Virus record (IMG/VR): IMGVR_UViG_3300017709_000011
Location: 1-35,154 of that record
Length of the DNA stretch: 35,154 nucleotides
Source of the DNA: a virus
Direction: 5' to 3' (one strand)
Of the stretch, positions 1 to 35,154 are shown piece by piece; position 1 is the stretch's first letter, and every line of letters starts with the position of its first letter. A program made the position numbers and the translations under genes. The notes under the pieces were generated by a model, which saw only the letters and a list, made by a program, of their open reading frames with translations, ran no database searches and was not told the DNA's origin.

Positions 1-36
1 TATCATTCAAATGGCACAACAGCTATATCAGCAAGA
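1..36. repeat. Terminal overlap of a circular contig, left copy
   Basis: These 36 bases are identical to 35119-35154. Joining the ends through one copy keeps the tail-fibre reading frame open, so this is the overlap of a circular assembly rather than two genomic copies. It fits a circularly permuted or terminally redundant packaged genome, but says nothing about where the real DNA ends lie. Confidence 0.95.
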
Positions 37-819
37 AATAATACCACTAACGGAAGTATTCAGTTTCAAAGATATGATGGAACTACGGCAGTAACCTCAA
101 TGCGTATTGACACATCAGGCATCGTATTGGTAGGTAAGACCGCAACTAACTTTGGTGTTGAGGGTGTTGAGCTTAGAGGCAGTCCGAGTTCACTTCAATC
201 AGTAGCTACTTTTACCAGAGATGGTCAAAATGCTGTAGCTTTTAACAGATTAACAAATAATGGTTCTATAGTTGATTTTAGCAAAGACGGCACAACTGTA
301 GGGTCTATCAGTGCAGGAGCATCGTCAGGTGGAACGAATCCAATAGCCATTGGTTTTGAGACTTCTGGTCTTTGGTTTATACCTGCCGCCCAAGCAATAG
401 CCCCTTTTAATATGACTACTAACGCAGGGTCAGACAATAGCGTTGACCTCGGTTATTCATCTTTACGTTTTGATGACATCTATGCCACCAACGGTACAAT
501 ACAAACGTCTGACCGTAATGAAAAACAAGGCATTAGAGAGTTACTAGATGCAGAACAAAGAGTAGCTACAGCCTGTAAAGGATTGTTGCGGGCATTTAAA
601 TGGAACAGTGCTGTAGAGGAAAAAGGTGATGAAGCTAGAATACACTTCGGTATCATAGCTCAGGACTTACAGGATGCATTTACTGCTGAAGGTTTAGATG
701 CAAGTGACTATGCGATGTTTATTAATTCAACTTGGACAGATGAAGAAAATGGTGAAGAGCGTAGTCGTATGGGTGTACGTTATTCTGAACTACTAGCATT
801 CATCATTTCAGCAATTTAA
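1..819 (+). CDS. Tail fibre, C-terminal part with S74 chaperone domain (gene split by contig ends)
   Basis: This is the 3' part of the fibre gene that begins at 33478; the frame is open from base 1 and ends with TAA at 817-819. Across the join the protein is 819 aa (547 + 272). The last ~100 residues look like the peptidase S74 intramolecular chaperone: SDRNEKQGI begins at the Ser codon 508-510 (full-length residue about 717), followed by FKWNSA, FGIIAQDLQDAF and YSELLAFI. In this family the domain helps a trimeric fibre fold and is then released by self-cleavage just before that Ser. The protein stops right after the last helix, without the usual long coiled tail. An internal ATG at 100 is not the real start. 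Role: receptor binding at the host surface. Confidence 0.9.
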   Translation, partial: YHSNGTTAISARNNTTNGSIQFQRYDGTTAVTSMRIDTSGIVLVGKTATNFGVEGVELRGSPSSLQSVATFTRDGQNAVAFNRLTNNGSIVDFSKDGTTVGSISAGASSGGTNPIAIGFETSGLWFIPAAQAIAPFNMTTNAGSDNSVDLGYSSLRFDDIYATNGTIQTSDRNEKQGIRELLDAEQRVATACKGLLRAFKWNSAVEEKGDEARIHFGIIAQDLQDAFTAEGLDASDYAMFINSTWTDEENGEERSRMGVRYSELLAFIISAI

Positions 820-832
820 CTAGGAGCAAAAA

Positions 833-1120
833 ATGAACTTTACAGTATCAACATTAGAAAGCAACACAGACGGTGGCGTAACGGTAGCACACTGGCGCGT
901 GAGCAAAACATCAGGCGATTATGTAGCTACTTCCTATGGTACTGTTAGTTTTACTCCTGACTCATCTGCTGATGGTTACACAGCCTATGATAGCTTAACG
1001 GAAGAATCAGTGATTGCATGGGTACAGGCATCACTAGACACAGAATCATTAGAAGCCTCTTTAGATGCTGACCTAGCAGAACAAGCTAGTCCAACAACTA
1101 TTGTAGGGACACCGTGGTAG
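833..1120 (+). CDS. Small conserved protein next to the tail fibre
   Basis: 95 aa, preceded by TAGGAGC as ribosome binding site, 13 bases after the fibre stop. The first 50 residues look like beta strands; the C-terminal half is helical and ends in ASPTTIVGTPW. That ending, LAEQ followed by a Pro/Thr/Gly stretch and a final PW, recalls a small family (DUF7936-like, from memory) that sits directly after fibre genes in many marine phages. Function unknown; the position suggests a fibre-associated or virion protein. No signal peptide or membrane segment. Confidence 0.7.
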   Translation: MNFTVSTLESNTDGGVTVAHWRVSKTSGDYVATSYGTVSFTPDSSADGYTAYDSLTEESVIAWVQASLDTESLEASLDADLAEQASPTTIVGTPW

Positions 1121-1163
1121 TAAACTAATTGGTGTAACCATGCACAAGATAACAGGAAACACA

Positions 1164-1322
1164 ATGACTGAAGAATCAAAGCAAGCAATTGATGTGATTG
1201 CTGCATCAACAGGTGTAATGTCCGTAGCTGCATGGTTGCCACCATTAGCAAGTATATTTACTATTATCTGGCTAGGTATAAGAATATATGAGTCAGAAAC
1301 GGTACAGAAGCTATTAAAGTGA
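1164..1322 (+). CDS. Small single-span membrane protein, holin candidate
   Basis: 52 aa from the ATG at 1164, which has ACAGGAAAC about 6 bases upstream; an in-frame ATG at 1140 would add 8 residues but lacks a good binding site. A hydrophobic stretch (VAAWLPPLASIFTIIWLGI) fills the middle, between a polar N-terminus and RIYESETVQKLLK. Size, one membrane span and position in front of secreted and 3-TM holin-like genes suggest a holin or holin regulator acting in the inner membrane. Its TGA overlaps the GTG of the next gene. The family is not certain. Confidence 0.6.
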   Translation: MTEESKQAIDVIAASTGVMSVAAWLPPLASIFTIIWLGIRIYESETVQKLLK

Positions 1323-1942
1323 GAAAGGCTTGGTTAGGATTATTGTTGTTTGGCGTTATGGCTAATGCTCAGAATAACCAAGAGGGCAGCCTAAACACTA
1401 GCGCCATTGACAGCACGGTCAGCAGTCACAATGTAAGTGAAGACTACAGTGTCAGCACCACTTATCAAGGCGCAGGCAGCTCGTCAGAAATACCAGTAGG
1501 CAGCGCTATTAGCCCAAGTTACATGAGTAGTGGCTCAGATACGTGCTTACAAGGCACAGGCGGATCGTTACAAACTGTTGCGCTTGGCTTTTCTTCAGGC
1601 AGTTATGTGGTAGATGAAGACTGTTCACGCAGAAAAGATGCAAAAACATTAGCTGATCTAAATTTAAAAATTGCAGCAGTGTCTAGATTATGCCAAAGCC
1701 ATTTAATTTACAGGGCTATGCTGTTAGCTGGCAGCCCATGTCCGCTGATAACAAATGGCAGGCTTGTAGCAGGCAAGAAAGGCTTAATAGTTATTAAACA
1801 ACAGCCAGAGCTTTACATACCTGATTACGAGGATGATAAAGACTGGTATAACGGAATTTTGGGGATAGGCAAACAGGTAGATAATGATGTTGAAGAGGAT
1901 TATATTTCTATTAGCGATAAGTACCGCAGCTCAAAGCAATGA
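1319..1942 (+). CDS. Secreted protein with conserved cysteines, unknown function
   Basis: 207 aa from a GTG start that overlaps the previous stop (GTGA). The first 18 residues (MRKAWLGLLLFGVMANAQ) form a clear signal peptide with an ANA-Q cleavage site, and no lipobox. The mature N-terminus is rich in Ser, Thr and Gly. A conserved-looking core follows: SDTCLQGTGG, DEDCSRRKDAKTL, AAVSRLC and AGSPCP, with four cysteines that could form disulphides in the periplasm. I have seen this pattern in phage proteins without a known role. Neighbours are membrane and lysis genes, so an envelope role such as lysis or superinfection exclusion is an inference. The acidic C-terminus overlaps the signal peptide of the next gene in another frame. 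Confidence 0.75.
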   Translation: MRKAWLGLLLFGVMANAQNNQEGSLNTSAIDSTVSSHNVSEDYSVSTTYQGAGSSSEIPVGSAISPSYMSSGSDTCLQGTGGSLQTVALGFSSGSYVVDEDCSRRKDAKTLADLNLKIAAVSRLCQSHLIYRAMLLAGSPCPLITNGRLVAGKKGLIVIKQQPELYIPDYEDDKDWYNGILGIGKQVDNDVEEDYISISDKYRSSKQ

Positions 1943-2717
1943 GCATGACAATCTACTGAACAGTAGCGGTGACATCGTTGGGCAAATTGATCGCGCCATA
2001 CAATTAGTTGGCGCTGCGACTGAATACGCAAGTCATGGCACTGGCTGGTCAGATGGCACGTTATCATCAACTGCGCATATTAGCACTGATCAGTTAGAAG
2101 CATATAATGCTGCATTGACTGCATATGCTGACAATTACCAGCCATACGGCAGTATGCAAACAACCTTACAGGATAAAGCGCAAGAACACCTCAACACTAT
2201 GAATGCTAGCATTGAGACATTCACTGAGGTCTTAGTTGAAATGTCTTCAGCTATACAGATAAATGAAAAGCTCTCAGAAGCATCTACGCCTGATGATAGG
2301 GCAGAAGTGCAAACATTTGTGCAAGATAACCAAGAAATGCTTGTAATCACGCAAGAGCATACAGAAGAGTTTAATCAGGCTACAGACGACATTGAATCAA
2401 ACGCTAATGCGGCAGCAGTGTATTTGGCCGTAGCTGAAAGTAGCGCTGCGGAATATCTACAAGAAACAATTGAGTCATCTAGTACGCATGCAGACGATGT
2501 TACGCTGTTTTATGATGCTAACGCGCAATGGGTACAGATGGGTTACAGCACAACGCGCAATCTTACAATAGTCGCTTTGACTGGTGATAACGATTACGGT
2601 TTAGATTTATATGTGTCCGAGGCAGATGTATTAGCAGTAGGTGTAGAAACTGAATTTTATGCCTCATCGCCTGTTAGCTTAGGGTATGATTGTTTCTTTG
2701 ATTTGGAATGCGAATGA
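1884..2717 (+). CDS. Secreted, mostly helical protein, unknown function
   Basis: 277 aa. The start overlaps the previous gene by 59 bases in the +1 frame and has AGGTAG six bases upstream. Residues 1-18 (MMLKRIIFLLAISTAAQS) are a signal peptide. The mature part is acidic and predicted helical from about 60 to 200 (TTLQDKAQEHLNTMNASIE, EKLSEASTPDDRAE), followed by a short possibly beta region ending in CFFDLECE. No transmembrane span in the mature part and no lipobox. The paired layout with the previous secreted gene suggests both act together in the periplasm. No family recognised. Confidence 0.75.
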   Translation: MMLKRIIFLLAISTAAQSNEHDNLLNSSGDIVGQIDRAIQLVGAATEYASHGTGWSDGTLSSTAHISTDQLEAYNAALTAYADNYQPYGSMQTTLQDKAQEHLNTMNASIETFTEVLVEMSSAIQINEKLSEASTPDDRAEVQTFVQDNQEMLVITQEHTEEFNQATDDIESNANAAAVYLAVAESSAAEYLQETIESSSTHADDVTLFYDANAQWVQMGYSTTRNLTIVALTGDNDYGLDLYVSEADVLAVGVETEFYASSPVSLGYDCFFDLECE

Positions 2718-3190
2718 GTCTAGCAGATACAGAGTTATCAATCGGTGGCGTTAAGCTAAAAGGAATCTACATTGCTGTAGTGTTCTCATTAGCAACAACC
2801 ATTGGCTCATTTATTTGGGCTGCTAGCAGCTTATACGGCAGATTAGAGGCTGTTGAGTCTATTGTAGTGCCAGATGTGACTCCAATAGAAGAAAATATTA
2901 AGTTAATACAGCAACAATTGGTAGACAACGATATAAGCCAATTAAGCGCTAAATTAGCTACTTTAGGCACTACCCTAGTAACTATGACAGAAAGCCATAA
3001 AAACCTCTTAGAGCTGCAATCAGACGTATCTGAGCTGTCTAAAGAGATAGAGGCTATGAAGTCTGTTGTAAAGCAAGCAGAATTAGTAACTGAGGCGTTG
3101 TCTGAGTACAAAGATGAGTACAAGGGAATAAAGCGTGAAATAGAAGACCTGTGGATGGGTTTAGACCACCTTAGTGATCCGTTGAGGTAA
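2714..3190 (+). CDS. Membrane-anchored coiled-coil protein, possible inner-membrane spannin
   Basis: 158 aa from the ATG at 2714, coupled to the previous stop by ATGA; an ATG two codons earlier (2708) is possible. One transmembrane segment near residues 16-38 (GIYIAVVFSLATTIGSFIW) is followed by about 115 residues of heptad-like coiled coil (LLELQSDVSELSKEIEAMK, YKGIKREIEDLWMG). This N-anchored layout matches inner-membrane spannins, which join inner and outer membranes at lysis. No lipoprotein partner was found nearby, so the spannin call is tentative. Confidence 0.65.
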   Translation: MSLADTELSIGGVKLKGIYIAVVFSLATTIGSFIWAASSLYGRLEAVESIVVPDVTPIEENIKLIQQQLVDNDISQLSAKLATLGTTLVTMTESHKNLLELQSDVSELSKEIEAMKSVVKQAELVTEALSEYKDEYKGIKREIEDLWMGLDHLSDPLR

Positions 3191-3196
3191 TAAATA

Positions 3197-3571
3197 ATGT
3201 GGCAAAGTTTAATATCACCAATAGCTAACTTAGCTGGCGGTTACATGAAGAACAAGGCTGAAGAAAAGCAGGCTAAGCACAAGGCTAAAATGAGCATGAT
3301 TAAGAATGATGCTGATTGGGAGTCTAAGATGGCTGAGGCTTCGAAAGACAGCTGGAAGGATGAATATCTAGTAATTTGCCTCACAGCGCCTATTGTCTTT
3401 ATTGGTTATGCTGTAGGCGTAGATGACCCTACAATCATTGCCAGAGTAGAAGAGGGTTTTGCTGCGCTATCAAGATTGCCTGAGTGGTATCAGTATCTGT
3501 TGTTTATTGCAGTCAGTAGTAGCTTTGGTATTAAGGGCGCTGATAAGTTAATGAGTCTAAGGAAGAAGTAA
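3197..3571 (+). CDS. Holin, GTA_holin_3TM-like
   Basis: 124 aa. A basic, helical N-terminus (MKNKAEEKQAKHKAKM) is followed by DSWKDEYLVICLTAPIVF, then EEGFAALSRLPEWYQYLL and SSFGIKGADKL. The W-DE followed by a hydrophobic span, then LP-WY, a second span and FG motif fit the 'holin of 3TMs' family first named from gene transfer agent release. The protein would form inner-membrane lesions letting the endopeptidase at 18708-19064 reach the wall. It is the last gene of the lysis/envelope group and its TAA overlaps the next ATG by one base. Confidence 0.75.
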   Translation: MWQSLISPIANLAGGYMKNKAEEKQAKHKAKMSMIKNDADWESKMAEASKDSWKDEYLVICLTAPIVFIGYAVGVDDPTIIARVEEGFAALSRLPEWYQYLLFIAVSSSFGIKGADKLMSLRKK

Positions 3572-5118
3572 TGCCACTAATTAGTTTAGAAGTACCAGCA
3601 GGTGTTGTAAGGCATGGCGTTGAGTCATTTTCTCGCGGAAGATGGCGTGATGTAAACTTTGTGCGATGGGTAGGTGGAAGCCTCAGAAACATAGGTGGCT
3701 GGCGTAACCGTGAAGACAGGACTAACACAGGTGTAACGGCTAATGTAACTTTAGGCACAGGGCAAACGCCTAGAGGGATGATTACGTGGAAAGAAAACTC
3801 AGGTATAGCACACATTGTTGCTGGGACATATAACAAGCTGTGGCAAGTAAGTGAAGCTGGCACGTTGCTAGATATAACGCCTGCTGGGTTTACCACATTA
3901 GGTGTTGTAGACGCTGTTGATAACTTAGGCTACGGTGGCTATTTATTTGGCAAAGGCAGTTATGGCACAGAAAGACCTGCTAGCGGTGTAATGGAAGAGG
4001 CGACTCAGTGGACATTAGGAAACTGGGGAGAGTATCTAGTAGGATGCGCTAATGACGATGGCAAGCTGTACGAATGGCAGCTAGACACAGATAACACGAA
4101 TAACGTGGCAGACAACCCTGCTGCTGTTATTGCAAACGCTCCTACAAACAACAAGGCTTTAGTGGTTACAGAGGAGCGCTTTATCTTCGCACTTGCTGCA
4201 CAAGGTAACAAGCGTAAGATTATGTGGTGTGATAGAGAAAACAACACGCTATGGTCGCCTTCCGCAACCAACCAAGCTGGCGATATTGAGCTGTCAACAG
4301 GTGGCGAAATTATGTTAGGTTTAAGTGTTAGGGGTAAAACTTTAATACTTACTACAAATGACGCGCACACAGCTACCTATACTGCACCGCCAACGGTTTA
4401 TGGCTTTGAAAAGGTCGGTAACAACTGTGGTGCTGTGTCGCGACAATGCGCTGTATCTATTGATGAAGGTGCTTTTTGGATGGGATTAAAAAGTTTCTTC
4501 GTATTTAATGGTGGAGCAGTGCAAGAAGTGCCATGTGATGTGCATGACTATGTATTTGGCGATATGAACGTATCGCAAAGAACAAAGGTTTTCGCTGTAC
4601 ACAACGGGCAAAACAATGAGCTATGGTGGTTTTATCCAAGTAAGGACTCTGTTGAGAATAATAGGTACGTTATTTTTGATTACCAAGAACGCTACTGGAA
4701 CACTGGTAATCTAGATAGAACAGCTGGGGTCGATTCTGGTGTATTTACGCATCCTATTTATGCATCATCTACAGGCTTAGTTTATGACCATGAAATCGGC
4801 AGCACATATGCTGATACTACTGAGCTGCCACACGCTGAGACTGGCACAATACAGCTAGGCAATGGTGATCGTCTAATGGATATAACGGAAATACTGCCAG
4901 ACCACGAAAGTTTAGGCGCATTCCAGATAAAGCTAAAAACTAAGAACTATCCAAACACTGCTGAGACTACGCATGGCGCGTTTACGCTCAATAGCCCTAC
5001 ATCAGTAAGGGTGCAAGGCAGAGAGGTCAAAGTGCGCTTAGAAGTGCCTTCTACTAACCCCTACGGCTTTAAATTAGGCGCTGTAAGAGTAGATGCTAAA
5101 GCAGGCAGCAAGCGATGA
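3571..5118 (+). CDS. Tail structural protein (probable tail hub/nozzle, P22 gp10-like position)
   Basis: 515 aa, coupled to the holin by TAATG with AAGGAAG upstream. The N-terminus (MPLISLEVPAGVVRHGVESF, then GRWRDVNFVRW and GGSLRNIGGWR) is typical of a structural protein of marine podoviruses that I place in the tail tube/nozzle or packaged-DNA-stabilisation role. The rest is repeating beta sheet with WSPSATNQAGDIEL, LTTNDAHTATY and WWFYPSKDS, which suggests a beta-propeller. It lies directly before a fibre-like gene. Assignment to a specific tail part is inferred from position and N-terminal pattern. Confidence 0.7.
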   Translation: MPLISLEVPAGVVRHGVESFSRGRWRDVNFVRWVGGSLRNIGGWRNREDRTNTGVTANVTLGTGQTPRGMITWKENSGIAHIVAGTYNKLWQVSEAGTLLDITPAGFTTLGVVDAVDNLGYGGYLFGKGSYGTERPASGVMEEATQWTLGNWGEYLVGCANDDGKLYEWQLDTDNTNNVADNPAAVIANAPTNNKALVVTEERFIFALAAQGNKRKIMWCDRENNTLWSPSATNQAGDIELSTGGEIMLGLSVRGKTLILTTNDAHTATYTAPPTVYGFEKVGNNCGAVSRQCAVSIDEGAFWMGLKSFFVFNGGAVQEVPCDVHDYVFGDMNVSQRTKVFAVHNGQNNELWWFYPSKDSVENNRYVIFDYQERYWNTGNLDRTAGVDSGVFTHPIYASSTGLVYDHEIGSTYADTTELPHAETGTIQLGNGDRLMDITEILPDHESLGAFQIKLKTKNYPNTAETTHGAFTLNSPTSVRVQGREVKVRLEVPSTNPYGFKLGAVRVDAKAGSKR

Positions 5119-6911
5119 CAGCAGCTAGACCGCCACAGCCATCAGGCGACAACTTTAAGACATGGGGTGCGCGCCTTAATGACTACTTAGTGCGAACTCG
5201 CTCGCAACTAGTACAGTACGCAGCTGACTCATCGGCTGTTGATGATGGGATGTTGGTATGGGATGCAGATAACACTCGCGTGCTTTACTCTAGCGGTGGC
5301 GCATGGATACCAATAGCAGGAACAGGCGGCAACCCTGCTAGCCTTTTTTACAACGGCTCAGCAAAAATAACAGCTACGGCTGATGGTGTTACAGCTTTTG
5401 GCGATATAACTCTAAGTGGCTTTCCAGAGTCAACGTACGAGCTAAAAGGCGATGTTGATGGCGCTGTTAGGTTTCATGCTGTTGCGACCGAAGCTCTATC
5501 TAAAGGCGATGTTGTTTACATTGTCCAACATGCTAGCTCAGGGTCTGAGACTAAAGTAGCTAAGGCTTTAGCTAGTGATGCTGCAAAAATGCCTGCATTT
5601 GGCTTAGCCTTAAATAATGCAGCTATTGACGCTGCTGTGCAGATTGTGACATTTGGCAACTTGTATGGCTCTGGCGGTGCAGGTAATGCATTAAACACAA
5701 ATGCGTATAATTCAGGAACGCCTTTATATGTTAGCGCAACCACAGCTGGTGAGTGGACTGGAACTATACCTGCTGGCGAGTCTAACTTTATACAAAACAT
5801 TGGCAAGGTAGTACGTAAGCAGCAAACAAATGGGGTCATTAAGGTAGGTGGCGCAGGGCGTACTAACGCTACACCTAATCTAAACAATGGCAACATCTTT
5901 ATAGGCGACAGCAATAATCAAGCGGTAACAACAAGTTTAGCTACACAGGTTAGTGCCTTAGAAACTAGTCATAATGATGTATTGGTAGATGGAGACTTTA
6001 CTAGCAATGGGTTCATGAAGCGCACTGGTGCTGGAACTTATGCCATTGATAGCAATACTTATTTAACAACGCATCAAGATATTTCAGGCAAAGCAGACTT
6101 GTCAGGCGCTGACTTTACTGGTGATGTGAGTGTAGATGGCGATATTGCAGTTACAGGTACAGTAGATGGCGTTGATGTAGGTAATCTCAAGTATCATGAT
6201 GTAGATTACTTTATGCTAAGAGATGGCTACACTCAAACGCTAACCACAGCGCTTTTAGACATTGGCACATATACTAATATCTATGACGCGGCAACGCCAG
6301 TGCCAACTATGCGAATACTAGACCTCACTGCGGAAGTTAATTGGCTTGACACGATATATAACGGCAATACGTATCAAAATGATTTAGAAATTCGGTTTCA
6401 AGTCATTGTGCCAAGCGGCACAACAAATGCTGTAAGTTTAGGCTCGGTAACACAAGTAACTAGTAGCGGATATACTGTAGGTAGCTCCTATCAGAAGTGG
6501 TTTTACGTTTCAGGCGATGTTACGCACCACTTTTCTGACTTTGGAAAAATACACGAAAACAGTAGTGGTGGCTCGTTCGAAAGATCATTATATAGCTATC
6601 AATACAATCCTAGTCAAAACAGGACATATTTCAGTATTTCGACCTACCCTACAGTTTATGCTAATGGTACAACTGTGTATTGGCATCCCTATCAATGGGA
6701 GTCGGCAGGAGTATTGTTAACTGATTATAGGTATGCAGACGAGAAAGGTAGAAGTGGTCAAGAAACTTTACCTTTTATGTGCAAGACAGCCTATGATGAT
6801 CGCAACATGACGTATCGAATAAAAATTAGAGAATTGTCATCTAGCTCTACGCAGCCAGACAAAGCGCAGATAGGTCAGACAATGCTAAAGATAACTCAAC
6901 AAGAGCCGTGA
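5115..6911 (+). CDS. Second tail fibre / virion appendage protein
   Basis: 598 aa, overlapping the previous stop by four bases (ATGA). Residues 1-75 carry a conserved-looking adaptor: NFKTWGARLNDYLVRTRSQL and DDGMLVWDADNTRVLYSSGG, which probably ties the fibre to the tail. Residues ~105-265 form a beta domain (GDVVYIVQ, KMPAFGLAL, NIGKVV, PNLNNGNIFIGDSNN) seen in many phage fibre and decoration proteins. The segment around ADFTGDVSVDGDIAVTG is a repeat-rich stalk, and the last 240 residues are unique and rich in Tyr, Ser and Thr, as expected for a receptor-binding or capping head. No S74 domain here, unlike the other fibre. Confidence 0.8.
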   Translation: MTAARPPQPSGDNFKTWGARLNDYLVRTRSQLVQYAADSSAVDDGMLVWDADNTRVLYSSGGAWIPIAGTGGNPASLFYNGSAKITATADGVTAFGDITLSGFPESTYELKGDVDGAVRFHAVATEALSKGDVVYIVQHASSGSETKVAKALASDAAKMPAFGLALNNAAIDAAVQIVTFGNLYGSGGAGNALNTNAYNSGTPLYVSATTAGEWTGTIPAGESNFIQNIGKVVRKQQTNGVIKVGGAGRTNATPNLNNGNIFIGDSNNQAVTTSLATQVSALETSHNDVLVDGDFTSNGFMKRTGAGTYAIDSNTYLTTHQDISGKADLSGADFTGDVSVDGDIAVTGTVDGVDVGNLKYHDVDYFMLRDGYTQTLTTALLDIGTYTNIYDAATPVPTMRILDLTAEVNWLDTIYNGNTYQNDLEIRFQVIVPSGTTNAVSLGSVTQVTSSGYTVGSSYQKWFYVSGDVTHHFSDFGKIHENSSGGSFERSLYSYQYNPSQNRTYFSISTYPTVYANGTTVYWHPYQWESAGVLLTDYRYADEKGRSGQETLPFMCKTAYDDRNMTYRIKIRELSSSSTQPDKAQIGQTMLKITQQEP

Positions 6912-6913
6912 AT

Positions 6914-7123
6914 ATGATAGTAGCATACACCAGATTAGACAGTGATAATCGAATAGAAACAGTTATACACCAAGAGTGTGACACTAAATCAGAAGCTATT
7001 ACAGTTGCAAATGCATTGGTTTTATCTTCAGTAGATAATGAAGAGGTGCTAGAGGTGTTGCGAGGCAGTAGGGTTTCTGACACTGAAGTTAAATACAGCG
7101 TATCACACGAAATACCCCGATAA
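6914..7123 (+). CDS. Small hypothetical protein
   Basis: 69 aa from the ATG at 6914, with AAGAG eight bases upstream; a GTG at 6908 overlapping the previous TGA would add two residues. Pattern: beta strand (IVAYTRLDS), a helix (TKSEAITVANALVLSSVDNEE), then strands (VSDTEVKYSVS). Not recognised. It closes the tail gene group; a promoter and apparently leaderless gene follow. Confidence 0.65.
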   Translation: MIVAYTRLDSDNRIETVIHQECDTKSEAITVANALVLSSVDNEEVLEVLRGSRVSDTEVKYSVSHEIPR

Positions 7124-7135
7124 CTTAAAAAATGG

Positions 7136-7141
7136 TATAAT
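7136..7141 (+). promoter_or_regulatory. Extended -10 promoter, TATAAT eight bases before ATG
   Basis: TGGTATAATC: a perfect TATAAT at 7136-7141 preceded by TGg, the extended -10 element. No convincing -35 hexamer 15-18 bases upstream. Transcription would start near 7147-7150, at or next to the ATG at 7150. The same TATAATC box recurs at 19616 (minus), 24252, 26948, 28821 and 32738. Confidence 0.7.
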
Positions 7142-7149
7142 CAGACCCT

Positions 7150-7515
7150 ATGAGCATAGACGCAGAATTAGATAGATGCCGCAAATGGATTGAAGCTGCT
7201 TTAGCCTACAGTGGTGGCACTCATACATACGAAGATATTGTAGAAGGCGTACACGCTTTACGATATCAGTTTTGGCCAGCAGAGCGAGGATGCGCTGTAA
7301 CAGAGATTATAGAATACCCAAGAAAAAAGGTATTTCATGTGTTTTTAGCAGGCGGTGAAATGGATCAAATTGTTGACATGGAAAGCTCAGCAGCAATATT
7401 TGCTAAACAACAAGGATGTCAGGGTATGTCATTGGCTGGCAGAAAAGGTTGGTCTAAGGTTTTGAAAGAACATGGGTGGAATGAAGCATTCACCACATTA
7501 GCGAAGGAGCTATAG
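7150..7515 (+). CDS. Small GNAT-like conserved phage protein
   Basis: 121 aa. Conserved-looking blocks: LDRCRKWIEAAL, THTYEDIVEGV, FWPAERGCAVTEI, KVFHVFLAGGEMDQIVDM and AGRKGWSKVLKEHGW. Strand-helix order and the late GRKGW followed by a loop resemble a reduced acetyltransferase (GNAT) fold, but I see no secure acetyl-CoA loop, so catalysis is unproven. It is found beside virion genes in related podoviruses as I remember them. There is no Shine-Dalgarno sequence before the ATG; the TATAAT box ends eight bases upstream, so translation is probably leaderless. Confidence 0.75.
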   Translation: MSIDAELDRCRKWIEAALAYSGGTHTYEDIVEGVHALRYQFWPAERGCAVTEIIEYPRKKVFHVFLAGGEMDQIVDMESSAAIFAKQQGCQGMSLAGRKGWSKVLKEHGWNEAFTTLAKEL

Positions 7516-7516
7516 T

Positions 7517-8737
7517 ATGAGTGGCGGCAAAGGTGGTGGTCAAACCACAACAGCAAGTATACCTGAGTGGGCAAAAGAGCCAACAATAAGAAACCTACAG
7601 CGTGCTGAAGACGTACAGCAAATTGGTTATCAGCCTTATATGGGTGCTGACCTAGCTGCGATCAATCCTACGCAAATGAGCGCAATGCAAAACACGCTAG
7701 ACGCTTCATCAGCTTTTGGCATGTCTGCACCTGCTACTCCAATGCAAGGGATGCCGCAGGCGCAAGACTTTGGTGGCGGCATACAAGGTTATAGTGCGTA
7801 CCCATTATTTGAGCAAGCTCAGCGTGAGCTAGCAGCACAAAACCCTCTTCAACAACGAGCATACGATGATTTATTTGTAGAGCCTACCACTAATAATTTT
7901 GACCCTATCATGTCAGTGGCTGAAACTAACTTTCCAAAAGTTACTTCACCTAGCCTGCAAGCTGGCGGTGCAGGTGTAGGCAATTATTTAGATAAGGCTG
8001 CTGATATTTTTGGGGGTGGCGGTGTTATGGACACTGCTCCTGCTCCTGCTCCTGCTCCAACAAGTCCAGTGACAGGTCTGCCTGAGCAAACAGCTGAACA
8101 AGCGTACAATGAGAAAATGACAAACAGGGGTATTGATGCAGTTATTCGCGCAAATCCTGAATATGCGAAGCCTTCAATGTCGATGCAGCAACGATTTGCA
8201 CGCCAATCACCCACAGGTCAATTAGCGAAAAACGCTGCGGCACAACGTGAAGCTATAAAAAAGGTCTTAACTGAAGATTTAGGAAAAGCACCAGTGAGAA
8301 GTGATTTTGATAATTATAATGCAAATAATCCACGAGGGCGCGAAACTAAAACTAGCCAAAAAAATGAAGCATACCAAAGAGCTTTAAATGATTACAATAA
8401 AAAAGTAGAGCTTAAACAAGAGTTTGGTCTAGAGCCAATCACAACTGGTAACACGACAGGTAAAAACGCGCCAGCACCACAAGTAAGGACAACTCAAAAA
8501 ACAGCGGCATCATCTTCTAGAAGCCAAGCGAGAAGAAAGGCTGCATCTAGCAACACACAAAAAAAACCAGTTAAAGCTAAAAAGCAAGCTCCAAAAACAG
8601 TTGAAGAGGCAGTATCAAGCATTGTGAAGCCTGAGACTAAGAAGTTGTCGCGGATAGAAAGAGCAAGACGCTATCGCGGCAGAGGCGGCAAATCTAAGAT
8701 TTCTACGCGCGCAAGTAGAACAGGAAGGAGAAGATAA
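7517..8737 (+). CDS. Probable internal virion protein with basic tail
   Basis: 406 aa, strong AAGGAG eight bases before ATG. N-terminus MSGGKGGGQTTTASIPEWAK, then RNLQRAEDVQQIGYQPYMGA and PTQMSAMQNTLDASSAFGM, a pattern I associate with virion proteins of marine podoviruses. A PAPAPAPA linker lies near residue 175. From about 320 to the end the protein is Lys/Arg-rich (RARRYRGRGGKSK ... TGRRR), which suggests contact with packaged DNA. First of five overlapping or closely spaced genes between the tail genes and the portal; likely one of the proteins ejected with the genome. Exact role unknown. Confidence 0.65.
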   Translation: MSGGKGGGQTTTASIPEWAKEPTIRNLQRAEDVQQIGYQPYMGADLAAINPTQMSAMQNTLDASSAFGMSAPATPMQGMPQAQDFGGGIQGYSAYPLFEQAQRELAAQNPLQQRAYDDLFVEPTTNNFDPIMSVAETNFPKVTSPSLQAGGAGVGNYLDKAADIFGGGGVMDTAPAPAPAPTSPVTGLPEQTAEQAYNEKMTNRGIDAVIRANPEYAKPSMSMQQRFARQSPTGQLAKNAAAQREAIKKVLTEDLGKAPVRSDFDNYNANNPRGRETKTSQKNEAYQRALNDYNKKVELKQEFGLEPITTGNTTGKNAPAPQVRTTQKTAASSSRSQARRKAASSNTQKKPVKAKKQAPKTVEEAVSSIVKPETKKLSRIERARRYRGRGGKSKISTRASRTGRRR

Positions 8738-10473
8738 TGGGTGCTTCAGCAGCTAAACAAGCAGTAACAGGAACGGCACAGCCATCGTCAGGTGGTAAGG
8801 GTGGTGCGAATACGACCCATCATATGGGCATGATGAATAAAACCAAGCCTGCACAGCCGCAAATGAACAACCCTACTGCTCCTAACGTGATGCAACAGTC
8901 GGCTACTGCTTTAACAGGCGCTACACAAGCCGCTACGGCAGGCACGCAATATCAGCCTATGAATGTTGGTACGCAAGGTGGGTTTATCAAAGCGCAAGGC
9001 GACATGGGAAGGCAGCAAGTCGGCGCTGGTAATGTTAGCACGCAAGGTGGATATTTAAGCGCTCAAGGCAATATGGGTACGCAGCGTGTTAATGCAGATC
9101 GTGTTGGCACGCAAGGCGGGTATTCACGTGTTAATACTGGCGGCACTACGCAAAGTGTTGGCACAGGAATGGGCAGTAAGCAAGCTGTAGGCGCAATGGG
9201 TACTGAGCGTGTTGGCACGCAGATGGGCAATAGAATGGCAGGCGCAAGCGATGTGGTTGCTGGTCAGCTAGCAGGCACAGATTTATCTGCTTACACAAAT
9301 CCGTACGAGTCACAAGTTGTTGATCAAAGCATGGCTGACTTAGAGCGTGCGAGAAAGATTCAACAAATGCAACAAGGCGCACAAATGAGTGCATCTGGAG
9401 CGTTTGGCGGTTCACGACACGGCATTGCAGAGGCAGAAACTAACCGATCGTTCTTTGATCGTGCAGGTGCTATGGCTGGTCAATTAAGACAGCAAGGATT
9501 CCAGAATGCACAGCAAATGGCACAACAAGACATCGCTAGCAGAATGCAAGCTGGCTTAGCCAACCAAGCGACACAACTGACAGCATCGCAAGCTAATCAG
9601 CAAGCTGAACAAACAGGCTTGCAGCGCCAGTTACAAGCAGGCATGGCAAACCAAGCAGCTGAGCAACAAGGGTTGCAGCGACAATTGGCAGCATCACAGT
9701 CAAACCAGCAAGCAGAGCAAACTGGGTTACAAAGACAATTACAAGCTGGCATGTCAAATCAACAAGCACAGCAAGCTGATTACAATAGAAGGCTGCAAGC
9801 ACAAACTACTAACCAAAGAGCGCAAGAAGCATCGCGTGCTAGACAGCTGCAAGCAGGAATGGCTAACCAACAAGCAGGCCTAACTGCACAGCAAGCTAAT
9901 GTACAAGCGGAACAGCAAGGTCTCCAAAGACAATTAGCTGCTTCTCAAAGCAATCAGCAAGCGTTAGAGTCATCTAGAGCAAGACAGTTACAGGCTGGCA
10001 TGTCGAATCAGCAAACACAATTAGCTGCACAACGCGCTAACCAAGCAGCGGAGCAACAAGGTTTAGGTAGAAGATTGCAAGCGTCACAAAGCAATCAGCA
10101 AGCACTAGAGCAGTCTCGTTCAAGACAATTACAGGCGCAACTGGCTAATCAGCAGGCAGGATTAGGTGCAGCTGGACAAAGACTAGCAGCCTCTGGTCAG
10201 CTAGGTCAGCTATCGCGACAAGGCTTCGACATGGGTCGCACACTACAGGGCGATGTCATGCAGCAAGGTACAATGCAACAAATGATGCAACAACAGTTGA
10301 TTGATTCGGCTAAACAGCAGTTTGCAGGCTACACTGGACAGCCAACTAATACGATTGGATTATTGTCACAAGCATTAGGCGCATCGACAATACCGCAATC
10401 ACAACAAACTAGAAGAGACTTAGGCATGTTTGATTACGCAACACTAGCAGCAAGCATGTTCGGGGGCGGATAA
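8737..10473 (+). CDS. Repeat-rich helical internal virion protein
   Basis: 578 aa, start overlapping the previous stop by one base (TAATG). Three parts: residues ~1-170 with GTQGGF / STQGGY / GTQGGY repeats; a middle domain (AYTNPYESQVVDQSMADLER, ASGAFGGSRHGIAEAETNRS) that looks conserved; then residues ~276-487 built of 18-residue units of the type NQQAEQTGLQRQLQAGMA interrupted by three 11-residue units. Such spacing gives one long straight helix. An SSGGKGGANTT stretch mirrors the start of the upstream gene. Probably an internal core or ejection protein; a tape-measure-like role is possible but unproven. Confidence 0.7.
   Translation: MGASAAKQAVTGTAQPSSGGKGGANTTHHMGMMNKTKPAQPQMNNPTAPNVMQQSATALTGATQAATAGTQYQPMNVGTQGGFIKAQGDMGRQQVGAGNVSTQGGYLSAQGNMGTQRVNADRVGTQGGYSRVNTGGTTQSVGTGMGSKQAVGAMGTERVGTQMGNRMAGASDVVAGQLAGTDLSAYTNPYESQVVDQSMADLERARKIQQMQQGAQMSASGAFGGSRHGIAEAETNRSFFDRAGAMAGQLRQQGFQNAQQMAQQDIASRMQAGLANQATQLTASQANQQAEQTGLQRQLQAGMANQAAEQQGLQRQLAASQSNQQAEQTGLQRQLQAGMSNQQAQQADYNRRLQAQTTNQRAQEASRARQLQAGMANQQAGLTAQQANVQAEQQGLQRQLAASQSNQQALESSRARQLQAGMSNQQTQLAAQRANQAAEQQGLGRRLQASQSNQQALEQSRSRQLQAQLANQQAGLGAAGQRLAASGQLGQLSRQGFDMGRTLQGDVMQQGTMQQMMQQQLIDSAKQQFAGYTGQPTNTIGLLSQALGASTIPQSQQTRRDLGMFDYATLAASMFGGG
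9562..10196 (+). repeat. Coding repeat array, 18-residue (54-bp) units with 11-residue (33-bp) units
   Basis: About 13 degenerate units beginning with NQ (or NV) inside the helical virion protein. Most are exactly 18 residues; units starting NQATQL, NQQAGLT and NQQTQL are 11. The DNA copies differ at many synonymous sites, so the repeat is old or kept by protein selection rather than by recent duplication. Confidence 0.85.
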
Positions 10474-10955
10474 TGATTGAAGGTAATCCAGATTTTTTGG
10501 CAAAGTTAATGGCAGAGTTAGAGGCTGAGAAGGCGCTTACTGTAGGCGCTAACGGTTTGCCGCAAATGCCACCTAGTATGGCAGGAATGCAACCACAGGA
10601 AGGTGGCATGAATCAGCAAGCGTTACAAGCATCGTTACAAGGTGGAGCGCCTGATGGCTTTATGGCTGGTAATATGCCAGACCCTAGCGCGCCTGTTAAC
10701 AATATACCGCAAGAACTAGCTAGTATGGGTTACACTCCACCAGCACCTGCACCTGCACCTGCACAGGCTGGACAAATGGAGCAAGCGCTAGGCAAGCTAG
10801 CAAGTTTCACGCCTGAAACTATTGAGCATCATCCTTTAGCGCAAAGCACAGCACAATATGTGCCATTGCCACAGTCTGAATTTAATCCGTATGCACCTGT
10901 ATCAGGCAACATGGGTTTAATGGAGTTGTTAGCACAAGCACAACAAATGGGTTAA
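10473..10955 (+). CDS. Small low-complexity virion-cassette protein
   Basis: 160 aa, coupled to the previous gene by TAATG. An N-terminal amphipathic helix (LAKLMAELEAEKAL) is followed by a Met/Gln/Gly-rich region, a PPAPAPAPAQAG linker and a C-terminus with FNPYAP and GLMELLAQAQQMG. No known domain and no membrane span. Its place between the repeat protein and the next virion protein suggests a minor internal protein or assembly helper. Confidence 0.6.
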   Translation: MIEGNPDFLAKLMAELEAEKALTVGANGLPQMPPSMAGMQPQEGGMNQQALQASLQGGAPDGFMAGNMPDPSAPVNNIPQELASMGYTPPAPAPAPAQAGQMEQALGKLASFTPETIEHHPLAQSTAQYVPLPQSEFNPYAPVSGNMGLMELLAQAQQMG

Positions 10956-10965
10956 GGAGTAGTTA

Positions 10966-12177
10966 ATGAGTTTGTTAAACATGGGTGGAAAGGAAATAGA
11001 CCTTTTAAACCTAAAGCGTATGCAAGAAGAAATGGCACTAATGAACCAGCAAGCTCAGCGCATGGGTGTTACTGGCATTGATACGCCACAACTAGGGCAG
11101 CAAGCTCCTGCACCAGCTCCTGTACAAGCTCCTGCACCAGTAGCAGCGCCAGCTCCTGCACAAAAGACTGGCTTCATGCAGTCTATTAAAAACAAGATGC
11201 AAGACCCAGCATTTATGGCTAGATTAACTGCTGGCTTAAACTCTATGCGTTATGCGCCTAGCGCTGGTATTGCTGCACAGTCACAGGCTGTGTTAGAAGA
11301 ACAGCGTGCAATACAGCGTGGCAATCAGACAGCACAACAATTACGTAATTCAGGTCGTGGCGATTTAGCTGACATGATTGAGGCTAGCCCAGAAAACGCT
11401 GCAACTATATATTCTGCGTACTTACAGCAACAGCTAAAGCCAAAAACATCATTCAAGCAAAAATCTGGAGCGCAACTTAACACAGAGCTGGGGGTGTCGG
11501 CTTTTGACCCAGCAAAGATGTACAACGTAGATAGCACTGGCAAAGTAACTGGTATTGGTGGCGATGCGCCTGTTACAAACATTGACTTGGGTGGAGAAAC
11601 TGGCATTGATGAGGTTAACAAAAGTGTCGCAAAAGAATACACAACATGGATAGGCGGTGGTGCTGCGGATGCAACTAAAAATGTTGCACAGATAGCGAAT
11701 GCAGTACAGTTATTGCAAAGCGGTGATATTACAACTGGCGTTAAATCAGGTCTAATTGCAAGGTCAGGATTAGGTGCATTCTTAGACCCAGAAGGAACAG
11801 GTTTAAGAGAGCAGGTAGAAGAAGTAGTGCAGCGAAACTTACGAGTAGTGTTAGGCGCGCAGTTTACTGAAAAAGAAGGTGAGCGCTTGATCAACAGGGC
11901 TTATAACCCCTCGCTAAGTACGCAACAAAACCTGAAAAAGCTAAACGCATTGTTTACGCAAATGCAAACAGCATTAGACCAAAAGAACGCAATGATGCAG
12001 TATTTCCAAAAGAACCAATTTAACATATTGGGTTATGAAGGAAACATACCAAGCATTACTGACTTTGATCGTGCGTTAGATGCTGTAAATGCACCTAAAG
12101 TTGGAAGTGTGATTAATGGGTTTGAATACTTAGGCGGTGACCCTTCATTAGAATCTAGCTATAAAAAGGTAAACTAA
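10966..12177 (+). CDS. Probable internal virion / ejection protein
   Basis: 403 aa, AAGGAG six bases before the ATG. N-terminal helix rich in Gln and Met, then a PAPAPVQAPAPVAAPAPA linker (residues ~46-67), then a helical body. The part RVVLGAQFTEKEGERLINRA, YNPSLSTQQNLKKL is a well-conserved C-terminal motif in podoviral ejection-type proteins as I remember them. The next ATG begins directly after the stop. Role: probably carried in the capsid and released with DNA; inferred from motif and place. Confidence 0.7.
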   Translation: MSLLNMGGKEIDLLNLKRMQEEMALMNQQAQRMGVTGIDTPQLGQQAPAPAPVQAPAPVAAPAPAQKTGFMQSIKNKMQDPAFMARLTAGLNSMRYAPSAGIAAQSQAVLEEQRAIQRGNQTAQQLRNSGRGDLADMIEASPENAATIYSAYLQQQLKPKTSFKQKSGAQLNTELGVSAFDPAKMYNVDSTGKVTGIGGDAPVTNIDLGGETGIDEVNKSVAKEYTTWIGGGAADATKNVAQIANAVQLLQSGDITTGVKSGLIARSGLGAFLDPEGTGLREQVEEVVQRNLRVVLGAQFTEKEGERLINRAYNPSLSTQQNLKKLNALFTQMQTALDQKNAMMQYFQKNQFNILGYEGNIPSITDFDRALDAVNAPKVGSVINGFEYLGGDPSLESSYKKVN

Positions 12178-14031
12178 ATGCCAACATTCCCGTGGGAAAA
12201 ATTTAAAGCTGGAGAAGACCTAAGCCCAGAAGCGCTAGCAGCAGAAAACGTGCAAGAGGTTGCACAAGAGCCAGAAAGTCAACTTTTCCGAACAGCAGCG
12301 CAAGGTTTAACTTTTCGCTTTGCAGACGAGGTAGAGGCTGTTGTTAGGTCTGCATTTTCTGATCGCAAGTATGATGAAGTGCGTGACGAAATTAGGCAAA
12401 AACTCACGGATTACAAGATTAGCAATCCTGCTACTGCACTGACTGCTGAAACAGTAGGCGCAATTATTCCTAGTATCGCAATGATGGCAACAGGTTACGG
12501 CTCTCCAGTGGGAGCTGCTAACTTAAAAAGAACATTTGGCAGCATTGCAGCGCAATCAGCAGCTACAGCTGTTGGAGAAACAGAAGACCTATCAGACATT
12601 GCTGGCATTGGTACTTCAACAGGTTTTGGCACGGCAGGCGGCATATTGTTTGAAGGTGCAGCTAGGGGAACTGGAAAGTTATTGTCTCCACTTATCAATT
12701 TTGTGAGGAAGAAGTTTGGAGATAGGGCTGATACGGCTGTGCAGGCTGAATTGCAGCGTCTTGTTGAGTCAACAGGATTAACTGTTGATGAGGTCATTTC
12801 TGGCGTAGCAGATGGCTCAGTTATAGCTGACAACCTAACGCTTGTTAACTCAATAAAATCTATGGTTAATGAAGGCGGTGACGTAGCTGCTGATATAATT
12901 GCTCGATCAGGTGCTAGAAGAGCATCAACAGGGCAGGCAGCACAGCAACAGTTAGAAGGCGCGCTAGCTCCACAGAGTAGCGATCCTAACGTAATTAGAG
13001 CTTTCAGAGAGTCAGAGGAGCGCTTGAAAAACCAGCAAGCAGAAGCGTATTCTGAGGCGTTTGAGCAGGCTGGTGATGTCCCAGTAGAGCTAGCTGAGCA
13101 AATGCAAAATATACTGCAAAGAATGCCACAAGCGCGCGCAGGGCTAGAAGAGATATATCAAGCTGACAATATAGTGCCTTTGTTCAGAACAGATGCAGCT
13201 GGAGCTATTACGCTGGCTCGCAGACCTACTATTAAAGATGCAGAAATATTACGCAGAACACTTAGCGACATAAAATCTGGCAAGTTTAGAGAAGGTCAGG
13301 GGACTATGGGCGAAGTAGTTGGTGGCATGGAAAGAACGCTAAGAGGCGGTATAGATGAAGCATCGCCACAAGTAGGTTCAGTAAGAGCAGATTATGCAGC
13401 AAGAATGTCTGCTAGAGACGCATTTGAAGAGGGAAGGAAAGCTCTAAATAAAAATGTTGATGAGTTACAGATATTTGTTGATGGTCTTAACCCGCAACAG
13501 TTAGAAGCGTTTAGAGCTGGCACAATGGCAGCAATTAGGGACAGAGCTAGAAGATTAAGAACAACAGTCAGAAAGCTAGCCGATGAGGATACGCAAATTG
13601 GAGCAGCATTAAGAGTTGTGTTGCCTGAAAATCAAGCACAGTCTGTAACTAGCTCATTACGTAGGGCTGCTGATGCAGACATAGTAGCTGAAAAGGTGCA
13701 GCCAACAGCTGGCTCGCCAACAGCACAGCTAATGAGAGAGCAAGAGCTACGTGGCTCAAGACCTTCAGCAGAAGATAGTTTTAGAATGAGTCAAGGCGAC
13801 CCATTCGCATTTATTAAAACACTAAAAAATGCAATTCCAAGCGGTAAGGGTTTAGACCAAAGTCAAATGCTTGAAGTGGTTAAAATTCTTTATTCAGAAA
13901 GCCCAGAGCTAGTTGAAAGAGCATTGAAAGACAATACAGTACAAGGTGAGCTACTGCGCGCAGCGGAGCGCATAGCAAGCGCGTTGGCGACAACTGGTAG
14001 GACTGCTACAATACAGCAATCAGCACAATAG
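12178..14031 (+). CDS. Large internal virion / DNA-ejection protein
   Basis: 617 aa. A short N-terminal PWEKFKAGE segment is followed by FRTAAQGLTFRFADEVEA and a charged helix, then residues ~85-175, rich in Gly, Ala and Ser with TAETVGAIIPSIAMMATGYG and GIGTSTGFGTAGGILFEGAA, which could insert in membrane. The remaining 430 residues are charged helices. Proteins with such Gly/Ala hydrophobic segments form channels across the envelope during ejection in P22- and T7-like phages; that role is inferred here. No lysozyme or peptidase motif is visible. Confidence 0.7.
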   Translation: MPTFPWEKFKAGEDLSPEALAAENVQEVAQEPESQLFRTAAQGLTFRFADEVEAVVRSAFSDRKYDEVRDEIRQKLTDYKISNPATALTAETVGAIIPSIAMMATGYGSPVGAANLKRTFGSIAAQSAATAVGETEDLSDIAGIGTSTGFGTAGGILFEGAARGTGKLLSPLINFVRKKFGDRADTAVQAELQRLVESTGLTVDEVISGVADGSVIADNLTLVNSIKSMVNEGGDVAADIIARSGARRASTGQAAQQQLEGALAPQSSDPNVIRAFRESEERLKNQQAEAYSEAFEQAGDVPVELAEQMQNILQRMPQARAGLEEIYQADNIVPLFRTDAAGAITLARRPTIKDAEILRRTLSDIKSGKFREGQGTMGEVVGGMERTLRGGIDEASPQVGSVRADYAARMSARDAFEEGRKALNKNVDELQIFVDGLNPQQLEAFRAGTMAAIRDRARRLRTTVRKLADEDTQIGAALRVVLPENQAQSVTSSLRRAADADIVAEKVQPTAGSPTAQLMREQELRGSRPSAEDSFRMSQGDPFAFIKTLKNAIPSGKGLDQSQMLEVVKILYSESPELVERALKDNTVQGELLRAAERIASALATTGRTATIQQSAQ

Positions 14032-14040
14032 GAATAGAAG

Positions 14041-16134
14041 ATGGAAGCTAAGCCGTTAACAGAACAAGATATACAGTCTATTGCACAATCAGCAGTAGAG
14101 AACTGCGTTAGTTTTGTAGAGTCAGAGATTGCTCCATCTAGAATCAAGGCTCAACGCTACTATGAAGGTGAGGTAGATATTGGCGAGGAAGAGGGTCGAT
14201 CTACTGTGGTAGCCACTAAGGTGCGTGATTCTATCCGAAACATGAAGCCTAGCCTGATGCGTGTATTCTTGCAGTCAGATCGTGCTGTAGAGTTTGTTCC
14301 TAACAAGCCAGATCAGATACGCTTTGCCGAGCAAGCGACAAAATACGTTAACTACAAGTTTGAAGAGCTAAACGGCTATACAGTGCTAGCTGATGCTATC
14401 CACGATGCTATGTTAAAGAAAACAGGCATAGTTAAGGCGTATTACGACACCACAGAAGAGGGTGAAATCTACACCTTTAACAACCTGAACGATATGGAAT
14501 TTACTGCTATTGTTAATGACGATGGCATTGAGGTTGTAGAGCATACAACTACGTATGAGATGGAAATAGATCAAATGGGTATGGAAGTTGAGTCGCCACG
14601 CCATGATCTAAAGGTTATGAAGACTAGTGAGATGGGCGATCTTAAAATTGAGAGCGTACCACCTGAAGAGTTTTATGTAGATGCGTCTGCACGTAGTATT
14701 GATGATGCCTATGCGGTATGCCACAGAACAGATATGCGTGTTGGTGACCTAGTTGAGATGGGTTTTCACTTTGAGCAGGTTGTTGAATTAGGCAATATGG
14801 ATGACAGTGGATCATTTGCTGATCTTGAGGATTTCGAGCGTACTGGTTACGTTGATACCTTTGATGATGACGAGCAAGACCTCAGTATGCGTAAAGTAAT
14901 GGTCACTGAACTATACATTAAAATGGATATTGAAGGTGTAGGCATTCCACAATTACATCGCTTAGTGTTAGGTGGCGACAGCTATGAAGTGCTAGATATT
15001 GAGCAGTATGGACACTTGCCATTTGCAGTATTTGAAGTAGAGCCAGAGCCACATACATTTTATGGTACTAGTGTTGCTGATCTCATCATGAACGATCAAG
15101 ATAGCGCTACAGCGTTGTTAAGAGGTGTTTTAGACAATATTGCACTAACTAACAACCCTAGAACAGAAATATTAGATGGCGCAGTAAATATTGACGATGT
15201 GCTAAATAACGAAATTGGTGGTGTAGTAAGGGTAAAGCAGCAGGGGTCTATACAACCTTTAGCTGTACCTTTTGTTGCAGGTCAAACACTGTCTGCTATC
15301 CAGTATTACGACCAAGAAATTGAGAATAAAGTTGGCATCTCAAAAGCTAGTTTAGGCCTCAATCCTGACGCTTTACAGGCTAAAACAGCTACTGCTGTAC
15401 AGGCAACACTACAGGGCGCTGCAAGCCAGATAGAGATTATGGCTCGTAATTTAGCGCAGGGCGGTGTTAGCCAGTTATTTAAGCTAATGCTCAAGCTAGT
15501 GATTGAAAACTGCGAGGAAGCTACTGTAATGCGTGTAACAGGCGGACAGTATGAGCCTATCGACCCACGCAGCTGGGACAAGAAAATGGATGTCAAAGTC
15601 AATGTTGGCTTAGGCACTGGTAAGGAAGAGCAAAAGCAAGCAGCATTGGCGCAGACGCTACAAATGCAAATGCAGATTGTACAGGGTTATGGGCTACAGA
15701 ACGGTATAGTTGGTTTGACTCAAATTAGAAACACACTGGGCGACATGTTGGCGATGAATGGGCTGCCTAACTCCAACCGTTATTTCAACCCTATGGATGA
15801 GCAGACAGAAGCGCAAATCATGCAGCAGCAACAAGAGCAGCAGGGTGAAGAGCAAGGCATGACAGAGCAAGAGGCGTATTTACAGGCTGAGCAGGCTAAG
15901 GCGCAAGCTAAGGCGCAAACTGACATGGCTAAACTGCAAATTGATGCACAAAAATCACTTGCAGAAGATGACAGAAAACGCGATCAGATGGATCAAGACC
16001 TATTGGTTGATGCAGCTAAGATATTAGGACAATACGGTACTAATGTTGACGTAGCACAAATTAAGTCAGATCAAGCAGCGCCAAGATACCCACAGCAATC
16101 TCCAGTAGATGCTGTAACTGGCGGTAGATTTTGA
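14041..16134 (+). CDS. Portal protein, podovirus type
   Basis: 697 aa, typical length for a P22-like portal. Recognisable features: VVATKVRDSIRNMKPSLMRV near residue 60-80, FLQSDRAVEFVPN, PEEFYVDASARSIDDAYAV, HTFYGTSVADLIMNDQDSAT near 340-358, and GISKASLGLNPDALQ, AKTATAVQATLQGAASQIE (the long tunnel helix region). The C-terminus is Gln-rich coiled coil (QQEQQGEEQGMTEQEAYLQ), like the barrel helices of long portals. It forms the dodecameric DNA gate at one capsid vertex and docks the terminase. Confidence 0.9.
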   Translation: MEAKPLTEQDIQSIAQSAVENCVSFVESEIAPSRIKAQRYYEGEVDIGEEEGRSTVVATKVRDSIRNMKPSLMRVFLQSDRAVEFVPNKPDQIRFAEQATKYVNYKFEELNGYTVLADAIHDAMLKKTGIVKAYYDTTEEGEIYTFNNLNDMEFTAIVNDDGIEVVEHTTTYEMEIDQMGMEVESPRHDLKVMKTSEMGDLKIESVPPEEFYVDASARSIDDAYAVCHRTDMRVGDLVEMGFHFEQVVELGNMDDSGSFADLEDFERTGYVDTFDDDEQDLSMRKVMVTELYIKMDIEGVGIPQLHRLVLGGDSYEVLDIEQYGHLPFAVFEVEPEPHTFYGTSVADLIMNDQDSATALLRGVLDNIALTNNPRTEILDGAVNIDDVLNNEIGGVVRVKQQGSIQPLAVPFVAGQTLSAIQYYDQEIENKVGISKASLGLNPDALQAKTATAVQATLQGAASQIEIMARNLAQGGVSQLFKLMLKLVIENCEEATVMRVTGGQYEPIDPRSWDKKMDVKVNVGLGTGKEEQKQAALAQTLQMQMQIVQGYGLQNGIVGLTQIRNTLGDMLAMNGLPNSNRYFNPMDEQTEAQIMQQQQEQQGEEQGMTEQEAYLQAEQAKAQAKAQTDMAKLQIDAQKSLAEDDRKRDQMDQDLLVDAAKILGQYGTNVDVAQIKSDQAAPRYPQQSPVDAVTGGRF

Positions 16135-16391
16135 ACATAAAAGAAAAGGCTAACCGAGCCAGAGAAATTTATAAAGACGAAACCTTTAAGGAAGTCTTAG
16201 AGAATATTCGGGAACAACAAACCAGTGTTTTCCTGAGTAATGAGGCATCAATGGATGCCATTAAAGATGCGCATGATATTGTACGTGCGCTAAACCACAT
16301 CGAAGGTTACTTCAACACTGTTTTTGCAGACGAGGCAATCTACGATAAGAAAGAAAAAGGAACAGCACCGTGGAAACGACTGAAACTTTAG
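16131..16391 (+). CDS. Small helical protein between portal and scaffold
   Basis: 86 aa from a TTG start that overlaps the portal stop (TTGA). Helical and charged (AREIYKDETFKEVLENIREQ, DAHDIVRALNHIEGYFNTV), no membrane span. Small proteins of this shape between portal and scaffold genes are common in related phages. The end overlaps the scaffold start by 22 bases. Function unknown; possibly a head assembly helper. Confidence 0.7.
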   Translation: MNIKEKANRAREIYKDETFKEVLENIREQQTSVFLSNEASMDAIKDAHDIVRALNHIEGYFNTVFADEAIYDKKEKGTAPWKRLKL

Positions 16392-17398
16392 AAAGACCAG
16401 ACACCTCTGTAGAGGGAGCAATTGAAAGCATTTTACAATCTGAAGAAACTGAACAACCTGAAGAAGAGACCTTAGAAGAAGAGGCAACTCTGGAAGAGGA
16501 TGAAGAGTTTGATAAGGATGAAGAGGCTGAAATTGATACTGATGAAGACGATGAATATGATGATGTCGATGAATCAGAAGAATCTGACGATGATGAATCT
16601 GAAGATGATGAGGACACAGAAGATACTGAACAAGCTGGTACACAAGATCAACCTATCACCGTTAAAATAGACGGCAAGACTGAGGTTGTTACCCTTGATG
16701 AACTCAAGCAAGGTTATAGTGGTCAAAAGTATGTCCAAAAAGGTATGCAAGAAGCAGCAACAGCTAGAAAAGAAGCTGAAGCCGTTTATTCTGCCTTATT
16801 ACAAGAGAGACAAAATATTGCACAGCTCTACCAGCAAGCACAGCAAGGCACTTTAGCTCAGCCGCCTGTCGAGCCAGCAAGAGAACTGTTTGAAACTGAC
16901 CCAATTGGTTATATGGATGCTAAGCTGAAATATGACGAGCAACTGCAAAACTATTCAATGCAGATGCAACAAATGGAGCAAGTATCACAACAGCAAACTC
17001 AAGCTGAGCAAGCAGCGCAGCAAGCATATTTGCAGCAAGAGATGATGAATTTGCAGAAGGTATTACCTGAATTTGCAGACCAGAATAAAGCTACACAGAT
17101 CAAGGATAAATTGATTACTTCTGGCACACAAATGTACGGTTACGAAGCAGATGAAATCGCTCAGGTTATGGATCACAGGGCTATCCGTGTGTTACATGAC
17201 GCTATCAAGTATCAAGAGTTGATGTCAGGCAAAGATGCTGCTGTTGAAAAAGCCAACCCTGCAAAGCGCAAAAAGCGCCCAGTGAAGGCAGGAGCGAAAA
17301 AAGGCAATAATACCTCTCAAGTAAAAAAGAAACTGCGACAAAACTTATCCAAGTCAGGCAGCGTTAATGACGCACTGGCTTTAATCTTAGAATCTTGA
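16370..17398 (+). CDS. Scaffolding protein
   Basis: 342 aa from a GTG start with AAGGAAC nine bases upstream. Residues ~15-90 are extremely acidic (runs such as DEDDEYDDVDESEESDDD), residues ~96-130 hold a small conserved segment (ITVKIDGKTEVVTLDELKQG), residues ~130-230 are Gln-rich coiled coil, and the C-terminus is strongly basic (NPAKRKKRPVKAGAKKG). Position directly before the major capsid gene, acidic coiled-coil body and basic capsid-binding end match scaffolding proteins that guide procapsid assembly and leave before packaging. Confidence 0.85.
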   Translation: METTETLERPDTSVEGAIESILQSEETEQPEEETLEEEATLEEDEEFDKDEEAEIDTDEDDEYDDVDESEESDDDESEDDEDTEDTEQAGTQDQPITVKIDGKTEVVTLDELKQGYSGQKYVQKGMQEAATARKEAEAVYSALLQERQNIAQLYQQAQQGTLAQPPVEPARELFETDPIGYMDAKLKYDEQLQNYSMQMQQMEQVSQQQTQAEQAAQQAYLQQEMMNLQKVLPEFADQNKATQIKDKLITSGTQMYGYEADEIAQVMDHRAIRVLHDAIKYQELMSGKDAAVEKANPAKRKKRPVKAGAKKGNNTSQVKKKLRQNLSKSGSVNDALALILES

Positions 17399-17408
17399 GG
17401 AAAATATT

Positions 17409-18353
17409 ATGACACAAGTAGCAAACACTTTTGACAGTTATGATGCAGTAGGCATCAAAGAAGACCTTTCTGACGTAATTTACAACATTACTCCAGATGA
17501 CACTCCACTTTACTCAGCTTGTAAAAAAACTAAAGCTAAAAACACTTTAGTTGAGTGGCAAACTGATACTTTACGTTCATCTGGCGCTAACGCGCACGTT
17601 GAAGGTGACGAGACTGCGTTTGAAGCAGCGACTGCAACTACTCGCTTGAACAACCGCACTCAAATCTTCAAAAACGCTGTTGTTATTGCAGACACTGATG
17701 AAGGGCTATCTAAAGCAGGTCGCGCTAAAGAAATGGCGTACCAAACGCTTAAAATTGCACGCGAGCAAAAGCTAGACATTGAAAGCGCTCTATTTGCTAA
17801 TAACGCAGCCGTAGCAGGTTCTTCTACTGTAGCTCGTGAGTTAGCAGGTCTTGGTGCTTGGGTTAAAACCAACACTAGCAAAGGCGCTAACGGTGCTGAT
17901 CCAGCAGGTGACGGTTCTGACGCACGTACTGATGGTACTGATCGTGACTTCAGCCAAACTTTGTTTGATGACGTTATGCAAAAAGTATGGACTGCTGGTG
18001 GTAACCCAGATCGTGTATACCTTTCGCCAACTAACATGAACATTGCGCTTGGCTTTACTGGCGGTGGTAACAGCAGACGTAACATTGATGCTGCACGCGA
18101 AACTGTTTACAACTCTGTAGACGTTTATGTAACTCCGTGGGGTACTGTTGAATTTACTCCAAGCCGTGAGTGTCGTGGCGATGACGTATACATCCTACAA
18201 AGCGATATGTGGGAAGTTGCTGTTCTACGTGGCACTAAAAACACTGAGATGGCTAAAACAGGTGATGCTACTAAGCGTCAGGTTGTTACTGAGCTTACTC
18301 TATGTGCTAAAAACGAAGCAGCTAACGGTCTAGTTGCTGATACTAACGGTTAA
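17409..18353 (+). CDS. Major capsid protein, SU10-like
   Basis: 314 aa with GAGGAAA before the ATG. The N-terminus (ANTFDSYDAVGIKEDLSDVI, then PDDTPLYSACK and LVEWQTDTLRS) matches the SU10-type major capsid family (DUF5309). The middle and end carry FDDVMQKVW, GNPDRVYLSP and DVYVTPWGTVEFTPSRECR, all typical. It should adopt the HK97 fold and form the icosahedral head. An intrinsic terminator follows at once, fitting a highly expressed gene whose mRNA is cut off from the next one. Confidence 0.92.
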   Translation: MTQVANTFDSYDAVGIKEDLSDVIYNITPDDTPLYSACKKTKAKNTLVEWQTDTLRSSGANAHVEGDETAFEAATATTRLNNRTQIFKNAVVIADTDEGLSKAGRAKEMAYQTLKIAREQKLDIESALFANNAAVAGSSTVARELAGLGAWVKTNTSKGANGADPAGDGSDARTDGTDRDFSQTLFDDVMQKVWTAGGNPDRVYLSPTNMNIALGFTGGGNSRRNIDAARETVYNSVDVYVTPWGTVEFTPSRECRGDDVYILQSDMWEVAVLRGTKNTEMAKTGDATKRQVVTELTLCAKNEAANGLVADTNG

Positions 18354-18375
18354 TTGTTAGTTGTAGTACAATCAA

Positions 18376-18401
18376 GGGGTGGCTTCGGCTGCCCCTTTTT
18401 T
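18376..18401 (+). terminator. Intrinsic terminator after the capsid gene
   Basis: Hairpin of eight pairs (GGGGTGGC / GCTGCCCC, two G-U) closed by a stable TTCG loop, followed by six T. It stands between the capsid stop and the next gene, whose GGAG ribosome binding site begins three bases later. Confidence 0.92.
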
Positions 18402-18414
18402 ATGGAGATAAACA

Positions 18415-18708
18415 ATGGCTACTACAAAAGAAAAGATACACGTAAGCAATGACGGCAGTAAGGTGACGTTAGAGCGTCAGCATGATGTTAGTGATGACAT
18501 CCATAGGGCTGAAGTGCTGAGAAAGGCACAGCAAGGCTGTCAGGGCGAGAGCAGGCTAGTTGGAACTATTCCTATGTATTTGATCACAGAATGGATGAAA
18601 GAGGCTGGAGTAGACCCTAGTGATAATGAGGCTAGACAAGAGATAATGAAGCGTAAAATCCTATCTGGCGAGTTTGATAAATTTAGAGTATGGAAGGGTA
18701 CGTGGTAA
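18415..18708 (+). CDS. Small capsid-adjacent conserved protein
   Basis: 97 aa, GGAGATAA before ATG. Conserved-looking end: ITEWMKEAGVDPSDNEARQE, then MKRKILSGEFDKFRVWKG. This type is common directly after the capsid gene of podoviruses and may be a minor head protein, but no function is known to me. It depends on readthrough of the upstream terminator or an unseen promoter. Its stop overlaps the next ATG (TAATG). Confidence 0.7.
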   Translation: MATTKEKIHVSNDGSKVTLERQHDVSDDIHRAEVLRKAQQGCQGESRLVGTIPMYLITEWMKEAGVDPSDNEARQEIMKRKILSGEFDKFRVWKGTW

Positions 18709-19064
18709 TGGGCGATTATAAGTATTTTAGTGTTAAAGAGTTTGATTGTCAGGAGACTGGCGAAAACGAGATGAAGCCTGAGTTTTTAGAGAAGCTAGAT
18801 GAGCTTAGAGAGCGATGTGGGTTTAGCTTCCGTATAACTAGCGGTTATAGGTCTGTTAAACACTCTATAGAGGCGCGTAAGGCAAATGGTGGTGGTACGC
18901 ACACCAAAGGTATAGCTGCCGACATATACGTCTCAAACGGCCAGCAGAAGGCTTCTATTATACGTCACGCTGTAGACATGGGATGTTTTAATGGAATGGG
19001 ATTAGCTAAGACGTTTGTCCATGTAGACATTCGTGAAGGCGAACCAGTTATGTGGAGCTACTAG
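18708..19064 (+). CDS. M15-family peptidoglycan endopeptidase (endolysin)
   Basis: 118 aa from the ATG at 18708 (an upstream in-frame ATG at 18690 is less likely, because MGDYKYFSVKEFDC matches the usual family N-terminus). Motifs: RITSGYRS at 42-49, HTKGIAAD with zinc ligands H65 and D72, and FVHVD with H105. This is the D-Ala-D-Ala/L-Ala-D-Glu peptidase fold that cuts cell-wall cross-links or stem peptides. No signal peptide, so it needs a holin, probably the one at 3197-3571. It is the last rightward late gene; its TAG overlaps the stop of the convergent gene. Confidence 0.88.
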   Translation: MGDYKYFSVKEFDCQETGENEMKPEFLEKLDELRERCGFSFRITSGYRSVKHSIEARKANGGGTHTKGIAADIYVSNGQQKASIIRHAVDMGCFNGMGLAKTFVHVDIREGEPVMWSY

Positions 19065-19210
19065 CGCTTTTTCTTGGCAGTCTTTGCAGCTTTCTTAAAT
19101 GATTTAGCTGTGGGTCTGCCTTTAGTGCCAGCTTTACGCATAGTCTCACCTGAGCCAGCTTTGATGCGTTTACGCTTAGCGTGAATGTTAGCGTATAAAC
19201 CTTTAGCCAT
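19061..19210 (-). CDS. Very basic small protein (49 aa)
   Basis: 49 aa, sequence MAKGLYANIHAKRKRIKAG, then GETMRKAGTKGRPTA and a Lys-rich end. About one third of residues are Lys or Arg. The GLYANIHAKR-RIKAGSGE pattern is widespread in phages as an uncharacterised small protein family. Likely nucleic-acid binding by charge, but this is inference. The start overlaps the stop of the upstream 36-aa gene, and the stop shares a CTAG with the convergent endopeptidase gene. Confidence 0.8.
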   Translation of the reverse strand: MAKGLYANIHAKRKRIKAGSGETMRKAGTKGRPTAKSFKKAAKTAKKKR

Positions 19211-19320
19211 TACTTTTTCTTCCTATAAGATACTTTTTTGCCAGTTTTCTTGGCTGCTTTCTTGGCTGCTGCCATACCCTTTTTAGTATACGAATAGTGC
19301 TTTCCACCTACTTTTGGCAT
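19210..19320 (-). CDS. Very basic micro-protein (36 aa)
   Basis: 36 aa, MPKVGGKHYSYTKKGMAAA followed by repeated AAKK units and a KKK end; 14 Lys. GGAG lies about six bases before the ATG (minus strand). The MPKVGGK--YT--G start is a recurrent phage micro-protein type. The AAKK repeats resemble histone H1-like tails, suggesting DNA binding or packaging with DNA. Second of three basic genes in one leftward unit. Confidence 0.8.
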   Translation of the reverse strand: MPKVGGKHYSYTKKGMAAAKKAAKKTGKKVSYRKKK

Positions 19321-19329
19321 ATCAATCTC

Positions 19330-19608
19330 CTACCATTTGGTCTTTGATGCCCAGTATGCTGCTGACATTTTGCCTTTGGCAATGTTCTTAGCATGGCGAG
19401 CTTTGAATGATTTGCGTCTAGCTTTCTCACTAGCAGTCTTAGGGTTTTTACCAGCACCTGAAACACCTTGCTGCCCAAAGCGTATTGTCTTAGTTTCATT
19501 GCCAGACCTAGCAACAACAACGTGTGACTTTGTGGCGTGATTAGGGGTGCGTTTAGGTTTGTTATACCCAGAGACACCTGCCCTTTTTAATTTACTATCT
19601 TTTTTCAT
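19330..19608 (-). CDS. Basic conserved small protein, DUF6321-like
   Basis: 92 aa, about a third Lys/Arg. Blocks: LKRAGVSGYNKPKRTP, TKSHVVVAR, TKTIRFGQQGVSGAG and RRKSFKARHAKNIAKGKMSA, ending in YWASKTKW. I recognise this as a common phage protein without known function (DUF6321, from memory). First gene of a three-gene basic cluster. No Shine-Dalgarno; a TATAAT box ends seven bases before the ATG, so the mRNA is probably leaderless. Confidence 0.82.
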   Translation of the reverse strand: MKKDSKLKRAGVSGYNKPKRTPNHATKSHVVVARSGNETKTIRFGQQGVSGAGKNPKTASEKARRKSFKARHAKNIAKGKMSAAYWASKTKW

Positions 19609-19615
19609 AGGGTCG

Positions 19616-19621
19616 ATTATA
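19616..19621 (-). promoter_or_regulatory. Extended -10 promoter of the basic-protein cluster
   Basis: On the minus strand TGGTATAATCGACCCT leads straight to the ATG at 19608. TATAAT is perfect and preceded by TGg. The -35 region is filled by the T-tract and hairpin of the upstream operon's terminator (19624-19649), so the promoter must work as an extended -10 type. Confidence 0.75.
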
Positions 19622-19623
19622 CC

Positions 19624-19649
19624 AAAAAAACCCCTGTCCGAAGACAGGG
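19624..19649 (-). terminator. Intrinsic terminator of the leftward early operon
   Basis: On the minus strand a perfect seven-pair stem CCCTGTC / GACAGGG with a TTCG loop, followed by G and seven T. It lies after the leftward gene 19660-19890 and immediately before the promoter of the basic-protein cluster. Confidence 0.92.
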
Positions 19650-19659
19650 TAATCAGAGG

Positions 19660-19890
19660 TTAAGTCATATCAGGGTGTTCTAGGCGTAACTGTTCTTCAG
19701 TAGGCGGCTCAGATTGCTCAGCGATAGCTGTCTCCAAGCGCTCCCAAAGCAACGCAATATGCTTTCTAGCGTAACTGTTTGCACCACGATATACGGCAGC
19801 ATCAATTATATTAATTAACTCTTCACGCATATCTGTTAGACCGTGTTGGTCTATCTTGTCGAACATAATTCCCAAAATTTGATCGCTCAT
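19660..19890 (-). CDS. Small hypothetical protein, end of leftward early operon
   Basis: 76 aa, predicted helical throughout (MSDQILGIMFDKIDQHGL, REELINIIDAAVYRGANSYA, IALLWERLETAIAE), with an acidic end. No family recognised. The start overlaps the stop of the upstream gene by one base, and a terminator follows the stop by ten bases. Confidence 0.7.
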   Translation of the reverse strand: MSDQILGIMFDKIDQHGLTDMREELINIIDAAVYRGANSYARKHIALLWERLETAIAEQSEPPTEEQLRLEHPDMT

Positions 19891-20075
19891 TATTCTTCCT
19901 CGGAAAAACCTTCCTTTATAGCTTGAGCATAGGCATTAACAATAACATTTAGCTCGTTTAGCTGCATTTCAAGCTCTTTAGCTTTTGAGTTAATGATCTG
20001 CACCCTTTCAGCATAAGCAAGCTGATTTGGGCTTAAATCGTCTTTTTCATACGTTTTATCATCTATGGTAATCAT
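19890..20075 (-). CDS. Small coiled-coil protein, DUF6447-like
   Basis: 61 aa. MITIDDKTYEKDDLSPNQ followed by a helix, VQIINSKAKELEMQLNELNV, and an acidic end GFSEEE. The 'MITIDGK-Y-...LS-EQ' start with a coiled coil behind it resembles the DUF6447 family of marine phages (from memory). Function unknown. AAGGAA is in place before the ATG. Confidence 0.7.
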   Translation of the reverse strand: MITIDDKTYEKDDLSPNQLAYAERVQIINSKAKELEMQLNELNVIVNAYAQAIKEGFSEEE

Positions 20076-20083
20076 AGTATTCC

Positions 20084-20473
20084 TTAGTTATAACTAATTG
20101 GTTTGTGGGTTTCATCGTCTTCCATTTTTCTGAACTCTTCCCTGTAATGCTTTGCTATTTCTGCGCGCAGCTTTTTGTTTGTTGGCATCAGGGTCTGCCA
20201 TTTTTCTCTAAGCATATCCATATGCCCTTTGCCTAACAAAGACTCCAACCATGCAGTAAACTCAGTCGGGTTTTCCGTAAACTTTCTGTGACAGTAGTGG
20301 CAAAGACATAAGGCGTTATCTAATGACCACCTTACAGACTTAGCTGCCCTGCCAAATATATGCGCGCACTCCATCCTTCCATCCATTTTCTGGCAGTGTT
20401 CGCATACGTGGTTTTTGTTTTTTCTTACAACGTCACTAAACCACTTATCTGCTGCATCACGTTTTATAGCCAT
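20084..20473 (-). CDS. NinG-like HNH/zinc protein
   Basis: 129 aa. DAADKWFSDVVRKNKNHVCE, C-x2-C (CEHC), ECAHIFGRAAKSVRW, NALCLCHYCHRKFTENPTEF. The two Cys pairs and AH/H pattern fit a zinc-bound HNH fold. The ADKWFS start, R-SVRW and NPTEFTAW spacing, and the AKHYREEF-KM end recall NinG/Rap, the lambda-family recombination endonuclease that acts on branched DNA. The gene directly after ninB supports that reading. A plain HNH endonuclease is the alternative. It overlaps ninB by 17 bases. Confidence 0.78.
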   Translation of the reverse strand: MAIKRDAADKWFSDVVRKNKNHVCEHCQKMDGRMECAHIFGRAAKSVRWSLDNALCLCHYCHRKFTENPTEFTAWLESLLGKGHMDMLREKWQTLMPTNKKLRAEIAKHYREEFRKMEDDETHKPISYN

Positions 20474-20894
20474 CTATCTCATCCTTTGATGGAAAAGGTA
20501 TATTTAAGTTTAACTCTGCTGCTAAGTGCCTAATTATAACATCTGACACCTGTGTCACCTCATCGCTCTTCAATGCGGTTGTGCTGCGCTTTTTGTCTGG
20601 ATACATAGCAGACTGCACCTCTAGCCATATAACGTCTTTAACGCGCTCCCATGTCCACGGCAGCATAATGGCTTTATCAGCCAATAATGACTTTATCGTA
20701 TACTCATAACCTGCATCGTTACACGACTCTGCAATGATTCTGCAAAACTTATGTATCGCCTTATTTTGTTGGCTGGTACGTGTCCGACCAGTGCTTACAG
20801 TTACAGTAAGAAACTTTTTGTCAGAATAAAGCTCGTTAATTAATCTGGTTGCTTTACCTAATGTTGCATCGCTGTTAATTGTTAATTCTGTCAT
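20457..20894 (-). CDS. ninB: NinB / Orf-family recombination mediator
   Basis: 145 aa, near the lambda NinB length. The block STGRTRTSQQNKAIHKFCRI with the R-R-QQN--H signature, then TIKSLLADKAIMLPWTWERV, is typical. NinB loads single-strand annealing or strand-exchange proteins on SSB-coated DNA. It starts with a four-base overlap (ATGA type) with the upstream gene and runs into the NinG-like gene, as in lambdoid nin regions. Confidence 0.88.
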   Translation of the reverse strand: MTELTINSDATLGKATRLINELYSDKKFLTVTVSTGRTRTSQQNKAIHKFCRIIAESCNDAGYEYTIKSLLADKAIMLPWTWERVKDVIWLEVQSAMYPDKKRSTTALKSDEVTQVSDVIIRHLAAELNLNIPFPSKDEIDGYKT

Positions 20895-21178
20895 ATCAAT
20901 TTTTTCCTCAAATGTTTTTGTGAAATTATATCTGCTGCCGTCTCTAGGCGCTTATAAATTATCTTCTCTGCCGTCTTGCGCTCAGGGTTTAAAGGAACGC
21001 CACTGGCTCTTAGGTCTATGTCATTGACGACCTGTCTGCCTCTGAGCCTAGTGACCAAAGTGTTACGCTTTATTCCTATGTAGTTAGCGTATTCTTTGTA
21101 CGTGTATTTTTTGCCGTGCTTAAAATGCCCGCTTGTTCCCTTAAATATTAAATGCTTTGTGCTTCCCTGACCTGCCAT
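20891..21178 (-). CDS. Small basic protein, possible DNA-binding
   Basis: 95 aa from the ATG at 21178, five bases after the initiator gene's stop; an in-frame TTG at 21205 would extend it by nine residues. Basic (about 20 Lys/Arg), with HFKHGKKYTYKEYANYIGIK and RNTLVTRLRGRQ, which could be a helix-turn-helix (EYANYIGIKRNTLVTRLRG), and a C-terminal helix ending in KHLRKKLI. Not recognised. Placed between initiator and ninB, it may act in replication or regulation. Confidence 0.7.
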   Translation of the reverse strand: MAGQGSTKHLIFKGTSGHFKHGKKYTYKEYANYIGIKRNTLVTRLRGRQVVNDIDLRASGVPLNPERKTAEKIIYKRLETAADIISQKHLRKKLI

Positions 21179-21183
21179 ATTGA

Positions 21184-21843
21184 CTACCCTTTGTCGTATG
21201 CCCAAGACCTATCGGTTAATGATTCAATTACATTGCGTTTCTTAATCGAGTCAACCTTAGCTGTCTTAGCGTAGTTGCTTTTTGACCACGTTGTTACAGC
21301 TGCCTTCCAGTTGACCATCTTATTCTTACCCACCTTCCAGCCATTTGACTGATAGTGAGACATCCACTTCTCAGCATCAACAACATAGCCCTTTTCCCTA
21401 ATGTAATCAGTCACCATATCAATTGTTGGGGGAGTGAAACGACCAATATTATTAGATGTATTATTAACTTGTTCTATTATCCTAGAACTTTTTTTCGGGG
21501 GGGTGGGGAAATTATTTTCTAGGGGGTCAGGTAAATTTTTTCTAGGGGTACTGAAAGTATTTTCCTCGCTAAGATATATACGTCTTTCCTGTACTCTCTT
21601 AGTGCCTTTCTCAAAAACCTGCTCACGGCAAATGTACCCTGCTTCCTCTAATGCGCCTAACCAGTTTGTGATAGACCTGTCCTTTACGTCATACAGGTCA
21701 GCGAAATAACTATTTGTTGCCCAGCAATACCCACGCTCATTACACAGTGCTGTGATCTCACCATATAAAAGTTTAGCGTTGGGTGGCAGCGACTTGTCAT
21801 ATCTTACGCCTGCTGGAATTATTGCAAAATACCCCTGATGCAT
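21184..21843 (-). CDS. Replication initiator-like winged-helix protein
   Basis: 219 aa. N-terminal domain (GYFAIIPAGVRYDKSLPPNA, KLLYGEITALCNERGYCW, DRSITNWLGALEEAGYI) is the helix-turn-helix seen at the start of many phage replication proteins. A Pro/Lys/Asn linker (residues ~92-119) carries iteron-like DNA repeats. The C-terminus (YQSNGWKVGKNKMVNWKAAV) is typical of initiators of the lambda O / DnaD-like kind. It probably binds its own gene's repeats and brings in the host helicase. No helicase, primase or polymerase gene is seen in the phage. Confidence 0.8.
   Translation of the reverse strand: MHQGYFAIIPAGVRYDKSLPPNAKLLYGEITALCNERGYCWATNSYFADLYDVKDRSITNWLGALEEAGYICREQVFEKGTKRVQERRIYLSEENTFSTPRKNLPDPLENNFPTPPKKSSRIIEQVNNTSNNIGRFTPPTIDMVTDYIREKGYVVDAEKWMSHYQSNGWKVGKNKMVNWKAAVTTWSKSNYAKTAKVDSIKKRNVIESLTDRSWAYDKG
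21487..21568. other. Candidate replication origin: iteron-like repeats inside the initiator gene
   Basis: Plus-strand units AACTTTTTTTCGGGGGGG (21487), AAATTATTTTCTAGGGGG (21509), AAATTTTTTCTAGGGG (21533) and a weaker AAAGTATTTTCCTCG (21554), spaced 22, 24 and 21 bases, about two helix turns. They code for the initiator's linker, the same layout as the lambda origin within gene O. AT tracts inside the units could help unwinding. Experimental support is absent. Confidence 0.6.
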
Positions 21844-21845
21844 AT

Positions 21846-22049
21846 CTATACCTCTCCATCTCTGACTAAATCGCTAAGACGCATGTGAAGGCTGTCTGCG
21901 ATTCTGATTAATGTTTCTAAATTACAGTTGTTGTGAGCGACTATCTTACTTAGGTGCTGTGGAGACATACCTGCCCCTACTGCTACCTTAGCCATAGTCA
22001 GGTCTTGGCGTGCTGCTTCGACCTTTATTGCTTTCTTTAAGTTGAACAT
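21846..22049 (-). CDS. Cro/CI-type XRE repressor (67 aa)
   Basis: 67 aa, a single helix-turn-helix domain: LTMAKVAVGAGMSPQHLSKI (helices 2 and 3) and NLETLIRIADSLHMRLSDLV. Length fits a Cro-like or short CI-like repressor without a cleavage/dimerisation domain. GAGG lies before the ATG. It heads the leftward replication operon, so it controls the initiator, and probably the divergent promoter at 22130-22157 too. Whether it supports lysogeny is open: no integrase or ParA is seen. Confidence 0.85.
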   Translation of the reverse strand: MFNLKKAIKVEAARQDLTMAKVAVGAGMSPQHLSKIVAHNNCNLETLIRIADSLHMRLSDLVRDGEV

Positions 22050-22075
22050 AAGTACCTCTTTATTAATTAGTGCCG

Positions 22076-22104
22076 AGTATATCTCCTGTGACTAAATAAC
22101 GCAA
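22076..22104 (-). promoter_or_regulatory. Leftward early promoter
   Basis: Minus strand: TTGCGT (22104-22099), 17-base spacer, TATACT (22081-22076), giving mRNA start near 22069, upstream of the repressor ATG at 22049. A CCTGTGA repeat (22085-22091) lies in the spacer. Confidence 0.55.
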
Positions 22105-22141
22105 ACATATAATTAATTTACAATAACAGTTGAACCTGTGA
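22085..22141. promoter_or_regulatory. Candidate operator pair between divergent promoters
   Basis: CCTGTGA at 22085-22091 and again at 22135-22141, 50 bases apart. Each copy lies inside the spacer of one of the two divergent promoters. A second motif, TAACAGTT at 22124-22131, touches the rightward -35 and also occurs in the palindromic operator at 24471. These are candidate sites for the 67-aa repressor; which motif it binds is unknown. Confidence 0.5.
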
Positions 22142-22157
22142 TTTAGGTGTGTATAAT
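22130..22157 (+). promoter_or_regulatory. Rightward early promoter
   Basis: TTGAAC (22130-22135), 16-base spacer, TATAAT (22152-22157). It would start mRNA near 22164, ahead of the CGAGGTG ribosome binding site and ATG at 22186. It drives the recombination genes. Confidence 0.75.
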
Positions 22158-22185
22158 AAATAGCTCATAACAAACGAGGTGATGT

Positions 22186-22383
22186 ATGACAAATATCAAT
22201 TTTCTATCTGATTTTGAAAAAGGCGAGTACGATTGCGTACATAATCAGCCACCAGCAATAGGCGCTAATCAAGAATACCTAGATGGCTATGGGCAGGAGT
22301 ATGCTCGTCAAGAAACTATCTCTGGGCAGTACGCAGATCAAACTGCACAGTGTAAATCACAACTAGAACAGTGGGGGCTGTAA
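22186..22383 (+). CDS. Small hypothetical protein, first gene of rightward early operon
   Basis: 65 aa, GAGGTG seven bases before ATG. Acidic; DFEKGEYDCVHNQPP followed by YLDGYGQEYARQE and a helical end SQLEQWGL. Segments of the type 'F--GY-DC--G-PP---N--Y--GY--EY' occur in small phage early proteins of unknown function. Possibly a regulator or host-takeover factor by position only. Confidence 0.7.
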   Translation: MTNINFLSDFEKGEYDCVHNQPPAIGANQEYLDGYGQEYARQETISGQYADQTAQCKSQLEQWGL

Positions 22384-22384
22384 T

Positions 22385-22783
22385 ATGAATCCGTGGAAAG
22401 AAATCCAAACGGGGCTACGCGCCCCATTCAAGCTAAGCCAGCTACACTGGAGACAGGGTAGAGGTGGTATGCAGTTAGCCTATATTGATGCGCGTGACGT
22501 TGCTAATCGCTTAGATGAGGTTGTTGGTATAGAGAACTGGCAAGACCGCTATGAAGAGGTGTCAGGTCGTCTTATGTGCTATTTATCTATCCGTGTTGAA
22601 GGTGAGTGGATTACTAAATCCGATGGCGCTGGTGACACCAATATCGAAGGCGAGAAGGGTGGCATATCTGATGCCCTTAAACGTGCAGCACAAAAGTTTG
22701 GCGTAGGTCGCTACCTGTACTACTTGCCAAAGAATGCTACTGCAAGCAACCTACCTAAGTGGGCTATTCCAAATGAGCTATAG
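22385..22783 (+). CDS. Rad52/Rad22-like single-strand annealing protein
   Basis: 132 aa, short for the family but with its core: LAYIDARDVANRLDEVVG, ENWQDRYEEVSGRLMCYLSI, and EGEKGGISDALKRAAQKFGV-GRYLYYLP, which is the hallmark of Rad52_Rad22 recombinases. Such proteins form rings that anneal complementary single strands. It is followed by an exonuclease and SSB, a complete annealing module like lambda Red. A GGGGC/GCCCC hairpin 27 bases after the start may affect translation. It overlaps the exonuclease gene by 11 bases. Confidence 0.88.
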   Translation: MNPWKEIQTGLRAPFKLSQLHWRQGRGGMQLAYIDARDVANRLDEVVGIENWQDRYEEVSGRLMCYLSIRVEGEWITKSDGAGDTNIEGEKGGISDALKRAAQKFGVGRYLYYLPKNATASNLPKWAIPNEL

Positions 22784-23534
22784 AGCAGAGTCAGGTCACT
22801 GGTATGACAAAGATGGCGAGCCTGCATACACTACTGTGGGCGCTAATGGTAAGGAGCGTAACACTACGCTGCGTGATGCTAGAAAGCTAAACCTAGTACC
22901 CAGTGTGACAACAGTAATGGGCATGGCTGCCAAACCTGCGTTAGAAAACTGGAAGATAGACCAAGCGTTATTAGCAGCAGCTACTATGCAAATTCGAGTA
23001 GGTGAGCCTGTAGAGATGTTTATGGCTAGGGCTAAGATGGAGTCTAGGCAGGTAGGTAAAAAGGCAGCTGAGCGTGGTACAGAGATACATGGTGAGATAG
23101 AGCGTGGCTTTGTAGAAAACCGCTGTTCAGCATCTTTTAACGCTGTTAAGGAAGTATTGGACACATTGTACCCAGATACCAATTGGAGCGCTGAGAAGTC
23201 GTTTACGTGCGCTCTAGGGTATGGTGGGAAGATAGATCTATGTAGTGACAACGGAATCTTTGTTGATTTTAAAACTAAGGACAACTTGGATGGCAAAGAC
23301 CCTAAGAAATTAGTTTACGATGAGCATGGTATGCAGCTAAGCGCATATGCGGAAGGCTCAGGCGTAACAGACCCAGAAAGGGTGTCTATCTTTATTGATA
23401 GAGCAAACCCTGAGATAGTGAGCTATCATGTCTGGGATAAAGAATCTCACAAGAAACATACTGAGATGTTTAAAGCGCTTCTGACGTTTTGGAAGCTAAC
23501 AAAAAACTATGATCCAAGCGAGGATATAAAATGA
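22773..23534 (+). CDS. PD-(D/E)XK exonuclease, RecB/Cas4-like
   Basis: 253 aa from the ATG at 22773 (MSYRAESGHWYDKDG); a longer in-frame start at 22734 lies deep in the annealing gene and is less likely. Motifs: AAERGTEIHGEIERGF, then GYGGKIDLCS with D155, and FVDFKTK with D165 and K167, the PD-(D/E)XK catalytic set, followed by MQLSAYAEG with the Q-x3-Y motif typical of RecB-type nucleases. It would resect double-strand ends 5' to 3' and feed single strands to the annealing protein. Confidence 0.88.
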   Translation: MSYRAESGHWYDKDGEPAYTTVGANGKERNTTLRDARKLNLVPSVTTVMGMAAKPALENWKIDQALLAAATMQIRVGEPVEMFMARAKMESRQVGKKAAERGTEIHGEIERGFVENRCSASFNAVKEVLDTLYPDTNWSAEKSFTCALGYGGKIDLCSDNGIFVDFKTKDNLDGKDPKKLVYDEHGMQLSAYAEGSGVTDPERVSIFIDRANPEIVSYHVWDKESHKKHTEMFKALLTFWKLTKNYDPSEDIK

Positions 23535-23920
23535 GTATTAATCAAATGGTGTTTACAGGCAACTGCGGAGCAGATATGGAAATCCGCCATACCCCTAAAG
23601 GTGTTGCTATTGGAACTGTAAACGTGGCGGTAACGTCAGGATGGGGTGATAACAAGAAAACTACATGGGTAAAATGCACCATGTTTAAAGAGCGTGCTGA
23701 GAAGCTAGCACCGTATCTCACAAAGGGAACGCCAGTAACAATGTCTGGTGAGTTTCAGATGGATGAGTGGACTGACAAGGAAGGTAATGCACGGCTAACC
23801 CCAGTATGCATGGTCAGGGATGTTCACTTTGGTAAAAAACAAGAGGGCGCTGCGCCACAACAACAAGCACAAAAGCCGCAGCAGAATAATAACTTTTTAG
23901 AAGACGATATTCCGTTTTAG
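23531..23920 (+). CDS. ssb: Single-stranded DNA-binding protein
   Basis: 129 aa, four-base overlap with the exonuclease gene. OB-fold start MSINQMVFTGNCGADMEIRH, then TTWVKCTMFKERAEKLAPYL and KGTPVTMSGEFQMDEWTDKE. The last residues (NNFLEDDIPF) are the acidic tip by which bacterial SSBs recruit partners, after a Gln-rich linker. It protects single strands in replication and works with the annealing protein and NinB. Confidence 0.93.
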   Translation: MSINQMVFTGNCGADMEIRHTPKGVAIGTVNVAVTSGWGDNKKTTWVKCTMFKERAEKLAPYLTKGTPVTMSGEFQMDEWTDKEGNARLTPVCMVRDVHFGKKQEGAAPQQQAQKPQQNNNFLEDDIPF

Positions 23921-23929
23921 GAGATTAAA

Positions 23930-24121
23930 ATGACTGATAAAGAAAAGGCAGTAAAAGACGCGCACCGCTACGCTGACGAAGCTATAGCTGTTGCAAGGAA
24001 GAGAACCAGTTTTCTTCGATCTAAGTTTAAGCACTGGTCAAACAGTGAATGGCGAATGGTTACAAAAGGCGAAGCGCTAGGTGTGGCAGCCATCATGTTG
24101 TTGCTACTTTTTGTAGGATAA
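23930..24121 (+). CDS. Small tail-anchored membrane protein
   Basis: 63 aa, AGGAG before ATG. A charged, basic N-terminal 45 residues (VKDAHRYADEAIAVARKR) is followed by a single C-terminal hydrophobic segment (ALGVAAIMLLLLFVG) that reaches the end. It could anchor recombination proteins to the membrane or affect the host envelope; unknown. It ends the rightward operon; 160 bases without a gene follow. Confidence 0.7.
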   Translation: MTDKEKAVKDAHRYADEAIAVARKRTSFLRSKFKHWSNSEWRMVTKGEALGVAAIMLLLLFVG

Positions 24122-24230
24122 TACCCCTATGACCTATGGGAATCCTCTCCCTATGTGAGCCAGCTTGATGCACTGGTGGTCGTAACGCATCATTACCTAA
24201 AATCATATCTAATATAACCAAATAACACTC

Positions 24231-24257
24231 TTGACTCCTACCTATCTACACTATAAT
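24231..24257 (+). promoter_or_regulatory. Promoter of the 35-aa membrane peptide
   Basis: TTGACT (24231-24236) and a perfect TATAAT (24252-24257) followed by CG, spacer only 15 bases. The preceding bases 24122-24230 hold no gene and no strong structure that I can see. Confidence 0.6.
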
Positions 24258-24281
24258 CGCGCCTCAATAACTGGGGGTGCA

Positions 24282-24389
24282 ATGAACTACATCATATTAT
24301 TTACACTGCTGTCGCTAACTTTGATAGCTATAGACGATATAGCTGGTCGAAGACCGATAGAAAAGTACAAGGTAGAGAAGGGGCAATAG
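24282..24389 (+). CDS. 35-aa membrane peptide in a monocistronic unit
   Basis: MNYIILFTLLSLTLIAIDDI followed by AGRRPIEKYKVEKGQ: one transmembrane span and a basic tail. GGGGGTG is six bases before the ATG. It has its own promoter 25 bases upstream, and a terminator whose stem includes the last codons and stop. An isolated unit of this kind may be a host-modifying gene or regulator; the peptide resembles no family I know. Confidence 0.7.
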   Translation: MNYIILFTLLSLTLIAIDDIAGRRPIEKYKVEKGQ

Positions 24390-24399
24390 CCCCTTTTTT
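24380..24399 (+). terminator. Intrinsic terminator overlapping a stop codon
   Basis: GGGGC (24380-24384), loop AATA, GCCCC (24389-24393), then six T. The TAG stop at 24387-24389 lies inside the hairpin. Confidence 0.88.
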
Positions 24400-24459
24400 A
24401 TTGGGCTACAGCTTAACTTGGAAAAAAACAGCACAAAAAGTGATGCAAATTGTGCCAAC

Positions 24460-24491
24460 TTACTTGCAAGTAACAGTTACTTCTGTATAAT
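24460..24491 (+). promoter_or_regulatory. Promoter with composite palindromic operator
   Basis: TTGCAA (24464-24469), 16-base spacer, TATAAT (24486-24491). Over it lie two overlapping perfect palindromes: TTACTTGCAAGTAA (24460-24473) and AAGTAACAGTTACTT (24468-24482). Together they give three alternating half-sites TTACTT, AAGTAA, TTACTT. Binding would block RNA polymerase. It drives the small-gene group starting at 24525. Confidence 0.75.
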
Positions 24492-24524
24492 AGATGCCAT
24501 ACACACATAAACGAGGATATACAG

Positions 24525-24731
24525 ATGAAGACTTTAGAAGATACTAACGCTTACAAATCATTGTTTAATATTGCAAAGGCTCTGCACAATGATTATGGGT
24601 TTGTGCCTTATGAGGCTATTTTTAAATCAGCTAAAGAGCTATGCGAATCAGAAGGTTTGTTTAAGCACCAAAGAGCAGCAATGTGTCTTGACGTTGTTCA
24701 GACTTACAACTGCCAAATTAAAATCAAATAA
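24525..24731 (+). CDS. Small hypothetical protein, first gene after the operator-controlled promoter
   Basis: 68 aa, CGAGGATA upstream. Helical: SLFNIAKALHNDYGFVPYEA, IFKSAKELCESEGLFK, MCLDVVQTYNCQ. No membrane span and no family recognised. As the first gene behind a strong operator it is a candidate for tightly controlled early host takeover. Confidence 0.7.
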   Translation: MKTLEDTNAYKSLFNIAKALHNDYGFVPYEAIFKSAKELCESEGLFKHQRAAMCLDVVQTYNCQIKIK

Positions 24732-24748
24732 TAAAAGGGGTGATGAGA

Positions 24749-25036
24749 ATGAAAAATCGTAAAGTAAGAGCAACAACTCTTTGCAAAAAACTAAACGCAG
24801 CGTTCCCTAACATTAACGCTGTTCCCTACAATGAATTTACTGGTGAAGATAAGGTCGAGCAAGACGGCATCTGGTTAAAGGGCAGCGAGGATTTAGACAA
24901 GGATGGGCTGCCTTACTTTGACTACTGGAGCATGACTGGCAGCCAGTACCATGAAGGTGTAGAGGCAATGGCAGATAAGCATGGCTTCTACTGTGAGCCA
25001 TACGATGCAGGCACATTGATGCTATGGAGACTGTAA
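24749..25036 (+). CDS. Small hypothetical protein
   Basis: 95 aa from the ATG at 24749, eight bases after AAAAGGGG; GTG 24740 and ATG 24743 lie too close to that site. Basic start MKNRKVRATTLCKKLNAAFP, then EDKVEQDGIWLKGSED, DYWSMTGSQYHEGVEAM and YCEPYDAGTLMLWRL. It looks like a compact alpha/beta domain. Function unknown. Its stop overlaps the next ATG (TAATG). Confidence 0.7.
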   Translation: MKNRKVRATTLCKKLNAAFPNINAVPYNEFTGEDKVEQDGIWLKGSEDLDKDGLPYFDYWSMTGSQYHEGVEAMADKHGFYCEPYDAGTLMLWRL

Positions 25037-25497
25037 TGAAGACTCAAATTTTCGGTGATTTAATAGTGCAGCTTGAAGATGACTGGGATGGCTGCATGGC
25101 TGAGCTAGAAGACACGCTAAAGGATGTAGCGGTTTACTCATGGCTGAAGGAGCATAAAACGTGGTTGCACGATATGTTTCCTGAGTGCGCTCAGTATGAT
25201 GTTGATATGCTGCTGGAGATTCTGTACGCAGATGGTACTGATGATATGTTTGATACTGCAATGGCTGGCAGTCGTGACAGTTACGCTGCCGATGAGGGGT
25301 ACAGTGAGAAGGACAACCCTGAGATGTTTTATGAGTGCTTGGCAGTGCCAAACTTCAAAGAGTACGTTGGCAACAAAAAGGTATGTTTTGGTAAGGTCTA
25401 TACTCTGGCAGAGGCGTTTAGAGATTCTATCTATCTCTATCTGGAGAAAAGGCTTGAAGATGAAATCCTTAATGAGTTTCACAAATCCGTTCACTAG
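25036..25497 (+). CDS. Acidic hypothetical protein
   Basis: 153 aa from ATG 25036 (an ATG at 25024 in the same frame would add four residues). Very acidic and aromatic: VQLEDDWDGCMAELEDTL, KEHKTWLHDMFPECAQY, DGTDDMFDTAMAGSRD, FRDSIYLYLEKRLEDEILN. Strong negative charge is common in DNA-mimic and inhibitor proteins, but I cannot show that here. No known domain. Confidence 0.7.
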   Translation: MKTQIFGDLIVQLEDDWDGCMAELEDTLKDVAVYSWLKEHKTWLHDMFPECAQYDVDMLLEILYADGTDDMFDTAMAGSRDSYAADEGYSEKDNPEMFYECLAVPNFKEYVGNKKVCFGKVYTLAEAFRDSIYLYLEKRLEDEILNEFHKSVH

Positions 25498-25506
25498 GAG
25501 AAGGTT

Positions 25507-25728
25507 ATGACACAGCAAGAAAGAGTTTTAGAGTATTTGCAGGAAGGCAAGAAACTAACGTGCCTAAATGCGTTTAATGAGCTGGGTATCACACAGGTAG
25601 CAGCTAGAATTTATGAACTGAAGGAAGAGGGGCATGATGTTAAAAGCAAACGAATTAAAGTAACCAACAGATACAACGAGCAGTGCAGCGTATCTGAATA
25701 CTTTATGGAGAATGACAATGTCAGGTAA
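25507..25728 (+). CDS. Helix-turn-helix protein, HTH_39-like
   Basis: 73 aa, AGGAGAAGG before ATG. The block QQERVLEYLQEGKKLTCLNA, FNELGITQVAARIYELKEEG fits the winged helix of the HTH_39 family, common as a small phage regulator, followed by KSKRIKVTNRY. It may control the middle or late genes. It overlaps the next gene by 11 bases. Confidence 0.8.
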   Translation: MTQQERVLEYLQEGKKLTCLNAFNELGITQVAARIYELKEEGHDVKSKRIKVTNRYNEQCSVSEYFMENDNVR

Positions 25729-25933
25729 AGGATCAGCGCCAAGACCTATCCCAGATCGCAAATCTTATGAAGATAACTTCGATGCCATCTTTAGCAAAAA
25801 GTCTGAGCCGAGACCAAAAGCTCAGCTAATGCGTGAGATGAGAAGCAGAAGAAAAAGCGAAGGCTTAAAAGAAATGCGAGTATGGGTTACGGAAGAGCAG
25901 GCTGTCGAGATCAATTTGCTATTAAATAAATAG
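25718..25933 (+). CDS. Small phage protein with possible ribbon-helix-helix end
   Basis: 71 aa from ATG 25718, seven bases after GGAG. The first half (GKGSAPRPIPDRKSYEDNFD, AIFSK) is a common phage protein start of unknown function. The second half (RSRRKSEGLKEMRVWVTEEQ, AVEINLLL) resembles the N-terminus of ribbon-helix-helix DNA-binding proteins, with a strand (EMRVWV) then a helix. A fusion of the two parts is likely. Confidence 0.65.
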   Translation: MSGKGSAPRPIPDRKSYEDNFDAIFSKKSEPRPKAQLMREMRSRRKSEGLKEMRVWVTEEQAVEINLLLNK

Positions 25934-25936
25934 GTG

Positions 25937-25942
25937 TATACT
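25937..25942 (+). promoter_or_regulatory. Possible promoter before the phosphatase gene
   Basis: TATACT with TGTG upstream, 26 bases before the ATG at 25969. No clear -35. Weak support. Confidence 0.35.
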
Positions 25943-25968
25943 GGTGTCAAATCTTAGCGGAGCAAGCT

Positions 25969-26739
25969 ATGACGAGGCACTTAGTAATACCAGATACGCA
26001 GGTAAAACCAAATCAGCCTACTGAACATTTGCGGTGGGCTGGTTTGTATGCAGCAGAGAAGAAGCCTGATGTAATCATTCATATTGGCGATCACTGGGAT
26101 ATGCCCAGCCTCTCAAACTGGGATGTAGGCAAGAAATCATTTGAGGGTCGTAGGTACAAAGACGACATCAAAGCTGGCTTAGAAGCTATGGAAGTGTTCC
26201 TAGAGCCTATCAGGGAAGAACAGAAGCGCCTAATAAGCAACAAAAAGAAACAGTGGAATCCACGCCTAGTATTCACTATAGGCAACCATGAGCAGCGCAT
26301 AGAGCGCGCTATCGAATCAGATGCAAAGCTAGAAGGGCTGATAAGCTACGATGATCTACAGCTAAACGATCTAGGCTTTGAGGTGTATGACTTCCTTCAG
26401 GTGGCGGTAATAGACGGCATTGCTTACTCACATTACTTCACATCAGGCATTATGGGCAGGCCAGTATCCAGTGCTAGGAATATGCTTACCAAGAAGATGA
26501 TGAGCTGCGTAATGGGTCACGTTCAAGACAAGGATATTGCATTTGCACGCAGAGCTGATGGTAAAAACATACTAGGGTTGTTTGCAGGCATATATTATCA
26601 ACACGATGAAGACTACCTAACCGCACAGACTAATGGTTCATGGCGTGGTGTATGGATGCTCAATGAGGTAGATGATGGTAGCTGCGAAGAGATGCCGATA
26701 ACCCTTAACTACTTACGCAAAAGGTATGCAGGGTCATGA
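25969..26739 (+). CDS. Calcineurin-like metallophosphoesterase
   Basis: 256 aa, CGGAGC before ATG. The metal-binding motifs occur in order: PDTQ with D9, GDHWD with D41, GNHEQR with N106/H107, SHYF with H155, and GHVQ with H184. This is the bimetallic phosphoesterase fold. The substrate is unknown; phage members may process nucleic acids or nucleotides. The gene sits between small regulators and a DUF3310 gene, whose start overlaps its stop by four bases. Confidence 0.88.
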   Translation: MTRHLVIPDTQVKPNQPTEHLRWAGLYAAEKKPDVIIHIGDHWDMPSLSNWDVGKKSFEGRRYKDDIKAGLEAMEVFLEPIREEQKRLISNKKKQWNPRLVFTIGNHEQRIERAIESDAKLEGLISYDDLQLNDLGFEVYDFLQVAVIDGIAYSHYFTSGIMGRPVSSARNMLTKKMMSCVMGHVQDKDIAFARRADGKNILGLFAGIYYQHDEDYLTAQTNGSWRGVWMLNEVDDGSCEEMPITLNYLRKRYAGS

Positions 26740-26945
26740 GCGCATTAAAGAAACAAGAGGGTGGTAAGCATTACGTTATGCCTATCCAGCCTATTGAGTA
26801 CATAACTAAAAACAAGCTGCCATACATTGAAGGCAACATAATCAAGTACGCAACACGCCACAAAAACAAGAACGGTGCTGAGGATATCAAAAAGATTATC
26901 CACTACTGTGAGTTACTGTTGGAGTTAGAGTACGGTACAAAATAG
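26736..26945 (+). CDS. DUF3310 family protein
   Basis: 69 aa. GGKHYVMPIQPIEYITKNKL, EGNIIKYATRHKNKNGAEDI, KKIIHYCELLLELEYG: the H-Y--PIQPIE------ and N--KY--R---K-G--D--K pattern is DUF3310, a very common small phage protein, sometimes called nucleotide kinase-like without proof. Probably early metabolism or regulation. Last gene of the rightward early module. Confidence 0.88.
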   Translation: MSALKKQEGGKHYVMPIQPIEYITKNKLPYIEGNIIKYATRHKNKNGAEDIKKIIHYCELLLELEYGTK

Positions 26946-26947
26946 GG

Positions 26948-26953
26948 TATAAT
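26948..26953 (+). promoter_or_regulatory. Promoter of packaging genes, TATAAT seven bases before ATG
   Basis: GGGTATAATCGGGCTT then ATG at 26961. The TATAAT is perfect but lacks the TG of the extended -10. It would start mRNA at or one base before the ATG. Confidence 0.65.
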
Positions 26954-26960
26954 CGGGCTT

Positions 26961-27128
26961 ATGATTAGAGTTACTATTGATGATGACATTCATGAAGCCG
27001 ACCTAGAGTTGATTAACGACTTTGCTCAGGCTATCTCAGATCGGGATGCAACCTTACTGGATGAGGTGGTATACTTAGCTAAACAACGGCTAGAAACAAC
27101 CTATGAAGAGTATGACGTAAACCTATGA
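26961..27128 (+). CDS. Small acidic protein upstream of terminase
   Basis: 55 aa: MIRVTIDDDIHEADLELIND, FAQAISDRDATLLDEVVYLA, then KQRLETTYEEYDVNL. A strand then helices; acidic. No family recognised. It lacks a convincing ribosome binding site and probably starts a leaderless mRNA. ATGA overlap with the small terminase gene suggests translational coupling. Confidence 0.72.
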   Translation: MIRVTIDDDIHEADLELINDFAQAISDRDATLLDEVVYLAKQRLETTYEEYDVNL

Positions 27129-27541
27129 GACCTAGTAAATACACAACTGACTTAGGCGATGACATTTGCAGACGTTTAGCAGCTGGTGAGAGTGCAAGAC
27201 AAATCTGTAGGGATGATGCTATGCCTGCTATGAGTACGTTGATGAAGTGGCTTACTGATAGTGACAAAGTGACCTTTTCGGAGCAGTACGCGCGCGCAAG
27301 GGATTGTCAGGCTGATTACTACGCAGATCAGATTGTAGATATAGCTGATGAGCTGTCAGAAGCAGCAGAGGCAAGTGAGCTAGCTAGGGCTAAGTTACAG
27401 ATAGATTCACGCAAGTGGAAGGTAGCTAGAATGTCACCACGTAAGTATGGTGATAAGCAGCAGATAGACCATACATCTTCAGACGATACGTTTAAGCCGA
27501 CAGTTATCAAACTGGTAGCGCAGTCTAATGAGTCAGACTGA
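27125..27541 (+). CDS. terS: Terminase small subunit
   Basis: 138 aa. MRPSKYTTDLGDDICRRLAA, GESARQICRDDAMPAMSTLM, KWLTDSDK form the DNA-binding helix-turn-helix; YARARDCQADYYADQIVDIA and the ARAKLQIDSRKWKVARMSPR, KYGDK end are the classic terminase small subunit signature. It recognises the packaging site and regulates the large subunit. The stop overlaps the large-subunit start by 14 bases. Confidence 0.9.
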   Translation: MRPSKYTTDLGDDICRRLAAGESARQICRDDAMPAMSTLMKWLTDSDKVTFSEQYARARDCQADYYADQIVDIADELSEAAEASELARAKLQIDSRKWKVARMSPRKYGDKQQIDHTSSDDTFKPTVIKLVAQSNESD

Positions 27542-28814
27542 TACAGTAGAGATTAATCTCCCACCTAAGATTGTTGATCTGTTTGAGGGTGAAGCCAGAT
27601 ACCGATGTGCCTATGGTGGCCGTGGTTCAGCTAAGACACGATCATTCGCATTGATGACAGCAGTACGTGGTTACCAATGGGGTATGGAAGGAAAGCAGGG
27701 TCAGATACTCTGTGCAAGGGAACACCTTAACTCACTTGATGAATCATCCCTAGAAGAGGTCAAAAGCGCCATTAGAGGCGTTAAATTCCTTTCTGACTAC
27801 TATGAGCTAGGTGAGAAGTACATACGCTCTAAAGACGGTAGAATCAATTACGTGTTTGCTGGTCTCAGACGCAACCTAGACTCAATCAAATCTAAAGCAC
27901 GTATCATCCTATGCTGGGTAGACGAAGCAGAAGGTGTGTCCGATAGTGCATGGCAGAAGCTAATACCAACTGTACGTGAAGACGACTCTGAGATATGGGT
28001 TACGTGGAATCCAGAGACAAAGCACTCAGCAACGCACAGACGGTTCAGGGTGTATCCACCAACTGATATGAAGATCGCTGAGATTAACTGGCGTGACAAT
28101 CCTTTCTTCCCAAAGGTGCTAGAGAATGAGCGCCTAGAAGACAAAAAGAACAGACCAGACCTGTATGACCATATCTGGGAAGGGCAGATGCTCATCCATG
28201 CAGAGGGTGCATACTTTGCTGTAGAGATGCGTGAAGCTACACATAATGAGCGTATTACCAATGTGCCATATGACCGATCTCTTGGCGTTGTAACGGCTTG
28301 GGATTTAGGGGTAGGCGATAGTACCTCTATCTGGTTTGCACAGATGGTAGGGGCTGAGGTGCGCCTTATAGACTACTATGAAAGCAGCGGTGTAGGTCTA
28401 GACCATTACGCTAGGGTATTAGGTGAGAAGGGCTACGTATACGACCAGCACATACTGCCACATGATGTAAGGGTCAGGGAGCTAGGCACTGGTAGATCAC
28501 GCTTAGAGACATTAGATGGTTTGGGGGTGCGACCAGTACATATTGCCCCGCAGCTTAATGTTGATGATAGGATACAAGCTGTCAGGTCATTGATACCACG
28601 CTGCTGGTTTGACAAAGAGAAGTGTGAGCGAGGTGTCGATGCTTTACGTCAATATAGGCGTGAATACGATGAGAAAGGCATGACATGGCGCAGCAGACCA
28701 TTACACGACTGGACAAGCCACTGTGCTGATGCAATGAGGTATCTAGCCATAGGTTACAAGGAGACAACCAACTGGGGTGAACCTATTAGACGAAACCTTC
28801 AGGGAATCGTTTAA
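27528..28814 (+). CDS. terL: Terminase large subunit
   Basis: 428 aa. ATPase: Walker A GGRGSAKT at 30-37, Walker B ILCWVDEAEG with D132/E133, and a coupling motif near VTWNPE. Nuclease: AWDLGVGDST with D259, and HCADAMRY with D401. This is the PBSX/P22-like packaging motor (Terminase_3/6 type) that pumps DNA into the procapsid through the portal and cuts it. The family alone does not fix headful or cos packaging; the circular overlap favours headful or a repeat-ended genome. Confidence 0.94.
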   Translation: MSQTDTVEINLPPKIVDLFEGEARYRCAYGGRGSAKTRSFALMTAVRGYQWGMEGKQGQILCAREHLNSLDESSLEEVKSAIRGVKFLSDYYELGEKYIRSKDGRINYVFAGLRRNLDSIKSKARIILCWVDEAEGVSDSAWQKLIPTVREDDSEIWVTWNPETKHSATHRRFRVYPPTDMKIAEINWRDNPFFPKVLENERLEDKKNRPDLYDHIWEGQMLIHAEGAYFAVEMREATHNERITNVPYDRSLGVVTAWDLGVGDSTSIWFAQMVGAEVRLIDYYESSGVGLDHYARVLGEKGYVYDQHILPHDVRVRELGTGRSRLETLDGLGVRPVHIAPQLNVDDRIQAVRSLIPRCWFDKEKCERGVDALRQYRREYDEKGMTWRSRPLHDWTSHCADAMRYLAIGYKETTNWGEPIRRNLQGIV

Positions 28815-28820
28815 AGGTGG

Positions 28821-28826
28821 TATAAT
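28821..28826 (+). promoter_or_regulatory. Extended -10 promoter of the polyvalent protein gene
   Basis: TGGTATAATCAG, seven bases after the terL stop and 26 bases before the ATG at 28853, with AGGGGTG as ribosome binding site. Same element as at 7136. Confidence 0.7.
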
Positions 28827-28852
28827 CAGCCGTTAATTAACAGGGGTGTTTT

Positions 28853-31800
28853 ATGAGTCTATTTGGTTTAGGTAAGCGTGGCGAGCAACTAGCAAAAGGG
28901 TTAGTTGATCTGATAGATAAGCCAGTATCTGCCAAAGAATATATCCAGCAAGGCACAAACCCTGATTTCTTGATTAAGCAGGGCTTATTAGCGCCAGAAC
29001 AAATCAACAACATCAGAGCAGTACAAGGCGCACAAAATCGTTACCTAAAGCATTCCATCCAGTCGCCAGAGTTTATGATGCGCGAAATGGGATTCCAAAA
29101 TAACCCTACTGTAACATCTCAAGTGCCGCAGCCACCACGCAACATCATCATGCCAGAAGACCTAGAAGGTATGGTCTTAAAGTCACATCTTGGCGATAGA
29201 ACGGTTACAGATAAAACAATTGAAAGCATAGGTGGCGTTGATCTTCCTGTGCCAGTACAAAGTAGAGGTGGCGTTGGCTATGGCAGCAGCCCATTAACGC
29301 CTGAAGGTAATTACTGGGGTTCTAATCTTGGTGCAGCAACCTCATTGCAAAACGCAGCAGAAGGGCTTGAGGAGATGCTTGATAAGCCAGTAGCAGGCGT
29401 ATATTCTGCTATGGGAAGAGATGGCAACTTCTTCAACCAAGCATTTGCTGATGCGCTGCAGCAACAGGTGGATGCTAAAGACCTGCCGCAAGAAGCTATA
29501 GACCATTTTGATAACTCTATGAGAACATTGCATGGCAAAAAAGACTGGGTAGGGCTGAGACATCCAGATGCACGCAAACAGCTATTAGGCACAGACGGCT
29601 ACCCGCATAAAGGCGCTGGCAACTTGCGTAGTGCGTATGTGATGCAAATGGATAAAGCTGCTTACAAGAATCAAGGTTTCCCTTTATTGCAGCCGTTAAT
29701 GAATGAGCTAATAGAGCCAGAGCTGGCTAATGTAAATGTGGGCGACTCTGGTTTTATTATGGGGCAAATTGGTAAAGACTTTGGATTGTCGCCAAATGCA
29801 AATCATCCATCATACACTACTGGCATAATGGGGAGAGAGATAGGCGGCACACCAGTAAGCCTGCCAAGTAGGATTATGTATCCTGACGCTTACAAGATAT
29901 TAGACCAATCATTAACTAAAGCTGGTGAAAAATACACTGCTGCACAAATGATTAATGCACTCGCGGTCAGGCACGATATGTACCAGATAGCAACGCCAGA
30001 ATGGGTTGACAGGGCATCTGAATGGATAAGAAAAAATCCTAAAGGCACTGCAAATGCGCTGCTGGTAGCAGTAGGTACGCCAATAGCTTTAGGGTCATCA
30101 GAAGAAACTCAAGCAGCAATCATACCTAAGTTATCTCAGGCAACGCAGCGAGGCAATACATTCGCCACAGCCAAATCAGCCAGTGATTACTTAGACAAAA
30201 AAGGAGCTACTGGCAAGTCTATTGATTACGGTGCAGGCTTTGGGTCTAATGCAAAACAGCTAGGCATCATGGATACATTCGAGCCATTTGCCAGAGAAGG
30301 GTTTGACCCAACATTTTCAGCAACAGGCGACATACCTGAAGACACTTACGGCAGGTTAATAAGCACTAACGTATTAAACGTAATACCACCTGAAGCTCGC
30401 GCAGAAGCTGTTAAAAATATTGGCAGCATACTAGAGCCTAATGGCACGGCTGTTATACAGACACGCTCTGCAAGCGCTGTAAACGAGCTGAAGAAATCTA
30501 AGACAGCTATCCCACAGGATGAGCCAGCATCATATCTAACACGCGATGGAACATATCAGAAAGGCTATACGCGCGATGAGCTGCAAGGATACGTGCAAGG
30601 CCTACTAGGCGATAATTTCCAAGTGGAGAAAGTACCAGCAAAGGACATACCTAACGGCTCAGCTATATCAGTTAAGAAACTACGTGGTGTTGCATTGCCT
30701 ACAGCAGTGGCTGCTACAGGTTTACTAGGCGGTCAGGAAGAGGCAGAAGCAGCGCCATCTATGCTCAAGTCAATTGCTCTAAATGCAATGAGTGAAGTTA
30801 CACGTAAAACACCAACATCTTATACAGGCTGGAAGAAAGCCCTTAACAAGGCTGGCGTAAAAGATGATGAGCTAAAGCAAATGGGCTTTAAGCAGGAGTT
30901 TGAGTATCGTCAGCGGTCACAAGATATTACTAGGAAAGAGGTAGAGGACTTCCTAGCAGAGAACCAATACAACATCAGGGAAGAGACACTAGGGCAAAGA
31001 AAAGAGTTTGGTGACGTTACACATGACGAGAACCTCAATGTTTACACAGCACACTTGCCAACAGGATATAGAGAGGAATTTCATACTAAGCAGCAAGCTG
31101 AAGATTTTGTGGCACGCAACCCAACAACAATAAATGATGCACAATACGCACCATATACACTCACAGGCGGTAACAATGTTAACTACCGTGAGATATTGCT
31201 GCTAGATGGCGTTGAGGCAGATAAGTATGAGGGGCTAACAAAGCAGATAACAAAATTAGAGAATGAAATAGCGAAAGGCATAGGCAAGCCAGAGGGCTAT
31301 TTGGCGAGAGATGCGATTGTTGATTTGGATGAGGGCAGCGAATTTTACGAGCCTCATAAGAGACTAACGGAGTTAAGAAAAGAGCGCAATGATTTAGCCC
31401 AGCCATTTATTCATCGGCATTACGATGACAAAGAAAACATACTGACACATCTACGTGTCGCTGACCGTGACCTAGAAGATGGCAGCAGCACCTTGATGGT
31501 TGAAGAGATACAGTCAGACCTGCATCAGCGTGGACAAGAGGTTGGCTATGCTAAGGCGCAAGACCTAAAGGGAGTAGAAGACCAGCTTGAGCAAGTAAAT
31601 CAGGCAATAAGCGGGTTGAAGGCTCGCACTGGCAAGGATATTGATGCAGAGTTTGATAGGTTGCTTGATATGAGGGACAGGCTAAAAGCAAAGCGGCTAT
31701 CTACCATGAAAGCTGTACCTGAGATGCCGTTCAAGTCTAATGACAAGTCTAGCTGGTATGACGTAGCATTTAAGCGCTCATTGATAGAAGCGGCTGAAGG

Positions 31801-32722
31801 CGATTACGACAGCATATCATTTTCTACTGGTAAGCAGCAGGTAAACAGATATGGCGAGTCAGCAGAGGGCGGTGTAAAAACATTCTACGATAAGACGTTG
31901 CCAAATCACATTAACAAGTGGGCAAAACAGTATGGTGTAAAGTTGCAGCGGAAGCCAATCAAGGTTGGAGAATATGAATACAGCGTAGATTCGTATGATG
32001 ACGGAACATATTATGTGCGTAACGATGAAGGCACAACAATAGAAGATTTCGATTCGTATTCCGATGCTTTAGAGTACGTAAGAAATAACACCGATATAGA
32101 TGATGTTTACACGCTAAAGATACCTGAGAAGATGCGTGATGATATACGCAAGAAAGGTATGCCATTATTTGCACAGACAGGATTGACTATTGGGGGTGCA
32201 ACAGCCGCAAGTGGGCTGTTATCGCCAAAAGCGCAAGCCAACGAAGCAAGAACACAGGGTTTGTTGCAGAACATGGCTAGCCGTAGAGACATAGCAGAGC
32301 GCGCAGGTGCAGTGCCTGACCTCACAGCTGGGCTACTTGAGCAGACTGGCAGAGACATTATAAACTTTGGTGCAGGTGTTATAAATCCTGATTACGGTGA
32401 CATTGCAGAAGGCGGGATGTTCCCAGTAACAGAAAAGGGTGAAGCTGCGCTTACAAAAGCTGGCGAAGTATTCATGGATAAGGTAGCGCCCACACTGGTT
32501 AAAGTCGGCAGGGGCTTGCTAGACGATCAGCCTATGTTTGGTGGTACATTGCGCGAGCAGTTAGGCATGGTCAGAGATCAGTACAACAAGCTGCCAGAGG
32601 GCGTTAGGGAAGAGGTTACACCGCGACTAGGTTACGCTGGACTGTTAGCCTTAACATTGTCACCAGCTGCTCAGCCAGTTAAAAAGGCAATTAAAAAGCG
32701 CAAAAAAACTAAACAAGAGTGA
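28853..32722 (+). CDS. Giant polyvalent protein with methyltransferase-like domain
   Basis: 1289 aa, the largest gene. Layout: residues 1-395 a phage-specific domain (RGGVGYGSSPLTPEGNYWGS, GVYSAMGRDGNFFNQAFADA, MHGKKDWVGLRHPDAR-like); a hydrophobic segment with following Ala-rich motif at 398-424; residues ~440-608 a methyltransferase-like domain (SIDYGAGFGSNAKQLG, then LISTNVLNVIPPEARAEAV, KNIGSILEPNGTAVIQTRS); hydrophobic segment 613-635 ending EAEAAP; residues ~640-1108 a 'large polyvalent protein' module (GWKKALNKAGVKDDELKQMG, RKEVEDFLAENQYNIRE, EEIQSDLHQRG, YDSISFSTGKQQ, DDIRKKGMPLFA); hydrophobic segment 1109-1133; then a charged end, KKRKKTKQE. Probably injected with DNA; methylation target unknown. 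The catalytic competence of the SAM site is uncertain. Confidence 0.8.
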   Translation: MSLFGLGKRGEQLAKGLVDLIDKPVSAKEYIQQGTNPDFLIKQGLLAPEQINNIRAVQGAQNRYLKHSIQSPEFMMREMGFQNNPTVTSQVPQPPRNIIMPEDLEGMVLKSHLGDRTVTDKTIESIGGVDLPVPVQSRGGVGYGSSPLTPEGNYWGSNLGAATSLQNAAEGLEEMLDKPVAGVYSAMGRDGNFFNQAFADALQQQVDAKDLPQEAIDHFDNSMRTLHGKKDWVGLRHPDARKQLLGTDGYPHKGAGNLRSAYVMQMDKAAYKNQGFPLLQPLMNELIEPELANVNVGDSGFIMGQIGKDFGLSPNANHPSYTTGIMGREIGGTPVSLPSRIMYPDAYKILDQSLTKAGEKYTAAQMINALAVRHDMYQIATPEWVDRASEWIRKNPKGTANALLVAVGTPIALGSSEETQAAIIPKLSQATQRGNTFATAKSASDYLDKKGATGKSIDYGAGFGSNAKQLGIMDTFEPFAREGFDPTFSATGDIPEDTYGRLISTNVLNVIPPEARAEAVKNIGSILEPNGTAVIQTRSASAVNELKKSKTAIPQDEPASYLTRDGTYQKGYTRDELQGYVQGLLGDNFQVEKVPAKDIPNGSAISVKKLRGVALPTAVAATGLLGGQEEAEAAPSMLKSIALNAMSEVTRKTPTSYTGWKKALNKAGVKDDELKQMGFKQEFEYRQRSQDITRKEVEDFLAENQYNIREETLGQRKEFGDVTHDENLNVYTAHLPTGYREEFHTKQQAEDFVARNPTTINDAQYAPYTLTGGNNVNYREILLLDGVEADKYEGLTKQITKLENEIAKGIGKPEGYLARDAIVDLDEGSEFYEPHKRLTELRKERNDLAQPFIHRHYDDKENILTHLRVADRDLEDGSSTLMVEEIQSDLHQRGQEVGYAKAQDLKGVEDQLEQVNQAISGLKARTGKDIDAEFDRLLDMRDRLKAKRLSTMKAVPEMPFKSNDKSSWYDVAFKRSLIEAAEGDYDSISFSTGKQQVNRYGESAEGGVKTFYDKTLPNHINKWAKQYGVKLQRKPIKVGEYEYSVDSYDDGTYYVRNDEGTTIEDFDSYSDALEYVRNNTDIDDVYTLKIPEKMRDDIRKKGMPLFAQTGLTIGGATAASGLLSPKAQANEARTQGLLQNMASRRDIAERAGAVPDLTAGLLEQTGRDIINFGAGVINPDYGDIAEGGMFPVTEKGEAALTKAGEVFMDKVAPTLVKVGRGLLDDQPMFGGTLREQLGMVRDQYNKLPEGVREEVTPRLGYAGLLALTLSPAAQPVKKAIKKRKKTKQE

Positions 32723-32737
32723 CAGGTCTAAATTTGT

Positions 32738-32743
32738 TATAAT
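32738..32743 (+). promoter_or_regulatory. Extended -10 promoter before adaptor and fibre
   Basis: TGTTATAATCGC: TGt plus TATAAT, 23 bases before the ATG at 32767, which has GGAGC nearby. A tiny ATG ATA reading frame at 32746 precedes it and is unlikely to be a gene. Confidence 0.65.
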
Positions 32744-32766
32744 CGCATGATAACTGGAGCGCAATA

Positions 32767-33474
32767 ATGGCAATATCTACATATGACACACTGAAGTCTG
32801 GCATTGCAGATTTCTTAAATCGTGATGACCTTACAGGTGTTATACCAACATTCATTGATATGGCACAGGGTCAGATCAACCGCGATGTGCGTCACTGGAA
32901 GATGGAAAAGCAAGTTAACCTAACTTCAGTTAGTGCTGGTGCATATTCGCTGCCAGCTGACTGGCTAGAGACAAAAGATTTGAAGTTTGCGCCAGATTTA
33001 ATTGGGGCTACTAATGATACATACACAGTAGAGTACATTTCACAAAACACTTTTGACGAAAGAAAGCAAAACAGCAATGCACTAACAGGAGACCCAAAAT
33101 ATTACACGCTAGTTGCAAATGCAGGCGTAATGTATGCATACCTTTTTCCAATTACTGAAGTGACCGATGACAATGTAAAAAACTTGTTGATTTTAACTTA
33201 TCTAGCAGAAAACCAGTTAGATGAAAGCAATCAGACAAATTGGCTAATTACAGATGCGTCTGACGTATATTTATATGGCTCGCTAATACACGCTGCTATC
33301 TACCTAAAAGATGACGAAAGACTAGCGTTATTTACCCAGATGTACAATGCAGCAGTACAGAGAGTTAATGCGTCATCTGACGAATCTGAATACAAGCACA
33401 ATAGACTGCGAACTCGTAAGCTAGGCTTAGATACAAGCCGTTCTAAACAACCAAATCATGTACGCTGGAGCTAA
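32767..33474 (+). CDS. Head-tail adaptor, SU10/P22 gp4-like
   Basis: 235 aa. AISTYDTLKSGIADFLNRDD, VIPTFIDMAQGQINRDVRHW, then AYSLPADWLETKDLKF and a C-terminal helical half (DVYLYGSLIHAAIYLKDDER, QMYNAAVQRVNASSDES). The helix-rich start, LP-DW motif and ends fit the adaptor ring protein that sits under the portal. Placement right before the fibre gene fits. No other adaptor is seen. Confidence 0.85.
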   Translation: MAISTYDTLKSGIADFLNRDDLTGVIPTFIDMAQGQINRDVRHWKMEKQVNLTSVSAGAYSLPADWLETKDLKFAPDLIGATNDTYTVEYISQNTFDERKQNSNALTGDPKYYTLVANAGVMYAYLFPITEVTDDNVKNLLILTYLAENQLDESNQTNWLITDASDVYLYGSLIHAAIYLKDDERLALFTQMYNAAVQRVNASSDESEYKHNRLRTRKLGLDTSRSKQPNHVRWS

Positions 33475-33477
33475 AAT

Positions 33478-35154
33478 ATGGCAACTAACACTACACAGTA
33501 TAACTTTCAGAAGCCAGAGGTAGGCGCAGACACAGATGCATGGGGCGATATGCTTAATGCTAACTGGGATTCTACTGACAGTTTACTACGTGGCGCTACA
33601 GCGTTATCAAACATTGGTATTGGCGCAACTAATACAACGATTCCCTTAGTGTGTAATGCAGCGTCAGCAACTGACATCACAGCTACGTTTTCAGGTAAAG
33701 TGGGTATAGGCACTACTAGTCCTACTGAAAAACTACAAGTTAACGGAAACATCAAGATAGGTGATTCCCATATAATAGGAAATGATGCCTTTGATAACTT
33801 AACTCTTATATCATCAAGTCCTGAAGGTATTGTTTACGGGTCTAATACAGACCATATAATTAAAACGGGTTCTACAGGGCTTGATGCTACAGGCACTGAA
33901 CGTATGCGTATTGCCGCGTCAGGTAAAGTAGGTATAGGTACTGATAGTCCACAAGCCCTTTTGCATGTTCAAGATACATTAGGCAGTCCACAAATAAAAA
34001 TTAATAATGAGGGTACTGGAAGCGGCATAGCTAGTTTGATGTTTCATGGTGGTGGGGCTGGTAATCCTACTAGCATTATTCAATCTGGTGGCGCAGATTC
34101 AGGAAATGTAGGGATTATCTTCAAGCATGGTAACAATGGCTCTGAAACTGAACGTATGCGCATAGACTCATCAGGTCGTGTGGGTATAGGTACTACTAGT
34201 CCTTATGTTAAAACTGAAATAATTGGCGGTGACTTGGCTGTAGGTGGCGGGGCAGGAGCTAGTAATTTAGGTTTAGAAATAAAAGGCGTTCCACTTTCAG
34301 CAATACCTTCAGCACAGGTACGTGGCTACATAGCCACAGCAGATAGTGGGATGGGTGTAGCAGGGGATTTGTTGATTGCTCCTAGAACGAGTGTAAACGC
34401 GAGCGTTCGGTTTATTACAGGAACATCTCCTGCAGAACGTATGCGTATTGACTCATCAGGAAACGTAGGTATAGGTACTGCTAGTCCTGACGAAAAACTA
34501 GTTGTTAAAGGCGGCACATATGCGGCAAACCAAAGTGGCGGCATGGCTTTGCAAATGGGGGATGAAGGCGGCAGTCATTGGAAAGCGCGATTTAAAATTA
34601 AAAGCGATGGCTCAGGTGTTCCTAGAACAGTTATAAGCGGTGTTGGTAATAACTCAGGCGGTAGTATTGATGCTATAAACATAAGCAATACAGGAAACGT
34701 AGGGATAGGCAATACTAATCCTCAATCTAAATTGGTCGTACAGGATACCAATGCATGTAAATCAAAAATAGTTGCTACGGATGGCGGTAGTCAGCCTTCT
34801 GCAACTGCACAGTTTACAATGCAAGGGTACGGGGGTAGGGGCGCAGGTATATTTATAGAAGATAGTAAACTATCTACTTCAAACCCCAACGACAGAGCAT
34901 GGTTCATGGGAACAGGTTATAGCACAGCTAACTTTGGGATTGGTTACGCGGCAGACGGTGTTAATAGTCATTATTTAGCGCAGAATATGCTGACGGTTGA
35001 CACATCAGGTAATGTAGGTATAGGTACTAGCTCGCCTAATGATTCGCTACATATAGCCGACGCATTTCCTAAAATACTAATGCAAGATACTGATGGAACT
35101 AATCAGTATGGAGAGTTTTATCATTCAAATGGCACAACAGCTATATCAGCAAGA
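33478..35154 (+). CDS. Tail fibre, N-terminal part (continues at base 1)
   Basis: Open to the end of the window; no stop. Starts MATNTTQYNFQKPEVGADTD, AWGDMLNANWDSTDSLLRG, the usual tail-attachment end of marine podoviral fibres. The rest is a chain of GIGTTSP-type repeats (GKVGIGTTSPTEKL, RMRIAASGKVGIGTDSPQ) that form the stalk. Across the join it continues to 819 with the S74 domain, 819 aa in all. Residues 548-559 here are the duplicated contig overlap. It is near the adaptor, forming the receptor-binding end of the tail. Confidence 0.9.
   Translation, partial: MATNTTQYNFQKPEVGADTDAWGDMLNANWDSTDSLLRGATALSNIGIGATNTTIPLVCNAASATDITATFSGKVGIGTTSPTEKLQVNGNIKIGDSHIIGNDAFDNLTLISSSPEGIVYGSNTDHIIKTGSTGLDATGTERMRIAASGKVGIGTDSPQALLHVQDTLGSPQIKINNEGTGSGIASLMFHGGGAGNPTSIIQSGGADSGNVGIIFKHGNNGSETERMRIDSSGRVGIGTTSPYVKTEIIGGDLAVGGGAGASNLGLEIKGVPLSAIPSAQVRGYIATADSGMGVAGDLLIAPRTSVNASVRFITGTSPAERMRIDSSGNVGIGTASPDEKLVVKGGTYAANQSGGMALQMGDEGGSHWKARFKIKSDGSGVPRTVISGVGNNSGGSIDAINISNTGNVGIGNTNPQSKLVVQDTNACKSKIVATDGGSQPSATAQFTMQGYGGRGAGIFIEDSKLSTSNPNDRAWFMGTGYSTANFGIGYAADGVNSHYLAQNMLTVDTSGNVGIGTSSPNDSLHIADAFPKILMQDTDGTNQYGEFYHSNGTTAISAR
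33691..35037 (+). repeat. Fibre stalk repeats (VGIGTxSP)
   Basis: Six related DNA blocks at about 33691, 33898, 34150, 34435, 34691 and 34996, and a diverged one at 100. The core is GTAGGTATAGGTACT (VGIGT), often with GAACGTATGCG (ERMR) before it. Identical stretches of 15-30 bases between copies could allow recombination. Confidence 0.85.
35119..35154. repeat. Terminal overlap of a circular contig, right copy
   Basis: Same 36 bases as 1-36; see the left copy. It codes for the same fibre residues in the same frame. Confidence 0.95.

Follow-up and report, generated by a model that had tools for sequence, protein, structure and literature searches.

Exchangeable modules of a polyvalent-type phage protein meet at hydrophobic Ala-x-Ala junctions that may be cut

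The 35,154-base stretch analysed here (the window), from an uncultured, probably marine phage, encodes a 1289-aa protein that, by sequence comparison, is a chain of exchangeable modules: an N module, a methyltransferase, a third module and a C-terminal region, joined by three hydrophobic junctions. Relatives exchange modules within a few codons of the sites predicted at these junctions. Because the swaps fall at the Ala-x-Ala site that closes each junction, they suggest that the chain is cut into separate effectors. The full reading, that of a modular, probably virion-carried polyvalent protein cut at Ala-x-Ala, is tentative and falls a little short of an even chance.

Table 1. Features of the 1289-aa protein and its neighbouring genes, with nucleotide positions in the window
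Feature	Residues	Position	Strand	Remarks
Terminase large subunit (TerL), neighbour		27528..28814	+	Terminase_3 3.8e-25
Modular polyvalent-type protein ORF	1289 aa	28853..32722	+	intact; ATG at 28853, stop ends at 32722
N module	42-401	28976..30055	+	profile match, tblastn, BFVD fold matches, high-confidence model
Junction 1	399-421	30047..30115	+	hydrophobic run followed by EETQA; putative cleavage after Ala421 (T-Q-A↓A)
Methyltransferase module	423-609	30119..30679	+	Methyltransf_23 (below cut-off), METTL6 and other class I MTase matches; motif DYGAGFG at 458
Junction 2	611-633	30683..30751	+	hydrophobic run followed by QEEAEA; putative cleavage after Ala633 (A-E-A↓A)
Module III	636-1108	30758..32176	+	weak GNAT-like fold; end is GMPLFA, like stand-alone versions
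Junction 3	1109-1129	32177..32239	+	hydrophobic run followed by SPKAQA; putative cleavage after Ala1129 (A-Q-A↓N)
C-terminal region	1130-1289	32240..32719	+	low-confidence helices, hydrophobic stretch, then basic end
SU10-type adaptor, neighbour		32767..33474	+	SU10_adaptor 4.6e-28

The ORF lies between the TerL gene and the SU10-type adaptor gene (Table 1), and the portal, adaptor, scaffold and capsid genes of the window are all SU10-type. Among the matches listed, the closest portal is that of Octadecabacter Antarctic DB virus 2 (46% identity), which makes an alphaproteobacterial host plausible. An open frame with tail-fibre-like repeats (33478-35154) continues past the right end, and the left end starts with a Peptidase_S74 tail-fibre C-terminus (100-819). 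The two may be halves of a single fibre gene divided by the ends of the record, in which case the genome may be close to complete. Elsewhere, two overlapping genes (1319-1942 and 1884-2717) each start with an ordinary-looking N-terminal signal peptide (VRKAWLGLLLFGVMANAQ.. and MMLKRIIFLLAISTAAQS..), in contrast to the internal junctions of the 1289-aa protein.

Scans of viral contigs, run with the complete protein and with its modules one by one, yielded 157 distinct proteins (given L numbers here), in which the modules are variously combined. The order N-methyltransferase-III is that of the 1289-aa protein, L003, L005 and L012, and the order N-III that of L002, L007, L008 and L010. L009 has N, an ART-like stretch and III; L202 reads N-ART-methyltransferase-LPD23/peptidase-like and L035 ART-ART-methyltransferase-LPD23/peptidase-like. 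The methyltransferase stands ahead of N in L050, L052, L075 and L097, and either of the two also occurs alone. In tblastn searches of annotated phages, only separate parts of the protein were matched, and no isolate in the INPHARED phage set was found to share its full architecture, which is also absent from the N-module phages ctjtQ328 and C72C1 and from the methyltransferase phages CRP-3 and MJing1. The preliminary description had proposed a fusion of formerly separate proteins, and the relatives agree with it: modules occur alone (ctjtQ328, C72C1, MJing1), as adjacent genes (L103) and in other orders.

The N module stands alone in phages ctjtQ328 and C72C1 (tblastn, residues 44-387) and in BFVD proteins of 420-462 aa (fold matches), and N and the methyltransferase are separate adjacent genes in L103. 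The initial N-module alignment was too divergent to serve as a scan query, and the match list of a PDB fold search with the model of residues 1-640 was filled by the methyltransferase part. In GTDB genomes, nothing was found that ties the N module to a prophage or a host.

The methyltransferase-like domain of the preliminary description was confirmed at the level of the predicted model, in which residues 423-609 adopt a class I SAM methyltransferase fold near METTL6 and small-molecule methyltransferases. This Rossmann-type fold scored Z 15.5 against METTL6 (8owx_B; 195 residues, rmsd 4.0) and Z 15.1 against 5ufm_B (175 residues, rmsd 3.0); the Pfam match to Methyltransf_23 is below cut-off. 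Within the glycine-rich SAM motif I, DYGAGFG at 458, D34, G36, G38 and G40 are invariant in a seven-sequence alignment. Residues ∼410-641 are matched in annotated Roseobacter, Microcystis, Mycobacterium and Pelagibacter phages (tblastn), with a stand-alone methyltransferase gene in Microcystis phage MJing1, and methyltransferase relatives at five MAG loci yielded no junction. The module is also part of a large protein, Mycobacterium phage Bigswole gp228 (L018, 6468-10433), whose gene lies directly upstream of the capsid gene in mycobacterial myoviruses, remote from marine podoviruses.

For module III, a GNAT-like identity is a lead offered by the model. Its VIA-align rows were mostly GNATs (Z 7-9.7), obtained with a weak model of residues 600-1289 (pLDDT 59, below 50 from residue 1108 onward), and Foldseek returned no significant PDB match (E above 0.6). 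The identity remains a lead because the acetyl-CoA motif (Q/R)xxGx(G/A) is not conserved, being QEVGYA at 895 here and present in 9 of the 23 family members. Residues 862-993 are matched in a Dolichospermum phage (tblastn, annotated phages). The segment before the third hydrophobic stretch, DDIRKKGMPLFA, had been likened to the C-terminus of stand-alone versions; relatives of the third module in other phages do end in '..PLF' followed by a hydrophobic tail. A fourth hydrophobic stretch (∼1259-1275), near the C-terminus of the protein, lacks an Ala-x-Ala after it.

The three hydrophobic segments lie where they had been placed at first reading, at 398-424 (GTANALLVAVGTPIALGSSEETQAAII), 613-635 (VALPTAVAATGLLGGQEEAEAAP) and 1109-1133 (TGLTIGGATAASGLLSPKAQANEAR), and we set the candidate sites at 421/422, 633/634 and 1129/1130. 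Burial in a globular fold, which would speak against a junction role, is not seen for the first two: the AlphaFold model of residues 1-640 has a mean pLDDT of 83 and falls below 50 only at 1-7, 399-421 and 614-639, leaving both of these junctions unfolded, with the thin alignment there as a caveat. The segments go beyond chance. For this protein, a linker model built from 39 junction windows gives 20.2 bits at 399-424 and 19.2 bits at 611-636, whereas the remaining ORFs of the 35,154-base window reach at most 4.1 bits. Across 1581 non-redundant related ORFs, the model gave 49 matches of at least 10 bits and none in reversed or shuffled sequences; these decoys serve as the control because the model draws on members of that ORF set. 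Junction 3 falls below the threshold and rests on its like layout and on a C-terminal swap in L012.

Where the modules are known, linker-bearing proteins contain between one and four junctions, which lie where modules meet. In an independent scan, all recovered LPD23-metallopeptidase modules of this group were preceded by a junction; the LPD23 module was not used to seed the linker model, and short 'LPD' matches in L239-L250 are other proteins. Of the inter-module segments, 33 of 41 are followed by Ala-x-Ala, compared with 373 of the 1608 hydrophobic segments elsewhere (Fisher 4e-14, a value that treats homologues as independent). In L174 (380-433) and L225 (∼430-483), two junctions lie nearly back to back, resembling a slot emptied by module loss.

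The sequences after the N and methyltransferase modules follow one design: a hydrophobic run of ∼12-19 residues without charges leads into a mostly acidic part, after which come [AVTS]-x-[A/S] and a small residue. Across the 39 windows, position -3 is A, V, T or S and position -1 is A in 37 and S in 2 (both positions being partly fixed by the window register), and A, S or G occupies +1 in 34; Pro never occurs at +1 and occurs nine times at +2. The acidic part can change while small-x-Ala stays, as in L181 (PQQAQA) and L182 (TVVYA), where Glu varies. The uncharged runs (median 15) have the length of a signal-peptide core and are short for a transmembrane helix; long transmembrane helices at the junctions were rejected on that account, and membrane threading, the other option of the preliminary description, appears less likely than cutting.

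At the DNA level, homology breaks at or within a few codons of the candidate sites. At residue 421 it ends with L010 and L141 and begins with L003; at junction 2 it begins at 629 with L002, L007 and L008 and ends at 633-634 with L026 and L027; with L012 it breaks at 1133, and the sequence downstream of junction 3 is swapped in both L012 and L013. Breakpoints on the seam in several pairs are what would be expected if the junction DNA were conserved as a short homology for module swaps and its protein sequence had no role of its own, an explanation we consider quite improbable. Synonymous codons vary at conserved junction residues, and the hydrophobic parts differ in sequence yet keep their character. 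The GAA-GAG bias of the seam is not peculiar to it: in 14 linker-bearing proteins, 53 of 86 Glu-Glu pairs outside the junctions are GAA-GAG, a strong codon-pair bias. The junction data lean towards a constraint on the protein, and a DNA-homology seam as the sole cause was rejected on the codon variation and the general Glu codon-pair bias.

A rival with a better claim, though still unlikely in our view, is an uncut multidomain protein whose junctions are flexible hydrophobic hinges derived from once-separate C-terminal tails, aiding portal or tail threading or touching a membrane, with Ala-x-Ala a matter of composition. Modules that are last in a protein or stand alone do mostly end in a similar hydrophobic stretch with a short polar or acidic tail (methyltransferase in MJing1, GASGLLAEPPEETMR; N in L097, LMLGAASLNTPEGETE; module III, e.g. 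GTPLFSAGAATVAAGAAMNQEQAQQQPQM). Uncut chains are known elsewhere: T7 gp16, with 1318 aa and two putative transmembrane regions, functions as a single chain (PMC8954989), and N4 vRNAP is packaged without processing (PMC5512222). Against this rival stand the persistence of small-x-Ala where Glu varies and the enrichment of Ala-x-Ala at internal junctions over both Ala/Gly-rich segments elsewhere and terminal tails. The latter comparison gave 20 of 28 internal versus 1 of 10 terminal tails (clustered at 60%, p 0.002; small numbers, homologues not independent). In this contrast, the hydrophobic part has the look of a module's former C-terminus and Ala-x-Ala that of an addition made at fusion; it is the strongest argument for cutting, albeit an indirect one. 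Against cutting, the module-III tail of L005 lacks Ala-x-Ala although it lies inside a fusion. As a separate observation, Gly-Leu-Leu occurs at or near the C-termini of L200, L199, L202, L009, L031 and the MJing1 genes in L017 (as QGLLQIAN, QGLLSAN, KGLLTAM or QGLLN) and recurs inside junctions, possibly as a packaging or docking signal.

If the chain is cut after Ala-x-Ala, each module would be freed with its hydrophobic tail as C-terminus, giving predicted fragments of ∼1-421, 422-633, 634-1129 and 1130-1289. The tail would be each module's own C-terminal signal, serving in packaging, in ejection or in contact with a membrane, and the liberated enzymes would be active at an early stage of infection. 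More speculatively, the cutter would be host signal peptidase I (LepB): a chain entering N-terminus first from the periplasm would place the segments N-in/C-out, with the candidate sites on the periplasmic face. Signal peptidase I is pointed to by the -3/-1 pattern, a helix-breaking residue at -6 and the absence of Pro from +1, features that, with the short uncharged hydrophobic run, the junctions have in common with Sec signal peptides. Unlike those, they are internal and repeated, with an acidic c-region, lower hydrophobicity, a weak n-region charge (positive charge before the run is inconsistent) and a cleavage site that is predicted. On a matrix drawn from 26 E. coli signal peptides, the median c-region score of the sites was an intermediate 3.1, between 9.2 for the genuine E. 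coli peptides and -1.1 for segments elsewhere; since the sites score below known signal peptides, we class the junctions only as signal-peptide-like. Signal peptidase I as the cutter is possible, though doubtful, and another phage or host protease is about equally so. The complete scheme, in which internal signal-peptide-like cassettes join effector modules, are resolved one after another by host signal peptidase during inward threading through the cytoplasmic membrane and double as seams for effector swaps, seems unlikely as a whole.

Ala in P1 with Ser, Ala or Gly in P1' also fits assemblin-type proteases, and in T4 the capsid-targeting sequence of internal proteins is removed by the head protease. 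Both points would suit a reading in which a capsid maturation protease, or some other protease of the phage, acts at the junctions instead of a membrane protease. We regard this as improbable: none of the window proteins searched was recognised as a prohead protease, and the hydrophobic run before the site would be superfluous. A T4-type Glu-specific head protease was rejected since small-x-Ala is invariant and Glu is not (L181, L182, junction 3). An embedded zincin, the most familiar route by which polyvalent proteins are processed, was likewise rejected as a general cutter, HExxH being absent from the 1289-aa protein and present in only 7 of 29 linker-bearing proteins.

Among known systems, the protein belongs in kind with the polyvalent proteins. 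Like them (PMC5512222), it joins unrelated enzymatic domains in one chain, with solo versions of the domains, in a portal-terminase phage and beside head genes. The genomic context is that of virion genes: TerL precedes the ORF, the SU10 adaptor follows it, and the window also has SU10 portal and capsid genes. At least two domains of disparate activity share the polypeptide (the class I methyltransferase fold alongside the N module and module III, each of which also occurs apart from the others). No PolyVal or LPD domain passes the Pfam cut-off in the 1289-aa protein; such a domain is common but not obligatory in polyvalent proteins. Relatives that share its N or methyltransferase modules carry ART-PolyVal and LPD23 above Pfam cut-offs, and metallopeptidase-like domains occur among relatives as well. 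Unlike described polyvalent proteins, it is punctuated by a repeated hydrophobic Ala-x-Ala junction and lacks HExxH. Release by embedded zincin peptidases has been proposed for polyvalent proteins (Iyer et al. 2017, PMC5512222), in a paper where a term search found no 'signal peptide', 'transmembrane' or 'linker' and, within those terms, no mention of such punctuation or of its coincidence with module exchange; a limited literature search returned no description of such junctions.

The ejection proteins of T7 and P22 are likewise large chains thought to traverse the tail and contact the cell membrane, and P22 gp20 may require a host cut (PMC8954989). They differ in showing no homology by profile search, and the 1289-aa protein consists of exchangeable enzyme modules and is only probably carried in the virion. 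T4 internal proteins, which carry a capsid-targeting sequence (PMC12373910), resemble the proposed arrangement in bearing a terminal signal on varied anti-defence cargo that travels in the head. In T4 the signal sits at the N-terminus and each protein has one cargo, whereas here each module has a C-terminal tail and several cargos share a chain.

These results bear on how, at which sites and by what protease polyvalent phage proteins might be separated into working units, for which embedded metallopeptidases have been proposed (PMC5512222). Most linker-bearing members lack HExxH yet have a repeated, precisely placed candidate cut site. Such a site gives exact predicted fragment ends for proteomics and a means of locating injected effector modules in metagenomes and setting their boundaries, and the repeated junction design may represent a general C-terminal tail of phage-carried effectors.
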